From: Chryseobacterium sp. | Lineage (GTDB): Bacteria; Bacteroidota; Bacteroidia; Flavobacteriales; Weeksellaceae | Direction of reading: 5' to 3' | Assembly (NCBI RefSeq): GCF_008014695.1 | Contig: NZ_VOXE01000001.1 | Coordinates: 828,627-892,626, forward strand | DNA length: 64,000 nucleotides | Shown here: one piece after another, positions 1 through 64,000 of the stretch | How positions within the stretch are numbered: the stretch's first letter is position 1 | Layout of the letters: each line of letters starts with the position of its first letter | Position numbers and translations under genes: made by a program | Notes under the pieces: model-generated | Databases searched by the model: none | The model's input: only the letters and a program-made list of their open reading frames with translations | Told to the model about the DNA's origin: nothing

Positions 1-104
1 CAGGTGCAATTATTGGTGCTTTAGGATGGGGAGCCGCTTCAGGTGCTCAACGTGCAGCAGCGGCATCAGGTGCAGTAGCCGTAGCGTCTTGGATTTGGGA
101 TTAA
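1..104 (+). CDS. C-terminal end of a Gly/Ala-rich bacteriocin-like peptide (partial)
   Basis: The reading frame is open from the window start and ends at TAA 102-104; the start codon lies outside. The visible 33 residues are almost all Gly, Ala, Ser and hydrophobics, with GxxxG-type spacing in the first half and an aromatic end (WIWD). Class II bacteriocins and other small pore-forming peptides look like this, but so do Gly-zipper membrane proteins. The next gene starts 20 bp downstream and encodes a small two-helix membrane protein, the size and topology of many bacteriocin immunity proteins. Function is inference from composition; a leader with a double-glycine site would have to be sought upstream of the window. 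Confidence 0.45.
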   Translation, partial: GAIIGALGWGAASGAQRAAAASGAVAVASWIWD

Positions 105-123
105 AAATAAAAATTACATTATT

Positions 124-363
124 ATGGATAGGGAGAAGAAATACAAAAATTTGGAGCTTATATTAGGAGGTTTTTTTAACTTTATAGGAGCAGTTTTATT
201 GACACTACTTTTCTTAAGTTACTATCCGGATATTGCATTCATTGCTCCGCTTTTCTTTTTAAGTTCAATTGGTAAATTGAGGTTTCAGGATTTTAATTTT
301 AGAAATTTTAAAGAAGAGATCAATGATATTCGTAATTTAAAGAAAAATTCTGCAAAGGATTAA
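124..363 (+). CDS. small membrane protein, possible immunity protein
   Basis: This 79-residue protein has a charged N-terminus, two hydrophobic segments (about residues 12-32 and 36-48) and a strongly charged, Lys-rich C-terminus. It follows the Gly/Ala-rich peptide gene by only 20 bp on the same strand, so the two are probably co-transcribed, and a strong hairpin ends the unit just downstream. I do not recognise the family. Size, topology and position fit a bacteriocin immunity protein, but no motif proves it. Confidence 0.5.
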   Translation: MDREKKYKNLELILGGFFNFIGAVLLTLLFLSYYPDIAFIAPLFFLSSIGKLRFQDFNFRNFKEEINDIRNLKKNSAKD

Positions 364-380
364 TAAACTAACTATGCAAA

Positions 381-410
381 AATCCTCTTAAGGCTCAGCT
401 TAAGAGGATT
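381..410. terminator. bidirectional intrinsic terminator
   Basis: AATCCTCTTAAG at 381-392 pairs perfectly with CTTAAGAGGATT at 399-410 over 12 bp around a 6-nt loop. The hairpin lies between two convergent genes, with T-rich sequence after it on the plus strand and A-rich sequence before it (a T-run on the minus strand), so it can serve both. Confidence 0.8.
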
Positions 411-430
411 ATTCTTATTATTTCTAATTA

Positions 431-2128
431 TTACAGCAATAAAGTAAGCGGCTGCTCCAAGTATATTCTTAAAGTCTGCAGAAACTGCGCTCCGGTTGCA
501 CCGTCAACCACTCTGTGGTCGCACGCGAGGGAAAGTTTCATGGTATTTCCCACAACAATCTGCCCGTCTTTTACAATCGGTTTTTCGATAATCGCTCCGA
601 CGGATAAAATCGCTGAATTCGGCTGGTTGATGATGGAAGTGAACGTTTCGATCCCAAACATTCCCAGGTTGGAAACAGAGAACGTTGAACCTTCCATTTC
701 ATTGGCTTTCAAACCTTTTGATTTTGCCCTTCCTGCCATATCTTTTACCGAAGCAGAGATCTGGTTGTAATTCATCTGGTCTGCATTTTTCAGTACCGGA
801 ACCACGAGTCCGTCCGGAATTGCCACTGCAACACCAACGTTAATGTTCCCATGATGAACAATTTTATCTGCATGCCACGTGGAATTTACCTGTGGATGTT
901 TGCGTAAAGCCATTGCGGTAGCCTTGATCACCATATCGTTGAAGGAAATTTTGGTATCGGGCAAAGAATTGATTTCTTTTCTGGCTTCAATCGCTTTATC
1001 CATATTGATTTCAACGATGAGATAATAATGTGGTGCGGTGAATTTGCTTTCTGCAAGTCTTTTCGCGATGATATTTCTAACCTGCGAATTCGGTGTTTCA
1101 GAATCCTCTCCCTGAACAAAATTTATTGCCGGTTGAGTTTGCTTCGCTTCGGCTGCAACAGCAGGTTTTGAATCAGCTGCCGGAGCATTTTGAGCAGAAG
1201 GTGTGAAATTTTCCACATCTTTTTTTACGATTCTTCCGTTTTCGCCGGTTCCTTTCAGCGCCTGAACATCAATTCCTTTGTCTTCCGCCATTTTTCGGGC
1301 TAAAGGAGAGATGGCGACTCTTTCGCCTGATGAAGCTGCAGCGACTGGAGCTGATTCTTTCACTTCAGTTTGAGCAGCCGGTTTCGCTTTGCCTTCTGTT
1401 TCTGAAGTTTTGGTTTCTGCTTTTTTCGTGCCACCGGAAATAATTCCGGAAACATCAGTTCCTTCCGGTCCGATGATGGCTAAAACAGTATCTACCGGAC
1501 TTGCGCCGCCTTCGTCGGTGCCGATGTACAGCATCGTTCCGTTGAATTCAGATTCGAAATCCTGAACAGCTTTATCGGTCTCAATTTCTGCGAGAATATC
1601 ACCTTCTTTAACCGAATCTCCGACTTTTTTATGCCATTTCGCGACTTTTCCTTCCGTCATTGTGTCGGAAAGGCGGGGCATTGTAATGACTTCCACTCCC
1701 TCCGGAATATCCGCCGAAGTTTCTGCTGCGGATGCTGATCCTTCTTTTTCAACCGGCTTGTCGGTTTCTACAGCGGTAGCATTGTTTTCTGTTTTATTTT
1801 CTTCAGGAATTCCTTCACTTTTTGTTTCGGATGTCTCAACGGCTTTTTCAGTTTTCGAGTCTCCTCCTTTTAAAGAGGAAATATCTTCACCTTCTTCACC
1901 AATGATCGTCAGAACAGAATCTACAGGCGCAGAACTTCCTTCTTCAGTGCCGATATATAAAATTGTTCCGTTGTATTCCGATTCGAAATCCTGCACGGCT
2001 TTATCGGTCTCAATTTCTGCTAAAATTTCACCTTCCTTAACGGCATCGCCTACTTTTTTGTGCCATTTCGCCACTTTCCCGTCCGTCATGGTATCGGAAA
2101 GTCGGGGCATTGTAATCACTTCTGCCAT
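431..2128 (-). CDS. pyruvate dehydrogenase E2, dihydrolipoyllysine acetyltransferase
   Basis: E2 transfers the acetyl group from lipoamide to CoA and forms the core of the pyruvate dehydrogenase complex. The 565-residue protein has two N-terminal lipoyl domains (about 2-77 and 147-222), each with the ETDKA lipoylation motif. Ala/Pro/Glu-rich linkers follow, then a peripheral-subunit-binding domain (near 275-310, SPLARKMAEDKGID), then the catalytic acetyltransferase domain with the active-site HRVVDG motif near the C-terminus. The two lipoyl domains are near duplicates. It lies 94 bp downstream of the E1-alpha gene on the same strand, consistent with an operon. No E1-beta gene is adjacent. Gene symbols pdhC or aceF are both used for this protein. 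Confidence 0.95.
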   Translation of the reverse strand: MAEVITMPRLSDTMTDGKVAKWHKKVGDAVKEGEILAEIETDKAVQDFESEYNGTILYIGTEEGSSAPVDSVLTIIGEEGEDISSLKGGDSKTEKAVETSETKSEGIPEENKTENNATAVETDKPVEKEGSASAAETSADIPEGVEVITMPRLSDTMTEGKVAKWHKKVGDSVKEGDILAEIETDKAVQDFESEFNGTMLYIGTDEGGASPVDTVLAIIGPEGTDVSGIISGGTKKAETKTSETEGKAKPAAQTEVKESAPVAAASSGERVAISPLARKMAEDKGIDVQALKGTGENGRIVKKDVENFTPSAQNAPAADSKPAVAAEAKQTQPAINFVQGEDSETPNSQVRNIIAKRLAESKFTAPHYYLIVEINMDKAIEARKEINSLPDTKISFNDMVIKATAMALRKHPQVNSTWHADKIVHHGNINVGVAVAIPDGLVVPVLKNADQMNYNQISASVKDMAGRAKSKGLKANEMEGSTFSVSNLGMFGIETFTSIINQPNSAILSVGAIIEKPIVKDGQIVVGNTMKLSLACDHRVVDGATGAQFLQTLRIYLEQPLTLLL

Positions 2129-2136
2129 AATCTCTT

Positions 2137-2170
2137 ATTTGATAATGAGTTGATTTGATAATTTGATAAT
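2137..2170. repeat. three copies of ATTTGATAAT
   Basis: ATTTGATAAT occurs at 2137-2146, 2153-2162 and 2161-2170, the last two overlapping, in the spacer between the E1-alpha and E2 genes. It looks like a short slippage-type intergenic repeat. Function unknown. Confidence 0.6.
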
Positions 2171-2222
2171 GAAAATGACTACAGTGATTTATTTAATCAT
2201 TATAGTCTAAACTGCTCATTAT

Positions 2223-3227
2223 TTAATTGTTTTCCAGTTTGTTCAGGAACGGATAGTCTTCCTGTGCATACACATATTCATAGATTTTATCCGGATCAGG
2301 ATAAGGTGACTGTTCCATAAACTCCACACATTCCTCAACAAAACCGCGGGATTTTTCGTCCATTGCAGTCAGTTCTTCTTCCGTAGCCCATGAATTCTGT
2401 AAAATTTTATGCTTAACAATTTCGATTGGGTCATCTTTTTTGTGTTCCGCCACTTCATCTTTGGATCTGTACGGTTCAGCATCGGACATTGAGTGCCCTC
2501 TGAAACGGTAAGTTCTCGCTTCGATGAAAGTAGGTCCGTCTCCTCTTCTTGCTCTTTCGATGGCTTCATAAGCCGCTTCCGCCACTTTTTCGGGATCCAT
2601 TGCGTCAACAGCAAGACAGGGCATTTCGTAACCCAGTCCCAACTTGTAAATATCTTCGTGATTGGCTGTTCTTTTTACGGAAGTCCCCATTGCGTACTGA
2701 TTGTTTTCCACTACGAACACTACAGGAAGTTTCCAGTTCATCGCCATGTTGAATGTTTCATGAAGAGATCCCTGTCTCGCCGCACCATCACCGAAAAAGC
2801 AGATGTTCACCGCTTTTCTGTCATAATATTTATCGGCAAAAGCGATTCCTGCACCTAAGGGAATCTGGCCGCCTACGATTCCGTGACCGCCATAAAATCT
2901 TTTTTCTTTGCTGAAAATATGCATAGAACCGCCCATCCCACCGGAAGTTCCGGTAGCTTTTCCACAAAGCTCAGCCATGATCCTCTTCGGATCAACGCCC
3001 ATTGCCATCGGATGGATGTGGCATCTGTAAGCCGTAATCATGCTGTCTTTGGTCAGGTCCATGGCGTGAGTAAAACCGGCAGGAATAGCTTCCTGACCGT
3101 TATATAGGTGTAAAAATCCTCTGATTTTCTGTTTGAGGTACAGAGAACGGCATTTGTCCTCGAACCTTCTCCACATCGTCATCTCTTCATACCATTTCAG
3201 GTAGACTTCTTTTGAAAATTCTTTCAT
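2223..3227 (-). CDS. pdhA: pyruvate dehydrogenase E1 component, alpha subunit
   Basis: The E1-alpha subunit binds thiamine diphosphate and, with E1-beta, decarboxylates pyruvate and acetylates the E2 lipoyl group. The 334-residue length is normal. The GGMGGSMH segment, the HGIVGGQIPLGAG segment and the TPP-binding GDG...N motif (CFFGDGAARQG, then ENNQYAMGT) are all present, as is the regulatory-loop-like region YRFRGHSMSDAEPYR. It is the first gene of a two-gene minus-strand unit with the E2 gene. The E1-beta gene is not in the window next to it, so the complex must be completed from elsewhere. Confidence 0.95.
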   Translation of the reverse strand: MKEFSKEVYLKWYEEMTMWRRFEDKCRSLYLKQKIRGFLHLYNGQEAIPAGFTHAMDLTKDSMITAYRCHIHPMAMGVDPKRIMAELCGKATGTSGGMGGSMHIFSKEKRFYGGHGIVGGQIPLGAGIAFADKYYDRKAVNICFFGDGAARQGSLHETFNMAMNWKLPVVFVVENNQYAMGTSVKRTANHEDIYKLGLGYEMPCLAVDAMDPEKVAEAAYEAIERARRGDGPTFIEARTYRFRGHSMSDAEPYRSKDEVAEHKKDDPIEIVKHKILQNSWATEEELTAMDEKSRGFVEECVEFMEQSPYPDPDKIYEYVYAQEDYPFLNKLENN

Positions 3228-3246
3228 GTTAAATTGAACTATTCAG

Positions 3247-3254
3247 CAAAAATA
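3247..3254 (-). promoter_or_regulatory. -7 promoter element for pdhA
   Basis: On the minus strand this reads TATTTTTG, a match to the Bacteroidota -7 consensus TAnnTTTG, 20 bp from the pdhA start codon. No clear -33 TTTG is seen at the expected distance. Confidence 0.45.
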
Positions 3255-3318
3255 ATAAAAACTTTGTCTATCTGGCTGCTTGTAACGAGAAATTAAACTT
3301 TTAAAAAGTAAAAAAACC

Positions 3319-3326
3319 TATTTTTG
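3319..3326 (+). promoter_or_regulatory. -7 promoter element for the PAP2-like gene
   Basis: TATTTTTG matches TAnnTTTG and sits 17 bp before the ATG at 3344. It and the minus-strand element at 3247 would form a divergent promoter region. The -33 element is not obvious. Confidence 0.45.
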
Positions 3327-3343
3327 GGACATTAATTCGGATT

Positions 3344-3946
3344 ATGTTTAAAACCACCGCTCCTGTTGTTACCGGAATTTCAAAATTCATTTCTAATTTT
3401 TTCAATCCGCTTACCTCGCTGCTGATTTACTTTCTGTATTTCAGTACCGAAAATTATTCGCTCAGTGAAGCTTCGGGACGGTTTCTACCTATTTTACTTC
3501 TTACCGTGAGTCCTATTTCTTTCTGGATTTTCTGGAACGTGAAAAAAGGCCATTATTCAAACATGGATGTATCGAACCGGAATCAGCGGAAAAGCCTGTA
3601 TTTTTTTATTGCCGGAGCGATGATCGCTTACCTTCTTTTTGATTATTTCAAAAATGAAACGCTTGATATCGTCATGTTTTTTCTGCTGATTCTACTACTC
3701 ATCCTTCAGTTGAGCAATTATTTCATCAAAAGTTCCATGCATACTGCTTTCAATGTTTTTGTAGCCGCACTGTTTTTCTCTGAAAATACGATGTTTGGAA
3801 TTATTTGGCTCGGCATTGCAGTTTTGGTTGGAATCACGAGGATTATTCTGAAAAGACACACTCCACGGGAAGTGCTCACCGGTTTTGCGATCGCGGGACT
3901 GGTTTCTTTTGCTTATCTTTATGCCTATATTCAGGTTCAACATTGA
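3344..3946 (+). CDS. PAP2-superfamily-like membrane phosphatase
   Basis: This 200-residue protein has about six hydrophobic segments. Degenerate versions of the PAP2 phosphatase motifs are visible late in the chain: SSMH (residues about 128-131) in place of PSGH, and R-x5-H-x3-E (RIILKRHTPRE) in place of SRx5Hx3D. The catalytic histidines are kept. Such proteins dephosphorylate lipid phosphates such as undecaprenyl pyrophosphate or phosphatidic acid at the membrane. The substrate cannot be told from sequence, and the weak motifs leave some doubt about activity. The next gene starts 43 bp downstream on the same strand. Confidence 0.7.
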   Translation: MFKTTAPVVTGISKFISNFFNPLTSLLIYFLYFSTENYSLSEASGRFLPILLLTVSPISFWIFWNVKKGHYSNMDVSNRNQRKSLYFFIAGAMIAYLLFDYFKNETLDIVMFFLLILLLILQLSNYFIKSSMHTAFNVFVAALFFSENTMFGIIWLGIAVLVGITRIILKRHTPREVLTGFAIAGLVSFAYLYAYIQVQH

Positions 3947-3989
3947 TACTCCCGTGAACCTAATTTTTAAAAGAAAAACATAAAAACAG

Positions 3990-4463
3990 ATGAAAATAAA
4001 GTCCCTGACTCCTGCCGAAGAAGTCCTGATGAACATTTTGTGGAAACTGAATTCCGCTTATATGCGGGAGGTTATGGAACAGTATCCTGAACCGAAACCC
4101 CATCAGAATACCGTTTCAACTTTTATGAAAATTCTGGTGGAAAAAGACTTCCTGACGACCGAAAAAGAAGGCAGGATTTTCAGATATACCGTAGCGGTAC
4201 CGCTGGAAGATTATAAAAGATTTCAGCTTAAAATATTTTTAAGTACCTACTTTCAGAACTCAGGAATTGAACTCGTAAAAACCCTTCTTGATCAAAAACT
4301 CCTGGAACCTACAGAACTTGAACCTTTCATGACCTTCAGAAATAAACCTTCAGTTTCGGCCACTAAAAAAGAAACTGCCATGAGTGATTTTATTGAAGAA
4401 ATAACCTCGGACAAAAAACCGAAGAAAAAAGCAAAAAAGAAAGATAAAAAGAAGAAGAAATAA
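3990..4463 (+). CDS. BlaI/MecI/CopY-family transcriptional repressor
   Basis: The N-terminal about 80 residues form the winged-helix domain of penicillinase-type repressors: LTPAEEVLMNILWKLNSAYMREV, then HQNTVSTFMKILVEKDFL, then GRIFRYTVAV. The middle part would be the dimerisation region. The last about 20 residues are almost pure lysine, an unusual basic tail that might add non-specific DNA or membrane contact. BlaI repressors are normally paired with an M56-family BlaR1 protease that cleaves them. Here the neighbour is instead a DUF4153 membrane protein beginning 12 bp downstream, so the usual signalling partner is missing from the locus. Confidence 0.85.
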   Translation: MKIKSLTPAEEVLMNILWKLNSAYMREVMEQYPEPKPHQNTVSTFMKILVEKDFLTTEKEGRIFRYTVAVPLEDYKRFQLKIFLSTYFQNSGIELVKTLLDQKLLEPTELEPFMTFRNKPSVSATKKETAMSDFIEEITSDKKPKKKAKKKDKKKKK

Positions 4464-4475
4464 AACCTCCAGATC

Positions 4476-6263
4476 ATGCGCCAAAAAATCACGGAAATTT
4501 TCGGAAAAACAGGAACCGTACTCTCCGGTTACCCAATGGTTCTGCTGATGGCTTTTCTTGGCGCCGTTTCGCTGATGTGTTTCGCACACGGAAACTACAG
4601 TGCAAACGGAAATTATTTTGTTTTTATTCGGTTCTCACTAGTGGCCTCTTTAGGAATTTCTTTGATGTTCGCTCTTAAAATACTTTCCCAAAGGATTGGA
4701 AGAGGTCTTCTGCTCGAAACTGCCGGTGTTGCTTTTCTCATTTTCTTCTATTTTTTACTTCCGGATAAAGAAAAATATTTTGGTGAGCGTTATGCATTTT
4801 TGATCATTCCTACCTTTATCCTGTCACATCTTCTCGTTTCGTTCATTGCATTTATGGACGGTAAAAAAGAACTGAATTTCTGGCAGTACAATAAGAATCT
4901 TTTCATCAATATCTTTCTGACTGCAGTTTTCACGGGTGTTTTAACCGGCGGAGTTGAACTGGCGATTTTAGCGGTAGACAAGCTTTTCGACTTTAACTTC
5001 AATGACCGGTATTATACGGAAACATTTTATCTCCTCGCCATTTTCGGGAGCTGTTTTATCTTTTTGTTGTTTAATGAAAAAGGTTTGAAACATCTTGAAA
5101 AAGACGGGAATTATCCATTAATTCTGAAGTTTTTCACCCAGTACATCCTGATTCCGCTGCTGCTGATTTATTTGGTGATCCTCTACTTCTATTCCGCGAA
5201 AATCCTCATCAACTGGGAGCTTCCGCGCGGCTGGGTGTCATATCTCATTCTGGCGTATTCGTTGGTGGGAATTTTCGCTTTACTGTTGGTTTATCCTCTA
5301 AAGAAAGACTCGACCAAATCATGGGTAAAAATCTTTTCGAAAATCTTTTATTTCACACTGCTGCCACTCATTATACTGCTTTTTACCGCGATCTTCACGA
5401 GGATTTTAGAATACGGTTATACCGAGGCGAGGTACTTTGTGCTTTTGCTGGCTTTATGGCTCACTTCCGTGGTTTTGTATTTTATTTTTGTTAAAAATTC
5501 CACCATCAAATATGTGCCGGTAAGCCTGTTTGTTTTTGGGCTGTTTGCGCTGATATTTCCTTTTCTGAACGCTTTTTCGGTTGCAAAAAGAAGTCAGAGC
5601 GCGGAATTACAAAGCATCCTAATCAGTAATAATTTACTGAAGAATGGTAAAATTGATTTCAGTAAAAAAGTTTCCGATACGGTCGCTGCCGAAGTTTCGG
5701 ACAAGTTCAGATTCCTTGCAGAACGCCAGGAAAAAGAGGTGTTAATGAATTTTCTGGCTACGTCTGACAAAAAAGTAATTGCTGAAAGTTTAAATGATAT
5801 GAATTCCTCTGGAGTTCAAAACCAGGTGAGGAACCGCTTTAAAAATGTTCAGGAGACGAAGAAATTGACTTCCCGTCATGTTGAACTGGTGCCTGCAAAC
5901 AAATTTCAGGATGTTTCCGGGTACGACTATGTAAGTACAATCGACAGTTTTTATGACAAAGGTGTTACGATTCATAACGATGTATTCAGAATAATACATA
6001 CAAATGGTGTTGAAAAACCGCATTTTGAGATTACGCTGAACGGTAAAGAAAAATTGGATGTCTCTGAGTTCATCAGGCAAACAGCCGATAAGAACAAGAA
6101 TAAAACAGGCAGGTTTGAAGTCCCGGAAATTTCAACAGAAGGGGAACTGGGAGACTACCAGATAAAAATAATTTTTGAAAATCTTACAATTGAAGGAATG
6201 AATGGCCAGAGGATTTACTTCAACGCCGGTTATGTACTCTTTAGAAAAAACGGCAAAAAATAA
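4476..6263 (+). CDS. DUF4153-type multi-pass membrane protein
   Basis: The first about 370 of 595 residues form some ten to twelve hydrophobic segments and resemble the DUF4153 family (RYYTETFYLLAIFGSCFIFLLF and ILIPLLLIYLVILYFYSAKILINWELPRGWVSYLILAYS are typical). The last about 220 residues are hydrophilic, probably an extracytoplasmic or cytosolic domain. Function of the family is unknown. The gene starts 12 bp after the BlaI-type repressor and is likely its co-transcribed partner, hence a candidate for a sensor or a target. A hairpin terminator follows immediately. Confidence 0.75.
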   Translation: MRQKITEIFGKTGTVLSGYPMVLLMAFLGAVSLMCFAHGNYSANGNYFVFIRFSLVASLGISLMFALKILSQRIGRGLLLETAGVAFLIFFYFLLPDKEKYFGERYAFLIIPTFILSHLLVSFIAFMDGKKELNFWQYNKNLFINIFLTAVFTGVLTGGVELAILAVDKLFDFNFNDRYYTETFYLLAIFGSCFIFLLFNEKGLKHLEKDGNYPLILKFFTQYILIPLLLIYLVILYFYSAKILINWELPRGWVSYLILAYSLVGIFALLLVYPLKKDSTKSWVKIFSKIFYFTLLPLIILLFTAIFTRILEYGYTEARYFVLLLALWLTSVVLYFIFVKNSTIKYVPVSLFVFGLFALIFPFLNAFSVAKRSQSAELQSILISNNLLKNGKIDFSKKVSDTVAAEVSDKFRFLAERQEKEVLMNFLATSDKKVIAESLNDMNSSGVQNQVRNRFKNVQETKKLTSRHVELVPANKFQDVSGYDYVSTIDSFYDKGVTIHNDVFRIIHTNGVEKPHFEITLNGKEKLDVSEFIRQTADKNKNKTGRFEVPEISTEGELGDYQIKIIFENLTIEGMNGQRIYFNAGYVLFRKNGKK

Positions 6264-6273
6264 GACATAAAAA

Positions 6274-6303
6274 AAGCGGCTTAAAAGCCGCTTGATTATT
6301 TTT
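6274..6303. terminator. bidirectional intrinsic terminator
   Basis: AAGCGGC at 6274-6280 pairs with GCCGCTT at 6287-6293. A T-rich tail follows on the plus strand and an A-run precedes it, so it can end both the DUF4153 gene and the convergent RRM gene. Confidence 0.8.
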
Positions 6304-6315
6304 GCAGATAAAATC

Positions 6316-6672
6316 TTACCAGTTTGAACCGCCACGACTTTCTCCACCGTAACCGCCACCTCCACGGTTGCCGCCACCATAACCTCCGCCTCCGCCTCGG
6401 TTGTTGTCGAAACTTCTTCTTGGTTTGTCTTCTCTTGGTTTAGCTTCCGAAATGTTAAGTTCTTTACCGTCCAATTCTTTTCCGTTTAAAGCTTCAATGG
6501 CGTTTTTGCCATCTTCGTCGCTCATTTCTACGAAACCGAATCCTCTAGATCTACCGGTTTCTCTGTCTGTGATAATTTTAGCAGAAGTAACTTCGCCAAA
6601 TTCTGAAAATAAATCTTGCAACGACTCTTCTTTGGTTGCGTAATTAATGTTTGAAACAAAAATGTTCATCAT
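6316..6672 (-). CDS. RNA-recognition-motif (RRM) protein with Gly-rich tail
   Basis: A single RRM fills residues 1-80, with RNP2 near the start (IFVSNI) and RNP1 as RGFGFVEM. The remaining about 35 residues are Gly/Arg/Tyr-rich (GGGGYGGGNRGG-type), like cyanobacterial and Bacteroidota cold-inducible Rbp proteins. Such proteins bind single-stranded RNA and are thought to act as RNA chaperones. It stands alone, with a convergent neighbour and a 329-bp upstream region that may carry a long 5' leader. Confidence 0.92.
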   Translation of the reverse strand: MMNIFVSNINYATKEESLQDLFSEFGEVTSAKIITDRETGRSRGFGFVEMSDEDGKNAIEALNGKELDGKELNISEAKPREDKPRRSFDNNRGGGGGYGGGNRGGGGYGGESRGGSNW

Positions 6673-7001
6673 AAAAAAAATTAAAAAATTAATACTTGAT
6701 TGTCAATTATAAAGGAAACTCAACAATGGATGAACATCAATTGATTTCGGATATAAAAACGGGTGCAAGATACAACTATAATTGAAATATGCAACCTTTT
6801 TTGTATATTTTTCTAACTTCCTTACTCTCACGGCCTCCGGAAGTTAAATTTACTTGATTCGGGAGCTTAAATGTTTAGATTTAGCAATAAATTTACGAAT
6901 GGAAATTAAAAAAATTATTTTAAATCCTGAGCATAGATTAACAGACAGTCACTTTTCCAAATGCCTCTTTAATGCTGGTACACCAAGCCGAATATTCAAA
7001 A
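6673..7001. other. 329-bp intergenic region, no gene seen
   Basis: AT-rich sequence upstream of the RRM gene. There is no convincing reading frame and no clean TAnnTTTG match; the closest minus-strand motifs at 6704-6711 and 6773-6780 each have one mismatch. It is probably promoter and 5' leader of the RRM gene. Confidence 0.5.
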
Positions 7002-7262
7002 CTACTTAATTGCAATCTTTCCGTTAAATGGGAATTGGGCAAAATAAATAATTAAATTGTCTTTTATCGTCTCGAAACCTTCTGACATAAACACATAGAT
7101 CTCTCCCTGAAGTTTATACAAACATATTTTCGAGGCACGACCAACCCGGGCATTGCCGGTACTGATGGTGAGACAGTAGTTATTTCTGGCTGCATCATAT
7201 TCCCAGTCGTTCTCTGAAAATACAAATGAAACCTTTTTACGGGTAAACAAATTTAAAAGCAT
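7002..7262 (-). CDS. small protein of unknown function (86 residues)
   Basis: I chose the ATG at 7262 (MLLNLFTRKK). A longer version starting at TTG 7286 would begin inside a good -7 promoter box (TACTTTTG on the minus strand, 7284-7291), so that start is unlikely. The protein is mixed alpha/beta, with no signal peptide or membrane segment, and contains YNYCLTIS-like beta stretches and a conserved-looking VGRASKICLYKLQGEIYVF segment. I do not recognise a family. It stands alone between the RRM gene and the tamL gene. Confidence 0.6.
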   Translation of the reverse strand: MLLNLFTRKKVSFVFSENDWEYDAARNNYCLTISTGNARVGRASKICLYKLQGEIYVFMSEGFETIKDNLIIYFAQFPFNGKIAIK

Positions 7263-7283
7263 GGTTTTTTTATAATTTTCATA

Positions 7284-7291
7284 CAAAAGTA
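7284..7291 (-). promoter_or_regulatory. -7 promoter element for the 86-residue protein gene
   Basis: TACTTTTG on the minus strand matches TAnnTTTG and lies 21 bp upstream of the ATG at 7262. No -33 element is visible. Confidence 0.4.
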
Positions 7292-7518
7292 CAAATTTTA
7301 TAAAAGAACCGTAATAAAATGTAATATTTATTTAAAATAAAATTACAGGGAAATTTATCAGTTTATTTTTTCACATTATCCGTCAGTACAAAAATCTGAT
7401 TTTTATGTAAGGGCTCTGCTCTTTTCAATTTGTTGAGAAGACCATTGTGCCTAAAAGACTTTATTAAATTTCAAATGGAGCTTCCATAAGGCATATTTAA
7501 TCTAAAAAACATATAAAA

Positions 7519-9864
7519 TTAAAACGGATAGCCAATTGCGATATTGAGTATCAGATTATCTCTTCTCCAGGTACTGTTGCCGAAATCGATCTGATTGAAA
7601 GTCCAGCGCTCTCCTTCTTCGTAGTAAGGAATCCGGAGCGGCATCGCCAAATCAAGTCGGAGGATGAGAATTGAGAAATCCAGACGCAATCCAACTCCTG
7701 CACCCACCGCAATTTCTTTCGCAAAATCTTTTGAAAATTTACCTCCCGGTCTTGTAGGATCTTCATTGATGAGCCAAACGTTTCCGGCATCAGCAAAAAC
7801 TGCTGCATTCAGAAATTTATAGAGGTTGGCGCGGTATTCCGCATTCATTTCCAGTTTCACATCTCCTGACTGGTCGAAGAAAAACGTCGCGTTCTGGCTT
7901 CTTGGGTCATAACTTCCGGGCCCTAAAGTTCTTGCCCTAAAAGCACGGATGCTGTTGCTACCCCCCACAAAAAACTGTTTTACGTAAGGAATGGTCGTTG
8001 AATTTCCGTACGGATAACCTACTCCTGCAATAAACCTGGTTGCAATGGAACTTTTATCATTCACTTTGCGGTAATAGCGGAAATCATGTTCCGTTTTGGC
8101 ATACTGGCTGAACGGAATATTAAAGAGTTCTTTCTGATCTCCTGCTTTGGCATTGGCGCCGGTTACCAAACCTGCTATCGTTCCGGCCAGATCAACACTT
8201 CCTTTGTAGTAAAAGGTGTTCTTTTTTGGAAGCATCGTGTTGGTGTACGTGTAACTGTAGGTTGGACCAAAAATCAACTGCTTGTCAACCACCCGCTGAA
8301 GAGAGGGATTTGGTGAAATTCCTGCTACAGGATTACCGTCGATCTGTTCCTGATATTTTTCGGTGATATTCTGCGGAGCCACCAAGGTAACATCCAATAA
8401 TTTTAACTGATGCTCTTTTCTTTCATTTTCCTTCCACAGATATCCGACTGAAGTGGTGAAATTATGAAGGGTGTATAACTGGGTGCGGCTCAGGTATTCG
8501 TAACCGATATCAAAGTTTGTACGCGGAACAAAAGCGCTTGAAGAGGATATCGTAAAAGGCGCCACAATTCGCGGTATCGAAAGCTGTGCATTCGCTCCCA
8601 CCCTGATGATGTTATTGGCATCTTTTGGGCCGCCCACCTGCACATCAAACGCGCCGTAAACTGCCGCTTTGAGCTGTTCAGCACCACGGAAAAAATTCCG
8701 GTGCGTCCAGTTCAGGTTAACTTCTCCGCCGGTATAGTTGGCAGAACTGGTCTTGCCTAAAGTTTCCAGCCGCAGCGACTGAAATGGCCGCGGTGTTAAA
8801 AGATAATACGCATCAAATTTATGGTTGAGTGAATCAGAAACGACAAATTCATTTTTCACAAACTTAAAAACACCCAGACTGATGAGTCGGTTGAGGGAAA
8901 GATTGTGGTCTTTCCGGTTGTACAGATCGCCCTTCTGGAAATAAAGTGCGCGGTCGAAGATTTTGGGTTTGAATTTATTTTCAGGATCAATGATATAAAG
9001 ATCATTGATCACCTTTACCGAATCGGTTTTGTAAGGGATTCCGTACTTACCGAGTTTTACATCGGCGAGATTATAATCAGGGAAAACGACCGTTTTATCA
9101 ATCGTAAACTGCTCCTTCGCCAATGTTGGGGTATTTTCCTTGATTTTTACGAAAAGTTCCACTTTCGGCTCCTTCGTAACGGTACTGTCGGCCTGAATAA
9201 CAATATTATCGGGGCTGAAATAATAAAATCCTTTGTTTTTCAGGTGTTCATCAATTCTTTCACGCTCAGCTTTAATCACATCCAGGTCAAAAGGATTGCC
9301 GGTTTTCAGAAAAGATTCCGCTTTAACCGACTGTATTTCGGAAGTGATAACTGAAGAATCTGACGGAAAGGTCACACTGCTGATCAGGTAACGGGCGCCT
9401 GGTCTTACATCGTAAATGACCTTCGCTTTTCTGTTTTTCGAGATCGTATCCGAAGAGGCTCTTGCATTAAAAAAACCTTTGTTCTCGGAATAGTTGACAA
9501 TGATCTTCTCATTGAATTCCCTGTCGACATCTCCCAGCAGGACCGGTTTTTCTCCGATCTTATATTTCAGCCAGTAGCGTAAACCTTTTTCTTTTTTCGG
9601 TTCTCTTGTAATGTTGTAAATATACAGTTGGGGCCTTAATCCCAAAAAAGAAGAATTGGGTTTCGGACGGAGCTGCTCCTGAAGTGCTTCCTTCAGATTG
9701 GATTTGTCTTTTTTGGAAAGTGTATCATTAATGATGTTGATCTTGGCTCCGGTGTACAGCATCTGACCCTCCTGCAGGAATTTGGTGTTGCTGCACGACG
9801 AAAGTGCGGCAAACAAAGACAGCGCTGCGACTGTTTTACAATAAATATGGCTGTATTTCTGCAT
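7519..9864 (-). CDS. tamL: TamL-type BamA/TamA-family outer membrane lipoprotein
   Basis: The protein starts with a lipoprotein signal peptide (lipobox LSSC, Cys about 24), as in the Bacteroidota TamL variant of TamA. POTRA-like modules follow (VTFPSDSSVITSEIQSV, LKTGNPFDLDVIKAERERIDEHLKNKGFYYF), then a C-terminal 16-strand Omp85 barrel ending in aromatic GYPF. The VGGSNSIRAFRARTLGPG stretch is the barrel-lid RGF-type motif of the family. TamA/TamL works with TamB in envelope protein or lipid transport. Its ATG overlaps the TAA of the upstream tamB gene (TAATG), which implies translational coupling. Length 781 is normal. Confidence 0.92.
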   Translation of the reverse strand: MQKYSHIYCKTVAALSLFAALSSCSNTKFLQEGQMLYTGAKINIINDTLSKKDKSNLKEALQEQLRPKPNSSFLGLRPQLYIYNITREPKKEKGLRYWLKYKIGEKPVLLGDVDREFNEKIIVNYSENKGFFNARASSDTISKNRKAKVIYDVRPGARYLISSVTFPSDSSVITSEIQSVKAESFLKTGNPFDLDVIKAERERIDEHLKNKGFYYFSPDNIVIQADSTVTKEPKVELFVKIKENTPTLAKEQFTIDKTVVFPDYNLADVKLGKYGIPYKTDSVKVINDLYIIDPENKFKPKIFDRALYFQKGDLYNRKDHNLSLNRLISLGVFKFVKNEFVVSDSLNHKFDAYYLLTPRPFQSLRLETLGKTSSANYTGGEVNLNWTHRNFFRGAEQLKAAVYGAFDVQVGGPKDANNIIRVGANAQLSIPRIVAPFTISSSSAFVPRTNFDIGYEYLSRTQLYTLHNFTTSVGYLWKENERKEHQLKLLDVTLVAPQNITEKYQEQIDGNPVAGISPNPSLQRVVDKQLIFGPTYSYTYTNTMLPKKNTFYYKGSVDLAGTIAGLVTGANAKAGDQKELFNIPFSQYAKTEHDFRYYRKVNDKSSIATRFIAGVGYPYGNSTTIPYVKQFFVGGSNSIRAFRARTLGPGSYDPRSQNATFFFDQSGDVKLEMNAEYRANLYKFLNAAVFADAGNVWLINEDPTRPGGKFSKDFAKEIAVGAGVGLRLDFSILILRLDLAMPLRIPYYEEGERWTFNQIDFGNSTWRRDNLILNIAIGYPF

Positions 9865-12800
9865 TATTTTGAAGTCGTGTTTACGGTTGGTAAGTTCTTT
9901 TCTTTCTTTTTTTTGTTGCGCTCAAAAATTTCTCTGAATTTATCGTAATCCAGGGTTATGATGAAACCGACGCCGGTTTCGACCACCTGACCCTGCAGCG
10001 CAACCTGATAATTGTTCTTCCGGTAAGCGCGTAACATATATCTTCCGTCCTTCGACAGGCTGTAATCCAGCGTTACATCTCCTGCGATATTGGTCATCTG
10101 CTCGTTTTGCCGCGCGTCACCTTCAACTCCGAAATTGTTTCCAACCGTTACTTTCAGGCGGTCATCAAAAAGCCTTTTCGTTAGACCTACGTTCAGGTCG
10201 GTCCTTTCATTCCGGTCTCCGGTTGAATAATCTTCAGTAGATTCCAGGTCGAAATTCAGTTCTACTCCACCAATTAAATCGGAAGCGAGATTATTCAGCT
10301 GTTCCGAAAGAATACGGCTCACACTCTGTTTGGCAACTGTTGACGCAGACAATCCGGTGTCGCTCTGGAAAGGATTTTCTCCGATAAATCTGTTCAGAAG
10401 AAGCAGTGCAAAAACCTGTTTGTTCATTTCTGCTTCTTCGCGCCTCAGCTGATCGAGTTTTGCACGTGTATTGTCTAAAACGGTTGCGGAAACCGAACTG
10501 TTTTCCTCCGCAGTCGTAATATCAAAGGTGATGACAGGCTTCATGAGTTCGCCATTCATTTTCAGTAAAGTATTGAAAGGAATCCGCTGCTTATACTGGT
10601 TCAGTTCGCTGCCGGTAACTCCCGTTAACTGCTGCTGAAGCAAATCCAAAGGGGCAGCTTCGGTGGTATAAACGGCTGTAATGTTTACATTTGCAGACGT
10701 TGGTTCGCCGGTCCAGGTGATTGTGCTTCCTTTCTGGATGTCAAATTTTCTTTTCAGTAAACTTACTGACATTTCGTAAGCACCACTTTCCACTTCATAG
10801 ACTCCAACCAGGGTGGTTTTTCCTGAAGGATCGATGCCTCCGGTCAACTGAGCCTCACCCTGAAGTTTTACAAAATCTCCGTTTGCTTTATCAATGACCA
10901 GGGATATTTTGGCTTCTTTATTCACCTCAATATTCACATTCACGTCCATTCCTTTGATGTCGCTCTGGTTCGTAAGCGAATCAGCCTTAATGGTTTTTTG
11001 AAGCGCCATCTGATCCTGATCTATAAATTCTACAATCCCTTCTCGGTCTTGTAAAGAAGGCGATGACTGCGGGAGAACAAACGTAAAATCAGTCTTATCG
11101 GTAACGGAAAGGCTTCCGTCTACTTTGGGTAAGTCGAGATCGCCACGAATCCGAAGGTCTGCATTTACGGCCAAAACGCCGTACATCATTCGGTCGTTAT
11201 TCTTTTCGGAATCCACCACTTTAAAGTTATCAGCATTCACATCAAGATTGAATGCAAAATCGCGGTAGGTTTGGGTGAGGACGCTTCCATCAATCACAAC
11301 AGCATTTCCGGCATCGTCTTTAATATTAAAATCATCGAATTCAATTCCGCGGCCCGTGAACTGAATTTCATCATTGATGTTCTTAAATTTACTGCCCAAC
11401 TGAGTAATTCCCAGTCCTACTTCGTTGAATTTCACCCTGCCCAGAACAGAAGGCGCTTTTGAGGTGCCTCCAATCTTTAAATTCCCCGAAAGGTAACCTT
11501 CAGCATTTTCAACGGCATTCATCGAAAGCCCCTGAACGGTCTGCATCTGCAGGCGATTGATTGCCATATTCATGTCCAGAGCACTGGAAGTGGTATTGTA
11601 AGTTCCCAGAAGTTTCAGATCGTTGTCGTTTCCGGAAAGTGCCACATCGGCGCGAATCAGCTGACTGGTCTCGTTATTCACTTTAACTGCCAGATTTCCG
11701 ACCGGACTTCCGTACACAAACAAATCGGTCACAGCCAAATCAGAGGTGAACGTCATATTGTTTTTAAGATCCCGGATCTGCGCGGTACCGTTGATATTTC
11801 CCTTCGCCAGCAATGAATCTTTTTTGATCATCTCCGTAATGGTTTCAATCCGGAAATCTTTAATTGAAATGTTCAGCGGACTGTTCGGGACAGTGCTTTC
11901 CGACTGAAGCCGAATTTCGCTACCCGCATTTGAAATGACAAAATTATTGGCTAAAATACCGCGGCTGCCGATCTGCAGGTAATTATCCGGAGACACCTGC
12001 CAACTGGTATAATTGAGGATCAACCCATCCGGATTGAGACTTATTTGGGTCAGATCTCCCAGTTTTTCTGCCGTTCCGGCGAGCAAAAATTTCGTCGCAT
12101 CTTTTTCGTCTTTTGTTGAGGCATTGTAGGTGATCCGATTGTCTTTAACGTTGCCGTTCAGATTCACTTTCATCAGCGCAATGCTTTCATTTTTAAATTC
12201 AGCCAGGCTGATGTTGTACACGAGCGCATCATTTGAATTGTTAAGCGTCAGAATCCCATCACGGATGATGTTTTTACCGTAAGTCACCATTGGGATCTGT
12301 CCGTTCACTTCCAGTTTCCGCGAATCAGCATCGTAATTTCCGGTTAAGTGGATGGGTTCAAATTCCGTGAGGTCAGGAACGAATTTCCGGAGCAGATCAT
12401 CATCCTTCACCACCGCATTGAACGTAAAAAACTGATTTGGATCCACTTTTCCGGTTATTGCACCCGGTTTCTGGAACTGATAATACTGATAGACGGTCTG
12501 CTGTAAAGAGCCGAAAATCTGCGTGAGTTTATATTTTCCCTTTAGGTCAATGTCGGCAATCTGAGATTTCAGGACAATTCTGTTGCTGTCGGCAGTTGAT
12601 GATGCGGTAAGTTGAACCTCCTGGATTGGAAATACGTCCTTGGTATCGGAAATGGCAAAATTCTGAAGATGAAGGAAACCGTTCGGCGCATCAGGATCCA
12701 GACTGGTAAAATCACCGTCAATATCGCCTGCGAGAATCATCTGTTCCGCATAAAAACCGAGTTTGTGGAGGTCCAGTTTCGTGATGGTTCCGTTCACTTT

Positions 12801-14876
12801 CACCGTGGGATTTTTTTCACTGTACACGCCGGAAGCCAAAAGTTTAAGGTTGGCATTCGGATCCCTTGAATCCAGATTGATCACATAGGTACCGCGGCTA
12901 ATTTTACCGGTCATCGCCATATTGTGGTACGTGTAGCCGTTGTAATGAACTGACGCGATGTTTCCTTTCAGGTCAGCAATAGCATTTTTCACATCGAAAC
13001 TCCGGCCTTTCACCGAAATCTGTCCGGTAACTGCACCCAGATCTTTGTTCTGAATGATATGTCCTATCTGCAGGTTCTGGAGATTTGCCAGAATGTCGTA
13101 ACGTTCCTGATTTTTCTGTCTCATATCCACCGACGCGCGGATTCCCGCGTTTCCTAAAGTGGAAATCAGCTTAAGATTCGCGTTCACGACTTGGGTATTT
13201 CCTTTCGCGGTTCCGGCGATTTTAAAATACGAAGGGAGAGAAATGGTTGATGGAATGGTATTTTTCGGCACGAGGTTAAAGACCGTCTGAGCAGAGGACG
13301 AAAGTTCGCGGATGTTTAAATCATAATAAAGATTTTTGGGATCCATGGCGTTCTTTACCGTTCCGGAGGCGTTGATCTTCAACCGGTCGATTCCGGAAAG
13401 TTCCAGATTCTGGATAATAAGATCATTCAGTGTCCCTTTTAGTCTTGTATTGACGTTTAAGATGGCATTCGGATATCTGTTGAAAGGAACCGTATTCCTC
13501 AATGAAGGAACAAGCATGAGAATATCAGAAAAACCGACCCTCGAATTCCGGATGTTTGCCGAAATCTTTACCGCTCCAGGATTTGCACTAAGCTGTTTAA
13601 TGGAATTGTAATTCAGGACCAGTTCATCGCGCAGCAAAGTTTTGGAAGTCTTCAGATACAGATCTTTGAGATGGGCCTCGCGGTCACCATAGACAAAATC
13701 AGTTTCAAATTCCTGAATATCCAGACCGCGCTTTTCTTTAATTTCCGCCGAATTAACGGTACCTGAAAAAGTTCCGTCTTTCATTTTGAAATACCGGAGC
13801 TCGAGGTTCATTTTTGAAAAATTGAGGTGGTTGAAATCCATTCCCCTCGCAGTTTGGGCAATGGCGGTATTGTCGTACACCACTTTTACGTCCTCGAGCA
13901 CCAGTTTATTAAGCAAAAGAGCGAGTGAGCTTTCCGAATTCGAAGGTTTGCCGGAAGGCGCTGCGCTTTTGGCATTAGCATTCGTTGCAGGCAAAAATAA
14001 CTTTGCATTAATATCTGCGCCTTTCAGCAGGACATTTTCGATTCCGAAATTATTTTTTTCAAGATCCAGGCTGTTGACTTTGGTGCTAAGCTCCTTAAAA
14101 AGTATTTTCGCGAATGTTTTGGTATTGGCGTCGCCGTAATCAATTTTAAAATTAGTCAGTTTAATCTTGTTCAGCCCCAATTTCATGGGTTTTTTCTGGT
14201 TCAGGGAATCCACTTTCTGCTCCACTTTTTCAGCTACTTCTTCCAACAGGTCCTGTTTGAGCTTAAGCCGAAGTCCGTCCATATTGATATCGTTTGCCGA
14301 ATAGGAATTATTCTGCATATCAAACGTTTTTACGCGCGTATCAAAAGATTTAAAATACAGGTTGATGTCGTTCCGGGACTGATTGTCAATAAATGAAATG
14401 CCGATATCTTTCAGACTGATCTTATCAAGGGAAATGATGAAAGGTTTCGAAGTGCTCGCTTCCGCATCTTTTGTAGCAAATGCCTCAAGAATGTAATCAA
14501 AATTAAAGCTGCCGTTTTTATTCCGTATAATATTCGCTTTAAATCCTTGTAGGTCAATCGAAGTAAGGTCTGCGGTATTTTTCAGAAGTTTTGGAATGTT
14601 TAAACCGACGTCTAGTTTCCGTGCGAAAAGAAGTGTATCCACTTTCTGGCCCTGCAGATACAGATTTTCCATGACCAGACTGTTCGGAAAACCGATGTAT
14701 ACCCGGTCCAGTGTTACTTTGGTATGTACTTTTTCCTGCAGATAATTTACAAGTTTTCCTTTGAAGAAATTCTGAACCGCAGGCAGCTGCAGACTTAATG
14801 CAAAAACCAGGATCAGAAAAAGAAGAGAGCCGAGGAAAATCGCTGTATATTTTAAAAACTTCTTAAAAATTTTCAT
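9864..14876 (-). CDS. tamB: TamB-type translocation/assembly protein (AsmA/DUF490 superfamily)
   Basis: A single N-terminal membrane anchor (about residues 8-30) is followed by about 1,400 residues of repetitive beta-rich AsmA/TamB sequence, then a C-terminal DUF490 domain near 1250-1640 (EVESGAYEMSVSLLKRKFDIQKGS). This is the architecture of bridge-like lipid-transport proteins that span the periplasm. The 1670-residue length is usual for Bacteroidota. It is the first gene of a two-gene unit with tamL. The 196 bp upstream of it hold nothing I can identify. Confidence 0.92.
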   Translation of the reverse strand: MKIFKKFLKYTAIFLGSLLFLILVFALSLQLPAVQNFFKGKLVNYLQEKVHTKVTLDRVYIGFPNSLVMENLYLQGQKVDTLLFARKLDVGLNIPKLLKNTADLTSIDLQGFKANIIRNKNGSFNFDYILEAFATKDAEASTSKPFIISLDKISLKDIGISFIDNQSRNDINLYFKSFDTRVKTFDMQNNSYSANDINMDGLRLKLKQDLLEEVAEKVEQKVDSLNQKKPMKLGLNKIKLTNFKIDYGDANTKTFAKILFKELSTKVNSLDLEKNNFGIENVLLKGADINAKLFLPATNANAKSAAPSGKPSNSESSLALLLNKLVLEDVKVVYDNTAIAQTARGMDFNHLNFSKMNLELRYFKMKDGTFSGTVNSAEIKEKRGLDIQEFETDFVYGDREAHLKDLYLKTSKTLLRDELVLNYNSIKQLSANPGAVKISANIRNSRVGFSDILMLVPSLRNTVPFNRYPNAILNVNTRLKGTLNDLIIQNLELSGIDRLKINASGTVKNAMDPKNLYYDLNIRELSSSAQTVFNLVPKNTIPSTISLPSYFKIAGTAKGNTQVVNANLKLISTLGNAGIRASVDMRQKNQERYDILANLQNLQIGHIIQNKDLGAVTGQISVKGRSFDVKNAIADLKGNIASVHYNGYTYHNMAMTGKISRGTYVINLDSRDPNANLKLLASGVYSEKNPTVKVNGTITKLDLHKLGFYAEQMILAGDIDGDFTSLDPDAPNGFLHLQNFAISDTKDVFPIQEVQLTASSTADSNRIVLKSQIADIDLKGKYKLTQIFGSLQQTVYQYYQFQKPGAITGKVDPNQFFTFNAVVKDDDLLRKFVPDLTEFEPIHLTGNYDADSRKLEVNGQIPMVTYGKNIIRDGILTLNNSNDALVYNISLAEFKNESIALMKVNLNGNVKDNRITYNASTKDEKDATKFLLAGTAEKLGDLTQISLNPDGLILNYTSWQVSPDNYLQIGSRGILANNFVISNAGSEIRLQSESTVPNSPLNISIKDFRIETITEMIKKDSLLAKGNINGTAQIRDLKNNMTFTSDLAVTDLFVYGSPVGNLAVKVNNETSQLIRADVALSGNDNDLKLLGTYNTTSSALDMNMAINRLQMQTVQGLSMNAVENAEGYLSGNLKIGGTSKAPSVLGRVKFNEVGLGITQLGSKFKNINDEIQFTGRGIEFDDFNIKDDAGNAVVIDGSVLTQTYRDFAFNLDVNADNFKVVDSEKNNDRMMYGVLAVNADLRIRGDLDLPKVDGSLSVTDKTDFTFVLPQSSPSLQDREGIVEFIDQDQMALQKTIKADSLTNQSDIKGMDVNVNIEVNKEAKISLVIDKANGDFVKLQGEAQLTGGIDPSGKTTLVGVYEVESGAYEMSVSLLKRKFDIQKGSTITWTGEPTSANVNITAVYTTEAAPLDLLQQQLTGVTGSELNQYKQRIPFNTLLKMNGELMKPVITFDITTAEENSSVSATVLDNTRAKLDQLRREEAEMNKQVFALLLLNRFIGENPFQSDTGLSASTVAKQSVSRILSEQLNNLASDLIGGVELNFDLESTEDYSTGDRNERTDLNVGLTKRLFDDRLKVTVGNNFGVEGDARQNEQMTNIAGDVTLDYSLSKDGRYMLRAYRKNNYQVALQGQVVETGVGFIITLDYDKFREIFERNKKKKEKNLPTVNTTSK

Positions 14877-15072
14877 TGTGTAATATTAATGAAATCCTCG
14901 GTCATATCAAAAAATACATTCTTAAAAATGCTGTGTTAAAAATGTGTTATTCAATGCATTTGGACGGTGAAATGTTCGTTTTCGGCATTCATAAAACTAT
15001 ATTTTAAAACAAACAGTACCGATTGAGGAAGTGTAAACAGTAGATTGCCATCAAAACCTTACGGCAATGAAA

Positions 15073-16308
15073 TTAAAACTGATAATACAGATTTAAATAC
15101 AGATCAAAACGGTTTATATCACGGTGATTTCCAACCAATAGTCGGTTATAAACGGCAGTGGCAGAGCCCAGAAAATGAGAACTGAGTTTTTTCTGGTATC
15201 CCAACCCGACTGACTTGTCCTTATATCCATTAAATGAAAACTGGTAGTTTTTCAGATCGGGAGAAGTACCCAAACCTAAAATAAGAGAAACGAAATCTCT
15301 TTTTTCATTCAGGAAATGCCTCCACGTAAGCACATGCGACGGATAATACTCCTTCCGGTCTTCAGTAATATAATTTTTGAGACTGAACCAGTTTTTTTCA
15401 TATTCTTTGCTGGCTCCAACAACGAGCGTATAGATATTATTGTCATCGGCATGGATGTATCTTGCGCCAGTTTCAAGCTCCCAACCCTTCGGAAAAGCGG
15501 TATACAGGGAATATCCTGCCCTGAATTCGGGAAAAATTTCACTGGCTGAATAGGCGGCGTTAAAAAATGAGTAGTTTTTTTCACCGTGCACCCAGTAATC
15601 TTCAGCTTCGAACTGGATACCGTCTTCCGAATTTCTAAGACCGTAATTGATTCTGGCGATGAGGGTGTTTTTTTTATCTGCTGTTTTCCTGAGATATTCC
15701 AGTGAAAAAATATGAAAACTGTTGTTTTTTCGGAATGCAGGCATGTACAGAATTCCAACGCGGTTCTGTTTCAAGGTATCGGTGCTGAGTTCATCAGACA
15801 ATCTGGCAGCGACCCGCGTTTGAGGTGCTTTTTTTCCAGCAGTTAAAACTTCCGCAGGATATTTTACCGCTGCAGAATTTTCTTCCAGCGTTTTTATTTT
15901 TTGGAGATAAATTGCTTCATCAGGATATTGCTCATGCAATTTTTTATACGTCTCAATCGCCATTTGACGGTCTTTTTTAAGTTCATAGGAAATTCCCAGA
16001 CCCCCTCTTGCATTCTTCTGATAATCCGGACTCTGTTCCGCAATTTTAAACTGTACAATTGCAAGGTCAGGCCGATTCGTCTGGTTGTATATACGACCAA
16101 GCAGCATCCTGAAATCAAGGTAATCCGGCGCATAGGAAAGTGCCTCTTCAGCGATTTTTACTGCTTTCGGGTAATCTTGAGCCTGTCGGGCTGCAATTGC
16201 TTCGGAAAGCATTTTGTCGGTATCGGGTTCCTGCTGGGCATTCAGATTGCTGAAAATTGCGGTAAAGATCAGTAGGAGTAGTATATATTTATTCTTCATT
16301 ATTTTCAA
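15073..16308 (-). CDS. YaiO-family outer membrane beta-barrel protein with TPR domain
   Basis: A signal peptide (cleavage after about 24, NLNAQ) leads into two to three TPR-like helices (residues 30-145, e.g. AIAARQAQDYPKAVKIAEEALSYAPDYLDFRMLLGRIY). The C-terminal half (about 180-411) is a YaiO-type barrel with alternating aromatic strands and a final LYLNLYYQF. TPR plus barrel is the layout of polysaccharide-export outer-membrane proteins. Its start overlaps the end of the upstream glycosyltransferase gene by 20 bp. It is the last gene of a four-gene minus-strand operon and is likely the outer-membrane exit or modifier for that system. Confidence 0.85.
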   Translation of the reverse strand: MKIMKNKYILLLLIFTAIFSNLNAQQEPDTDKMLSEAIAARQAQDYPKAVKIAEEALSYAPDYLDFRMLLGRIYNQTNRPDLAIVQFKIAEQSPDYQKNARGGLGISYELKKDRQMAIETYKKLHEQYPDEAIYLQKIKTLEENSAAVKYPAEVLTAGKKAPQTRVAARLSDELSTDTLKQNRVGILYMPAFRKNNSFHIFSLEYLRKTADKKNTLIARINYGLRNSEDGIQFEAEDYWVHGEKNYSFFNAAYSASEIFPEFRAGYSLYTAFPKGWELETGARYIHADDNNIYTLVVGASKEYEKNWFSLKNYITEDRKEYYPSHVLTWRHFLNEKRDFVSLILGLGTSPDLKNYQFSFNGYKDKSVGLGYQKKLSSHFLGSATAVYNRLLVGNHRDINRFDLYLNLYYQF

Positions 16309-17725
16309 TTTGTTTCAAACCTTTGCGGTTCATATCGCCCCAGATGTGTTTGGTTTTCATGATTTCGTTGGCATATCCCTTCAATGCTGAAAAAACGATG
16401 ACCGGATGGAAGATCAGCGGCTCCAGAAAAGCAGTCAATACAAGCTGGTAAACTTCTCGGTGGGTTTTATAATAATTATGGATGAACTGATTGTAAAGCA
16501 CTGAAAAGGTGCTGACCAATGCCGAGAAAAAATAGATGATAAAAAGCAGAATTAGAACAATCCCCTGCTGATAAATAATGTAATACGAAATCATGAACAC
16601 AACCCCAGAAAACTCGATGATCGGCGCCAGAACTTCAAAAAAAAGATTGTAAGGATAGATCACCAAGCCAAGTTTTTTATATTTCGGGTTCAGAAACACT
16701 TTCTTATTGTTCCCATAAATTCGCCATAATCCTCTTGACCAGCGGACCCGCTGCTGGATTAAAATCTTCAGGCTGTCCGGTCCCTCGGTCCAGCAAAGAA
16801 CCTGAGGAATATACTTTATCTTGTATTCAAGCTTATTTTCCAGCATATATCGGCAAATTCTGATGATGAGGTCCATATCTTCCCCAAAGGATTTTGAATC
16901 ATATCCCTTCACGTTCATCACGATTTCCTTTTCAAACAACCCCAGTCCACCGGATACGTTAGGAACCGCATTAAAATAAGACCATCCCATTTTTCCCAAA
17001 AGATAAGACCTCACATACTCCAGTTCCTGAAAGCGGACCCAAATATTTTTCGGTAACTGAATGGTTTTTAAAATTCCGTTTTTATATATAAATGAATTAC
17101 ACATTCTGAGAGTCGCGCCAATCGCTATGACCCTCTTTCTTTCCGAAAGAATCTCACTCATAAAATAGAGGAGCGTATCGCGGTGAAGGACGCAGTCGAC
17201 ATCAGTATTGAGAAAATAAGGGAAATTGGAGACATTTAAACCAGCATTTATCGCATCCGCTTTGGATTTACCATTGACTTTATCGATCACCAAAAGATTA
17301 GCGTATGCTTTGTTGGACGATTTGTAAAAACCTCTGATTGGTTCGAAATCGAGCTTCTTTTCATAAAAATAAGTGACCTCAGTTAGTTCAAAATGGTTGA
17401 TCATTTTTTGCAGCGTATCGTCAGTACTTCCGTCATTTACAATAATCACTTCAAATTTAGGGTAACTCAGGTTCAGCAGCGAATGCACATTGGCTGTAAT
17501 GGTTTCAGATTCATTAAACGCTGCAGTAATAATGCTGACTCCCGGAGCATTGTTCATCTGAAGCAGATCTTCTTTATGACGGAGTCTGCTGAAAAAAAGG
17601 TTGCGGTCTATACTGATTCCTGCAAAGATCAGCAGTATGATATAGGAAAGCATGAGCGCAATGCTGTAATAGATGATTGCCTTTAAATACACGAATTCCA
17701 GAATCTCAATTAACAGGTCGTTCAT
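16289..17725 (-). CDS. processive family-2 glycosyltransferase
   Basis: An N-terminal membrane helix (about 15-40) precedes a GT2 catalytic domain with all key motifs: nucleotide-binding SIITAAFNE and IIVNDGSTDDT, the DxD (NTDVDC), FGEDMDL, and QQRVRWSRGLW, the QxxRW motif of processive synthases. Three or more C-terminal membrane helices follow. This layout matches PgaC and cellulose-synthase-type enzymes, which make and export linear polysaccharides across the inner membrane. It lies 1 bp after the repeat protein gene and overlaps the YaiO gene. The sugar is unknown. Confidence 0.9.
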   Translation of the reverse strand: MNDLLIEILEFVYLKAIIYYSIALMLSYIILLIFAGISIDRNLFFSRLRHKEDLLQMNNAPGVSIITAAFNESETITANVHSLLNLSYPKFEVIIVNDGSTDDTLQKMINHFELTEVTYFYEKKLDFEPIRGFYKSSNKAYANLLVIDKVNGKSKADAINAGLNVSNFPYFLNTDVDCVLHRDTLLYFMSEILSERKRVIAIGATLRMCNSFIYKNGILKTIQLPKNIWVRFQELEYVRSYLLGKMGWSYFNAVPNVSGGLGLFEKEIVMNVKGYDSKSFGEDMDLIIRICRYMLENKLEYKIKYIPQVLCWTEGPDSLKILIQQRVRWSRGLWRIYGNNKKVFLNPKYKKLGLVIYPYNLFFEVLAPIIEFSGVVFMISYYIIYQQGIVLILLFIIYFFSALVSTFSVLYNQFIHNYYKTHREVYQLVLTAFLEPLIFHPVIVFSALKGYANEIMKTKHIWGDMNRKGLKQIENNEE

Positions 17726-17726
17726 T

Positions 17727-18875
17727 TTAATATTTTAAAAGGGAATTGGTAATATGGCCTAAAATAACCGCTTCCGGAGTATCGGGTTGGGCATCAAAAT
17801 GTTCCAGCGTCCACTCGGGATCTATTTTATAGGCAGAAAACGCCGCATTTTTTTTCAGAAGTCCGTTTTTTTCCTCCCTGAATTTTTCAGCAAGGAAATG
17901 AAGTTCATCCACTCCCCCAATCCGTCCGAGGGCTTTCAGAATCTCCACTTTACTGACCAAATCCGGTGAATTTTTATAGATGTCTTTCATCGCAGTAGCA
18001 TGATTTGAAGTATAAAATCTGCCCAAAGAGTTCAGCAGTTTGCATTTCAACTGAGGATCGTCATTCGGAATTACATCCAGGATGCATTCAGTAGCATTTA
18101 CCTGATAGTAATAGATGCACAAATCGACACATAACAGGATTTTTGAAGGCTCCGCTTCAGGCGTGATCCATTTGTAAAACTGCGGTAAATGAGAATGTTC
18201 TTTGGTGATGATGAGTTTATAATACTGCAGTCGCTCCCATTCAGAAAGAGGATGTTGCAGATTGGTGAAGAAAAGATCCAGATCGGCATCAGTAACCTGC
18301 AGCACATAGTAATTGGCAGCCTCCCTCACCAATGCTTTTTGATGATGTTGAAGCTCGGTGATCCTGCTCAGGATGTCTTTGCTTATAACCTTGAAAAAAT
18401 CAAGTTCATCTATCGCCAAGATGATTTTTTTCACATTCGCAGATTCCAGATCTTTCTTCAGACTTTCATACAGTTCCAGTTCATTGTAGATTCTTAAGAA
18501 AACTTCGCCGAGATTCCCACTGAATAGCTGAATATAATCGACCAGTACATACATGAACGCTGTTCTCCTGTACCTGCTTTTACCTATAAATTTTCTGAAT
18601 TCATCGAGAGGCAGTTGTATTTCTTCTGCCGGGATTTTTTGAAGATATGGCGTCAGAATATATTTGTTTACGAGTGCCGGAATATGTTTTTCGGCATCTC
18701 TTTTTGCGAGGATTTTCTTCAGATTTATTCTTCGTACCAAAAAAACCAGGAAATAGACCAGGATCAGAACTGCGATGATAAGAAGGAGCAGAGCATATTC
18801 AAAGACTCGCCCGTATTTATTGAAGAATTCTTCAGTAATGGTTGCCGATAGGTATAAAAGTTTGCTTTTTCCCAA
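17727..18875 (-). CDS. membrane-anchored HEAT-repeat-like protein
   Basis: One strong membrane helix (about residues 22-48, LLLIIAVLILVYFLVFLV) is followed by about 330 residues of helical pairs. These resemble HEAT or Armadillo repeats, for example ILDVIPNDDPQLKCKLLNSLGRFY and KVEILKALGRIGGVDELHFLAEKF. Such scaffolds bind partner proteins. The gene is 5 bp after the receiver gene and 1 bp before the glycosyltransferase gene, so a role linking the receiver to the synthase is a reasonable inference. The exact family is not certain. Confidence 0.7.
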   Translation of the reverse strand: MGKSKLLYLSATITEEFFNKYGRVFEYALLLLIIAVLILVYFLVFLVRRINLKKILAKRDAEKHIPALVNKYILTPYLQKIPAEEIQLPLDEFRKFIGKSRYRRTAFMYVLVDYIQLFSGNLGEVFLRIYNELELYESLKKDLESANVKKIILAIDELDFFKVISKDILSRITELQHHQKALVREAANYYVLQVTDADLDLFFTNLQHPLSEWERLQYYKLIITKEHSHLPQFYKWITPEAEPSKILLCVDLCIYYYQVNATECILDVIPNDDPQLKCKLLNSLGRFYTSNHATAMKDIYKNSPDLVSKVEILKALGRIGGVDELHFLAEKFREEKNGLLKKNAAFSAYKIDPEWTLEHFDAQPDTPEAVILGHITNSLLKY

Positions 18876-18880
18876 ATATT

Positions 18881-19249
18881 CTAGTTTAAAAGCTTTTTTG
18901 TTCTCATTAGAAACTCAGTTGCTGAAAAGGGTTTTTTCAGGTAATCATCCGCCCCCATTTCGAACATCTGTTCCAGCATTTCTTCTGTCGAATTACTGGT
19001 CATAACGAAAATTTTATTGGCTCTTTTCTTCAGAAAAGGACTTTCAGAAATCATACTAATCAACATTGTACCATTAATGACCGGCAATTTGAGCTCAATA
19101 ATCGTAAGGTCGAAGTAGTCGTCAGATAAAATACGGAGTCCTTCTTTTCCGTCTTTCGCGGTTTTTATGGTGTAACCGGAATTATCGAGAAGGAATTTTA
19201 AAGAGGAGGAAACCACTTTATTTTCTTCAATCAGCAAAATCTTTTTCAT
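18881..19249 (-). CDS. single-domain response-regulator receiver with Glu at the phospho site
   Basis: The 122 residues are one CheY-like receiver with no output domain. The acidic pocket is E8-E9, the conserved Thr is in VMTSNS, and the conserved Lys is in YLKKPF. The phospho-acceptor position in the motif after beta-3 (DLTIIELKLPVING) is Glu 52, encoded by GAG, instead of Asp. Asp-to-Glu changes at this site can mimic the phosphorylated state, so the protein may be phosphorylation-independent. It is the first gene of the operon with the HEAT-like protein, GT2 and YaiO genes. Confidence 0.88.
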   Translation of the reverse strand: MKKILLIEENKVVSSSLKFLLDNSGYTIKTAKDGKEGLRILSDDYFDLTIIELKLPVINGTMLISMISESPFLKKRANKIFVMTSNSTEEMLEQMFEMGADDYLKKPFSATEFLMRTKKLLN

Positions 19250-19308
19250 ATAGGAGGTATCATTTTAGTTCTTATGTTTAGAGCATTGCACTATAAAATA
19301 AGGGGTTG

Positions 19309-19316
19309 CAAATATA
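19309..19316 (-). promoter_or_regulatory. -7 promoter element of the receiver-GT2-YaiO operon
   Basis: TATATTTG on the minus strand matches TAnnTTTG. It leaves a leader of about 50-55 nt before the receiver start codon. No -33 box is evident. Confidence 0.45.
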
Positions 19317-19586
19317 CAATAGTTTCACGATTATTTTAATTATTATCATAATAACCATTTATTTAACACAAATTAACAGTAATAATAAAATATTGATAAT
19401 AAATACAGAATATTTATGGGTCTGGCATGCAAAATGCTAAACTAAGCAGTTTCAAATGATATTAATTGAGAATGTTATGTTTACAATTTGTTTACTGTTC
19501 AAGTAAAAAGCATGAAGATTACTCATTATCAATAATTTATACCACAATACCACTTTTTCTTTACACCTATTCTGCCCCATCCTGTT

Positions 19587-19594
19587 TAATTTTG
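19587..19594 (+). promoter_or_regulatory. -7 promoter element of the universal stress operon
   Basis: TAATTTTG matches TAnnTTTG. Transcription would begin near 19600. This rules out the far-upstream start at 19466 and makes even the ATG at 19604 nearly leaderless. Confidence 0.5.
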
Positions 19595-19603
19595 TACCGT
19601 AGA

Positions 19604-20533
19604 ATGCAAGAAAATCAAATGATGATGGAAAACAAGATCAAGACCCTAATAGTCCCCACCGATTTTTCAGAAAAATCTGAAAATGCTCTGCGTTTGGCAG
19701 TACAGATGTCTAAACGTCACCATGCAAAAATTATCCTGGTTCATGTGGCAGAAATGTATCATTTAACCGACCGCACCGGAAGACAGATCGTCGGCGCTGA
19801 TACGGTTCAGCAAAATATCGACAGCGGAATTCAGCAGCTTACGCTTACCAAAAACAGAGTACTGGAAGATAATACCGGTTTACATATTCAAACTTCCCTA
19901 AAAACCGGAAATCTTGTAGATTCAATCAATGATCTTATTGTATCGGAAGATGCAGATATGGTCATCATAGGAACATCCGGTCAGCAGAACCTGAAAAAAC
20001 TGCTTTTAGGATCCTGTTCCTACAGCGTCCTTTGCAATGTGAACTGTTCCGTACTGCTTGTTCCAATGAGTTTTACAAAAAATGATTTTTCAAAAATCCT
20101 TTTTCCGGTACGGGTAACAGAAAATCTGGACTCGAAATTAGATCTTGCACTCGCCATTGCCAATAAAAACAACTCCGTCATTAACCTGTACGGGGTGTGT
20201 GATGAACACAATTTACCCCAGTTAAGGCAGGAATTTCTTCTGCTTAAAAACAAACTGAAGGAAAAAATGAAAAGCTTTAAATCAGAACTGGTCTTCGCCT
20301 ACGATAAAGCCGATGCCATTTCGAAAGTTTCCAGGGAAGAAAATTCCGATATTCTGATCCTTAACGGTAAAGATGAACTGCAGTGGAAATCCATTTTCGC
20401 AGAAAATTTCTTTAAAAAAATAATTAACGAAACTGATGTGGCTTTACTTTTCATGAAGCCTAAAACCCAAAAATCAGCGGAAGAGAATACAGATACCCAT
20501 CATTATGACATCTCACTTCCCATTCCCGGATAA
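19604..20533 (+). CDS. universal stress protein, tandem UspA domains
   Basis: Two UspA-type domains are visible: the first begins KIKTLIVPTDFSEKSENALRLAVQ and ends with the GTSGQQNLKKLLLGSCSYSVLCNVNCSVLLVP nucleotide-loop motif. The second (about 170-300) is degenerate and lacks the G-2x-G-9x-G(S/T) loop. Such proteins respond to stress and may bind ATP. A longer frame reaches 19466, but the extra part is not protein-like and precedes the likely promoter. ATG choices are 19604, 19619, 19622 and 19625; the later ones fit the promoter position best. GNAT and racemase genes follow at 11 and 2 bp. Confidence 0.88.
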   Translation: MQENQMMMENKIKTLIVPTDFSEKSENALRLAVQMSKRHHAKIILVHVAEMYHLTDRTGRQIVGADTVQQNIDSGIQQLTLTKNRVLEDNTGLHIQTSLKTGNLVDSINDLIVSEDADMVIIGTSGQQNLKKLLLGSCSYSVLCNVNCSVLLVPMSFTKNDFSKILFPVRVTENLDSKLDLALAIANKNNSVINLYGVCDEHNLPQLRQEFLLLKNKLKEKMKSFKSELVFAYDKADAISKVSREENSDILILNGKDELQWKSIFAENFFKKIINETDVALLFMKPKTQKSAEENTDTHHYDISLPIPG

Positions 20534-20544
20534 AAATTTAAAAA

Positions 20545-20991
20545 ATGATTAAAATAAATACGTATTCAGATCGGCATAACGCCACAGCGAAGGAAATTCA
20601 GGAAATAACCGATTTCCTGTATGAAAATCTTGATGAATTTGGCGATCCCAAACCGGATATCGAAAATGCAGTTCAGTACGCAATGGGCAAAAACCAAAAA
20701 CCCGGGGGATTGGTGATCACCGCCATTGAGACCGATACTGATAAAGTATACGGCGCTGTTGTGATTAATAAAACAGGCATGAGCGGCTATATTCCCGAAA
20801 ACATCCTCGTGTATATTGCGACGCACAAAAATACACGGGGCAAAGGAATCGGAAAAACACTGATGCAAAAGTCAATAGAAATGGCAGAAGGCGACATCGC
20901 ACTGCATTGTGAGCCCGAAAATCCTGCCCGGTTTCTGTACGAGAAATTGGGTTTTACCAGTAAATACCTCGAAATGAGGTTAAAAAAATAA
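20545..20991 (+). CDS. GNAT-family N-acetyltransferase
   Basis: The GNAT acetyl-CoA-binding signature is clear: beta-4 NILVYIATHKNTRGKGIGKTLMQKSIEMAEGD carries the Q/R-x-x-G-x-G/A loop as RGKGIG. The C-terminal FLYEKLGFTSKYLEMRL is the typical beta-6 end. Length 148 is normal. The acceptor is unknown. It lies between the universal stress gene and a PLP racemase gene with gaps of 11 and 2 bp, so all three are one operon. Pairing with an amino-acid racemase hints at an amino acid or amine as substrate, which is inference only. Confidence 0.9.
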   Translation: MIKINTYSDRHNATAKEIQEITDFLYENLDEFGDPKPDIENAVQYAMGKNQKPGGLVITAIETDTDKVYGAVVINKTGMSGYIPENILVYIATHKNTRGKGIGKTLMQKSIEMAEGDIALHCEPENPARFLYEKLGFTSKYLEMRLKK

Positions 20992-20993
20992 AA

Positions 20994-22109
20994 ATGTCCT
21001 ACATTACCCTTAATTCATCAAAACTTTTTCATAATTTTTCGTTTCTCGATACCCTTTTCAGTCAGCACAGAATTGAATGGGCAATTGTTGGAAAACTCTT
21101 GTGCGGAAACGAGAAATTCCTACGGGTGCTTCTGGAAATGTCAGATAAAGAAATATGCGATTCCAGATTAAGCAACCTTAAAACAATCAAAAAAATATCT
21201 CCCAAAACTACTACCATTTACATAAAACCACCGGCAAACCGCCTTGTAAAAAGCATTGTTGAATTTGCAGACGTGAGTTTTAATACCGAAATCCGCACTT
21301 TGCAGGCACTTTCCGCCGAAGCCGTGAAACAGAATAAAATTCACAGAGTGGTTCTGATGGTGGAAATGGGTGAACTTCGCGAAGGAATTATGGTAAAAAA
21401 TCTCGAGCATTTTTATTCCGGTGTTTTTGAGTTACCGAATATTGAAATTGTAGGCTTGGGAACCAATCTAAACTGCCTGAACGGAATCCTTCCGGACCGC
21501 GAAAAACTTCATACCCTGAAACGCTGCAAAGAAATTCTTGAAGAAAAATACAATCAGAAAATACCTTATATATCCGGCGGCTCCTCAGTTACCGTGCCTT
21601 TGATCTTCAGAAATGAAATACCGGAAGGAATCAATCATTTCAGGGTCGGCGAAACCCTTTTCTTTGGTACTGATGTGTACGATGATGCCCTGATCAGCGG
21701 AATGTACAGTGATGTTTTCACACTTACTGCTGAAATTATAGAACTGAGAGAAAAACCAAAACTGCCTTCGGGAACAGCCGGAACCAACCTGACGGGCGAG
21801 AAACCGGAATTAAATCAAAGAGACAAAAATAAAAGTTCGGTCCGCGCCATTGTGGATATCGGTTTGCTCGACATCGACCATCAAAATATAACACCGCGCC
21901 TTCCATTCGTAAAGATCATCGGCGCCAGTTCAGACATGCTTATTCTGGACCTTGACACCAACAGTACCGGTTTTAAAGTCGGCGACACGGTAGAATTTAC
22001 AATGAATTATATGGCAGTTCTGCGGGCAATGAACTCCGACTATGTTGATAAAAAGGTCGTTTCTGTAATTCATCATACCGAACTTAAGATTCTACAGCAT
22101 ATGAACTAA
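20994..22109 (+). CDS. PLP-dependent alanine/ornithine racemase-family protein
   Basis: The fold-type III PLP barrel of the alanine racemase N-domain is recognisable. The Schiff-base lysine is K34 in WAIVGKLLCGN, and the phosphate-binding ISGGSSVT and HFRVGETLFFG motifs follow. The C-terminal about 100 residues form a beta domain. Sequence resembles the ornithine/alanine racemase (YhfX/Orr-like) group more than biosynthetic Alr. It would interconvert L- and D-forms of a small amino acid. It ends the universal stress operon. The substrate cannot be fixed from the sequence. Confidence 0.82.
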   Translation: MSYITLNSSKLFHNFSFLDTLFSQHRIEWAIVGKLLCGNEKFLRVLLEMSDKEICDSRLSNLKTIKKISPKTTTIYIKPPANRLVKSIVEFADVSFNTEIRTLQALSAEAVKQNKIHRVVLMVEMGELREGIMVKNLEHFYSGVFELPNIEIVGLGTNLNCLNGILPDREKLHTLKRCKEILEEKYNQKIPYISGGSSVTVPLIFRNEIPEGINHFRVGETLFFGTDVYDDALISGMYSDVFTLTAEIIELREKPKLPSGTAGTNLTGEKPELNQRDKNKSSVRAIVDIGLLDIDHQNITPRLPFVKIIGASSDMLILDLDTNSTGFKVGDTVEFTMNYMAVLRAMNSDYVDKKVVSVIHHTELKILQHMN

Positions 22110-22137
22110 TTTAAATTTTTTAATAATTCTTTGTTGT

Positions 22138-22198
22138 AAAACATACCACGCAAAATGTGAAACATACCACATTTTAACAGTGGTATGTTTTATCTTTG
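22138..22198 (+). promoter_or_regulatory. operator array and promoter of the AraC-type gene
   Basis: AACATACCAC occurs at 22140-22149 and again at 22161-22170, exactly 21 bp apart (two helical turns). An inverted copy, GTGGTATGTT, lies at 22180-22189 and touches the -7 box TATCTTTG (22191-22198). Half-sites spaced 21 bp next to the promoter are the classic arrangement for AraC-family regulators. The sites begin 28 bp after the racemase stop codon and end 24 bp before the regulator's ATG, so autoregulation is likely. A site this close to -7 could repress. Confidence 0.72.
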
Positions 22199-22222
22199 TA
22201 GTAATTATAAAACAGACTATTT

Positions 22223-23113
22223 ATGTCCATTCATCCAAATTCTTCTATCCATTCCATTACCATAAACAGTCTTAAACCCTCAAGATCATTTGACGGGGAG
22301 TTCGTATTGTCTGATTCTTCAAACCTGAATCTTCTCTTTAACAAAGAAAAATCCTTTAAGAGTAAATTTTTCACGCTTCTGATTGTGAATGGCGGGACAG
22401 GAAATCTGCTGATTGACAGCACTCTTCACAACATGAAAATCGACAGGGTTTTTTACATCAATTACAACCAGATTTTTCGATTTTCGGAACTTCATAATTT
22501 TTCGGCACAAATTGTTTTATTCACAAGATCATTTTACAATATGATTTATACCGGAAATATGAAGATCAAAAATGATACAGCTTTTTCAGGTCTTCCCTCG
22601 TTTGTAGATTTCAATAAAACGGAATTTTCTGAATTTTTACTGAGTGTATCCGACATGCAAAAAGAATTTTCGAAGAATACCGTTCTGAGTAAAGAAATTG
22701 TATGTTTGCTGCTGAAGGCCGCGATGTTGAAATACATCCGCAAAGCAGGTGGAGAAAATTATATTGATTTTAAAACCAATAAAAAGATTTCCTATGTCGA
22801 AGATTTTAAAGACCTCGTGAATGTGAATTTCAAAGAACTAAAAAGAACCTCTGATTACGCTGCAAAACTCAGTATTACCGCTAATTATCTGAATGCTGTA
22901 GTAAAGGAAAAGCTGGACATTTCAGCAGAGAATTATATCCAAAACCGCGTGATTCTGGAAGCGGAACGACTATTGCTGAACACCGATATGTCGGTGACCG
23001 AAATTTCGTACGAATTGGGTTTTTCAGACAAATCGCATTTCGGAAAATACTTTAAGAAAACAACTTCAGAAACCCCGAATAATTTCAGAAAAAAATTCGT
23101 GGCAGCGCAATAA
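22223..23113 (+). CDS. AraC-family transcriptional regulator
   Basis: The C-terminal about 100 residues hold the two helix-turn-helix motifs: YAAKLSITANYLNAVVKEKLDISAENYIQNRVILEAERLL, then MSVTEISYELGFSDKSHFGKYFKKTTSETPNNFRKK, the signature of the family. The N-terminal about 180 residues would be the effector-binding cupin-like domain, with no specific ligand evident. An array of 10-bp half-sites lies directly upstream. The permease gene starts 32 bp downstream on the same strand and is the likely regulated partner. Confidence 0.92.
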   Translation: MSIHPNSSIHSITINSLKPSRSFDGEFVLSDSSNLNLLFNKEKSFKSKFFTLLIVNGGTGNLLIDSTLHNMKIDRVFYINYNQIFRFSELHNFSAQIVLFTRSFYNMIYTGNMKIKNDTAFSGLPSFVDFNKTEFSEFLLSVSDMQKEFSKNTVLSKEIVCLLLKAAMLKYIRKAGGENYIDFKTNKKISYVEDFKDLVNVNFKELKRTSDYAAKLSITANYLNAVVKEKLDISAENYIQNRVILEAERLLLNTDMSVTEISYELGFSDKSHFGKYFKKTTSETPNNFRKKFVAAQ

Positions 23114-23145
23114 AATTTTCAGATTAGTAAAAAAGGTTAAAATAA

Positions 23146-24888
23146 ATGGAAAATTCTCTTCATAAAAAACTGAATGAACTGCAGTCGACAGCGATTAGTG
23201 GAAACGATATTACGTCATCATGTCTCTATGTTTCGGCGCTTACGATTATGTATGCGGGTCAGTACGCCTGGATTTCTTTGCTGGCAGTAGCCGCGGTGCT
23301 TTTTCTGTTCCGGAAAATTTACGGAGAAGTGGTCGGCGCATTACCTCTGAACGGTGGTGCTTACAATGTTCTGCTGAATACTTCCTCAAAAAGGGTGGCT
23401 TCAGTTGCTGCATCGCTTACTGTATTGTCATACATGGCAACGGCGGTGATTTCAGGATCCGAAGCCATGCATTATCTGCATAACCTCTGGAGCGGAATTA
23501 ATGTAACAGCTGCAACGGTAGTCATTCTGCTCATTTTTACCCTGCTCACGATCAGTGGAATTGGAGAATCTGCAATTGTAGCCGTCGTGATTTTTATCGT
23601 TCATTTGATTTCACTATCACTTCTGGTAATTGCCGGAATTTGGTTTATTGCGGGCAATGGATTAGAAACCCTTCATCTCAATTGGGAAACTCCCATTAAA
23701 TCGGGCGGCATACTCACGGCTCTTTTTCTCGGATTTTCTGCCGCAATGCTGGGAATTTCCGGTTTCGAAAGTTCCGCAAATTTCGTAGAAGAGCAGCAGC
23801 AAGGCGTTTTCAGAAAGACTTTACGAAATATGTGGGCAATTGTGAGTTTTTTCAATCCGGTTATTGCGCTGATTGTTATTTTCATTCTGCCACTCGCTAC
23901 CGTTGGTGAGCATCAGGAGTCACTGCTTGCGCATGTTGCCGAAATTACCGGCGGCAAATGGCTCGCCTATCTTATTTCCGTAGATGCGGTTTTGGTACTG
24001 TGCGGAGCGGTTCTTACTTCATTTGTTGGCGTTTCCGGATTGATCAACAGGATGACACTCGACCGGATCCTGCCCAACTTTTTCCTTAAACAGAATAAAA
24101 AGGGTTCTCATTACCGGATTGCGATCGCATTTCTGGCTCTCTGCATTCTTGTACTTTTTGTAACAGGTGGAAATCTGGTTTCTTTAGCCGGCGTTTACAC
24201 CTTTTCTTTTTTATCGGTAATGGCACTTTTCGGCATCGGAAATCTTTTGCTGAAAGCCAAAAGAACAAAGTTACCGCGTCCCGAAAGGGCTCCTATCCTG
24301 AGTGTTGTTATCGCCATCGGGTTTATTGTTCTGGCTTTTTGGGGGAATCTGAAACTGAGTCCGTCTTCATTCCGGACTTTTTTATATTTTCTTTTCCCGG
24401 CACTTTTTATAGTGGGCATTATGCTCCACCGTTCGCAGATCATTTCCGGATTACTGGTTACCATTGAATATACGTTCCGGCCGCTTCGCAAATTTTCAGT
24501 CGTCTCCAACAGAAAGTTACGGAACATGTATCATAAAATTCACTCTCAGGAATTTGTATTTTTCACCAAAAGAGATGATGTTTCTATTCTCAACAAGGTC
24601 ATGCAGTATGTGGAAGAAAACGAAACCACGAAAAAACTGAAAATTGTAAATGTTATGAAGCCCGGCGAAGATAATGAAAGCCTTAAAAAAGACATTGAAG
24701 TTCTGGACCGTGCGTACCCCCACATCGACATTGATTTTGTGGAAATTATCGGTGATTTTACACCTGACTTGATTGAAGAACTTTCAAAAAAATGGAATAT
24801 TCCGAAAAATTTCATGTTCATCGCCTCACCAAGCGACCGGTTCAGTTACCGAGTTGCAGATTTAGGAGGGGTAAGATTAATTATGTAA
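23146..24888 (+). CDS. APC-superfamily amino acid permease
   Basis: About twelve membrane helices occupy residues 30-440. The first bears the consensus region GNDITSSCLYVSALTIMYAGQYAW and GEVVGALPLNGGAYNVLLN, typical of APC amino acid/amine transporters. A soluble C-terminal tail of about 120 residues (from about 455) is unusual and may be regulatory. The gene follows the AraC regulator by 32 bp and probably shares its transcript. Substrate unknown; an upstream racemase and GNAT make an amino acid plausible. Confidence 0.88.
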   Translation: MENSLHKKLNELQSTAISGNDITSSCLYVSALTIMYAGQYAWISLLAVAAVLFLFRKIYGEVVGALPLNGGAYNVLLNTSSKRVASVAASLTVLSYMATAVISGSEAMHYLHNLWSGINVTAATVVILLIFTLLTISGIGESAIVAVVIFIVHLISLSLLVIAGIWFIAGNGLETLHLNWETPIKSGGILTALFLGFSAAMLGISGFESSANFVEEQQQGVFRKTLRNMWAIVSFFNPVIALIVIFILPLATVGEHQESLLAHVAEITGGKWLAYLISVDAVLVLCGAVLTSFVGVSGLINRMTLDRILPNFFLKQNKKGSHYRIAIAFLALCILVLFVTGGNLVSLAGVYTFSFLSVMALFGIGNLLLKAKRTKLPRPERAPILSVVIAIGFIVLAFWGNLKLSPSSFRTFLYFLFPALFIVGIMLHRSQIISGLLVTIEYTFRPLRKFSVVSNRKLRNMYHKIHSQEFVFFTKRDDVSILNKVMQYVEENETTKKLKIVNVMKPGEDNESLKKDIEVLDRAYPHIDIDFVEIIGDFTPDLIEELSKKWNIPKNFMFIASPSDRFSYRVADLGGVRLIM

Positions 24889-24902
24889 GGCAGGTATAGC
24901 TA

Positions 24903-25079
24903 TTTGCTTGTCTGCGTGAAAATCTTAATTTTGCGCGCTTATGATGAATATTTGTTTTCACTTTTTCAAAGTCACACCGCCCTGAACTGACGCCTTTCGC
25001 GAAAAACGGTGTCATTTTATCTCTTCTTTCCTCCAATGCTTTTGAATTCTGAAAGCATTCGCAACCTTTTATTTCACTC
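24903..25079 (+). promoter_or_regulatory. promoter and structured leader of the SulP gene
   Basis: TTTG at 24903-24906 and TAATTTTG at 24926-24933 are 19 bp apart, a full Bacteroidota promoter. The resulting leader of about 140 nt is long and structured. TGACGCC (24988-24994) pairs with GGTGTCA (25008-25014), one G-U pair, and AATGCTTT (25035-25042) pairs with AAAGCATT (25052-25059). A 14-codon frame opens at ATG 24941. Such a leader could hold an attenuator or RNA switch; no known riboswitch class is recognised. Confidence 0.55.
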
Positions 25080-26615
25080 ATGAAAAGTACATTCAATTTA
25101 TTTGATTTATCTCATAAGGTAAATTACAAAACAGAAATTTTAGCAGGTCTCACCGTTGCAATGACGATGATTCCGGAATCGCTTTCCTTTGCGATTTTAG
25201 CCGGCTTTCCTCCACTAACGGGGCTTTATGCTGCTTTTATCATGGGGCTTGTCACGGCGGTTTTAGGTGGTAGGCCTGGAATGGTATCGGGAGGTGCCGG
25301 TGCAACAGTTATTGTTCTTATCGCACTTATGAAATCCCACGGTCTAGAATATGTTTTTGGAGCCGTGGCGCTCGCCGGCATCATTCAGATTGCAGTCGGA
25401 CTGCTAAAACTCGGAAAATTCATCCGGCTCGTTCCGCAGCCCGTGATGTTTGGGTTTGTAAACGGGCTCGCCATCGTTATTTTTATGTCGCAGCTGGAAC
25501 AGTTCAAAACAGTTGTAAACGGGAATACTGAATGGCTGACCGGAACTCCTTTCCTGATGATGGCCGCCTTGGTTGCGCTGACCATTGCAATCGTTATCCT
25601 TTTTCCTAAAATCACGAAAAAAATTCCGGCTTCATTGGTTGCAATTGTAGTGGTATTTACGTTGGTGATGGTCCTGAATATCGACACCAAACAGGTCGAA
25701 GATATCGCTTCCGTTAGCGGAACCTTTCCCCCATTCCACATTCCCAATATTCCGCTGAATCTGGAAGCTTTTCAGGTGATCCTTCCTTACGGCTTAATTA
25801 TGGCGGCAGTAGGGTTAACGGAAGGGCTTTTAACCCTGAATTTGGTGGATGAAATTACTGTAACAAAAGGAAACAGTAACCGCGAATGTGTCGCACAGGG
25901 AAGCGCCAATATCCTTAACGGTTTTTTCTTTGGAATGGGTGGCTGCCCGATGATTGCGCAGACGCTCGTTAATCTTTCAGCAGGTTCTAGAGCAAGACTT
26001 TCCGGCATTATCGCTTCCCTAACGATCCTGGTCATCATTTTGGTTGGCGCACCTGTGATCGGTAAATTACCGATGGCAGCTTTGACCGGAGTCATGATTA
26101 TGGTGGCGATGGGAACCTTTGAATGGGCCAGTCTCAAAATCTTTAAAAGAATGCCGAAATCCGATATTTTTGTCATGATTGTAGTGATGCTTATCACTGT
26201 CTTCCTGCACAACCTTGCTTTGGCGGTGCTGATTGGCGTAATTATCTCAGCGCTCGTGTTTTCCTGGGACAATGCAAAACGCATCAGGGCGAGAAAGTAT
26301 GTTGACGAAAACGGCGTAAAACATTATGAAATCTGCGGACCGCTGTTTTTCGGATCTGTGACCGGATTTTCAGAAAAATTTGACATTGCCAGTGATCCCG
26401 CGGAAGTAATCATTGATTTTGAAGAAAGCCGTGTTGTAGATATGTCGGCCATCGAGGCATTGAACGCCGTTACAGCCCGTTATTATAAAGAAGGCAAAAA
26501 AGTACATCTTCGGCATTTAAGCCCCGACTGTATTGTTTTACTTCAAAATGCAGCTGCAATCATTGATGTAAACATCATGGAGGATCCGATTTATATGGTT
26601 GCGGAAAGAAAATAA
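25080..26615 (+). CDS. SulP-family inorganic anion transporter with STAS domain
   Basis: About eleven membrane helices begin with the family signature (NYKTEILAGLTVAMTMIPESLSFAILAGFPPLTGLYAAF). The C-terminal STAS domain covers about residues 400-505 (VIIDFEESRVVDMSAIEALNAVTARY). SulP proteins move sulfate, bicarbonate or other anions across the inner membrane. The 511-residue length is normal. It has its own promoter with a structured leader upstream and faces a convergent ClC gene 31 bp beyond its end. The substrate is not evident. Confidence 0.93.
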   Translation: MKSTFNLFDLSHKVNYKTEILAGLTVAMTMIPESLSFAILAGFPPLTGLYAAFIMGLVTAVLGGRPGMVSGGAGATVIVLIALMKSHGLEYVFGAVALAGIIQIAVGLLKLGKFIRLVPQPVMFGFVNGLAIVIFMSQLEQFKTVVNGNTEWLTGTPFLMMAALVALTIAIVILFPKITKKIPASLVAIVVVFTLVMVLNIDTKQVEDIASVSGTFPPFHIPNIPLNLEAFQVILPYGLIMAAVGLTEGLLTLNLVDEITVTKGNSNRECVAQGSANILNGFFFGMGGCPMIAQTLVNLSAGSRARLSGIIASLTILVIILVGAPVIGKLPMAALTGVMIMVAMGTFEWASLKIFKRMPKSDIFVMIVVMLITVFLHNLALAVLIGVIISALVFSWDNAKRIRARKYVDENGVKHYEICGPLFFGSVTGFSEKFDIASDPAEVIIDFEESRVVDMSAIEALNAVTARYYKEGKKVHLRHLSPDCIVLLQNAAAIIDVNIMEDPIYMVAERK

Positions 26616-26619
26616 GCTA

Positions 26620-26643
26620 TTCCCAGATTTATTAAAATGGGAA
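26620..26643. terminator. weak hairpin between convergent SulP and ClC genes
   Basis: TTCCCA (26620-26625) pairs with TGGGAA (26638-26643) around a 12-nt AT-rich loop, with A/T-rich flanks on both sides. The 6-bp stem is weak, but the position fits a shared terminator. Confidence 0.35.
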
Positions 26644-26646
26644 AAT

Positions 26647-28032
26647 TTAAGTGACTCTTTTGATGTATTTGTCTTTTAGCAGATCGTAAAATGCATGTTT
26701 GTTAACGAGCGTCGATACAATATTTGCCAAAATAGCGCCCACAAGTAAAAGAAATATAATGCTGTGCCGGTCCGTCATTTCAAGAATGATAATCGCCGAG
26801 GTAAAAGGTGCCCGTGTAACGCCAGTCAGGAAGCCCGTCATCCCGATTAGAATAAGGATGTTAGCGTTCTGCCCGGTTAAATCTAAAAACTGTGCAATCA
26901 GCGCCCCGAAAGTAGCTCCGGAACTTAATGAAGGAGCAAAAACCCCGCCCGCTCCGCCAAAACTGAAAGACGCAATCAGTCCGTTCATTCTGAGAAACGG
27001 CAGGTACCACTCCACTTTTTTGTTATCGGAAAAAAGCAACCGCTCCATGAGTTCTTTTCCGGACCCCATCGCTTCGGTTCCGAAATAAAAGATAAAAAAG
27101 GCCACAAAAAATCCACATAAGAGCACAATCAAGACCTGATGCGAATTCTTTTTGAATTTTTCGAAAAAGTTCATAACCATGATAATGACATCACACATTT
27201 TACTTCCGAAATAACCTGAAACGATGGCTGTAATAGTAATTCCCAGCATCACCAACCATCCGTGGTATTCCGTTTTTGGGTAACCCAGATACAGATAACT
27301 TCCCCCAAAACCCTGCGCGGTCAATCCGGCAATGATTACCGCTATAAAAAGTGGCGATTTAATGTGCTTGATATGGAATTTCGAAAGTTCTTCGATGGCG
27401 AAAATGATTCCTCCTAACGGGGTATTAAAGGCCGCAGCCAGCCCAGATGCCGCCCCGGCAATCATTACATTTTTTTGGGAAACGGGCAGCCACCATTTCG
27501 GCAGCAGGCGGTGTACTTCTACAAAAACAGATCCTGCGATCTGTATGGTGGGTCCTTCTCTTCCGGCGATTCCACCTCCCAAAACCTTAACAGCACTTGC
27601 AAGGATTTTAATCAGGATCACTTTAAAACTCAAAAAATTGCTTACCAAATGTCGGGTACCCTGTTTAGACAAATCCACAGAAGCCATAATCTGCGGAATG
27701 CCGCTTCCGGCGGAATATTTCGCAAACCTCCGGACCAGATACCAGGAGACCAGAAAGCTGAGCGGTGTCAGAAAAAATATCGTATATCTGCTTTGCTGAA
27801 ATAAATAATAGGCAAAACTTTCGGAAAAAGTAAAAACAAGTGAGTACAGATAGGCAATGAGGCCTGTTATAAACGAGGCAACCAAAAACGGCAAAAACTG
27901 CAGAAACTGCTTTTTCAGAGAAGAATTGGCTTCGGTCGTCCTGTCGTAAAGATGCTTAAAGTAAATAATAATAAATCGTACCCAAAAAGTGTTTTTCAGA
28001 TCAACTAACCTTCGCTTGTATTTATACTTCAT
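26647..28032 (-). CDS. ClC-family voltage-gated chloride channel/antiporter
   Basis: The selectivity motifs are intact: GSGIPQ (residues about 95-100), GGGIAGREGPTIQIAGS, and SFGGAGGVFAPSLSSGATFGALIA. The protein has about ten to twelve membrane segments and no C-terminal CBS domains. The gating Glu in GREGP is present. It lies 30 bp downstream of the DUF389 gene on the minus strand and is probably co-transcribed. ClC proteins of this type exchange chloride for protons in acid resistance or halide homeostasis. Confidence 0.94.
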   Translation of the reverse strand: MKYKYKRRLVDLKNTFWVRFIIIYFKHLYDRTTEANSSLKKQFLQFLPFLVASFITGLIAYLYSLVFTFSESFAYYLFQQSRYTIFFLTPLSFLVSWYLVRRFAKYSAGSGIPQIMASVDLSKQGTRHLVSNFLSFKVILIKILASAVKVLGGGIAGREGPTIQIAGSVFVEVHRLLPKWWLPVSQKNVMIAGAASGLAAAFNTPLGGIIFAIEELSKFHIKHIKSPLFIAVIIAGLTAQGFGGSYLYLGYPKTEYHGWLVMLGITITAIVSGYFGSKMCDVIIMVMNFFEKFKKNSHQVLIVLLCGFFVAFFIFYFGTEAMGSGKELMERLLFSDNKKVEWYLPFLRMNGLIASFSFGGAGGVFAPSLSSGATFGALIAQFLDLTGQNANILILIGMTGFLTGVTRAPFTSAIIILEMTDRHSIIFLLLVGAILANIVSTLVNKHAFYDLLKDKYIKRVT

Positions 28033-28062
28033 TACCGTTGATAATTTTAATCAATTTTCTTT

Positions 28063-29367
28063 CTATTTTCTTACTAAGATGACCTCATTATTATTCAGTC
28101 GCGCCTGTAGCCACTTCAATAATCTTTCCTCATCTGCCGCAGAGAATTTGTCGTTTGCGTCAAATACAACGGTTGTTCTCGTAACCATCGTATCTTTTGT
28201 CGCAATGTTCTGATTGGAAACTCCAAGAGAAATGAGACCTGGTGCAAAAGCAGCGGCTTCAGTATAAATCTGCTGGGTGGCAAAGTTATTTGCAGCCATC
28301 TGCGCTTCAAGATTGGATATTTTTTTTGCATCAGAATTCACATTCACCCACGTTTTTCCGACCTCATTTAAAATGTCATTTCGTAGATTCTGAAGATTGT
28401 TTGCAGCGTTTTGCTTAATGATGACCTGGGTATTCTGAAGTCCATATTCACGAAGTTTTTTGTTGATGTTTTTGACCTCGGCATCAGAATAGGTTTTTTG
28501 CAGAAAAGCAAGCTCAATTTTCCGTGGGCTTGTATTATAGTTGGTTTTTTTATAAATAAGTGTATTCCCTTTCTGAAGAAATTCGGAATCGATAAATTTT
28601 TCAGTCAACTGCTTGAATGACTGTTCTTTATACAGCGAAACAGCGAAATAAATACTGGGTACAATAATGATTATCATCATAAAATAAATGATGTTCTGCA
28701 CTTTTCGTTCTTCTTTGCGGTCTACAAACTTTACTGCAGGATATTTTAAATATTTTACGATGATGAATGTCGCAATGCCAATAAAAACACAGTTGATGGT
28801 ATATAAAAATAACGCTCCAAAAAAGAATCTGAAATTTCCCGTGGCCAATCCATATCCTGCGGTGCAGAGGGGTGGCATTAATGCTGTAGCAATGGCCACT
28901 CCAGCTATAGGATTGCCTTTCTCGGCTCTGGTAATCGCAATTACCCCAACTAAGCCACCAAAAAAAGCGATCATAACATCGTAAATATTCGGAGATATTC
29001 TGGCCAATATTTCCGACTGGGCTTCTTTAAAAGGGCTTATAAAAAAATACAGCGCCGAAACGATGAGTCCTACCAGCGTTGATATTACCAAATTTTTTAA
29101 GGACAGTTTAAGCAGGGGAAAATCGAACATCCCAAGAGCAAAACCGGCACCGATAATTGGCCCCATTAAAGGGGATATCAGCATCGCTCCAATGATAACA
29201 GCTGTGGAATTTACATTAAGACCTACCGATGCTACAATGATAGCGCATGCCAATACCCAAAGGTTTGCTCCGGAAAATGAAATATTTACTTTAACATTTT
29301 CAAGGGTCTTCTGCTTATCACCTTCCCCATCTTGCAGATTGAATAAATTATGTAAAAAATTACTCAT
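28063..29367 (-). CDS. DUF389 (TIGR00341-like) membrane protein
   Basis: The N-terminal half has about six membrane helices with the hallmark VNISFSGANLWVLACAIIVASVGLNVNSTAVIIGAMLISPLMGPIIG, the core of the DUF389 family. The C-terminal about 180 residues are soluble, with a coiled-coil-like stretch and a C-terminal domain around residues 390-434. The family's role is not settled. It is the first gene of a unit with the ClC gene. The 266 bp upstream, between it and the divergent thioredoxin gene, show no clear promoter; one imperfect -7 element faces the thioredoxin gene. Confidence 0.9.
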   Translation of the reverse strand: MSNFLHNLFNLQDGEGDKQKTLENVKVNISFSGANLWVLACAIIVASVGLNVNSTAVIIGAMLISPLMGPIIGAGFALGMFDFPLLKLSLKNLVISTLVGLIVSALYFFISPFKEAQSEILARISPNIYDVMIAFFGGLVGVIAITRAEKGNPIAGVAIATALMPPLCTAGYGLATGNFRFFFGALFLYTINCVFIGIATFIIVKYLKYPAVKFVDRKEERKVQNIIYFMMIIIIVPSIYFAVSLYKEQSFKQLTEKFIDSEFLQKGNTLIYKKTNYNTSPRKIELAFLQKTYSDAEVKNINKKLREYGLQNTQVIIKQNAANNLQNLRNDILNEVGKTWVNVNSDAKKISNLEAQMAANNFATQQIYTEAAAFAPGLISLGVSNQNIATKDTMVTRTTVVFDANDKFSAADEERLLKWLQARLNNNEVILVRK

Positions 29368-29633
29368 TGCGCAATTTACATTTTTAAAAAAAAATAGAGC
29401 CTTTTAAGAACAGGGAATGTATATATATTTCATAAAATTTTTACTCCTGCGAAATTTTAAACTTTAGGTAGCTCTGAAGAACCGAAGGCGTCTTTATATC
29501 GTAAATGATAAAACAACGAATCCATGAACTACCGGCTGAAGGCTAATTTTACTATAAAAAACAAGGAAAACCCTATCTCTGAAAGCACTTTTGAAATAAT
29601 ATAATTATCTTCGCATAAATCTTTTTAGAAAAA

Positions 29634-30806
29634 ATGAAAAAATTAACTTCCCTCATCATATTCTTTCTCATTATCACAATTTCTGCACAGCAATCCATCA
29701 GTTTTCAGAGTCTTACCTTTAATGAACTTATTGCAAAAGCAAAAAAGGAAAACAAACTCCTGTTTATCGATGCATATGCCGATTGGTGCGGCCCGTGTAA
29801 ATTAATGGAGAAAAATGTATTCACAAAACCAACAGTGGCAAATTATTACAACACTTCTTTTGTAAATGCCAGATTCGACATGGAAAAAGGTGAAGGACGG
29901 GACATTGCCGCCAAATATGGAGTACGTGCTTACCCGACCTATCTGTTCATTAACGGAGACGGACAGCTGATCTCGCAGAATATGGGTTATATGGTTGAAG
30001 AGGTGTTCCTGAGTCTGGGAAAAGAAGCCAATTCGCCGAACAATATAAAAGGCTCAATGAAGGAAAGGTTTGAAAAGGGAGAAGACAGTCCAGAATTTCT
30101 TCTGAATGCGATGAAACTGAATATGAATACCGACTTTGATTTCGCTAAAAAAGCTTCGGAAAAATATTTCATGACCCGTAAAAAAGGAGAACTTACCAAA
30201 GATGAAGTCGGATATCTGCTGTATTTTATCAAATCTGCAGAAGATCCTAATTATAAAATATTTAAAACACGGAAAGAAGAAATTGTTAAATTTTTGCCGG
30301 CTGAAACGTACACGCAGTTCGACAATGAAATGAAGCTGCAGAAAGTTCTTCAGAATTCCTTCGACAGTGAAAAAAAAACCGTTAATGAAAAATATTTTCT
30401 TGAAAATGCGGTGCCTTTAGTAGGGAAAGAAGAAGCTGAAAAAACCCTTAACAAGGCGTTGTTGAATTTTTATGAACAGACGGCAAATTATTCTGCTTAC
30501 GAAAAAACCGCATTGGCCTACTATAAAGATCCTGCGCTTTTTGAAGACATGGAACTGCTTAAAGCTGCATGGATCTTTTCTGACCATGTAAAAAATAAAG
30601 CTTCACTGCAAAAAGCTCAGGAATGGACAGAAAAATCGGTAATGAAGGGAGAAACAGTTGAAAACACTTATATTTTGGCCAAAATCCTTTTAAAAATCGG
30701 AAACAAAGATCTCGCAAAATCTTATGCAGAAATGTCAAAATATCTCGCGCAACAGGGGAAAAAAGATTTCTCTCTCGCCGAAAAACTTCTTCAAGAAATA
30801 AAATAA
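29634..30806 (+). CDS. exported thioredoxin-fold protein (WCGPC)
   Basis: A signal peptide (about 1-18) leads into a thioredoxin domain with the WCGPC active site (C52, C55) and a cis-Pro in YPTYLF. The C-terminal two thirds (about 150-390) form a helical extension seen in Bacteroidota periplasmic thioredoxin-like proteins. It would act in periplasmic thiol redox or disulfide repair. It is the first of three close genes: a DUF3575-like protein 1 bp downstream and then a small membrane protein. An imperfect -7 box, TATCTTCG, lies at 29606-29613. Confidence 0.9.
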   Translation: MKKLTSLIIFFLIITISAQQSISFQSLTFNELIAKAKKENKLLFIDAYADWCGPCKLMEKNVFTKPTVANYYNTSFVNARFDMEKGEGRDIAAKYGVRAYPTYLFINGDGQLISQNMGYMVEEVFLSLGKEANSPNNIKGSMKERFEKGEDSPEFLLNAMKLNMNTDFDFAKKASEKYFMTRKKGELTKDEVGYLLYFIKSAEDPNYKIFKTRKEEIVKFLPAETYTQFDNEMKLQKVLQNSFDSEKKTVNEKYFLENAVPLVGKEEAEKTLNKALLNFYEQTANYSAYEKTALAYYKDPALFEDMELLKAAWIFSDHVKNKASLQKAQEWTEKSVMKGETVENTYILAKILLKIGNKDLAKSYAEMSKYLAQQGKKDFSLAEKLLQEIK

Positions 30807-30807
30807 T

Positions 30808-31422
30808 ATGCAGAAAAAGAAAGTGCTGACTTTCTTTTTGCTTCTCATGGTATCATTATCATGGGCGCAGAACGAAAATAAGCTTTATGTAAAGGGAAAT
30901 GCACTGTTTATCCCGCTTGGAATCATCAATGCAGGAGTAGAATACCAGATTGGAACCAAATATACCGTGCAGGGTGATGTTTTTATTTCTCCCTGGAAAT
31001 CTTTCGACGGAAAGTATGCTCAGGTTTATATGGTGGGTTTCGAACCGAGGTATTATTTCAATGAAGCTTTCAAACATTGGTATGTAGGGGCAAACATCTC
31101 AGCAGCAAGGTATATTATTCAGAAATACAACTATTGGAGCAACGACCCGTATCAGTTAACTGTAAACTCTCCTATATACGTGAAATCTGACCTTTATCAG
31201 GATGGTTTCTCAATATTGGTTGGGGCAACTGTAGGATACCAGTTCAAACTGAGCGAAAAGCTGAATGCAGACGTTTATCTGGGAGCAGGAGCCAATCAGG
31301 GATTCTATAAAGGCTACCATAAAGAACTCGGAATACGTTACGACGAGATAGACCACTGGAACAAAAGCGGAGAATTTATTCCGTACCGCGGAGGCATCAT
31401 GATTTCTTATCAACTCAAATAA
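30808..31422 (+). CDS. DUF3575-like outer membrane protein
   Basis: A signal peptide (about 1-20, ending LSWAQ) is followed by repeating amphipathic strands typical of an eight-stranded outer-membrane barrel: INAGVEYQIGTKYTVQGDVFISPW, YMVGFEPRYYFNEAF and VGATVGYQFKLSEKLNADVYLGAG, ending in Tyr-Gln-Leu-Lys. Sequence resembles the DUF3575 family. Function unknown. The first base of the downstream gene's ATG is its own stop codon's last base, so the genes are translationally coupled. Confidence 0.8.
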   Translation: MQKKKVLTFFLLLMVSLSWAQNENKLYVKGNALFIPLGIINAGVEYQIGTKYTVQGDVFISPWKSFDGKYAQVYMVGFEPRYYFNEAFKHWYVGANISAARYIIQKYNYWSNDPYQLTVNSPIYVKSDLYQDGFSILVGATVGYQFKLSEKLNADVYLGAGANQGFYKGYHKELGIRYDEIDHWNKSGEFIPYRGGIMISYQLK

Positions 31423-31625
31423 TGGACATTAAAAGCAGTAAATACGCAGTAATTGCAGTCATCACTTTTGTCATCCTGTTTCTGATGAATTATCTTGGAA
31501 ATACGGAAACGGATAAACTAGAACGAGCTTTGATGACCGCTTTAGCCGGAGTAATCGGATTAACAATCGGAATGTGGTTTATTAACCGGAACAAGCACGA
31601 CGATACCCATCACGATTTCGACTAG
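31422..31625 (+). CDS. small two-helix membrane protein of unknown function
   Basis: This 67-residue protein has two hydrophobic segments (about 8-25 and 37-54) and a His/Asp-rich tail (HDDTHHDFD) that could bind metal. The start codon overlaps the preceding stop by 1 base. It ends head-to-head with the NamZ-like gene: the two coding regions overlap by 4 bases at the palindromic CTAG. I do not recognise a family. Confidence 0.7.
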   Translation: MDIKSSKYAVIAVITFVILFLMNYLGNTETDKLERALMTALAGVIGLTIGMWFINRNKHDDTHHDFD

Positions 31626-32836
31626 TCTTCGTACGTCACATATTTCCTGCGGATATTCTGAAATTCTTCCAGGTCATTTTTCCACGAAGCTTTAATTTCT
31701 GATGACGATTTTCCGGCAATGATCTGTTTCCGGAGCTCATCACTTCCTGCCAGTTTATCAAACCACAGATTCTTCAGAAAGAAATCCTGCTGCGGGTTTC
31801 TATAATTTTTATAGGCCTTAATGAGCCATTCCAGATTAATTTCTCTTAAATCTCCCGAATAATCCGAAAGGTTTTCGCCGTAACACAATTGTCCGTTCAG
31901 AAACGGATCCTTCGCACCCGGTTGTGGTTGTGGTGTGAACTGAAAGGGCAAATTCTTCGTCCAAGGGCTACCGTAAATCTGAAACGGAAGTTTTGTTCCG
32001 CGCCCGACTGAAACCTGCGTTCCTTCAAAAAAACACAGACTTGGATAGAGATTAATCGCAGTATCATTGGGTAAATTGGGCGAAGGTTTATCGGAAACGC
32101 CGTAACGCTGTTTTTTATGGTAATTCAGCATCGGAATCAGGGTATATTTGGTCTGTACTCCATTCTTCAGCCACTTTTCACCGTTCACCATTTTGCCGTA
32201 CTCCCCCATTGTTAAACCGTAAACAACAGGGATATTGTGCAAACCAACGAAAGTTTTCCACCGGTCTTTCATCACCGGTCCGTCAATATACCCGTCGTGT
32301 GGATTCGGGCGGTCCAGCACTATAATTTCCACGCCGTTTTCAGCCCCGGCCTCCATTACATAACTCAAGGTGGAAATATAGGTGTAAAATCTTACGCCAA
32401 CATCCTGAATATCAAAAAGAACGACATCAATTCCCTTCAACTGTTCCGGTTTTGGTTTTTTATTGTCGCCGTACAGGGAAACGACGGAAATCCCGGTTTT
32501 GGTATCAATGCCGTTTTTCACATGTTCACCGGCATCTGCATCGCCGCGGAAGCCGTGTTCTGGAGCAAAAATTGTTTTTACTTTAATATTGTTCTTCACC
32601 AGAAAATCCACGAGAAAGGTTCTGTCTTTCAAAAGTCCGGTCTGATTGGTGACTACCGCGACCGTTTTTCCTTTTAACAGCGGAAGGTAAAGTTCAGGCC
32701 GGTCTGCTCCTGTTTTAAAACAGTTTGGGTCGGTATTCTGTCCGTTTAAATCTCCGAATAAACCTAAAAAAATTAGGCAAATAAGAACTAAATATATATT
32801 TTTGACACTTAAAATCATTTCCTTGAGTTTTCCCAT
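31622..32836 (-). CDS. DUF1343 exo-beta-N-acetylmuramidase (NamZ-type)
   Basis: After a signal peptide (about 1-32) the DUF1343 hallmarks are present: AVVTNQTG, FAPEHGFRGDADAGEHV, SLYGDNKKP, DVVLFDIQDVGVRFYTYISTL and VLDRPNPHDG. Characterised members (NamZ) release MurNAc from the non-reducing end of muropeptide glycans, and so serve in peptidoglycan turnover. The 404-residue length is usual. The start is either ATG 32836 or the inner ATG 32818; the inner one gives a cleaner signal peptide and avoids overlap with the divergent permease gene. Confidence 0.9.
   Translation of the reverse strand: MGKLKEMILSVKNIYLVLICLIFLGLFGDLNGQNTDPNCFKTGADRPELYLPLLKGKTVAVVTNQTGLLKDRTFLVDFLVKNNIKVKTIFAPEHGFRGDADAGEHVKNGIDTKTGISVVSLYGDNKKPKPEQLKGIDVVLFDIQDVGVRFYTYISTLSYVMEAGAENGVEIIVLDRPNPHDGYIDGPVMKDRWKTFVGLHNIPVVYGLTMGEYGKMVNGEKWLKNGVQTKYTLIPMLNYHKKQRYGVSDKPSPNLPNDTAINLYPSLCFFEGTQVSVGRGTKLPFQIYGSPWTKNLPFQFTPQPQPGAKDPFLNGQLCYGENLSDYSGDLREINLEWLIKAYKNYRNPQQDFFLKNLWFDKLAGSDELRKQIIAGKSSSEIKASWKNDLEEFQNIRRKYVTYED
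32797..32804 (+). promoter_or_regulatory. -7 element for the LolC/E-type permease gene, inside the NamZ gene
   Basis: TATTTTTG matches TAnnTTTG. It lies inside the 5' coding part of the divergent DUF1343 gene and 18 bp before the TTG start at 32823. Confidence 0.45.
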
Positions 32837-34052
32837 CTATTTTTCTAAAAAAATTGCGCTTTCCAAAGGTAACAAAAATAATCTTTCACGGGTTATTGTC
32901 TTTATCGGAAGGCTCTCTGTAGCACTGGGAATCATTGTTTCACTCATCACCATTTCCACGGGTATCGGCTCTAAAAAAGCCATCAAAGAACGAATGGCCG
33001 ATTTCAGCGGCCACATCACCGTGAAATCCCAGCAGTCCAATTCTTCCTACAACTCATCGGTACTGCAGAAGGAAGGCCTGGATATTGAAAAGATAAAAAA
33101 GCTGGATGATGTTGCGGGGGTTCAGAGCGATGTAACCGTGACGGGAATTTTAAGGAATGAACACAATTTTGCCGGAATTATTTTCAAGGGAATCGGAAAA
33201 GATTTCGATCATGCACGTTTTAAGAAATTTTTAATAGCCGGAACCACACCGGTAATTACTGAAAAAGGATATAACAGTGGTATTACCCTTTCGCAGAAAA
33301 TCGCTTCCGACCTTCATTTAAAGGTGAAAGACAGCATTGTTGCCGTATTTTCCACCGAAAATCAAAAACCGATTTACCGTAATTTTGAGGTCGTAGGAAT
33401 TTACAAAACCGATATCAAGATGATTGATGACCAGTTTGTGATCGGCGGCATCAACCATGCCAGAAGAATCCTTGACATGGAAAAAAATGACATCGGGGGG
33501 CTGGATATTTTTCTGAAAAACGTGAATCATATCGACAAAGATGCTCCGGAGATTGAAAAATTGGTCGGCTATAAAAACTATATCGAAAAAGCAACCGAAA
33601 AGTATCCGCAAATCAACGACTGGATCGGAATTTTCGACACGAATATCACGCTCATCATCACGATTATGCTCATTGTTGTAGTCATCAACATCGTTATGGT
33701 TCTGCTCATTCTGATAATTGAGAGGACGAATTCCATCGGTCTGCTCAAAACCCTGGGTGCAACGAACAGACAGATCCGAGCCATCTTCATCAACTATACG
33801 CTTATGATTATGATTCCGGGGCTTCTGATCGGAAACGTGATCGGTCTGGGACTTTTGAGTCTCCAGAAATTTTTCGGCATCATCCAGCTCAATCCCGAAA
33901 ACTATTATGTGAGCACGGTTCCGGTGGATCTGAACCCGCTTTATCCCATTTTGATTTCAGTAGGAATTCTGCTGATTTCCGCAGCCGCACTTATCCTGCC
34001 GAGTTACCTCATCAGCAAAATTTCACCCGTGAAGGCCATCCAGTATAAATGA
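32823..34052 (+). CDS. FtsX-like ABC transporter permease (lipoprotein-releasing, LolC/E type)
   Basis: Four membrane helices in the LolC/E pattern are visible: one near the N-terminus (ALGIIVSLITISTGIGSKKAI), a large periplasmic domain, then three near the C-terminus, with the FtsX motif SIGLLKTLGATNRQI. LolCDE-type complexes extract lipoproteins from the inner membrane. No ATG is available upstream of residue 50. I use TTG 32823, giving MSFPIYFSKKIALSKG, which is the family's normal N-terminus. TTG 32802 would lie inside the -7 box. The cognate ATPase gene is not adjacent. Confidence 0.88.
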   Translation: MSFPIYFSKKIALSKGNKNNLSRVIVFIGRLSVALGIIVSLITISTGIGSKKAIKERMADFSGHITVKSQQSNSSYNSSVLQKEGLDIEKIKKLDDVAGVQSDVTVTGILRNEHNFAGIIFKGIGKDFDHARFKKFLIAGTTPVITEKGYNSGITLSQKIASDLHLKVKDSIVAVFSTENQKPIYRNFEVVGIYKTDIKMIDDQFVIGGINHARRILDMEKNDIGGLDIFLKNVNHIDKDAPEIEKLVGYKNYIEKATEKYPQINDWIGIFDTNITLIITIMLIVVVINIVMVLLILIIERTNSIGLLKTLGATNRQIRAIFINYTLMIMIPGLLIGNVIGLGLLSLQKFFGIIQLNPENYYVSTVPVDLNPLYPILISVGILLISAAALILPSYLISKISPVKAIQYK

Positions 34053-34059
34053 TAATCGG

Positions 34060-34067
34060 TAACTTTG
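34060..34067 (+). promoter_or_regulatory. -7 element for the cystathionine beta-synthase-like gene
   Basis: TAACTTTG matches TAnnTTTG and sits 35 bp before the ATG at 34103, just past the permease stop codon. Confidence 0.45.
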
Positions 34068-34102
34068 CCACTTCAAAAATCCATTAATTTTACAAGAATA
34101 CT

Positions 34103-35086
34103 ATGAAATACGCTCAGAATATCCTCGAAACCATCGGTAATACGCCTTTGGTGAAATTAAATAAAGTCCTTGGAGAAGATTTTCCTGCTTTGGTTTTGGC
34201 GAAAGTGGAAACTTTCAATCCGGGAAATTCCGTAAAAGACAGAATGGCGGTGAAGATGGTGGAAGATGCCGAAAAAGACGGACGTCTGAAACCGGGAGGA
34301 ACCATTATTGAAGGGACTTCCGGCAACACCGGAATGGGCCTTGCCCTCGCTGCTATTGTGAAAGGTTATAAATGTATATTCGTGACCAATGCAAAACAGT
34401 CCAAAGAAAAATGTGACATTTTAAGAGCCGTTGGCGCCGAGGTAATCGTTTGTCCAACCGACGTTACGCCTACGGATCCGCGTTCTTATTATTCCGTTTC
34501 CCGAAGGGTGGCTGAAGAAACCGAAAACGGCTGGTATGTAAACCAGTACGACAATCTGTCAAACCGCGAAACGCATTATGAACAGACTGCACCGGAAATC
34601 TGGGAACAGACCGAAGGGAAACTCACCCATTTTATGGCCGGCGCAGGGACCGGAGGAACGGTAACCGGTTGCGGCAGATTTTTTAAAGAAAGAAATCCGG
34701 ACATCCAGATCATTGGAGTGGATACTTATGGTTCAATCTTAAAGGAATACCATGAAACCGGAGAAATCCATCCGGAACATGCTTACAGCTACGTTACTGA
34801 AGGAATCGGTGAGGACATCATCCCGGAAAATTTCGATATGAGCGTTATCGACCATTTCGAAAAAGTGACGGATAAAGACGGCGCCATTTATGCCCGTAAA
34901 CTCGCCAAAGAAGAAGGAATTTTCTGCGGTTATTCAGCCGGAAGTGCGATTTCAGCGCTGAAGCAGATGCAGGATCAGTTCACGAAGGATGATATTATTG
35001 TGGTACTCCTTCACGATCACGGTTCCCGTTACGTCGCCAAAATCTACAATGATGAGTGGATGCAGCAGATGGGCTGGCTCGATTAA
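34103..35086 (+). CDS. cystathionine beta-synthase-like PLP enzyme (catalytic core only)
   Basis: The PLP lysine is in NPGNSVKDRMA, the substrate loop is EGTSGNTG, and the phosphate-binding loop is AGTGGT. Cystathionine beta-synthase features set it apart from plain cysteine synthase: DPRSYYSVSRRV, IGVDTYGSIL, YVTEGIGEDIIP and the C-terminal IYNDEWMQQMGWL. It would condense serine (or O-acetylserine) with homocysteine or sulfide. It lacks the C-terminal regulatory CBS-domain pair of the eukaryotic enzymes. At 327 residues it is a complete catalytic core. It has its own promoter and a strong terminator. Confidence 0.88.
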   Translation: MKYAQNILETIGNTPLVKLNKVLGEDFPALVLAKVETFNPGNSVKDRMAVKMVEDAEKDGRLKPGGTIIEGTSGNTGMGLALAAIVKGYKCIFVTNAKQSKEKCDILRAVGAEVIVCPTDVTPTDPRSYYSVSRRVAEETENGWYVNQYDNLSNRETHYEQTAPEIWEQTEGKLTHFMAGAGTGGTVTGCGRFFKERNPDIQIIGVDTYGSILKEYHETGEIHPEHAYSYVTEGIGEDIIPENFDMSVIDHFEKVTDKDGAIYARKLAKEEGIFCGYSAGSAISALKQMQDQFTKDDIIVVLLHDHGSRYVAKIYNDEWMQQMGWLD

Positions 35087-35103
35087 ATTTACGACAGATT
35101 AAT

Positions 35104-35134
35104 AAACCCTCGGTTTTTGCCGGGGGTTTTCTTT
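35104..35134 (+). terminator. intrinsic terminator
   Basis: AAACCC-T-CGG (35104-35113) pairs with CCG-G-GGGTTT (35120-35129), with one T-G pair, and TTTTCTTTT follows on the plus strand. It ends the cystathionine beta-synthase-like gene. Confidence 0.75.
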
Positions 35135-35139
35135 TGGAA

Positions 35140-35439
35140 TTAGGGAATGTCTTCCCAGTTTTCAGCAAAACTTCCTTTCAGCATCCGGCGGTTATCAGCG
35201 CGGAGTTGCTCGAGTTGCGAAAGAAGACGGTGAATGATTTCCAGACCGGGAAGGTTTACTTCCAGGTCGTAATGCCAGTTGACAAAACGTTCGAAAGCAG
35301 GCAATTCATCATAGAAAAGGTATTTCACCTCTCCTTCCTTTTCCGTTTTCAGCAGGCCCGATTCTTCAAGCTCATCGAAAAAGGTGATTTCGATATTGTA
35401 GATCTTTACGAGTTCTTCGCGGGATATTCTGTCGCTCAT
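35140..35439 (-). CDS. cbpM: chaperone modulator CbpM
   Basis: The 99-residue protein matches the CbpM/MerR-like modulator family: [26 protein letters not shown], then [28 protein letters not shown]. CbpM binds the J-domain of CbpA and inhibits it. Its ATG overlaps the cbpA stop codon by 4 bases (ATGA-type), so the two are translationally coupled, as in other bacteria. Confidence 0.88.
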
Positions 35440-36353
35440 TTCTGTAAATCTTTTAACTGTTGGAATAATTCTTTTTCTTTCGCCGTCAGGTGGGTAGGGA
35501 GCTTAATGCGGTAGGTCACAAAAAGATCGCCGAATTCCCCCTCTTTTTTGTACACCGGAAAACCTTTGCCTTTAAGTCTCACTTTCGTTCCGTTCTGCGT
35601 TTCGGGATTTACCTTCAGCTTCACGTCGCCGCTGAGTGTTTTAATGCTGACCTCACCTCCAAGCAAAGCCGTATAAAGATCAATGTCCACTTCTGCGCTT
35701 AAATCATCGCCATTTCTTTTAAAGTGTTTATCCTCGAGAATATTGAAGGTGATGTAGAGGTCACCGTTCGGTCCGCCGTTATGACCGGGATTTCCGTGGC
35801 CTTTCAGTTTGATTTTCTGTCCATCGGCAACACCTGCCGGAATGGTGATGCGGACCTTTTTACCGTTGATGTCAAAAGTCTGCTGATGGGTAGCTGCCGC
35901 ATCGCGGAGATGCAGGTTCAGTTCTGCAGAAACGTCCTGCCCTTTGAATTTTCCCGAGGCGCTGCCGCGCGAATTTCCTGCAAAACCGCGTCCGCCGCCG
36001 AACATGCTCTGGAAGAAATCTGAGAAATCCTCACCCTCTCCAAAATCCTCTTCTGAAAATCCGCCGCCGTAATGTTGTCGCTGCTGACTCTGTCTTTGGC
36101 TGTGCTGGGCTTTTTCGTATTCCTCACCATGTTTCCAGTGTTCACCGTACTTATCATACTTGGTACGGTTTTCAGGGTTGCTGAGCACTTCGTTGGCTTC
36201 GTTGATTTCCTTGAATTTCCGCTCGGCTTCTTTGTCTCCCGGATTCACATCCGGATGATATTTCCGCGCCAGTTTGCGGTAGGCTTTTTTGATATCTTCC
36301 GGTGATGCCTTCTGGTCAATTCCCAGAATCCTGTAATAATCGATATAAGCCAT
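35436..36353 (-). CDS. cbpA: CbpA-type DnaJ co-chaperone
   Basis: An N-terminal J-domain (1-68) has the HPD motif at residues 33-35. A Gly/Phe-rich linker (about 75-130) follows, then the two DnaJ C-terminal peptide-binding domains ([38 protein letters not shown] and [10 protein letters not shown]). The zinc-finger CxxCxGxG repeats of DnaJ are absent, as in CbpA. It stimulates DnaK. It is the first gene of the cbpA-cbpM pair. A -7 box lies 18 bp upstream of its ATG. Confidence 0.93.
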
Positions 36354-36370
36354 AAAGAAAATGATTTAAT

Positions 36371-36378
36371 CAAATGTA
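36371..36378 (-). promoter_or_regulatory. -7 promoter element of cbpA-cbpM
   Basis: TACATTTG on the minus strand matches TAnnTTTG, 18 bp upstream of the cbpA start codon. Confidence 0.45.
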
Positions 36379-36457
36379 GAAAAATTTTGAGAGACTGTCG
36401 TTTAAATTCTGTGAAAACTTCCGCTGGAATGTTCTATTTTAGCCCGTATTTTACAGG

Positions 36458-38494
36458 ATGAATGTCAGATTATTTTCTTTTTTTTCTTTAATCTCCTGCT
36501 TTTTCCTGAGCGCGCAGGTAAAAGATTCTGCATCTTTAATTTCTGAGGTCAGCATCGATGCTTACCGCAAGCCTGCACAATTCATCACCTCAACAAAATC
36601 GGTCTCAGTGGCCGGTTCAGATTTTCTTGAACAGAACGCATCCGACAGGTTGCTTGAATCCTTTAATCTTTTGCCCGGAAGCAAAATGGAAGAGCGCTCA
36701 CCCGGAAGTTACAGGCTTTCGGTTCGCGGCAGCACCCTTCGTTCCCCTTTCGGCGTCCGGAATGTGAAAGTGTATCTGGATGATTTTACCCTTACAGATG
36801 CGACAGGAAATACCTACCTGAATATCATTGATCCGGAAATCATCAGCCAGATGGAAATCTATAAAGGTCCCGAAGGCGGCGATTTCGGTGCTGCAACAGG
36901 CGGCACGGCTTTGCTTAAAACCAATAGCAGGGAAATCAAAAGTTTCGGTTTGTCGGGAGGAAGCTATCAACATTTCAAAGGAAAATTTCATTATGCGCAG
37001 AATCTGAACAACCATTTTTTTCAGGCTTACAGCAGTTACGAAACCACGGATTCTTACCGAACTCAGGCTGCTTTGGAAAGGAAGTTTATTTTTCTGAATG
37101 ACCGTTTTACTTATTCTGAAAAAAGCCAGATGCAGATGATGCTTCTGTTCACAGATCTGCATTATGAAACGCCGGGTGGACTTACTTTTGAACAGATGAA
37201 GGCCGATCCGCGCCAGGCAAGACCCGGAACCAAAACTTCTCCTGGTGCCGAAGAACAAAGAGCAGGAATTTATAACAAAACAGTATTTACAGGGCTGTCG
37301 AATTTTTTCAGCTTTGATGAAGATTTCAGCCATTTCATTGCAGTCCAGGGAAGCTATACCGATTTCAGAAATCCCTTTATTACCAATTACGAGAAGCGGT
37401 ATGAAAACAATTTTGCAGTCCGTACTCATTTGAATTTTGAAAAAACCTTTGAAAAGTCTTTCTATCAGACCAGACTCGGTTTTGAAGGCGCTTTATCGAA
37501 AGGAATCATCAGAAATTTCGACAATAATTCAGGAAGACCAGCAGATCCGCAGAACTTCGATGACATCAGCACGAAAAGCGGGTTTATCTTCCTCTCCCAA
37601 AAAGCAGAATACGGAAACCGCCTCTTCATCGACATTTCCGGAAGTTTAAATATGATGAATTACCACTGGGAAAGCATTTTGCCGAATCCGGAGGTAGGAG
37701 CCCGAAAATTCAGAAATGATTTTCTGCCCGGTTTGGGCATCTCTTACCTTTTAGGAAAAGGATTTACCGTGCGTGGGAAACTCAGTAAAGGAAATTCTGC
37801 TCCAACAACGGAGGAAATCCGTTCTTCGGCGCAGGAGATCAATACCGGTCTGAATCCGGAATACGGCTGGAACACCGAATTCGGACTGAGAAAACAGTGG
37901 GGCAGTTTGCTCTTTACAGAAGTCAGCCTTTTCGATTTCCAACTCAAAAATGCGATTGTAAGAAGGGAAAATATAAGCGGAGAGGAATATTTCGTCAACG
38001 CCGGCGAAACCGTGCAGCGTGGAATTGAATTTATTGTGGAAAGCCGGAAAGTGAACCTCAACTCCCCTGTCTTCAACAGTGTAAAACTCTATTTTGCAGG
38101 AAATCTCTATGATTTCCAATTTAAAGATTACGTAAAAGGCGGCGCGGACTTTTCCGGTAACAGGCTTACCGGTGTGCCTTCCGTTTCGCTCCAAAGTCTG
38201 GTCAATCTGGAGTTTTTCAATAAACTTCAGGTTGATCTTACTGATTTTTACAGTTCCTCAACGCCGCTGAATGATTCCAATACCGTTACCGACAAACCGT
38301 CATTCATTGGAAATGTTTCTTTCAGTTATCCTGTAAAATTCTTTAGGTTTGATGCTGATTTCAAACTCAGCGTCCAGAATCTATACGATACCTCCTACAG
38401 TCTGGGTTACGACATCAATGCGTTTGGAAACCGTTTTTACAATCCGGCCGCAAAGAGAAATTTCATACTGGGAATAGATGTTCACCTAAAATAA
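36458..38494 (+). CDS. TonB-dependent outer membrane receptor
   Basis: A signal peptide (about 1-20) is followed by a plug domain (about 45-160, YRLSVRGSTLRSPFGVRNVKVYLDDFTLTD and IDPEIISQMEIYKGPEGGDFG). A 22-stranded barrel runs to the C-terminus, which ends in the usual hydrophobic pattern (NFILGIDVHLK). There is no carboxypeptidase-like N-terminal domain and no SusD-like partner nearby, so it is a plain TonB-dependent transporter rather than a SusC glycan system. The ligand is unknown. A putative lipoprotein gene follows 3 bp downstream. Confidence 0.92.
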   Translation: MNVRLFSFFSLISCFFLSAQVKDSASLISEVSIDAYRKPAQFITSTKSVSVAGSDFLEQNASDRLLESFNLLPGSKMEERSPGSYRLSVRGSTLRSPFGVRNVKVYLDDFTLTDATGNTYLNIIDPEIISQMEIYKGPEGGDFGAATGGTALLKTNSREIKSFGLSGGSYQHFKGKFHYAQNLNNHFFQAYSSYETTDSYRTQAALERKFIFLNDRFTYSEKSQMQMMLLFTDLHYETPGGLTFEQMKADPRQARPGTKTSPGAEEQRAGIYNKTVFTGLSNFFSFDEDFSHFIAVQGSYTDFRNPFITNYEKRYENNFAVRTHLNFEKTFEKSFYQTRLGFEGALSKGIIRNFDNNSGRPADPQNFDDISTKSGFIFLSQKAEYGNRLFIDISGSLNMMNYHWESILPNPEVGARKFRNDFLPGLGISYLLGKGFTVRGKLSKGNSAPTTEEIRSSAQEINTGLNPEYGWNTEFGLRKQWGSLLFTEVSLFDFQLKNAIVRRENISGEEYFVNAGETVQRGIEFIVESRKVNLNSPVFNSVKLYFAGNLYDFQFKDYVKGGADFSGNRLTGVPSVSLQSLVNLEFFNKLQVDLTDFYSSSTPLNDSNTVTDKPSFIGNVSFSYPVKFFRFDADFKLSVQNLYDTSYSLGYDINAFGNRFYNPAAKRNFILGIDVHLK

Positions 38495-38497
38495 ATT

Positions 38498-39142
38498 ATG
38501 ATGAAAAACATTATTTACGTACTCATGGCAATTTGTTTATCCGCCTGCGCCAAAGAAAAAAGCAAAACATCTGGAGTGCAGAAAGAAGGCGTTATCGTAA
38601 GTAAAACTGATACAGCGCTTGTTGCGGTAACACCAAAGCTGAGTAAAGAGGAAACGCTGGAAAAGCTGAGCCGTGAAATTATTCAGTCTTTAAAAGCAAA
38701 AGATTATGAGCAGTTTTCCGCTTTCATTCATCCGGTAAAAGGCGTCCGATTTTCGATGTACGCGTATGTGAGACCGGAAAAAGACAAACATTTTTCCCGT
38801 GAAGATTTTGTAAGATACATTTCGACCCGAACAAAATTCACATGGGGAGAAAAAGACGGCAGCGGAGACATTCTGGTACTTCCTCTGAAAGATTATCTCG
38901 AAACATGGGTGTTCAAAAGGGATTTTACACAATCGGAATATCACCTCAATACCTTTAAAGGAACCGGCAACTCTCTCAACAATTTAAAGGAAATATACCC
39001 TGAAGCCGATTTCACCGAAAACTATATTGCTGGGTCGCAGAAATACAGCGACATGGACTGGAAAGCGCTCCGTCTCGTTTTTGAGGAATATGAAGGGAAA
39101 TATTACCTCATCGCCATCGTAAACGACCAATGGACGGTTTAA
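38498..39142 (+). CDS. putative lipoprotein of unknown function
   Basis: The N-terminus is a lipoprotein signal peptide with the lipobox LSAC (Cys about 17). The rest, about 195 residues, has a SnoaL/NTF2-like look (ETLEKLSREIIQSLKAKDYEQFSAFIHPVKGVRFSMYA at its start, ending in VFEEYEGKYYLIAIVNDQWTV), but no family is certain. It begins 3 bp after the TonB receptor gene and is probably co-transcribed with it, so it may be a partner of that receptor. The association is inference. Confidence 0.75.
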   Translation: MMKNIIYVLMAICLSACAKEKSKTSGVQKEGVIVSKTDTALVAVTPKLSKEETLEKLSREIIQSLKAKDYEQFSAFIHPVKGVRFSMYAYVRPEKDKHFSREDFVRYISTRTKFTWGEKDGSGDILVLPLKDYLETWVFKRDFTQSEYHLNTFKGTGNSLNNLKEIYPEADFTENYIAGSQKYSDMDWKALRLVFEEYEGKYYLIAIVNDQWTV

Positions 39143-39167
39143 ATAACCGGTGAAAATCTTTTACCTG

Positions 39168-39175
39168 TATCTTTG
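39168..39175 (+). promoter_or_regulatory. -7 promoter element of the DAACS symporter gene
   Basis: TATCTTTG matches TAnnTTTG and sits 15 bp before the ATG at 39191. A TTG that could be read as an earlier start (39173) is part of this box. Confidence 0.5.
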
Positions 39176-39190
39176 CCAAAATCTGCAATC

Positions 39191-40420
39191 ATGAAGGAAG
39201 TCTTAAAAAACTACTCGGGCATCATTCTCCTCCTCACCGGAATCATCGTAGGAAGCATTATCGGCATCTTTTTTCCGCAGGTGGTCACCTATCTGAAACC
39301 GTTGGGCGATATTTTCCTGAACCTTCTTTTTGTGAGTGTAGTTCCGCTCGTGTTTTTTGCGGTATCAAACTCCATCGCGTCGCTGGAACAGCAGTCGAAA
39401 TTCGGGAAAATCATTTTCTCCATGATTCTCACTTTTCTGCTCTTCATCATTATTGCAGCACTGTTTACGATCGCGGCGGTCTGGTTCTTCCCTACTGAAG
39501 CACTGCCTTCAACTCCTGAAGAAATCCCGCAAACAGGCGCTGAGGATTCGTGGGGTGACCGTATTGTAAGCTTTTTCACCGTCGGCGAATTCACAGAACT
39601 CTTCTCCCGGAAAAACATGCTGGCTTTGCTTATTTTCGCTTTCCTAACCGGAATCGCGGCGCGAAAAACCGGCGAAGCCGGAAAACATTTCACGTTATTT
39701 CTCACTTCGGGATATGAAGTGATGAAGGAACTTCTTCTTATCGTAATGAAAGCAGCCCCTATCGGTTTAGGTGCCTATTTTGCGTATCAGGTTGCCACAG
39801 TGGGTCCTCAGCTTTTTGGGTTTTATGCAAAACCACTCGGACTCTATTACGCGGCAGGAACCGTCTATTTCTTTGTGTTTTTTACGCTGTATGCGTTTAT
39901 GGCAAAAGGGAAAGACGGCATCAGAAAATTCTGGAAAAACAATATCTATCCGAGTCTTACCGCAATTTCCACCTGTTCCAGTTTCGCCACGATGCCCGCA
40001 AACCTTCAGGCAGCGGCAAAAATCGGTTTACCGGATGCGATTGCCAATATTGTGATCCCGATTGGAAGTACGCTGCACAAAAACGGCTCTTCCATGTCGT
40101 CGATTATTAAAATTTATGTCGCATTTTTGATTATCGGACGGGATTTTTTTGATCCGATGAACCTGCTGCTGGCTATAGGAATCACCGTTTTCGTGAGTAT
40201 TGTTGCGGGTGGCATCCCGAACGGCGGTTATATCGGAGAAATGCTCATGATTTCGGTGTATCAGCTTCCGGTAGAAGCCATTCCGGCGGTCATGATCATC
40301 GGGACTTTGGTCGATCCTCTGGCAACTGTTTTAAATGCGACTGGTGATACAGTGGCGGCGATGTTTGTGACAAAGATCTCCGGTGAGGAGTTTGATGAAC
40401 CGAAGGAATTTGCAGAATAA
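39191..40420 (+). CDS. dicarboxylate/amino acid:cation symporter (DAACS family)
   Basis: I chose ATG 39191 (MKEVLKNYSGIILL) because the TTG at 39173 lies in the promoter. The GltPh-type features are visible: about eight membrane helices, the serine-rich re-entrant stretch STCSSFATMP (as in the SSSATLP motif), and the C-terminal DPLATVLNATGDTVAAMFV, equal to the DRxRTxxNVxGD region. It imports dicarboxylates or acidic/neutral amino acids with a cation. It stands alone between the lipoprotein gene and a GNAT-nitrilase fusion gene. Confidence 0.92.
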   Translation: MKEVLKNYSGIILLLTGIIVGSIIGIFFPQVVTYLKPLGDIFLNLLFVSVVPLVFFAVSNSIASLEQQSKFGKIIFSMILTFLLFIIIAALFTIAAVWFFPTEALPSTPEEIPQTGAEDSWGDRIVSFFTVGEFTELFSRKNMLALLIFAFLTGIAARKTGEAGKHFTLFLTSGYEVMKELLLIVMKAAPIGLGAYFAYQVATVGPQLFGFYAKPLGLYYAAGTVYFFVFFTLYAFMAKGKDGIRKFWKNNIYPSLTAISTCSSFATMPANLQAAAKIGLPDAIANIVIPIGSTLHKNGSSMSSIIKIYVAFLIIGRDFFDPMNLLLAIGITVFVSIVAGGIPNGGYIGEMLMISVYQLPVEAIPAVMIIGTLVDPLATVLNATGDTVAAMFVTKISGEEFDEPKEFAE

Positions 40421-40435
40421 TCAATCTTTGAGGAG

Positions 40436-40468
40436 TTGATGGAATTCAGCATTTGCTTCTTATCTTTG
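40436..40468 (+). promoter_or_regulatory. promoter of the GNAT-nitrilase gene
   Basis: TTG (40436-40438) and TATCTTTG (40461-40468) are 22 bp apart, the Bacteroidota -33/-7 layout, 37 bp upstream of the ATG at 40506. Confidence 0.5.
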
Positions 40469-40505
40469 CAAAAATTAAATATTACTAAACGAAATATACA
40501 AACAG

Positions 40506-42023
40506 ATGCAGATTGATATCCGAAAACTGGCCATAGAAGATTACGAAGAACTGAAGGAGACGATGCATAAAGCATATCCCACAATGTCTGAAAGCATCTG
40601 GTCCAAAAAAAGCATCCAGAAACTGCTGCGTATTTTCCCTGCGGGGCAGACCTGCATTACGGTAGACGGTAAAATTGCGGCTGTTTCGCTCGCGATCATC
40701 GTTCAGTACAAATTATACGGTGACGAGCATACCTACAAAGAAATTACAGGAAATTACACTTTCAACACGCATTCCGATACGGGCGATGTCCTTTACGGAA
40801 TTGAGGTTTTTGTAGATCCCGAATACCGAAAACTCCGTCTTGCCAGAAGACTTTACGACGTAAGAAAAGAACTTTGCGAAACGCTGAACCTGAAATCCAT
40901 TATGGTGGGCGGCAGAATTCCGAATTATCACCTCCACAGCGCGGAACTTTCGCCGGGAGAATATATCCAGAAGGTAAGAAACAAGGAAATTTACGATTCT
41001 GTACTGAGTTTCCAGCTGGCGAACAGCTTTCTGCCGGTACGGATCCTTAAAAATTATCTGCCGGAAGATTTGCACTCCGAAGAGAATGCCGTACTGCTTC
41101 AGTGGAATAATATCTATTACAGCAAAAAACCCAATACGATGCAGGATTCTGTCATTCGTCTGGGATTGGTTCAGTGGCAGATGCGGCATTTTAAAAACAT
41201 CGGGGCATTTTACGAACAGGTGGAATTCTTTGTGAATGTAATGGCTGACTACAAATCAGATTTCATCATGTTTCCCGAACTGTTCAATACGCCTTTACTC
41301 GCTCCTTTCAACCATCTTTCTGAAAGGGAGAGTATGTTTAAACTGGCCGAGCTCACTGAAGAAATCAAAAACAAACTCTCGGAATTTGCCATCAGCTACA
41401 ACATCAACATCATCGCCGGAAGCATGCCGATTGTAGAAAACGGCGAACTGTATAACATCAGTTACCTGCTCCACCGCGACGGTAAGATTGATGAACACCG
41501 CAAAATCCACATTACGCCGAACGAGAGAAAGTATTACGGAATGAAAGGCGGAAATGAGATTAAAGTGATTGATACCGACTGTGGAAAAGTAGGACTTGTC
41601 ATCTGTTATGATGTTGAATTCCCGGAACTTCCGCGGATTTTAGCCGATCAGGGAATGAAGATTCTGTTCGTCCCTTATTTGACAGATACCCAAAATGCCT
41701 ATACGCGCGTCCGCCACTGTGCTGCGGCAAGAGCGATTGAAAACGAATGTTATGTGGCGATTGCAGGTTGTGTAGGAAATTTACCGGGTGTGAACAACAT
41801 GGACATTCAGTTTGGTCAGGCGGCGGTTTTCACCCCTTCTGATTTTGCATTTCCTTCCAATGCCATTAAAGGGGAAGCCACAGCCAATACCGAAACCACT
41901 TTAATTGTGGATGTTGACCTCAATCTGCTCAAGGAACTGCACCATTACGGCGCCGTTCGCACCATGAGCGACCGCAGGAAAGACCTCTACGATACCGTGA
42001 ATTTCAACAGTGAGGCGGAATAA
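40506..42023 (+). CDS. GNAT acetyltransferase fused to a carbon-nitrogen hydrolase
   Basis: Residues 1-210 form a GNAT domain (VDGKIAAVSLAIIVQYKLYGDEHTYKEI and YGIEVFVDPEYRKLRLARRLYDVRKELCE, including the R-x-x-R-x-A/G acetyl-CoA loop). Residues about 220-500 form a nitrilase-superfamily amidohydrolase with the catalytic triad Glu (MFPELF), Lys (HITPNERK) and Cys (VGLVICYDVEFPE). The fusion is known in Bacteroidota and other phyla, but its reaction is not established. The product could be a combined N-acetylation/deamidation activity, which is inference. Confidence 0.9.
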   Translation: MQIDIRKLAIEDYEELKETMHKAYPTMSESIWSKKSIQKLLRIFPAGQTCITVDGKIAAVSLAIIVQYKLYGDEHTYKEITGNYTFNTHSDTGDVLYGIEVFVDPEYRKLRLARRLYDVRKELCETLNLKSIMVGGRIPNYHLHSAELSPGEYIQKVRNKEIYDSVLSFQLANSFLPVRILKNYLPEDLHSEENAVLLQWNNIYYSKKPNTMQDSVIRLGLVQWQMRHFKNIGAFYEQVEFFVNVMADYKSDFIMFPELFNTPLLAPFNHLSERESMFKLAELTEEIKNKLSEFAISYNINIIAGSMPIVENGELYNISYLLHRDGKIDEHRKIHITPNERKYYGMKGGNEIKVIDTDCGKVGLVICYDVEFPELPRILADQGMKILFVPYLTDTQNAYTRVRHCAAARAIENECYVAIAGCVGNLPGVNNMDIQFGQAAVFTPSDFAFPSNAIKGEATANTETTLIVDVDLNLLKELHHYGAVRTMSDRRKDLYDTVNFNSEAE

Positions 42024-42097
42024 CGGTTAGTTAAGTTCGATATACTGTATCATTTCAAGCCTTTCAGACATTGTAAAAAAGGAGAATTCTGACAAAA

Positions 42098-43228
42098 ATG
42101 GAGCATAAGGCAGGGTTAAAAGACATCGCCGGGCTTTTTCTGAAACTCGGCATCATCGGTTTCGGCGGGCCTGCTGCTCATATTGCCATGTTGCGCGAAG
42201 AGGTGGTGCAGAAACGGCAGTGGATCACCGAACAGCATTTTCTGGATCTGATGGGCGCTACGAATTTAATTCCCGGTCCCAACAGTACCGAAATGGCCAT
42301 CCATATTGGTCACGAAAAAGGTGGCTGGAAAGGTTTGATCATTGCAGGTTTGTGTTTTATTCTCCCTGCCGTTTTCATCACAGGTATTTTTGCTTATCTC
42401 TACAAGCAGTTTGGCCAGGTTCCTGAAGTGCAGCCATTTTTGTACGGTATCAAACCCGCCATTATCGCCATCATTCTCGGTGCGGTTTTTCCGCTGGCAA
42501 AAAAATCCTTGAAGTCCACAGAACTGATCCTCATCGGAATGCTTGTTTTGGTCGGTTCTTTACTGAAGATCAACGAAATCTGGCTGATGTTTGGAGCGGG
42601 TTTTTTTGCGTTGCTTTTGGCTTATACTCGGAACAGTAAGCATAACAGCCTTAACAGTTTTCTTCCATTATCGCTGCTGCAGATCACCAACACTACCCTG
42701 CTTTCCGCCACGAACGCCAACCTGTTCTGGATTTTCCTAAAGATTGGTTCCATTCTTTACGGAAGCGGCTATGTTCTGTTTGCATTTCTCGACACTGAAT
42801 TGGTATCAAGAGGAATTTTAACACGTCAACAACTCATCGATGCCATCGCAGTCGGACAGTTCACGCCGGGACCCGTTTTTTCTTCGGTCACTTTTATCGG
42901 TTATCAGATCAACGGTTTTGCAGGAGCAGCCGTCTCCACAGTCGCTATATTTCTGCCATCATTTGTATTTGTGGCGCTGCTCAACCCTCTCGTCAAGAAA
43001 ATGCGCAGTTCAAAACTGTTCTCTGCTTTTCTGGATGCCGTAAATGTGGCCTCTGTTGCCATCATCGCAGCAGTATGTTATGAAATGGGGAAAGAAACGA
43101 TTACCGATTGGCGCACTGTTCTGATTGCCGTTTTAAGTATTGCCGTCGCATTTGGATACCGGAAACTCAACAGCGCTTTTGTAGTTTTAGGGGGTTCCGT
43201 CATCGGTTATTTATTGTCGCTTTTGTAA
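42098..43228 (+). CDS. chrA: CHR-family chromate transporter (two-domain, ChrA-like)
   Basis: Two homologous CHR domains are visible: GFGGPAAHIAMLREEVVQKRQWITEQHFLDLMGATNLIPGPNSTEMAIHIGHEKGGWKG at the start and GSGYVLFAFLDTELVSRGILTRQQLIDAIAVGQFTPGPVFSSVTFIGYQINGFAGAAVST in the second half. The PGPNSTE and TPGPV signatures are characteristic. About ten membrane helices. The family exports chromate or takes up sulfate-like anions. The 376-residue two-domain form is usual. Confidence 0.92.
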   Translation: MEHKAGLKDIAGLFLKLGIIGFGGPAAHIAMLREEVVQKRQWITEQHFLDLMGATNLIPGPNSTEMAIHIGHEKGGWKGLIIAGLCFILPAVFITGIFAYLYKQFGQVPEVQPFLYGIKPAIIAIILGAVFPLAKKSLKSTELILIGMLVLVGSLLKINEIWLMFGAGFFALLLAYTRNSKHNSLNSFLPLSLLQITNTTLLSATNANLFWIFLKIGSILYGSGYVLFAFLDTELVSRGILTRQQLIDAIAVGQFTPGPVFSSVTFIGYQINGFAGAAVSTVAIFLPSFVFVALLNPLVKKMRSSKLFSAFLDAVNVASVAIIAAVCYEMGKETITDWRTVLIAVLSIAVAFGYRKLNSAFVVLGGSVIGYLLSLL

Positions 43229-43475
43229 TAAATTATATAGAAGGATTATTGGCTGATACTTTGAACTGCTTAAAGTTAATCAGCATTTTAAATAAAGAAC
43301 ATGATTTCGGCGGACTCATCGTCACCAAAATTCGCTTCCCATAAGCCCTCATCTTATAAATTGTACAAAAAGCAAAGGAGATGAGAGAACCGCACGGTTT
43401 TTGTTAGGGAGAGAGGAATTACAATTCGGCGTCCAGTGAAGGGTGCTTCACTTATCCATTCAATCTACCCTTACG

Positions 43476-44708
43476 ATGAAAGAATTACTTGTTCACGATG
43501 CTTACAATTATTACCTGCTCGCTGCCGGAGTCATTACTTTGCTGGCTGCAGTCATTCCCAACGTGTTCCGAAAAAAACAGATAACACCCCCTATTCTGTA
43601 TCTGATCATCGGGATTCTTATTGCTTTAACAGGAAGAGCATACACCGATTTCGATATTATGCAGCATTCCGACATTATCCGGCGCGTCTCGGAGTTTGTT
43701 GTTCTCGTGGCACTCACCAATGCAGGATTGAAGATCAAAGAACCATTCGCTTGGCGAACCTGGAAATATTCCCTGAGACTTCTGCTCATCACCATGCCGC
43801 TTACAATTGTGGGCGCTGCCTATGCAGGTTGGTGGCTTCTCGGTCTTGCTCCGGCGGCGGCCGTTCTTTTTGGTGCGCTTATTTCCCCAACCGATCCCGT
43901 ACTTGCCTCAGATCTTCAAACCAGCCGGCCCAGCAAAAAAGATTTTTCCAAAATCCGCCTCGGACTCACTTCAGAAGCCGGAATGAATGACGGACTGGCT
44001 TTTCCGTTCACGTACTTTGCGATTTTTCTCGCAGCCAAAGGTCTTGATTATACCCAATGGATTGGCGAATGGTTCTATATGGAAGTCCTGTACAAAATTG
44101 CAGCCGGCAGCGTTGTCGGGTTTGTGGTAGGTTGGGCGCTCTACAAACTGATTTTTAAAGTCACCGCAGAAAGTCACCATTCCGTCATCAGCCGTGGAAT
44201 CCTGTCCCTCGCTCTGACACTTCTGCCATACGGACTCACGGAAATTCTGGGCGGTTACGGTTTTATTGCCGTTTTCGTGGCAGCCTGTGCTTTCAGCAAC
44301 AGCGAACGGAAAGCGAAACACATGGACAAGCTTCATGATTTTACCGAGGAAATAGAAAGGATTTTTGTCACTTTTCTCTTCATCATTATTGGGATCTATG
44401 TGTGTGCGACCATTGATGAGTTGTGGAATTTGAACACCATTCTTACCGCGTTGGCTGTACTGTTGGTGATCAGGCCAATAAGTGGCTGGCTTGCCCTGCA
44501 GGGAACCGACCTTTCGCCATTTGAGAAATTTGCGCTCTCTTTCTATGGGATTCGCGGCGTTGGTTCTATTTTCTACCTGATGTATGCTTTTGCGCAGACC
44601 GATTTTCCCAATTCCACGGAACTGATTCAGGTGACTGCGATGGTGATTGTACTATCGGTGCTGATTCACGGCCTTTCAGCTGCGGCCATCCAGAAGAAGC
44701 TGGATTAA
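43476..44708 (+). CDS. CPA1-type sodium:proton antiporter (NhaP-like)
   Basis: I chose ATG 43476 (MKELLVHDAYNYYLL) over an upstream ATG at 43443, whose extra residues are not membrane-like. About twelve membrane helices. The ion-binding region ALISPTDPVLASDLQ and GLTSEAGMNDGLAFPF (the ND motif) are clear, as is FYGIRGVGSIFYLMYA late in the chain. It exchanges Na+ or K+ for protons. The 247 bp between chrA and this gene hold no gene or clear promoter. Confidence 0.92.
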   Translation: MKELLVHDAYNYYLLAAGVITLLAAVIPNVFRKKQITPPILYLIIGILIALTGRAYTDFDIMQHSDIIRRVSEFVVLVALTNAGLKIKEPFAWRTWKYSLRLLLITMPLTIVGAAYAGWWLLGLAPAAAVLFGALISPTDPVLASDLQTSRPSKKDFSKIRLGLTSEAGMNDGLAFPFTYFAIFLAAKGLDYTQWIGEWFYMEVLYKIAAGSVVGFVVGWALYKLIFKVTAESHHSVISRGILSLALTLLPYGLTEILGGYGFIAVFVAACAFSNSERKAKHMDKLHDFTEEIERIFVTFLFIIIGIYVCATIDELWNLNTILTALAVLLVIRPISGWLALQGTDLSPFEKFALSFYGIRGVGSIFYLMYAFAQTDFPNSTELIQVTAMVIVLSVLIHGLSAAAIQKKLD

Positions 44709-44745
44709 CTGACTTTTATTTAAGAACAGCTGATATTGTTAAATC

Positions 44746-44777
44746 TTTGTTCGCGCTAAATTAAATTTCTATATTTG
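44746..44777 (+). promoter_or_regulatory. promoter of the 90-residue membrane protein gene
   Basis: TTTG (44746-44749) and TATATTTG (44770-44777) are 20 bp apart, a full match to the Bacteroidota promoter layout. Confidence 0.55.
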
Positions 44778-44805
44778 ATAAAGCCCCAAAGACCGAAGAC
44801 TGCTT

Positions 44806-45078
44806 GTGCTAACCCAAACCTTAAGACCTGTGAATACAGCAAAAGAAAAATCCACCGATGCCAAGTCTGTGATTCTCACTTTCTTAATTATCGCCTTTGG
44901 GACGATTGTTTTTATAGTGAACGGACTTTATTTGAAACTCCTCTTCCTGGCGCTGTCGCTGGGTATTTTTATCTACAGCAACATTACTTCGAAACAGTCC
45001 AAGGTATTTACGTACTTTATTATTCTGCTTATTCTCGCTGCATCTGTATTTTTAATAATAGATCATTTAGAAAGATAG
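44806..45078 (+). CDS. small membrane protein of unknown function (90 residues)
   Basis: Three hydrophobic segments (about residues 21-38, 40-55 and 65-85) occur with a charged N-terminus. The start is GTG 44806 or GTG 44830; no ATG is available. A well-formed promoter upstream supports expression. The competing frame at 44775-45098 lacks membrane-like regularity and was not used. I do not recognise a family. A strong hairpin after it also ends the convergent lpd gene. Confidence 0.6.
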   Translation: MLTQTLRPVNTAKEKSTDAKSVILTFLIIAFGTIVFIVNGLYLKLLFLALSLGIFIYSNITSKQSKVFTYFIILLILAASVFLIIDHLER

Positions 45079-45116
45079 AGATTACAGAGTTAAAATAAGA
45101 AGACCTTACCCACAAA

Positions 45117-45157
45117 AAACTGCCCCTAAAAAGTGACTAACTCTTTCGGGGCAGTTT
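45117..45157. terminator. intrinsic terminator downstream of the dihydrolipoyl dehydrogenase gene
   Basis: AAACTGCCCC (45117-45126) pairs perfectly with GGGGCAGTTT (45148-45157) over 10 bp. On the minus strand a T-run follows, ending the lpd gene. It also lies after the small membrane protein gene. A similar hairpin follows the fused E1 gene at 54041. Confidence 0.8.
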
Positions 45158-45188
45158 GAACGTAAGATTCGTATCGATAAGTTGAGTT

Positions 45189-46580
45189 CTAAATATGAAT
45201 CACTTCACCGTAAGCAGCAGCAGCAGCTTCCATAATCGCTTCGGAAACCGTCGGGTGCGGGTGAATGGATTTGATGATCTCGTGGCCGGTTGTCTCCAAT
45301 TTTCTCGCCACAACCGCTTCTGCGATCATATCCGTAACACCTTCGCCCACCATATGACAGCCGAGCCATTCGCCGTATTTGGCATCGAAAATTACTTTCA
45401 CAAAACCGTCGGTATTACCATTCGCCGTTGCTTTTCCGCTCGCGGAAAGCGGAAATTTCCCTACCTTGATCTCGTAGCCTTTTTCTTTTGCCTGCTTTTC
45501 GGTTAAACCTACAGAAGCAACCTCCGGATGACAGTAGGTACATCCCGGAATATTTCCGTAATCGATTTTCTCGACATGAAGTCCTTTTATTTTCTCCACA
45601 CAGGTAATTCCTTCTGCTGAAGCAACGTGTGCCAAAGCCTGGGTCGGTAAAATATCGCCGATCGCGTAATAGCCCGGAACCGAAGTTTCGTACCATTCGT
45701 TCACCAGTACTCTTCCTTTATCCGTCTGAATGCCGACTTCTTCAAAACCCTGCCCTTCGATATTGGCAGCAATTCCCACTGCGGAAAGCAGGATATCCGC
45801 TTCGAGGGTGATGTTTCCGGTCGCTGTCTTCACAGAAGCTTTTACGCCTGCTCCGGAAGTATCGACCGATTCCACAGAAGCGTTGGTCATGATTTCGATT
45901 CCGGATTTCTTTAGGGATTTCTCAAGGTGTTTTGAAACCTCTTCGTCTTCTACCGGAACGATGTTTGGCATGAATTCCACGACAGTCACCTTGGTTCCCA
46001 TGGAATTGTAGAAATCTGCGAACTCAACGCCGATGGCGCCTGAACCCACTACGATCATGGATTTTGGCAGTTCCGGAAGCGCGAGCGCCTGGCGGTATCC
46101 GATCACTTTTACACCGTCCTGAGGAAGGTTAGGCAATTCTCTGGATCTCGCACCTGTCGCGATGATGATGTGTTCTGCTGAATATTCGGTGTTTTTTCCG
46201 TCCTTATCGGTTACGGAAACCTTTTTGCCTTTCTGGATTTTGGCTGTTCCCATGATCACATCGATCTTGTTTTTCTTCATGAGGAAGGAAATCCCGCCGC
46301 TCATTTTGGTGGCCACCCCTCTACTTCTCTGAATGACTTTCGTGAAATCGAAGCCCGGATTTTCGATCCTGTTCAGGCCGTAATCTTCGGTATGTTTTAA
46401 ATAATTGAATACGTGCGCAGACTTCAGCAACGCTTTGGTCGGGATACAGCCCCAGTTCAGGCAGATGCCGCCCAGATTTTCCTTTTCGATGATGGCGGTT
46501 TTGAAACCTAACTGAGCGGCTCTGATGGCCGTTACATATCCACCGGGACCACTTCCGATGACAATAATATCGTAGTTCAT
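45189..46580 (-). CDS. lpdA: dihydrolipoyl dehydrogenase (E3)
   Basis: This flavoenzyme reoxidises dihydrolipoamide in pyruvate and other 2-oxoacid dehydrogenase complexes. The FAD-binding GSGPGGYVTAIRAAQLG is at residues 9-25, and the redox disulfide is GGICLNWGCIP (C40, C45). The NAD-binding GSGAIGVEFADFYNSMG, the ATG and GDI motifs, and the C-terminal His-Glu pair in HPHPTVSEA are all intact. Length 463 is normal. It stands apart from both dehydrogenase E1 genes in the window and likely serves them both. Confidence 0.96.
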   Translation of the reverse strand: MNYDIIVIGSGPGGYVTAIRAAQLGFKTAIIEKENLGGICLNWGCIPTKALLKSAHVFNYLKHTEDYGLNRIENPGFDFTKVIQRSRGVATKMSGGISFLMKKNKIDVIMGTAKIQKGKKVSVTDKDGKNTEYSAEHIIIATGARSRELPNLPQDGVKVIGYRQALALPELPKSMIVVGSGAIGVEFADFYNSMGTKVTVVEFMPNIVPVEDEEVSKHLEKSLKKSGIEIMTNASVESVDTSGAGVKASVKTATGNITLEADILLSAVGIAANIEGQGFEEVGIQTDKGRVLVNEWYETSVPGYYAIGDILPTQALAHVASAEGITCVEKIKGLHVEKIDYGNIPGCTYCHPEVASVGLTEKQAKEKGYEIKVGKFPLSASGKATANGNTDGFVKVIFDAKYGEWLGCHMVGEGVTDMIAEAVVARKLETTGHEIIKSIHPHPTVSEAIMEAAAAAYGEVIHI

Positions 46581-46638
46581 GTGTTAAAAAATTTAAGGCG
46601 AATTTACGGAAAAAATCCGAACGGTATAAGTACAGCCG

Positions 46639-47262
46639 TCAGAGATTCTCATTTCGGGCAAGCCAGTCTTTCAGGGACTCGATTTCGGCAGTCTGGGTTT
46701 TGACAATTGCACTGCAGAGTTTCAGCAGCTCCTGTTCTTTGCCGTATTCCAGGTAGACTTTGGCCATGTCGACCGCGCTCTGATGGTGGGGAATCATCTG
46801 CTGGGCATAATCCCGATCGATATCGTTGTGAACGGGAATGTTTTTATCCATCATTGCGGACATCGAACGGTTAAGGTCCTGCTGAAAGGCCTTATGATCA
46901 GCGGAGGTTTCCTTCCGGTCTGCAAACTTTTTCATCAACCCGATCTCGGCGTTCTGCGCATCAATAACTTTCTTTGCAAAGGTTCTGAGTTCCTTATCTT
47001 TTCCTTGTTCCAGAAGCAGTTCCGACATTTCCATGGCGCCTTTGTGATGTTCGATCATCATTTTTGAGAAATCTGCATCGGTATTTCCGGTGGGGGTTGC
47101 GCGGTGCATTTCGTCCATCATGTTGGCCATAAGGGCGACCATTTCGTTTTTGGTTTCGGTTTCATGGTGTTGTTGGGGCGGATTTCCGGATGTTTTAGGC
47201 TCCGTTTTGTTACAGGAAGCAGCCACCAATGCGATTGAAGCGGCGAGCAAAAGGTTTTTCAT
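46639..47262 (-). CDS. DUF305 lipoprotein (ferritin-like)
   Basis: A lipoprotein signal peptide (lipobox AASC, Cys about 17) precedes two DUF305 repeats: MMIEHHKGAMEMSELLLEQGKDKELRTFAKKVIDAQNAEIGLMKKF, then QQMIPHHQSAVDMAKVYLEYGKEQELLKLCSAIVKTQTAEIESLKDWL. The HH and E/Q pattern may bind metal, and family members are often linked to copper. It lies directly left of the cassette-like region, divergent from it. Length 207 is normal. Confidence 0.92.
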   Translation of the reverse strand: MKNLLLAASIALVAASCNKTEPKTSGNPPQQHHETETKNEMVALMANMMDEMHRATPTGNTDADFSKMMIEHHKGAMEMSELLLEQGKDKELRTFAKKVIDAQNAEIGLMKKFADRKETSADHKAFQQDLNRSMSAMMDKNIPVHNDIDRDYAQQMIPHHQSAVDMAKVYLEYGKEQELLKLCSAIVKTQTAEIESLKDWLARNENL

Positions 47263-47379
47263 AAGGCTGGAATTTAAAGGATGAGGAGCAAAAAGCGGGC
47301 TAAGATTTTAAGTGGTGCAGGATCAGAAGTGTAAAAAATGACATTCTGACATTTATTTCACCACTGCGGATCTCGTATC

Positions 47380-47412
47380 GTTTCCGTATGGTTCCCGTAT
47401 GGTTTCCGTATC
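47380..47412. repeat. three tandem 11-bp repeats
   Basis: Units are GTTTCCGTATG, GTTCCCGTATG and GTTTCCGTATC, without spacers, in the left spacer of the cassette-like region. Function unknown. Confidence 0.7.
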
Positions 47413-47589
47413 AAAACTGTGTTTTTCATTCTGGCTTTTTTCTGTCAGATTGTCATGATTGGCAATGGTATTTCCCGGGAGTTTTGCAGCAACCTATTCA
47501 AGCTTGGAATTTCATGTGGAGGAGTCTGCTGCTAATAAAAAACCAGTACAATGACTTATTAAATATAAATGATATATTAGTGCAAGTAA

Positions 47590-47637
47590 ATAGGTCTGAC
47601 TTTTATCAGACCTATCCCTACAAAAACAGGGGATAGG
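47590..47637 (+). promoter_or_regulatory. two mutually exclusive hairpins
   Basis: ATAGGTCTGA (47590-47599) pairs with TCAGACCTAT (47606-47615), a perfect 10-bp stem. CCTATCCC (47611-47618) also pairs with GGGATAGG (47630-47637), 8 bp. The two share CCTAT, so only one can form at a time. They lie 70-120 bp before the first cassette gene and look like an attenuator or a folded recombination site. Confidence 0.55.
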
Positions 47638-47708
47638 ACTGACAGGAGGAGGCATATATACTAGTTGTGTGCAATTTTCAGAACTTAACAATAACTAAAA
47701 CCTAAATT

Positions 47709-48113
47709 ATGACAGCAGAAGAACTAAAAGTTAAAACAAAAGATGAAATAATGGACTTTATCCGAAAAAGATTGAGTTTCGATGAAGGTACTGCAGGCTC
47801 AATCAGACAGTCGGAAACTGAACGTAAACAACATAAAAGATTTGATATGTCTGGTTACGAATCAAAGACTGGTCAATGTACTGTTTGGAATGCATCTGTA
47901 TTAAATGAATTTGCTGATTTAGGGATATACGATTATACATCTTATCTATTTTTAGATTTCTATAAAGGTAACCCAAGACTTTACTTAAAATACTTTAATG
48001 AAAATGAGAATTTAGAATTTGACGAATGGGGCGGATATGGAACAACAGAAATAATTTATAAGATTTTTGAATTAACCATTTTTTCTAATAAGGGAAAACG
48101 TAGAAGAATTTAA
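47709..48113 (+). CDS. small protein of unknown function, cassette-like module
   Basis: A 134-residue soluble protein with Lys/Glu-rich helices at the N-terminus, an aromatic-rich middle (YDYTSYLFLDFYKGNPRLYLKYF) and a basic end (KGKRRRI). There is no signal peptide, membrane segment or motif I recognise. Base composition is AT-richer than the chromosomal genes on either side. The next gene begins 5 bp downstream, so they form a pair bounded by the inverted GTTGTGTGCA repeats. A toxin-antitoxin or immunity pair is possible but not shown. Confidence 0.7.
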   Translation: MTAEELKVKTKDEIMDFIRKRLSFDEGTAGSIRQSETERKQHKRFDMSGYESKTGQCTVWNASVLNEFADLGIYDYTSYLFLDFYKGNPRLYLKYFNENENLEFDEWGGYGTTEIIYKIFELTIFSNKGKRRRI

Positions 48114-48118
48114 AAGTT

Positions 48119-48379
48119 ATGAAAGAAAATGATAGGTTTAATATATATAATTTAGATGCACATCGTATTTCCTATGGCAGTATGACTGAACCCGAAAGAT
48201 TTACCTTATATGGTAGCAATGGAAATTATATAGCGTATGGAATTTTTAATGGTCCAGAAAATTTCTCAGTTTACAATTTAAAAGGGGAAAGAATATCTTA
48301 TGGAATTATGAACGGAAGAACAGATTTTAACATTTATGATTTAGACGGAGAACGCACCTCATATGGAATTCTAGAATAA
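48119..48379 (+). CDS. small protein made of four 21-residue repeats
   Basis: The 86-residue protein is four near-identical repeats of exactly 21 residues, with Phe at 7, 28, 49 and 70 and Tyr-Gly at 19-20, 40-41, 61-62 and 82-83. The repeat pattern is about F-x-hydrophobic-Y-[N/D/G]-x-x-G-x-x-x-[S/A]-Y-G, like a beta-hairpin repeat. It resembles MORN- or YD-type beta repeats in spirit but fits no family I can name. It follows the 134-residue gene by 5 bp and likely acts with it. Confidence 0.72.
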   Translation: MKENDRFNIYNLDAHRISYGSMTEPERFTLYGSNGNYIAYGIFNGPENFSVYNLKGERISYGIMNGRTDFNIYDLDGERTSYGILE

Positions 48380-48384
48380 AAAAC

Positions 48385-48518
48385 TGCACACAACAGCCGT
48401 TTGGCGTAATGGCTGGTTTAGTTTTTCTTAGCCGGAAATTACTAAGTTGAAATTTTGCTTATCTTAGAACAAATTATTAAAAAAGCCGCAACTGACGCCA
48501 AGTGGCGGAACGTTAGCC
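48385..48518 (+). other. attC-like folded recombination element
   Basis: The element runs from TGCACACAAC (48385-48394), just after a stop codon, to GTTAGCC (48512-48518), just before the next gene. Ends of the RYYYAAC/GTTRRRY kind, about 130 bp apart, are the shape of integron attC sites. Inside, GCCGTTTGGCGT (48396-48407) pairs with ACGCCAAGTGGC (48495-48506) with 10 of 12 matches, giving a long imperfect fold. The end motifs match the integron consensus only in part (AAC and GTT are exact). Sequence shows the fold; recombination is inference. Confidence 0.5.
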
Positions 48519-48525
48519 AAATTTT

Positions 48526-49581
48526 ATGAAAGCACAAATAATAAGAGATTTTCACGAAAATAATTCAATTTACAATTTATTCTGTGATAGATTAAAAAAT
48601 CTGATTACCGATTTATTACGTCAAGACGGGATAATCATACACAATCTTAATAGTAGAGTAAAAGATATACAAAGTCTATCGAAGAAAATTGATAAAAAAG
48701 TTGGTAAGTATAATACGTTAACTGACATTACTGATTTAGTAGGCATAAGAATTATTTCACATCTTGAAAGTGAAGTAAATTTAATTGAAAAATTAGTAAG
48801 AAAAGAATTTAAAATTGATGAAATAAATTCAATTGATAAAAGAGAATTAAATAATGACCAATTTGGATACCGTTCTTTGCATTTAGTTATCTCATTGAAT
48901 GATGAAAGAGCGAATTTAACAGAATATTCTAAATACAAAGATTTAAAATGTGAGATACAAATTAGATCAATTTTACAGCATGCTTGGGCTGAAATAGAGC
49001 ATGATTTAGGATATAAAGGTAAAACTCAAATCCCAGACCAGTATAAAAGAAATTTCAATAGATTATCAGCATTACTTGAAACAGCAGATAAAGAATTTGA
49101 CAGATTAAAACAAGAATTGTCAATTTACGAAGAAGAAGTTTCAGAATTAATTTTATCAGAACCTCAAAATGTAAGTATTGATAAAACTAGCTTAAGAAAA
49201 TTTAATGCAGAAAATGAAATTTTAATTGAGGCAAGAAATTTTCTTGAAAATAAATTAGGTTGGAAATACATTAATTATATTGATAACTTAGAAGAAATTA
49301 TTGAAAGATTCGCATACTTTAAAATGAAAACAATTAAAGATATTAGTGATTCTTTGATTGAGAATAAAGATTTATTTTTCAAATTTTTGGATGTTTTTAC
49401 AGAGGGATTTAAATATGACGAAATTTCAACTGAAATTGTAATTTATTATTTCCAACATTTTTTAGCGGCCAAATCAGAAAATGTAGATTATGTAACAGGT
49501 TATCTAAATTTTGAGTATAAAATTGGTGGAGAATCTAAAGAATTTATCGAAACATTCCAAAAAGCCAAAAACTTCAACTAA
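48526..49581 (+). CDS. RelA/SpoT-domain alarmone synthetase, cassette-borne
   Basis: The synthetase domain (about 20-170) has its key residues: NSRVKDIQSLSKKI (R44, K46), DLVGIRI (D70), YRSLHLVI (Y115), and EIQIRSILQHAWAEIEHDLGYK (E143 to H159). It would make (p)ppGpp or a related nucleotide. There is no HD hydrolase or TGS/ACT domain, so it is a stand-alone synthetase, and a C-terminal about 170-residue extension is of unknown kind. Stand-alone RelA/SpoT proteins in mobile settings are often toxSAS toxins or phage-sensing effectors, but no antitoxin is evident nearby. The gene starts 7 bp after the attC-like end. Confidence 0.82.
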   Translation: MKAQIIRDFHENNSIYNLFCDRLKNLITDLLRQDGIIIHNLNSRVKDIQSLSKKIDKKVGKYNTLTDITDLVGIRIISHLESEVNLIEKLVRKEFKIDEINSIDKRELNNDQFGYRSLHLVISLNDERANLTEYSKYKDLKCEIQIRSILQHAWAEIEHDLGYKGKTQIPDQYKRNFNRLSALLETADKEFDRLKQELSIYEEEVSELILSEPQNVSIDKTSLRKFNAENEILIEARNFLENKLGWKYINYIDNLEEIIERFAYFKMKTIKDISDSLIENKDLFFKFLDVFTEGFKYDEISTEIVIYYFQHFLAAKSENVDYVTGYLNFEYKIGGESKEFIETFQKAKNFN

Positions 49582-49820
49582 CATGGGTAAGCGTTGCATA
49601 ACCCTAATTTTCCGGCGTTAGGTTTAAACCCTATAGAAAACAACCTCTTTTAAGCGATTTAAGAGAGGTTTTTGTTTTTGACGATTTATGGCCACACGAT
49701 GCAATCGTGCGGCAGCAGGGTTAGTTTTCATCATAATTTCTATCTTAGCAGATAGTACGCTGCTCCCCTCCTGGCAACTAACGCAAAACCGAGAAACGTT
49801 ATACAAAAGCCTTACAGAAG
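49582..49820. other. structured spacer between cassette-like genes
   Basis: Holds GTTAGGT (49614-49620 region), a terminator-like hairpin (AACCTCT...AGAGGTT with T-run, about 49642-49678), a CACGAT-gca-ATCGTG hairpin (about 49695-49709) inside GGCCAC..CGTGCGG, and a CTATCT-tagc-AGATAG hairpin. GTTATAC (about 49797) precedes the next gene. Confidence 0.5.
49690..49724 (+). repeat. copy 1 of the GGCC...CGTGCGG structured repeat
   Basis: GGCCACACGATGCAATCGTG-CGGCAGCAGGG. Related copies lie at 50429 (short), 51179 (inverted), 51830 and, in part, 52931. Confidence 0.5.
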
Positions 49821-50321
49821 ATGAAATTAAAAGAATTGGCAGATAAAGAGATTGAATTGCACTCAAAAGTAACTTTATTGGAAGGGACAATTGAATACAA
49901 GGAGCATTTTGTCTTGAATTCTGGAATACCAGAACAGTATAAACGGATTCATGCTCAATATTCCCAACTTGCCCATTCAGAAAATGAAGCGTTAAAACGA
50001 GGATTATTTATTCAGTGGTATTCTCTTGCAGAACCATTGTGGTTAAGCGGTATTTCTGAATTGAGTAAAGATTCCGAACAAAAGATAATCTCCATCTTAA
50101 ACGATAAAATTCTTGCTGGTAAAGTTGATAATGAATTAAAATGGATGCTTGAGTACTATTTGGACTGGGATTGGGTGTTCAAAAAATATGAAGGATTACC
50201 TGGTATTGATAAAGCCATTCGTGAAAGAAAAAATGAAATGCCAGATCATATTAATTCCGAAGAAATGAATCAAAGAGGACAAATGGGAATATATTGGAAT
50301 TCAATTTCAATATGGGAATAA
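49821..50321 (+). CDS. protein of unknown function, cassette-like module
   Basis: A 166-residue soluble protein, mostly helical. It contains a Trp/aromatic-rich middle (IQWYSLAEPLWLSGISELSKDSEQKIISILNDKI) and ends in IYWNSISIWE. No signal peptide, membrane helix or family I recognise; HEAT-like helical packing is possible. Low GC and plus orientation match the other cassette-like genes. The spacer downstream starts with a perfect CTACAGC-agt-GCTGTAG hairpin (50331-50347). Confidence 0.7.
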   Translation: MKLKELADKEIELHSKVTLLEGTIEYKEHFVLNSGIPEQYKRIHAQYSQLAHSENEALKRGLFIQWYSLAEPLWLSGISELSKDSEQKIISILNDKILAGKVDNELKWMLEYYLDWDWVFKKYEGLPGIDKAIRERKNEMPDHINSEEMNQRGQMGIYWNSISIWE

Positions 50322-50586
50322 AATAAAAGGCTACAGCAGTGCTGTAGATTACGCGAACGAACAAGGACTTCAGGATGACATCTTGGTTTTCCGGATATTT
50401 GATTTTTGGTGTGTTTCGATTTTAGTATGGCCACACGTGCGGAAGCGGAGGAAAGTTTATTTACGATATAAAGAAAAAAAGATATCTTAGTGACAGAAAT
50501 AAATCTTACAAAAAGCAAACAAATTCCTACCAAATGGGCGGTAGTTGTTTGAGGATAAGACCTATATACAAGTTAGCCGTAATTCT
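50322..50586. other. structured spacer between cassette-like genes
   Basis: It holds a CTACAGC-agt-GCTGTAG hairpin (50331-50347), a short copy of the GGCCACACGTGCGG repeat (50429-50455), and a bulged inverted repeat, CAAACAA...CTACC with GGTAG-TTGTTTG (50516-50551). GTTAGCC (50572-50578) is followed by GTAATTCTATG at the next gene's start. Confidence 0.55.
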
Positions 50587-51117
50587 ATGATTGAAGCACT
50601 TGAGAGAATATATTCATTTTTTAGATTCCCTTTTCCTTTTTGTTTTGGAGTAGCATTTATTGGTATTGTTTTGCTTTTATCTTCCAACGTTTTAAAGAGT
50701 TTGAAAATAAATTCAAAAAAAATTCAAATTATAGGCTTCATTTTAATTGGTCAGTTATTTATTGTTGGGTTAATTTTAGTTTTATTACAATCTATAATTC
50801 TAAATGAGATTAGAAATGAATTTATTAGAATTTTAGAAAGCCCAAAAACTCAAATTGTACAAACTGACAAAAACTTTGGAATTTTTACATCTGATGAATT
50901 AAAGGTTGAACTAATAAAAATTAAAGAATATTCCCCACATCATTCAGGAACATCGAATGAAATGAAACTCAAACTTGTTAATCCAGACAACAATTTTAAT
51001 ATAAAAGTATTTCGTGATTCTCAAAACCCAAATGAATATTGGATCTTCACTGACAAATATTGGTTTGGAAGTAAAGATGAAGAAATTGGAAGAATTACAA
51101 CAAACAAATTCAAGTAA
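50587..51117 (+). CDS. membrane protein of unknown function, cassette-like module
   Basis: The start is ATG 50587 (MIEALERIYSFFRF), right after GTTAGCCGTAATTCT. A longer frame from 50545 would cover the repeat and is not credible. Two membrane helices (about 18-37 and 50-75) are followed by a soluble domain of about 100 residues that ends in YWIFTDKYWFGSKDEEIGRI. No family recognised. Confidence 0.72.
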   Translation: MIEALERIYSFFRFPFPFCFGVAFIGIVLLLSSNVLKSLKINSKKIQIIGFILIGQLFIVGLILVLLQSIILNEIRNEFIRILESPKTQIVQTDKNFGIFTSDELKVELIKIKEYSPHHSGTSNEMKLKLVNPDNNFNIKVFRDSQNPNEYWIFTDKYWFGSKDEEIGRITTNKFK

Positions 51118-51178
51118 AACTACAGGTAATAACTAAGCTTTCGTCTTGTCCGCAGGACACGAGATCAAAGCCCGTTGA

Positions 51179-51205
51179 ACCCCGCACGAATCCTTCGCGT
51201 GGCCC
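51179..51205 (-). repeat. inverted copy of the GGCC...CGTGCGG repeat
   Basis: On the minus strand this reads GGCCACGCGAAGGATTCGTG-CGGGGTTC, the same hairpin-forming repeat as at 49690 and 51830, but in the other orientation. Confidence 0.45.
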
Positions 51206-51268
51206 CCACCATCGTATTTTCAGCATTTGAAACTGCCTTCCAACAGAAATACCGTTATATATAATTCT

Positions 51269-51763
51269 ATGAAATGTACGCCTACAAATCAAGTTCAGAG
51301 AATCGCACTATTCTTTTTATTGGTGTTGTTCTCCACCTGTATTGCTCAAAGTAAGGAATGTGAATTAAAAATTACGGCAGATGTTTCTGAACTAAATCTT
51401 GATGGCAAAATTTATCTGACTGTAAACAATACGGGCAATAAAAAAGCGAAGATTTTAAGAAATTACCATGCTTATAAAATGCAGATTTTAAATGCATTTG
51501 TTTACGACGAAAAGAGCAATGAATTTGTGCCGCTAAATTTTAATTATGCTGACATCGATTTTTTCAGGCAGGAGAAAACTCAACTTTTAAGGCCGAGAAA
51601 ATCAAAAACTTACACAGTAAATATTTTTGAAACCTATCAAGGAGAAACATTGCTGAAAAATCACCAATATAAATTTGATTTGGCTTTTAATTTTGATGAT
51701 CTTTACGAATGCAAATTGGACGGTTTCACTGAACTTAAAAACATCGAATACAAGCCAAATTAA
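51269..51763 (+). CDS. exported protein of unknown function, cassette-like module
   Basis: The start is ATG 51269 (MKCTPTNQVQRIALFF), following CGTTATATATAATTCT. A signal peptide (about 1-32) with a possible lipobox-like FSTC and cleavage near IAQ precedes about 135 residues of beta-rich domain (CELKITADVSELNLDGKIYLTVNNTGNKKAKIL, like an Ig-type fold). No family recognised. The first about 45 bases of the gene, with 30 bases upstream, are repeated at 53468-53541. Confidence 0.75.
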   Translation: MKCTPTNQVQRIALFFLLVLFSTCIAQSKECELKITADVSELNLDGKIYLTVNNTGNKKAKILRNYHAYKMQILNAFVYDEKSNEFVPLNFNYADIDFFRQEKTQLLRPRKSKTYTVNIFETYQGETLLKNHQYKFDLAFNFDDLYECKLDGFTELKNIEYKPN

Positions 51764-51829
51764 ACTACTGCGACGCTTCCGCGCGATATTTGAATTTTAA
51801 CTTTAATCAGTGGGCTAAATTAAAGATTT

Positions 51830-51906
51830 GGCCGCGCCGAATCTGCAAATTCGTGCGGAAAGCAGGGGGAAATTACGATTAGCGTTGGAGAATTTGTTTA
51901 TATTTG
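51830..51906 (+). promoter_or_regulatory. repeat element with hairpin and -7 promoter
   Basis: CCGC-GCCGAAT...ATTCG-TGCGG forms a hairpin (51831-51857), followed by AGCAGGGGGAAATTACG and TATATTTG (51899-51906), a TAnnTTTG box. The same module, 52931-53000, precedes the gene at 53025. The repeat thus delivers a promoter to the gene next to it. Confidence 0.55.
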
Positions 51907-51942
51907 GGATTAGGAGTAATTTTAAACCATATCATCTCGAAC

Positions 51943-52557
51943 ATGGAAAGTATTATCTCAAAGAGTGGCTTAAGAAAAAAAGCTGACGAAATCAAGGACG
52001 GCAGATGCAAAAATTTAATTGCTGTTTTAGAAGAACCTTCCGATCCAAAAAATATTGGAACGGTGATTCGAAATATCAATGCGCTTGGAGTTGAAAAACT
52101 TTACATCGTTAATAGCAGAAATACAAATCCACCAACCTGGGATGCGATTCGAGAAACAAAATCATTATTAAAAACTTCGGTATCTGCAGTTAAATGGACT
52201 TTTGTAAAACAATTCAAAAGTACTGAAGAATGTTTGGACCACCTTGAAAAAAATAAATTTACATCTATTGTAACTTCCCCACACATAAAAGGAAAAACCA
52301 ACGTCATACTTCAGGAAGGAGATTTTACTCAAAAAAGGCTTGCGGTTTGGTTTGGGAATGAATCCCGTGGCGTAAGCGATTTATTAATCGAGCGAAGCGA
52401 TGCCTGTGTAAGTATTGAAATGTACGGAATCGTGGAAAGTCTAAATCTTGCTACTTCTACGGGAATCGTCCTGTATGAAATCACTAAACAAAGAAGAGCA
52501 TATCAGAAAATAAATAAAAGAGGCAGGAAAAATGACCCTCCTATAAAATCTGAATAG
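51943..52557 (+). CDS. SpoU/TrmH-type RNA methyltransferase (SPOUT)
   Basis: The SPOUT core motifs are clear: DPKNIGTVIRNINALGVEKLYIVNS (motif 1), LAVWFGNESRGVSDLLIERSDACVSIEMYGIVESLNLATSTGIVLYE (motifs 2 and 3, with the N-E-S-R-G knot). It would methylate the 2'-O of a ribose in tRNA or rRNA. At 204 residues there is no extra RNA-binding domain. ATG 51943 is used, since an upstream TTG at 51904 lies in the -7 box. The basic tail (KINKRGRKNDP) may bind RNA. Confidence 0.88.
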   Translation: MESIISKSGLRKKADEIKDGRCKNLIAVLEEPSDPKNIGTVIRNINALGVEKLYIVNSRNTNPPTWDAIRETKSLLKTSVSAVKWTFVKQFKSTEECLDHLEKNKFTSIVTSPHIKGKTNVILQEGDFTQKRLAVWFGNESRGVSDLLIERSDACVSIEMYGIVESLNLATSTGIVLYEITKQRRAYQKINKRGRKNDPPIKSE

Positions 52558-52670
52558 GCAAAAAACTGCGGCTTACTTTTAAAGCGATTCAAGGTCGGTT
52601 TTTTTGAGGTCATCTGTAAAATGGGGCGAAAAGAGACCAGTAATGTGTTTTGTATTATTACATAAAGAAA

Positions 52671-52690
52671 GAGCGGGCTAAAGCCCGCTC
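52671..52690. terminator. perfect hairpin of the GGCTAAAGCC family
   Basis: GAGCGGGC and GCCCGCTC pair over 8 bp around TAAA, 41 bp beyond the stop of the E1 gene fragment. It could have been the terminator of the original E1 gene. Related hairpins lie at 61582-61600 and 62256-62279. Confidence 0.6.
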
Positions 52691-52730
52691 CTATTGATTT
52701 TAACGCTCTAATAAAAAGCATCAAATTATT

Positions 52731-52921
52731 TTAAATCTTAGGAAATTTCGTAGGATTGATTTCATTGAATAACGCGTAAACCTTCTCCACCATATCATCC
52801 ACACTCGGTTTGCTGAAATAATCGCCGTCGCTGGCGTAGGCCGGCCGGTGGTTTTCTGCACAGATCGTGAGCGGGTCGGAATCGAGGCATCTGAAGGCTT
52901 TCTGTTTTTCCAGGATCTGCT
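52731..52921 (-). pseudogene. 3' fragment of a 2-oxoacid dehydrogenase E1 gene
   Basis: On the minus strand this codes for the last about 62 residues of an E1 protein, ending VYALFNEINPTKFPKI. By eye it is about 93% identical (about a dozen mismatches in 185 bases) to the 3' end of the intact fused E1 gene at 54087-54275, most differences lying near the stop. It has no start. The match ends abruptly at CAGGATCTGCT. It looks like the displaced original end of the E1 gene after an insertion. Confidence 0.85.
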
Positions 52922-52930
52922 TTTAGCTCT

Positions 52931-53000
52931 GCTGAATCTGCGATTTTTGTGAGGCAGCGAGGGAAATTACGATTTGCGTAGCAGAATATGTGTATATTTG
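52931..53000 (+). promoter_or_regulatory. second copy of the promoter-bearing repeat
   Basis: GCTGAATCTGCGATTTTTGTG... up to GTATATTTG parallels 51837-51906. TATATTTG (52993-53000) is a -7 box, 25 bp from the ATG at 53025, and TTTG at 52973-52976 is a weak -33 (16-bp spacing). Confidence 0.5.
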
Positions 53001-53024
53001 AATTCAGCAGAAATTATAACCACA

Positions 53025-53369
53025 ATGAGCCGCGAACGAAGGTTACTTTTAATAACACTTTTTATTATTCCAGTTATTGTTTCTGCTCACGGACAAGAAG
53101 CTTTATATATCCTGTTTTGGGAAGGTCTATTGGTAATTATCCTGCTTATCCTTATCACTGCTCTAAAAATCAATCTTAAAAAAAAATTGATATTAGCCGG
53201 GTTATCTTCCCTCTCGATAATTGCAACTTTGCTGATTATAAGTAAAATTTCTTACCGAGGAAATGAGTTTAAAATAAACTTAATAATATTCTTAATTCCC
53301 ACAATCACATTTCTTATTACTTTTTTGTTTTTGAAATTTAAATCAAAAAGACATGATGAAATTGAGTAA
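53025..53369 (+). CDS. small membrane protein of unknown function, cassette-like module
   Basis: The start is ATG 53025 (MSRERRLLLITLF), 25 bp after the -7 box; a longer frame from 52974 would overlap the promoter. The 114-residue protein has four hydrophobic segments (about 8-22, 26-43, 49-69 and 77-100) and a charged end (KSKRHDEIE). A HGQ motif lies near the first helix. Not recognised. It lies in DNA between the displaced and current ends of the E1 gene. Confidence 0.65.
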   Translation: MSRERRLLLITLFIIPVIVSAHGQEALYILFWEGLLVIILLILITALKINLKKKLILAGLSSLSIIATLLIISKISYRGNEFKINLIIFLIPTITFLITFLFLKFKSKRHDEIE

Positions 53370-53467
53370 AATAACTTTTGTAAATATTTATTTCAGCAGG
53401 GTTGAATGTTACATATAGATTCCTCTAATTGATTTGTTATTTACAAAGCCTCATTATGAAAATACCT

Positions 53468-53564
53468 CCAACAGGAATACCGTTATATGCAATTCTATGA
53501 AAAGCACGCCTATAAATCGAGTTCAGAGAATCGCAATATTCGCAAAACTTCAATGTAAATACTA
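53468..53564 (+). pseudogene. truncated copy of the exported-protein gene start
   Basis: 53468-53541 repeats 51240-51313 (about 8 mismatches in 74), covering the CCGTTATATGCAATTCT leader and the first about 15 codons of the exported protein gene, from ATG 53497. The frame then leaves the copied part and stops after 22 codons at TAA 53563-53565, which overlaps the next ATG (TAATG). It may act as a leader ORF for the DUF4160 gene. Confidence 0.6.
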
Positions 53565-53921
53565 ATGACACAAGAAGATTTTTTTAGTAATGTTTTAACT
53601 GAGTTAGTTAATATTTATTGGTCATATAGCGAAGCACAGATAGATGCCATGGTTAGTATTCCTGGCCTAGAAATCAAGGAAAAAGTCGCACGTATTAATG
53701 ATTTAAACATCATTATTTACTCAAATGATCATGATCCGCCACATTTCCATGTAATTTCCAAGGACAAAAGTATTGATGCAAAGTTTACAATTGCGAACTG
53801 CGAATTAATCGCTGGTGAAATGAATGCGAAAAATATGAAAAGAATATTTGCCTTTTATAATTCTGCTAAAACAAAAATGATCTTGGAAAAAATTTGGAAT
53901 AAAAAAACGAATAAACCATAA
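53565..53921 (+). CDS. DUF4160-domain protein
   Basis: The C-terminal about 80 residues match the DUF4160 family, with the hallmark LNIIIYSNDHDPPHFHV (residues about 50-66) and a following short helix-strand region. An N-terminal about 40-residue extension precedes it. DUF4160 proteins often sit next to DUF2442 proteins and in toxin-antitoxin-like loci; no DUF2442 gene is present here. Start ATG overlaps the stop of a truncated leader ORF (TAATG). Confidence 0.82.
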   Translation: MTQEDFFSNVLTELVNIYWSYSEAQIDAMVSIPGLEIKEKVARINDLNIIIYSNDHDPPHFHVISKDKSIDAKFTIANCELIAGEMNAKNMKRIFAFYNSAKTKMILEKIWNKKTNKP

Positions 53922-54040
53922 CAGATAATTACGGTAACCGTGGTACAACATCTTATTTCAGGCAATATCCTTTAAAACAAATTCTTTAGAGCGATTTAGG
54001 AGTGATTTTTACAGCAATTCCACTATTTAAATGAATAAAA

Positions 54041-54067
54041 AAACTGCCCCATACTATGGAGCAGTTT
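54041..54067. terminator. intrinsic terminator of the fused E1 gene
   Basis: AAACTGC(C)CC pairs with GG(A)GCAGTTT across ATACTAT, with one internal mismatch. On the minus strand a long T-run follows. It closely resembles the lpd terminator at 45117. Confidence 0.75.
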
Positions 54068-54086
54068 TTTTATAGTCTTAAATTCT

Positions 54087-56516
54087 TTATATGTTTGGAA
54101 ATTTCGCCGGGTTGATCTCATTGAACAAAGCGTAGACTTTCTCCACCATATCATCCACACTTGGTTTGCTGAAATAATCGCCATCGCTGGCGTAGGCCGG
54201 ACGGTGGTTTTCTGCACAGATCGTGAGCGGGTCGGAATCGAGGTATCTGAAGGCTTTCTGTTTTTCCAGGATCTGCTGAAGGATAAAGGCTGAAGTTCCG
54301 CCTTCCACATCTTCGTCGATCACGACCAAACGGTTCGTTTTCTTAACGCTTTCCGCGATTTCGCTGGATAAATCGAACGGAATGAGAGACTGTACATCGA
54401 TCACTTCCGCAGAAATGCCGATTTTTTCCAGTTCCTCCGCGGCTTCCATGACGAGTCTCCACGTAGAGCCATAGGTCACGAGGGTGACGTCGGTTCCTTC
54501 TTTCGTTACTTCAATTTTTCCGACCGGAACGGTGAATTCACCCAGATTGTCCGGCTGTTTTTCCTTGAGGCGGTAACCGTTCAGACATTCCACAATCAGG
54601 GCCGGTTCGTCGCTCTGGAGCATCGTGTTGTAAAATCCTGCCGCTTTTGTCAGATTTCTCGGCACAAGAACCAAAATCCCTTTGGAAAGGTTGATGATCC
54701 CTGCCATTGGAGAGCCTGAATGCCAAACCCCTTCAAGCCTATGACCGCGGGTCCGGATGATGACCGGTGCTTTCTGTCCGCCTTTTGTGCGGTACTGAAC
54801 CGTGGCAAGGTCGTCGCTCATGCCCTGAATGCAGTATAAAATATAGTCGAGATACTGGATTTCGGCGATCGGCCTTAAACCGCGCATCGCCATTCCAATT
54901 CCCTGACCGAGAATGGTGGCTTCACGGATCCCGGTATCGGCAATCCTGAGTTCGCCGTATTTTTCCTGAAGGCCTTCCAGTCCCTGGTTTACGTCGCCAA
55001 TATTTCCGGCATCTTCGCCAAAAACAAGGGTTTCGGGATATTTGCTGAATATCTTATCGAAATTGTTCCTTACCACTACCCTTCCGTCAACGGTTTCTGA
55101 AGCGTCGGAAAAGACCGGCATCACCTCTTTGACATTCGTCGCCTTTAAAGCCGACTGGGAGTATAAATGGGAGGAATAATTGTCTTTTTCAACCGCGAAA
55201 AGTTCAGTGAACCTATTCTGGAGCTGTTTTCTTTCACTGGAATCGGTGCCTCTCGTGAGGAAGAGTGATTTTCTTATCAAATGGAAGAGGTCCCTTTTTG
55301 CGGGAGCCACTACTTTGCTGAATTTTTCCATCTCCGCAGCAATGTCTGCATTCTGGGATTTGAGATTTTCCACCAAAGGCAACACGGTATTTTTCAGATC
55401 CTGAATGGTCTTCTGATAATTTTCCCAGGCTTTTTTCTGGCCTTCCTTCACGTATTTTTTCGCTTCTTCCTCTATTTTATCCAGTTCTTCAGCGGTGGCC
55501 AGCTGTTCTTCATTTTCTTCAATCTCGATGGAATAATTCAGGATCCACTCCCTGAATTTGTGCAGGCCGTCGAAGTCGCCTTCAAATTTCAGGCGGTCCT
55601 CATTCTTATATCTTTCGTGAGAACCTGAGGTAGAGTGACCCTGCGGCTGCGTAACTTCCACAACATGCACGACCACCGGAACGCTTTCGGTCCTGGCAAA
55701 ATGTTCTGCTCTCGCATAGGCATCCAGCAGCGACGGATAATCCCAGGCTTTCACCTGAATGATCTCACAGCCTTGGTTTTCGCCTTCCTTTCTCTGGAAG
55801 CCGGAAAGCATTTCAGAAATGTCGGCTTTTGCACGCTGGTTCTGGGTCGGAACCGAAATCCCGTACCCATCGTCCCAAATCGAAACGATCATCGGCACCT
55901 GAAGCGCACAGGCGGCATTCAAAGTTTCCCAGAAATGCCCTTCCGCGGTAGAGGCATCACCGATGGTTCCAAACGCCACTTCATTCCCATTATCGGAGAA
56001 TTTTTCTGACCCTTCAAACTTTACGGATTTGTATATTTTGGAAGCCTGCGCCAGACCCAAAAGTCTCGGCATCTGACCTGCAGTCGGGGAAATATCAGAG
56101 GAAATGTTTTTCTGCTCCATGAGGTTTTTCCAGGAGCCGTCTTCATTCAGACTGCGTGTGGCATAATGCCCGTTCATCTGGCGGCCGGCAGAAGCCGGTT
56201 CACGCTCCACGCTCGTATCGGCATAGAGCTGCGCAAAGAAACTTTCCACGGTTACGGCACCGATCGCCATTGCAAACGTCTGGTCGCGGTAATAGCCGGA
56301 GCGGAAATCACCGTTTTTGAAGACTTTCGCCATCGCCAACTGGGGAAGTTCCTTTCCGTCGCCGAAAATCCCGAACTTCGCTTTACCGGTCAGAACCTCT
56401 CTTCTGCCCAGATAGGACATCTCGCGGGAAATCCGTCCCAGTCTGTAATCTTCTACAATATTGTTCTTAAAATCCTGAAAAGAAATCTGCTGGGTTTCGA
56501 TATAGGTGGTTTCCAT
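54087..56516 (-). CDS. fused 2-oxoacid dehydrogenase E1 (alpha plus beta)
   Basis: E1 decarboxylates 2-oxoacids with thiamine diphosphate. The start is ATG 56516 (METTYIETQQIS). Residues about 1-380 are an E1-alpha part (TPP motif GDASTAEGHFWETLNAACALQVPMIVSIWDDGYGIS). Residues about 470-809 are an E1-beta part (VFGEDAGNIGDVNQGLEGLQEKYG, IVIDEDVEGGTSAFILQQI). Known relatives act on branched-chain or other 2-oxoacids. The last about 63 codons differ from the fragment at 52731, so this 3' end may be newly acquired. Confidence 0.93.
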   Translation of the reverse strand: METTYIETQQISFQDFKNNIVEDYRLGRISREMSYLGRREVLTGKAKFGIFGDGKELPQLAMAKVFKNGDFRSGYYRDQTFAMAIGAVTVESFFAQLYADTSVEREPASAGRQMNGHYATRSLNEDGSWKNLMEQKNISSDISPTAGQMPRLLGLAQASKIYKSVKFEGSEKFSDNGNEVAFGTIGDASTAEGHFWETLNAACALQVPMIVSIWDDGYGISVPTQNQRAKADISEMLSGFQRKEGENQGCEIIQVKAWDYPSLLDAYARAEHFARTESVPVVVHVVEVTQPQGHSTSGSHERYKNEDRLKFEGDFDGLHKFREWILNYSIEIEENEEQLATAEELDKIEEEAKKYVKEGQKKAWENYQKTIQDLKNTVLPLVENLKSQNADIAAEMEKFSKVVAPAKRDLFHLIRKSLFLTRGTDSSERKQLQNRFTELFAVEKDNYSSHLYSQSALKATNVKEVMPVFSDASETVDGRVVVRNNFDKIFSKYPETLVFGEDAGNIGDVNQGLEGLQEKYGELRIADTGIREATILGQGIGMAMRGLRPIAEIQYLDYILYCIQGMSDDLATVQYRTKGGQKAPVIIRTRGHRLEGVWHSGSPMAGIINLSKGILVLVPRNLTKAAGFYNTMLQSDEPALIVECLNGYRLKEKQPDNLGEFTVPVGKIEVTKEGTDVTLVTYGSTWRLVMEAAEELEKIGISAEVIDVQSLIPFDLSSEIAESVKKTNRLVVIDEDVEGGTSAFILQQILEKQKAFRYLDSDPLTICAENHRPAYASDGDYFSKPSVDDMVEKVYALFNEINPAKFPNI

Positions 56517-56532
56517 AAAATCTGAGTTTGTA

Positions 56533-56566
56533 CAAAAATAAGAATTATTCAGCAAATAACACCAAA
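56533..56566 (-). promoter_or_regulatory. promoter of the fused E1 gene
   Basis: On the minus strand TTTG (56563-56566) and TATTTTTG (56533-56540) are 22 bp apart, a Bacteroidota promoter, 16 bp upstream of the ATG at 56516. Confidence 0.55.
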
Positions 56567-56668
56567 GTGTTCCAGGAAGAGGGTGAGGTCAGGGTTAAGA
56601 GGCTAGAAGGTTAAGAGGATTCCGTTTCCTCCAACCTTATTTGAATTTAATCTAATGTACGGATGTCA

Positions 56669-57685
56669 CTAGAATTTCCTTTCAATCACGTAATCCAGCA
56701 TGAGGTTGAGGGAATGCTTGGCTTCAGAATCGGGGAAATCGTTGAGGATGGCTTTTGCTTTCTGCTGGAAATCTTTCATCACGTCCATCGCATAATCCAG
56801 TCCACCGGATTTCTTTACAAAATCAATGAGTTCCTTGACGCGCTTTTTATCGGTGTTGAACCTTTTAATCGTGTTGAAATGGTATTTACGGTCGGCTTCC
56901 GTCGCAATCTTTAAGCTGTGGATGAGCGGCAGGGTCATTTTCTGCTCCTTGATGTCGATCCCGACTGGTTTTCCGATGACGTTGGATGTGAGGTAATCAA
57001 AAAGATCGTCCTTGATCTGGAAGGCCATTCCGGTAAAGGTGCCGAATTCCATCATCTTCTTTGCCAGCACTTCATCCGCATCATTCGAAAGTACGCCAAT
57101 CTCACAGCAGGCCGCGATTAAGGTGGCTGTCTTCTGGCGAATGATCTCGTAATAAACGTCTTCGGTAATGTCCAGTTTCCGGGCTTTCTCGAGCTGGAGC
57201 AGTTCGCCTTCACTCATCTCGCGGATAGTCCTCGCGATGACGGCAAGCAAATCGTAATCCTTATGGTCGGTGGAAAGCAGAACGGATTTGGAGAGCAGGT
57301 AATCGCCTACGAGAACGGCAATCTTGTTCTTCCACAAGGCATTGATGGAGAAAAAATTTCGTCTTTTAAAGCTTTCGTCCACCACATCGTCATGTACGAG
57401 TGTTGCGGTATGGATGAGTTCGATCATAGAAGCGCCGCGGAAGGTTTTTTCATTGACGTTTCCCACCAGTTTGGCGCAGAGAAAAACAAACATCGGCCGC
57501 ATCTGCTTGCCTTTGGTCGTTACAATAAACCGCGTGACCTTATCCAGAAGCGGAACATTGCTCTGCATGGATTCATAAAACTTCTGTTCAAAAAGTTTCA
57601 TTTCGTCGGTGATGGGTCTCTTGATTTCTTCTACAATATTCGACACAAATGGATAATGAAGGGGGTGAGTGTTTGGTGAAGACAA
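56669..57685 (-). CDS. polyprenyl diphosphate synthase
   Basis: The trans-isoprenyl synthase motifs are intact: the first aspartate-rich motif LVHDDVVDES (D99, D100, D103), GKQMRPMFVFLCAKLVG upstream, and the second, FQIKDDLFDYL. It elongates isoprenyl diphosphates, probably to octaprenyl length for menaquinone in this group. Chain length cannot be read from sequence alone. It is the last gene of a minus-strand run with the secreted protein, DUF1275 and rlmN genes. Length 338 is normal. Confidence 0.93.
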   Translation of the reverse strand: MSSPNTHPLHYPFVSNIVEEIKRPITDEMKLFEQKFYESMQSNVPLLDKVTRFIVTTKGKQMRPMFVFLCAKLVGNVNEKTFRGASMIELIHTATLVHDDVVDESFKRRNFFSINALWKNKIAVLVGDYLLSKSVLLSTDHKDYDLLAVIARTIREMSEGELLQLEKARKLDITEDVYYEIIRQKTATLIAACCEIGVLSNDADEVLAKKMMEFGTFTGMAFQIKDDLFDYLTSNVIGKPVGIDIKEQKMTLPLIHSLKIATEADRKYHFNTIKRFNTDKKRVKELIDFVKKSGGLDYAMDVMKDFQQKAKAILNDFPDSEAKHSLNLMLDYVIERKF

Positions 57686-57788
57686 ATATATTATTTTTCG
57701 GATAGATTATACCGATTTAAAACCGTTAAAATCTTTTGCTGATAAAAGTCCTGTTTTTGGCTGATATCAATCGGCTGAATGGAGAATT

Positions 57789-58670
57789 TCAGTGCAATTT
57801 CCTGTTCGGAACAAAATACAAACGCTGTCGGGCGGTGCCTAAAGGCGAGCGGAATTCTTCCCCGGATATGTAAACTCCACTTCCATCCACGGCAATGCCT
57901 TCGATCTGACCTATTGATAAAGCGCTTCCGAGGTAATATTTCTGAGGTTCCTGCTGAAAGAAAATTCCGGGCTGTGTTTCCGTGAAGACGCTTAGGAAAA
58001 CTTCCGTCTTCTTCGTATAGCCGATCAGATAGAGTTTTTTGTCGAAATAAGAAGCATCGGTCACCACAAAATCTGTCTGAAAGGTTTCCAGTTGCTGCGC
58101 AGGCTGATTTCCGGCCATTTGCGGATCCAGGGTATAATGCGTTACCGCTCTGGAGCGCCATTCTTTCGTAAAGAGATGGATCTTTCCGTTCAGAAAAATC
58201 ATGGCTTCCGCATCGTAATCATTGTCGATGAGGCGTTTTGTAAAATCGGTCTGTTGGGGGTAGAAGAAAGTGATTTCGCGGGCGTTTCCCAACGCGGAGG
58301 CGGTAAGAAGGCTTTCAAAAGGGATCCTGTAGATCTTCAGGTCCTTCCGCATGCCGGCATTACTCCCGAAATCGGCGATATAAATATTGGCGGAATCGCT
58401 GGTCATGGCTTCCCAGTCCTGGTTTTGAAGGCCAGTTGTGAAAGTCCGGTTTATTTTGCCTGATTTCGTGTCGATTTCAAAGATCTCGGAGGAATTGCCG
58501 CCATCGTTGAAGGTGTAGAGCTTTCCCCGAACGAAGTGGAGTCCGGAGTTTTCCTTTAAGGAATCGCTCAGCACGGAAACTTCAAACTTTCTGATCTTCA
58601 GAAAGTCCAGGTTCTGGGCAAAGCCGCTTTGAAAAATGACAAAGATGAGAAAAAGTAAAATTCTGTTCAT
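57789..58670 (-). CDS. secreted beta-propeller-like protein of unknown function
   Basis: After a signal peptide (about 1-18, ending GFAQ) the 293-residue protein looks like a beta-propeller: repeated strands such as SGLHFVRGKLYTFNDGGNSSEIFEIDTKSGKI and AEAMIFLNGKIHLFTKEWRSRAV. The stop is at 57789, but a different frame stays open from about 57830 to 57691 and reads as credible protein (EIALKFSIQPIDISQKQ...), reaching within 5 bp of the next gene. The 3' end may therefore carry a frameshift. Its start overlaps the DUF1275 stop by 4 bp. Confidence 0.72.
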   Translation of the reverse strand: MNRILLFLIFVIFQSGFAQNLDFLKIRKFEVSVLSDSLKENSGLHFVRGKLYTFNDGGNSSEIFEIDTKSGKINRTFTTGLQNQDWEAMTSDSANIYIADFGSNAGMRKDLKIYRIPFESLLTASALGNAREITFFYPQQTDFTKRLIDNDYDAEAMIFLNGKIHLFTKEWRSRAVTHYTLDPQMAGNQPAQQLETFQTDFVVTDASYFDKKLYLIGYTKKTEVFLSVFTETQPGIFFQQEPQKYYLGSALSIGQIEGIAVDGSGVYISGEEFRSPLGTARQRLYFVPNRKLH

Positions 58671-59386
58671 GAGGTCTTATTTCTTAACAATAACAGCCGG
58701 ATTTTGATAAAATCGTACAAAAGGCCCAGGAGCAATAACGCAGCTCCGAAAAGAAGGGCTTTGATGCCGAAACTTCCGAACAGAATACCGCCCGCAATAC
58801 CGCCTGCAAAAAACATCCAGATGATTGTTAAACGCAGTTTTATGGATTTTATGAGTTTCTTTTTGTGGTCCTGATCCTTATAGAAGAACAGCTGGGAAAA
58901 TTCTATGCCCATATCGGTAAAGAGACCCGTGAGGTGCGTTGTTCTTACGACTGCATTGGAGATGCTGGTGACGAGGGAATTCTGCATTCCCATTGCAAAC
59001 AGGAGACTGAAGGCAATTATGTCCGGGTTTTCCTTCGCCAGAAAATTCCCGCTGAAAGCGATTGTTGCGAGAATCAGCGCTTCTGTTAGGGTGGGCACCA
59101 CATAAATGAGGTTTTCGCGTATCCGGGAAGCAACTTCTACCGTAAAATTGGAAAAGAAAGCCCCTAAAAAGAAGAAAAAAATATAAAGGGCTACGTTAAA
59201 AGCACTCCGGAAATCCTGTTTGAACATCTCATCCACGAAATAGGCAAAATGTCCCGTCACATTGGTTGTAAGTTTCTGCACGGCAAAAAACCCCACTACA
59301 TTCACCAAACCTGCCACGAAACCGAGCAGGGAAGCAATCCCCAGATTGTGCTTTTCGGTGCGGGATTTACCCCTGTGGCTGAACAT
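58667..59386 (-). CDS. DUF1275 (YoaK-like) membrane protein
   Basis: About six membrane helices of the DUF1275 family are present: ASLLGFVAGLVNVVGFFAVQKLTTNVTGHFAYFVDEMFKQ at the start and NSLVTSISNAVVRTTHLTGLFTDMGIEFSQLFFY later (the T-x-x-T-G and HxTG motifs). The family's function is unknown. Its ATG overlaps the rlmN stop by 1 base (TAATG), and its stop overlaps the next gene's start by 4 bases. These couplings make one transcription and translation unit with rlmN. Confidence 0.88.
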   Translation of the reverse strand: MFSHRGKSRTEKHNLGIASLLGFVAGLVNVVGFFAVQKLTTNVTGHFAYFVDEMFKQDFRSAFNVALYIFFFFLGAFFSNFTVEVASRIRENLIYVVPTLTEALILATIAFSGNFLAKENPDIIAFSLLFAMGMQNSLVTSISNAVVRTTHLTGLFTDMGIEFSQLFFYKDQDHKKKLIKSIKLRLTIIWMFFAGGIAGGILFGSFGIKALLFGAALLLLGLLYDFIKIRLLLLRNKTS

Positions 59387-60420
59387 TATTCACTCGATTT
59401 GTTCGCGAGCTGTCCGCAGGCGGCGTCGATGTCTCCGCCCCGGCTTCTGCGGATGAGAACCGTAATACCGGCATTTTCGAGCTGGCGGACGTAGTTTTCC
59501 TCCGCCTCTTTATTGCATTTGTCGTATTTTCCGTCGCCGATCGGGTTGTACTGGATCAGGTTGACCTTGCTCGGAACCTGCTTGCAGTAGCGGATGAGCG
59601 CTTTGATGTCTTCATCTTTGTCGTTGATGCCTTTCCAGACGCAGTATTCAAACGTGATGGGATTTCCGGTCTTTTCGTACCAGTACTGAAGCGATTCCAT
59701 GATATCGGTAAGCGGGAACTTATCGGAAAAAGGCATGATCTCATTCCGCTTCACCTCAATGGCCGAATGCAGGGAGAGTGCGAGCTTCACACGAAGGTCA
59801 TCATCGGCCAGCATTTTGATCATCTTCGGGATTCCGGAAGTGGAGACCGTAATTCTTCGCGGGGACATGCCCAAACCTTCCGGTTCGGTGATCTTCCGGA
59901 TGGCTTCCACGACGTTCTTGTAGTTCATCATCGGCTCGCCCATACCCATAAACACAATGTTGGAAAGGGGCCTGTCGAAGTAGAGTTTGCTCTGCCGGTC
60001 GATGAGTGCGACCTGGTCAACAATCTCTGCGACCTCCAGATTCCGCATCCTTTTCAGGCGCGCCGTGGCGCAGAATTCGCAGTTCAGGGAACAGCCCACC
60101 TGGGACGATACACAGGCCGTGGTGCGGGTTTCGGTAGGAATCAAAACCGATTCCACCAAGAGGCCGTCGTGCAGCTTTACGCCGTTCTTAATGGTTCCGT
60201 CGGTCGATTTCTGCAACTGGTCCACCGAAATGGGATTGATGTGGTATTCGAGGGCGATCTTTTCCCGCAGTTCCTTGGAGAGGTTCGTCATTTCCTCAAT
60301 CGAATGAAGATTCTTGCTCCAGAGCCAGTCATAGACCTGTTTCGCACGGAAAGGCTTTTCGCCAAGGGTAACGAAATAGGTCTGTAACTGTTCAAGGGAT
60401 AAGGTGCGGATGTCTTTCAT
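59386..60420 (-). CDS. rlmN: 23S rRNA (adenine-2503-C2) methyltransferase
   Basis: This radical-SAM enzyme methylates A2503 of 23S rRNA and A37 of some tRNAs. The 4Fe-4S CxxxCxxC motif is C110, C114, C117 in VGCSLNCEFCATA. C335 near the C-terminus (DAACGQLAN) is the second, catalytic cysteine. The SAM-binding GMGEPMMNYKNVV is intact. Length 344 is normal. It is the first gene of a coupled minus-strand set (DUF1275, secreted protein, polyprenyl synthase). Confidence 0.96.
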   Translation of the reverse strand: MKDIRTLSLEQLQTYFVTLGEKPFRAKQVYDWLWSKNLHSIEEMTNLSKELREKIALEYHINPISVDQLQKSTDGTIKNGVKLHDGLLVESVLIPTETRTTACVSSQVGCSLNCEFCATARLKRMRNLEVAEIVDQVALIDRQSKLYFDRPLSNIVFMGMGEPMMNYKNVVEAIRKITEPEGLGMSPRRITVSTSGIPKMIKMLADDDLRVKLALSLHSAIEVKRNEIMPFSDKFPLTDIMESLQYWYEKTGNPITFEYCVWKGINDKDEDIKALIRYCKQVPSKVNLIQYNPIGDGKYDKCNKEAEENYVRQLENAGITVLIRRSRGGDIDAACGQLANKSSE

Positions 60421-60430
60421 TATTAATGTA

Positions 60431-60476
60431 AAAAGTACAATGTATTCATGTATGCATGTCTATACATTGTACTTTT
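60431..60476. repeat. perfect 15-bp inverted repeat between queA and rlmN
   Basis: AAAAGTACAATGTAT (60431-60445) and ATACATTGTACTTTT (60462-60476) are perfect inverses around a 16-base ATGCAT-containing loop. It lies between the queA stop and the rlmN start. On the minus strand the 3' arm ends in a T-run, so a terminator for queA is plausible. Confidence 0.7.
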
Positions 60477-60499
60477 ATTTATTATATTTTTTTTACAGA

Positions 60500-61549
60500 T
60501 TATAAAATCAGCATTGCGTCTCCGTAAGAATAGAATTTGTATTCGTTCTTGATGGCTTCTTCGTAGGCGTGCATGAGGAAATCTTTTCCGGCGAAAGCAG
60601 CGATCATCATCATGAGCGTTGATTTCGGGGTGTGGAAGTTCGTGATCATGGCATTCGCCACTCCGAAATCATGCGGAGGGAAAATGAATTTGTTTGTCCA
60701 GCCGTGGTAAGGTCCGATCTTTCTGTTGGAAGAAACCGAAGTTTCCAAAGCCCTCATTGTTGTGGTACCCACCGCCACTACTCTTCTCTGCTCTTCTACC
60801 GCCTTGTTGATGATGTCGGCATTTTTCTGATCGATGATGGCTTCCTCGGATTCCATTTTGTGTTTGCTCAGATCTTCCACTTCAATCGGATTGAAGGTTC
60901 CCAACCCTACGTGAAGCGTTACTTCCGCAAAATCGATCCCTTTGATCTCGAGTCTTTTCATCAGGTGTTTCGAGAAATGCAGACCTGCAGTCGGTGCTGC
61001 TACCGCGCCTTCATGTTTCGCATAAATTGTTTGGTAACGTTCGGTATCTTCAGGTTCTACGGCTCTTTTGATGTATTTCGGAAGCGGGGTTTCGCCAAGT
61101 TCCTTTAATTTGATACGGAATTCTTCGTACGAACCGTCGTACAGGAATCTCAATGTTCTTCCTCTTGAGGTGGTATTGTCAATGACTTCTGCCACCAAGG
61201 ATTCGTCTTCGGTAAAGAACAATTTGTTTCCGATCCGGATCTTACGGGCCGGATCAACGAGTACGTCCCAAACGCGGGTTTCCTTATCGAGTTCCCTTAA
61301 AAGAAAGACCTCAATCTTGGCGCCTGTTTTCTCTTTGTTTCCGTAGAGCCGTGCAGGAAAAACTTTGGTATTGTTGAAGATGAAAAGGTCTTTTTCCTCG
61401 AAATAATCAACAACATCTTTGAATAATTTATGTTCAATGGTCTGCGTTTTGCGGTGCAGGACCATCAATTTGGCTTCGTCTCTGTGTTCTGAAGGGTGTT
61501 CTGCCAGAAGTTCCTCCGGCAAGTGGAAATTAAAATCGGATGTTTTCAT
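60500..61549 (-). CDS. queA: S-adenosylmethionine:tRNA ribosyltransferase-isomerase
   Basis: QueA moves the ribosyl group of SAM onto 7-aminomethyl-7-deazaguanine in tRNA, forming epoxyqueuosine. Family motifs are intact: [26 protein letters not shown], the [25 protein letters not shown] stretch, AAPTAGLHF and [11 protein letters not shown]. Length 349 is normal. A promoter 113 bp upstream (-33 TTG at 61689-61691, -7 box 61662-61669) leaves a leader of about 105 nt. Confidence 0.95.
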
Positions 61550-61581
61550 CAGGGAATTTTTATTATTTTTTGGTCTGCTGG

Positions 61582-61600
61582 AACCGCGCTTAGCCCGGTT
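61582..61600. repeat. GGCTAAGC-type hairpin in the queA leader
   Basis: AACCGCGCTTAGCCCGGTT pairs AACCG with CGGTT around an inner GCT-A-AGC. It is a variant of the GGCTAAAGCC hairpins at 52671 and 62256. Confidence 0.5.
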
Positions 61601-61661
61601 TCATTTTTTTTAAATTACGGTTTAAAAAATCAAGTCCGAAAACGAATAATTTTCGGAGTGC

Positions 61662-61691
61662 AAATATACGCTATTGAAACCCCAAAGTCAA
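61662..61691 (-). promoter_or_regulatory. promoter of queA
   Basis: On the minus strand TTG (61689-61691) and TATATTTG (61662-61669) are 19 bp apart. The leader, about 105 nt, contains a CCGAAAA...TTTTCGG hairpin and the hairpin at 61582. Confidence 0.5.
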
Positions 61692-61723
61692 GTTTTCAGC
61701 GATTTAAAGGAATTTCCGGTATT

Positions 61724-62209
61724 TCAGATTTCCAGAACCTTCTTCCACTCTTCCAGTTTCCTTTCCAGGGAAATGGTATGCAGCGGACTCGTAGAGGGCA
61801 TCACGAAGACGGGGAGGTCAAAATCCTTGCCGACGATCTTCGTCAGATTCTTAAAAGATTTCTGGCCGTTGCAGAAGATGGCTTCAATATTCGGGAAATC
61901 CTTCAGCAGTTTCACAATATCGTTGTGTTCCTCGTTCCTGATGCGGGTATCCAGACTTCCGTCGCGTTCGCAGGTATCGATAACATCCCAGACCGCGATC
62001 CTGTTCCTGTCCAGGATCTTCATTTTTTGCGAATAATCGGTTGTGATTTCCTCATTAAATAAGCGGAAGATGATCTTCCAGAAATGGTTCTGGGGATGCG
62101 CATAGTATTCCTGCATTTCAAGGGATTTCACGCCCGGTACCGATCCCAAGATCAACACTTTTGAGGATTCAGAAATGATTGGAGGAAAGGAGGAAATTCT
62201 GTTCTGCAT
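61724..62209 (-). CDS. uracil-DNA glycosylase-superfamily protein (deoxyinosine glycosylase type)
   Basis: The 161-residue protein fits the UDG superfamily, closest to the family-6 hypoxanthine/deoxyinosine group. The N-terminal active-site loop is LILGSVPGVKSLEMQEYYAHPQNHFW, and the second loop is MPSTSPLH. These enzymes excise deaminated bases. The catalytic Asp of ordinary UDG is absent in this group, as expected. It has its own start 14 bp... upstream of a run that includes hairpins of the GGCTAAAGCC type. It runs in the same direction as queA but appears to be a separate unit. Confidence 0.85.
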   Translation of the reverse strand: MQNRISSFPPIISESSKVLILGSVPGVKSLEMQEYYAHPQNHFWKIIFRLFNEEITTDYSQKMKILDRNRIAVWDVIDTCERDGSLDTRIRNEEHNDIVKLLKDFPNIEAIFCNGQKSFKNLTKIVGKDFDLPVFVMPSTSPLHTISLERKLEEWKKVLEI

Positions 62210-62255
62210 TCAAACTGCTTTTAGTTTCGGCTAAAGCCATTCCAAATATAATAAT

Positions 62256-62279
62256 AAAAGCAGGCTAAAGCCCGCTTTT
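62256..62279 (-). terminator. hairpin terminator, GGCTAAAGCC family
   Basis: AAAAGC(A)GGC and GCC(C)GCTTTT pair around TAAA, with one internal mismatch. On the minus strand a TTTTATT tail follows, so it ends the gene at 62306. A shorter GGCTAAAGCC (62229-62238) lies next to it. Confidence 0.7.
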
Positions 62280-62305
62280 ATTTGTGCTTATTTTTAAGAA
62301 GATCT

Positions 62306-62947
62306 TTAGTTTCTAAAAACATTGTATCGGTAAACCGCTATCCAGAAAAAAGTTGAAACGAAACCAATTATGCAAATCAGGAGGGCGTGTTTTCTTATGT
62401 TCTTATCATATTTATACACCATACTTCCATCTTCAATCCTTTCTTTAGCTGTTATCACTACAAAATACCGAATCATGAAATAAGGCCCGACTATACATGC
62501 AAACATATAACTCAACAACAGATTGTTGCCTAACAGTTCAAGGCCGCTGGTATCGTTTTCTGAAAAATCTGAATTTATGATCTCCCTACGGCTGTCATTC
62601 ATTTCGCTGAACTCCACTTTCCTGTTGGTAAGCAGTGTTTTGGCAAGCACATAATCAAACTCACTCCAATCACTTCTGTTGCCAATTATATCCAGCAATT
62701 CGTCATCCGAATATTCGAGCAAATAATAATCTGCAGGAAGACTTTCGAAATCAATTTCAACCAACCCTTCACGTAATCTGTCCACTCTATCAAAATCCTC
62801 GGGTTTCAGCTGCAACAAATATTTTTTATCTACAATCTCATTACTTTCCTGAATAAAATACTTTACCTCATTCTGTTTTAACAGGTTTTCAACAGCATCC
62901 AATTCCTGGCGTGCGTCGAATATGCGATAATCTTTAAGGATCTTCAT
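62306..62947 (-). CDS. membrane protein of unknown function with DUF2007-like N-terminus
   Basis: I prefer ATG 62947 (MKILKDYRIFDARQ) over the one three codons earlier at 62956. The N-terminal about 65 residues resemble the DUF2007 signal-transducing fold (FDARQELDAVENLLKQNEVKYFIQESN), followed by a middle soluble part. Two membrane helices lie near the C-terminus (about 145-170 and 190-212). No clear function. It is followed by a hairpin terminator. Confidence 0.65.
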   Translation of the reverse strand: MKILKDYRIFDARQELDAVENLLKQNEVKYFIQESNEIVDKKYLLQLKPEDFDRVDRLREGLVEIDFESLPADYYLLEYSDDELLDIIGNRSDWSEFDYVLAKTLLTNRKVEFSEMNDSRREIINSDFSENDTSGLELLGNNLLLSYMFACIVGPYFMIRYFVVITAKERIEDGSMVYKYDKNIRKHALLICIIGFVSTFFWIAVYRYNVFRN

Positions 62948-63004
62948 TTGTACCATTTTAAATATGCATAAAAATTGCGGCCGAAAAAATCCGACCGCAG
63001 AATA

Positions 63005-64000
63005 TTATAAAGTTTCTTTTAACCAGCCAAAGAACTCGCGCTGCCAGACCAAAGCGTTCTGGGGGTGCAATACCCAGTGGTTTTCGTTCGGGAAATAGAG
63101 GAATTTTGTTTTCAGTCCGTGGAGCTTGGCTGCCTGAAAGGCTTCCTGGCCCTGCTCGTACGGCACGCGATAATCAATCCCGCCCTGCACGATCATGATC
63201 GGCGTGTTCCATCGGTCGACATAATTTGAAGGATTGAACTCCGTGTATGCTTTCGGGAGCGGCTTATCGGTCGGTTTCCCGAGGTCCCAGTTCGCAAACC
63301 AGAGCTCTTCGGTGGTTCCGTACCATGATTTCATATCAAACAGTCCATCGTGGGCGATAAAGGTTTTGAAACGGTTGTTGTGGATTCCGGCCAGCATGAA
63401 GACGCTGTAGCCGCCGTAGCTTGCGCCTACGGCACCCATCCGGTCCGCATCCACATACGGTAAAGTCTTGGCAAAGTCGGTGGCTGCGAGGTAATCCCTC
63501 ATCGGCTGGCCGCCCCAGTCCTTTGAGATGTCTTCATTCCAGGCGGTTCCCCAACCCGGCATTCCGCGGCGGTTCGGCGCGACCACGATGTATCCGTTGG
63601 CTGCAATAAGGGCGAGGTTCCATCTTGTGGAGAAAAACTGGGTGAGGGCAGACTGAGGACCTCCCTGACAGTATAAAAGCGTCGGATATTTTTTGGCCGG
63701 GTCGAAATCCGGAGGATAAACGAACCAGACGCCCATCTCCTTGCCGTCGGTGGTTTTCACCATTTTCAGTTCGGTTCTGGAAGGGGTTATTCTGGAATAA
63801 TTTTCTTTATTGATATCCGTCACCTGCTTCATCGCGCCATTTTTCACGTCCACCGAAAAGAGGTCGGCATTGTGATTCATGTCGGTACGGGTGACGAGCA
63901 AAGTATTCTTCTCCTGGGCTACAATTTCATTCACATCAAAATTCCCTTTGGTGATCTGCACCACTCTTGAATTTTTGGGATTGAGGGAAAAGAGCTGCTT
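63005..64000 (-). CDS. S9-family peptidase, C-terminal catalytic part (start outside window)
   Basis: The frame is open to the window end, so the N-terminus is missing; 331 residues are visible. The alpha/beta-hydrolase catalytic triad is present: Ser in GASYGGYSVF, Asp in GGIDYRVPYEQG and His in ENHWVLHPQN. The preceding KEMGVWFVYPPDFDPAKKYPTLLYCQGGPQ matches dipeptidyl-peptidase IV/acylaminoacyl-peptidase-type proteins. The missing N-terminal part would be a beta-propeller and a signal peptide. Confidence 0.93.
   Translation of the reverse strand, partial: KQLFSLNPKNSRVVQITKGNFDVNEIVAQEKNTLLVTRTDMNHNADLFSVDVKNGAMKQVTDINKENYSRITPSRTELKMVKTTDGKEMGVWFVYPPDFDPAKKYPTLLYCQGGPQSALTQFFSTRWNLALIAANGYIVVAPNRRGMPGWGTAWNEDISKDWGGQPMRDYLAATDFAKTLPYVDADRMGAVGASYGGYSVFMLAGIHNNRFKTFIAHDGLFDMKSWYGTTEELWFANWDLGKPTDKPLPKAYTEFNPSNYVDRWNTPIMIVQGGIDYRVPYEQGQEAFQAAKLHGLKTKFLYFPNENHWVLHPQNALVWQREFFGWLKETL

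Follow-up and report, generated by a model that had tools for sequence, protein, structure and literature searches.

Integron cassettes begin with an R' box of the consensus GTTRRRY. In the sedentary chromosomal integrons of the IntI type, such as the Vibrio superintegron, small cassettes with complementary R' and R'' ends are arranged in tandem and co-directionally, arrays comprise dozens of sites, and an attI-like site lies beside the tyrosine recombinase. Stable folding of the site is seen more often on the opposite strand from the genes, and some genomes have sites but no integrase. The system described here resembles these integrons in all of these respects. The account in PMC9668308 describes an IntI-specific additional domain around patch III, which is considered necessary for integron recombination. 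Clusters of attC sites without an integrase are termed CALIN (PMC9024848, PMC9668308) and are recognized as at least two attC sites less than 4 kb apart with no integrase near, the 4 kb limit being that of PMC9668308. According to the IntegronFinder 2.0 paper (PMC9024848), Salinibacter ruber M1 is the only member of Bacteroidetes proper with a complete integron, and no description of such a cassette system in Flavobacteriales was found among the matches listed for open-licence PMC papers.

Here we analyse a window (the whole stretch of DNA studied) of 64,000 nucleotides from a Chryseobacterium sp. genome. Positions 47,535-53,921 probably form a cassette locus that lacks an integrase and is likely in decay; it would belong to an integron-like system with parts present in many Flavobacteriales.

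Gene content and variability of the locus

The locus is flanked by DUF305/lpdA and E1 and contains nine ORFs, all on the plus strand and separated by 146-467 bp, except for g1 and g2. The initial annotation had listed about eight plus-strand genes; strand and spacing agree, and the count is corrected to nine. The first two ORFs, g1 (47709-48113) and g2 (48119-48379), lie within cassette 1. Cassette 2 (48512..49581, plus strand) starts with GTTAGCC and encodes a stand-alone RelA/SpoT-domain protein (48526-49581; PF04607, 79 bits; PADLOC PDC-S33). It is followed by g4 (49821-50321), an unknown protein with no Pfam match, g5 (50587-51117), which is SieB-like only below the cut-off (20 of 26 bits), and g6 (51269-51763), again unknown and with no Pfam match. 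The remaining ORFs encode a SpoU-type RNA methylase (51943-52557; PF00588, 108.6 bits), the small protein g8 (53025-53369), hydrophobic by eye and with no Pfam match, and a DUF4160 protein (53565-53921; PF13711, 43.6 bits) that also has a weak PADLOC match to ZorE (E 2e-4). The start of g6 is repeated at 53467-53541 as an 89% direct repeat of 75 nt, and this truncated copy precedes the DUF4160 gene. Pfam gave no match for five of the nine cargo proteins, and no tRNA and no Rfam match at gathering thresholds was found in the window.

Among 26 relatives in which a single stretch contains E1 together with all or part of lpdA, the lpdA-E1 gap ranges from 111 to 9197 bp, although other genes make up much of the gap in more distant relatives. 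The cargo region differs even in the closest relative (98% E1 identity). The nine cargo proteins gave no tblastn match across 80 fetched E1 loci (E<=1e-5) or in the other fetched loci (E<=1e-4). The proposal of a variable locus is borne out by a gap of widely ranging length and a cargo not common to relatives; close relatives do not have the same genes in the same order, as gene content differs.

GTT(A) motifs are situated at 48512, 49798, 50572, 51254 and 53482. The earlier claim of GTTA-containing motifs is borne out, but the short motif alone is weak on a genome-wide scale: with at most one mismatch allowed, CGTTANNNNNAATTNTATG was found 7 times in the genome and its reversed control also 7 times, the two exact matches both being inside the locus. 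GTTA...AATTNTATG was dropped as a genome-wide marker, as it showed no enrichment over the reversed control.

Cassette ends and spacers in the window

Cassette 1 (47664..48394, plus strand) extends from R' GTTGTGTGCA (47664-47673) through g1 and g2 to R'' TGCACACAAC (48385-48394), and its start is exactly the first position of the region noted initially. The two ends are exact 10-nt complements, with an extended score of 13 over 15 nt, and form the R'/R'' signature of integron cassettes. Perfectly complementary ends are kept by one (cassette 1) of about eight window cassettes; a scan of the window for 10-mer end pairs gave 3 in all vs a null of 0.77, and two of these look chance-like.

The spacers, all read on the plus strand, were compared with fetched loci (L numbers) from other genomes, in which two recombinase families, INT(a) and INT(b), occur. 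An attI-like site, S0 (47535..47665), lies before cassette 1 and has the stem CCTATCCC/GGGATAGG, an outer CAG/CTG and the core GCATATATACTAG followed by TT. In L155, L154/L206 (same place), L151 and L215 the DNA immediately 3' of the INT(a) gene is 70-75% identical to it, and the same degree of identity is shown by L224, which yielded no INT. In relatives the attI-like site adjoins the integrase, whereas no integrase gene adjoins S0 in the window. A second attI-like site, S3 (50467..50574, GTT at 50572), whose first letters resemble the 3' tip of a recombinase gene, shares 76-81% identity with the DNA immediately 3' of the INT(a) gene in L154/L206, L161, L213, L151, L155, L159 and L215. Its identity to two places that have no adjoining INT (L224, L213:1397) is 74-80%. 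The order g4 then S3, with an attI-like instead of an attC end, is reminiscent of the Delta-attI-type cassettes of mobile integrons, for which recombination with IntI1 is described as shown (PMC12901181), whereas the likeness here is one of sequence alone.

The attC-like site S1 (48392..48514; AAC...GTT, 123 bp) matches attC-like sites of other genomes with both arms, the left with 83% over 35 nt (E 5e-6) and the right with 85% over 33 nt (E 6e-5), both in L272; one L274 site matches the two arms with 80% and 82%. When closed with its own cassette start, S1 folds with a z of -3.2 to -3.3; alone it does not exceed shuffles in stability (z -0.5 for the top strand, 0.0 for the bottom strand). S7 (53379..53484, GTT at 53482) is a shortened attC-like site of the SP2 type with mispairs. 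It is matched by the covariance model R1 with 29.8 bits (E 4.7e-5 in the window, 0.002 in the genome) and by nhmmer with 27.6 bits, vs a best of 11.5 bits in 60 shuffles and the reversed window. The initial description of the spacers as folded DNA therefore applies to the closed S1, but not to S1 alone, and S7 is mispaired. The spacers are not devoid of conserved structure: the sites in S1, S7, S0 and S3 are conserved in other genomes.

The left half of the cassette-end spacer S2 (49582..49800, GTT at 49798) belongs to a family present in other array regions (74-81% to L211 at two places, L209, L223 and L183), and it offers no clear own-end complement for cassette 2. S4 (51118..51256, GTT at 51254) is chimeric: its left part, about 63 bp, belongs to a cassette-end family with 40 blastn matches in the fetched loci, of which two are copies within the window, and its right end CCAACAGAAATACCGTT resembles by eye the right arm of SP2 sites. 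S5 (51867..51942) is a short TATATTTG promoter-like junction, tentatively attI(b)-like. It is a 76-80% repeat of 52961-53019 and by eye is like the junctions of GCGTATATTTGAG and GTTA that adjoin INT(b); the attI-like reading of S5/S6b concerns about 25 nt.

Positions 52600..52921 on the minus strand, the E1 orientation, contain a duplicated 3' end of E1 and, outside it, an older flank. The copy proper (52730-52921, 192 bp) is 92% identical to the own E1 end; its outer flank matches L014 only, and the own E1 end with its flank matches L013. No such copy was found in the inserts of the 26 relatives. Part of the structure of the locus thus stems from E1 3' end duplication, and the array is a mosaic whose spacers are in part attC-like, in part attI-like and in part derived from the flank.

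Arrays and recombinases in related genomes

The arrays of relatives contain up to 28 sites in 20 kb, with tandem, co-directional cassettes. The cassette start is mostly GTTRNNNGCAA, unlike the R' box of IntI integrons, which fits 1 of 58 cassette starts, and the end is complementary to the cassette's own start. In SP2 arrays 48 of 58 consecutive cassettes have a perfect own-end complement over the 4 variable nucleotides, with a mean of 3.66 vs 1.59 +/- 0.14 in 1000 shuffles, none of which exceeded 2.17; in situ, 7 of 57 were perfect. The spacers are diverse in sequence and mostly 113-121 bp long, a further difference from IntI integrons. Over the 18 pairs of the site stem 96.8% of cells are paired, and 7 pairs show double changes vs 2.7 +/- 0.9 (0 of 500 shuffles), while slid versions of the stem are 45-52% paired with 0-5 double-change pairs. 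Of 67 oriented sites, some of them duplicates in the wrong orientation, 50 are more stable on the bottom strand, opposite the genes. The structure-based, bottom-strand-favoured folding of attC is found in relatives, but not for S1 alone in the window.

SP2 sites (E<=1e-3) lie beside 9 of the 20 best-scoring newly fetched INT hits vs 1 of 32 E1 control loci (all of L013-L044; Fisher p 0.0004). In these nine loci the nearest sites (up to three listed) are all in the family orientation, the nearest being weak in three (E 2e-5 to 8e-4); the fetched stretch of the other 11 contains no SP2 site. Model-free end pairs numbered 50 vs a null of 11.5 in those 20 loci and 47 vs 11.8 in 20 of 49 further INT hits, compared with 13 vs 10.7 and 11 vs 16.9 in controls without L013, L014 and L024. 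An exact end pair is absent from 5 of the 20 best-scoring loci, and in the second set no end pair was found in L276, L280, L283, L287 and L288. In a plasmid search the SP2 query matched one plasmid and one attC-like query gave no match.

The first cassette begins 89-127 bp beyond the end of the INT(a) match in 9 of 12 loci examined, the other three, all from the second set, having no cassette near the INT end. INT(b) is a second, divergent family, and the first cassettes adjoin its 5' end in a divergent layout. These divergent platforms distinguish the system from the Treponema integrons, for which an R' box GTTAGGT is given (PMC3607928). INT is present in 30 of 36 genus genomes (G172 via a fragment only) and absent from the own genome (G000); of 246 genomes of Flavobacteriales, 47 contain INT relatives.

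Unlike in IntI integrons, no recombinase exceeds the TIGR02249 cut-off (265 bits) in the own genome (0 of 1) or in the 296 family genomes, and the INT(a) and INT(b) representatives reach 206.7 bits each, in two stretches. With NF040815, 'site-specific tyrosine recombinase/integron integrase' (220 bits), the INT(a) representative passes with 221.5 bits and INT(b) scores 217.2; one INT(a) carries this same name in a public record. When one INT(a) was aligned to the Vibrio IntI4 (2a3v) with phmmer, two pieces were obtained and chain residues 209-245, the IntI insertion, had no counterpart. Ten further INTs align to the same INT(a) with no insert in this region. By score and by alignment, this recombinase of the relatives is no typical IntI; beside the arrays, moving the genes is its likely role. 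The tyrosine recombinase of IS91-like elements (L205, identified by eye) was discounted as a candidate for the array recombinase.

The absence of a visible integrase was confirmed by searching the own genome for tyrosine recombinases with PF00589 and TIGR02249, which revealed no intact recombinase of the INT(a/b) type. The matches are proteins of 310, 300, 432 and 419 aa, the first two of which were taken for XerD and XerC, and a fragment with stops that adjoins a stretch reading by eye as tmRNA. The own genome contains 13 SP2-type sites. Its largest array (C2:562-575k, L099; about 14 spacers) was rejected as classical attC and treated as chimeric, because its spacers carry the hopJ 3' end together with a segment located upstream of hopJ in relatives; homologous recombination explains these spacers equally well. 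An L099 spacer query matched 108 of 296 family genomes, but in the 30 loci checked most matches are the hopJ gene itself, so that the count was discounted as evidence and the spacer was rejected as a widespread one.

Origin of the cassette locus

The integron-like array without a visible integrase that had been proposed is supported by the ends of cassette 1, the attC-like S1 and S7, the attI-like S0 and S3 and the lack of an intact recombinase, although the mosaic spacers, the single perfect cassette and the share of the E1 duplication depart from a plain cassette array. In such a system a divergent tyrosine recombinase would insert small gene cassettes at the attI-like site through recombination of folded attC-like sites; the exchange would fall between the G and the TT of GTT, and the recombinase would act, as it does on attC, on single strands that are folded. 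The window lacks the recombinase gene; cassette 1 behind S0 is still intact in form, and the later cassettes have no matching ends. The locus was also rearranged by duplications, one kind being of attI-like DNA and the other of the 3' end of E1, which would have arisen by homologous or illegitimate recombination. Since a recombinase lies beside the arrays in relatives and none is present in the own genome, the locus is likely a decaying remnant. The window agrees with CALIN in having cassette sites without a neighbouring integrase (PMC9024848, PMC9668308). It differs in that the strong sites S1 and S7 are 4.9 kb apart, above the limit given in PMC9668308, and in that several spacers are attI-like or chimeric, S2 and S4 being only partial.

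Repeats derived from a flanking gene, the mark of RecA-type accretion, are present both as the 192-bp E1 3' copy (92%) with its older flank and as the about 14 hopJ-derived spacers of the C2 array in the same genome. Immunity-gene arrays at Vibrio cholerae T6SS loci, where end remnants of the flanking gene are likewise repeated, are built by sequential displacement, in a model that, unlike the present system, involves no site-specific ends. Accretion of this kind, in which incoming DNA with new cargo recombines with a core gene at the flank or with a repeated spacer, so that a copy of the flank stays behind and no site-specific recombinase is involved, is unlikely to account for the locus as a whole: it does not predict cassette starts that complement their own ends, a covarying stem, a near-uniform spacer length with diverse sequence, or a recombinase at a fixed distance. 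It is very improbable that the locus is an ordinary variable intergenic region, filled by repeated insertions of unrelated genes and with GTTA motifs by chance. The equal motif counts in genome and control and the five cargo proteins without a Pfam match would suit it, but the matches of S1, S7, S0 and S3 and the ends of cassette 1 would not. The inverted repeats GTTR...YAAC could also be terminal repeats of small transposon-like elements, with the tyrosine recombinase an unrelated neighbour; given that the repeats vary between cassettes and match mainly their own partner, that the cassettes are tandem and co-directional, and that the recombinase is regular in position and orientation, this reading is hardly credible.

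On balance, it is probable that Flavobacteriales possess an integron class of their own, with two non-IntI recombinase families that lack the IntI additional domain, the end code GTTRNNNGCAA...TTGCNNNYAAC and folded sites of a near-constant 117-119 bp, of which the window is an integrase-less remnant. Such a class would have escaped notice, since the models used for integrases and for sites are fitted to IntI. If this is true, cassette capture would be common in Flavobacteriales and carried out by recombinases without the domain deemed necessary in PMC9668308, so that the origin of single-strand cassette recombination would become testable, and a large stock of unknown cassette genes would be opened.

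Gene content of the locus and the first cassette

The variable region is bordered by the DUF305 gene (46639-47262, minus strand) and the fused E1 gene (54087-56555, minus strand). It contains nine ORFs, all on the plus strand as the initial annotation had stated, and the gaps of 130-470 bp given there hold for most of them (146-467 bp) but not for g1 and g2. When the nine cargo proteins were searched with Pfam, RelA_SpoT, SpoU_methylase and DUF4160 were found, which recovers the RelA/SpoT and DUF4160 cargo recognized initially. One further protein has a SieB match under the Pfam cut-off, and the other five have no Pfam match. The segment 48119-48379 encodes an 86-aa protein built, by eye, of IYDLDGERISYG-type repeats, with no Pfam match.

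The gap ranges from 111 to 9197 bp across 26 relatives in which a single stretch covers both E1 and lpdA, the latter at least in part. In four fetched loci (L015, L025, L027, and L051) the gap is empty, with DUF305 about 90 bp from E1. Locus L013, where E1 is 98% identical, holds other cargo than the window, by eye an ATPase, and L014 holds another gene again. The nine cargo proteins are all absent from the 80 E1 loci fetched and from the other loci compared. The comparison with relatives is thus in agreement with the variable locus proposed at the outset. The GTTA-containing motif did not hold up as a marker, since on its own it shows no enrichment across the window's own genome.

Cassette 1 (47664..48394, genes g1 and g2) starts with GTTGTGTGCAATTTT at 47664 and ends with AAAACTGCACACAAC at 48394, and the two ends reach a complement score of 13 over 15 positions; the remaining seven window cassettes score 0 to 6. 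The best end-complement averages 5.51 over 35 cassette windows drawn from four arrays, including 8 in the window; after reassignment of the ends it averages 4.66 ± 0.21, and none of 500 rounds reaches the observed mean. When the 64-kb window was scanned blindly for 10-mers of GTTR plus six letters with an exact complement 200-1800 bp downstream, three pairs came out (null 0.77), one of which is cassette 1. The other two look like chance: 48446-49430, which spans the spacer S1 and the Rel gene, and 25661-27256, an exact 10-nt GTT/AAC inverted pair.

Attachment-like sites in arrays and in the window

Further arrays are present in the same genome at C2:562-577k, C3:605-610k, and C1:453-462k, and at least 13 sites of the attC-like SP2 family were found there at E≤0.01 (150 of 2319 candidates scored). 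With the best two candidates scored per genome, the SP2 query matches 47 of 296 family genomes and 32 of 36 genus genomes. Two loci are especially dense, L222 with 28 SP2 sites within 20 kb and L223 with 17.

Over 30 sites, of which the window contributes one, the 18-pair SP2 stem is formed in 96.8% of cells. Double changes occur at 7 pairs, a number that none of 500 shuffles reached (2.7 ± 0.9 on average), and sliding the stem lowers pairing to 45-52%, with double changes at 0-5 pairs. In 48 of 58 consecutive cassettes, all four variable letters that follow GTT are matched by the cassette's own end (mean 3.66 of 4, against 1.59 ± 0.14 after shuffling); the end and the start on either side of one spacer, by contrast, agree in 7 of 57. 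The cassette start consensus is GTTRNNNGCAA; GTTRRRY, the R' consensus of IntI-type integrons, fits 1 of 58. Spacers found without any model, 118 when both orientations of each site are listed, are mostly 117-119 bp long and diverse in sequence. The strand opposite to the genes is the more stable in 50 of 67 oriented ones, the ORF-based orientation being imperfect. At L205:6968-12052, a gene for a 272-278 aa tyrosine recombinase and an IS91-like transposase gene (by eye) form repeated pairs adjoining SP2 sites.

Several window spacers resemble such sites. S1 (48392-48514) matches attC-like sites of other loci found without any model: its left arm matches best in L272, its right arm best in a different L272 site, and one L274 site matches both arms. 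The folding ascribed to the gaps is seen for S1 with its own cassette start attached (z -3.2) but not for S1 alone, which folds no better than shuffles. S7 (53379-53484) is a shortened SP2-family member (29.8 bits, E 4.7e-5), with an nhmmer score of 27.6 bits against a best of 11.5 bits in 60 shuffled windows and the reversed window. S2 and S4 are cassette-end pieces common to other array regions, and the end of S4 is an SP2-like right arm. S0 and S3 are 70-75% and 76-81% identical, respectively, to DNA directly downstream of the INT(a) recombinase genes; places without INT are also matched, L224 by both and L213:1397 by S3. The S0 stem is retained, with letters differing on both arms. S5 and S6b are alike, and both may resemble the junction adjacent to INT(b) over about 25 nt.

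Recombinases adjoining the arrays

Two related tyrosine recombinase families adjoin arrays in relatives. INT(a) (346-373 aa) is transcribed toward the array, and INT(b) (356-376 aa in the initial five loci) is divergent from it. Among the 20 best-scoring genus INT hits outside the earlier fetched set, SP2 sites (E≤1e-3) occur in the fetched stretch of 9 loci and are absent from that of the other 11; the E1 controls have them in 1 of 32 loci (p 0.0004). The nearest listed sites in the nine loci have a family-specific orientation, and in three the nearest site is a weak match. Blind end pairs number 50 in these 20 loci (null 11.5; 15 loci with a pair) and 47 in a second set of 20 of 49 INT hits (null 11.8), compared with 13 (null 10.7) and 11 (null 16.9) in 29 and 48 control loci. 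In 9 of 12 loci examined from the second set, the first cassette starts 89-127 bp beyond the end of the INT match, and in three none starts at that distance. Of the other eight, three have pairs on the INT 5' side and five have no pair.

INT is present in 30 of 36 genus genomes, in G172 as a 105-aa fragment. It was not found in G026, G129, G100, G075, G085, or the window's own genome; the initial annotation had seen no integrase at the locus. A tyrosine recombinase fragment with stops lies near an apparent tmRNA in that genome (L102:3160-3760, C2:139.2k), and fragments with the same stop pattern occur in G070 and G215. INT relatives at E≤1e-60, some of them lacking the N-terminal part, occur in 47 of 246 Flavobacteriales genomes and 26 of 81 genera. 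In Chryseobacterium sp. SNU WT5, a 66-kb plasmid carries INT(a) together with SP2-type sites (NZ_CP041688.1:16032-17075), which indicates that the platform can be plasmid-borne.

Judged by sequence, INT is not a typical IntI, because two representatives reach 206.7 bits with TIGR02249 (cut-off 265) and one INT(a) skips chain residues 209-245 of IntI4 when aligned to it. No TIGR02249 match over the cut-off was found in 296 family genomes. NF040815, named by NCBI "site-specific tyrosine recombinase/integron integrase", is passed by INT(a) (221.5 of 220 bits) and reached at 217.2 bits by INT(b); the plasmid INT(a) bears this name. In published work, Bacteroidota are counted among phyla with integrons (PMC8618304), and in Bacteroidetes proper a complete integron is given only for Salinibacter ruber M1, with nothing but integrases lacking cassettes reported earlier (PMC9024848). 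Other papers cover the additional domain of IntI and the 4 kb rule (PMC9668308), an atypical orientation of Treponema integrons (PMC3607928), delta-attI cassettes (PMC12901181), and an integron-like recombinase subgroup whose insertion is not fully conserved (PMC8138268). Among the open-licence PMC papers listed as literature matches, no description of a Flavobacteriales INT/SP2 system was seen.

Long repeats and a possible cassette mechanism

The segment 52730-52921 is a copy of the E1 3' end (92%). The DNA flanking it on the outer side matches that of E1 in L014, and the E1 end now present, with its flank, matches L013 (93% over 294 bp). Probably a later insertion supplied the present E1 end while the former one stayed in place; no such copy was seen in the inserts of the 26 relatives. 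With its older flank, the segment marks successive insertions. In the same genome, the C2 array (C2:557600-577500) has about 14 short genes with spacers of ~250 bp. About 14 spacers contain the hopJ 3' end in antisense together with a promoter-bearing segment whose place in relatives is upstream of hopJ. At the same hopJ-pnp position, nine relatives have one or a few genes inserted. From the E1 copy and the hopJ-derived spacers we infer that long-repeat recombination is also at work in this genome and shapes such loci.

The anatomy of the arrays suggests a possible mechanism. INT would recombine folded sites at G|TT, and cassettes would enter at the attI-like stretch through INT. A promoter-like box in this stretch, with the consensus TAnnTTTG, would express the first cassettes. 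In the window the recombinase gene is missing, and cassette 1, adjoining the attI-like S0, is intact in form. The later cassettes lack matching ends, as would be expected after loss of the enzyme.
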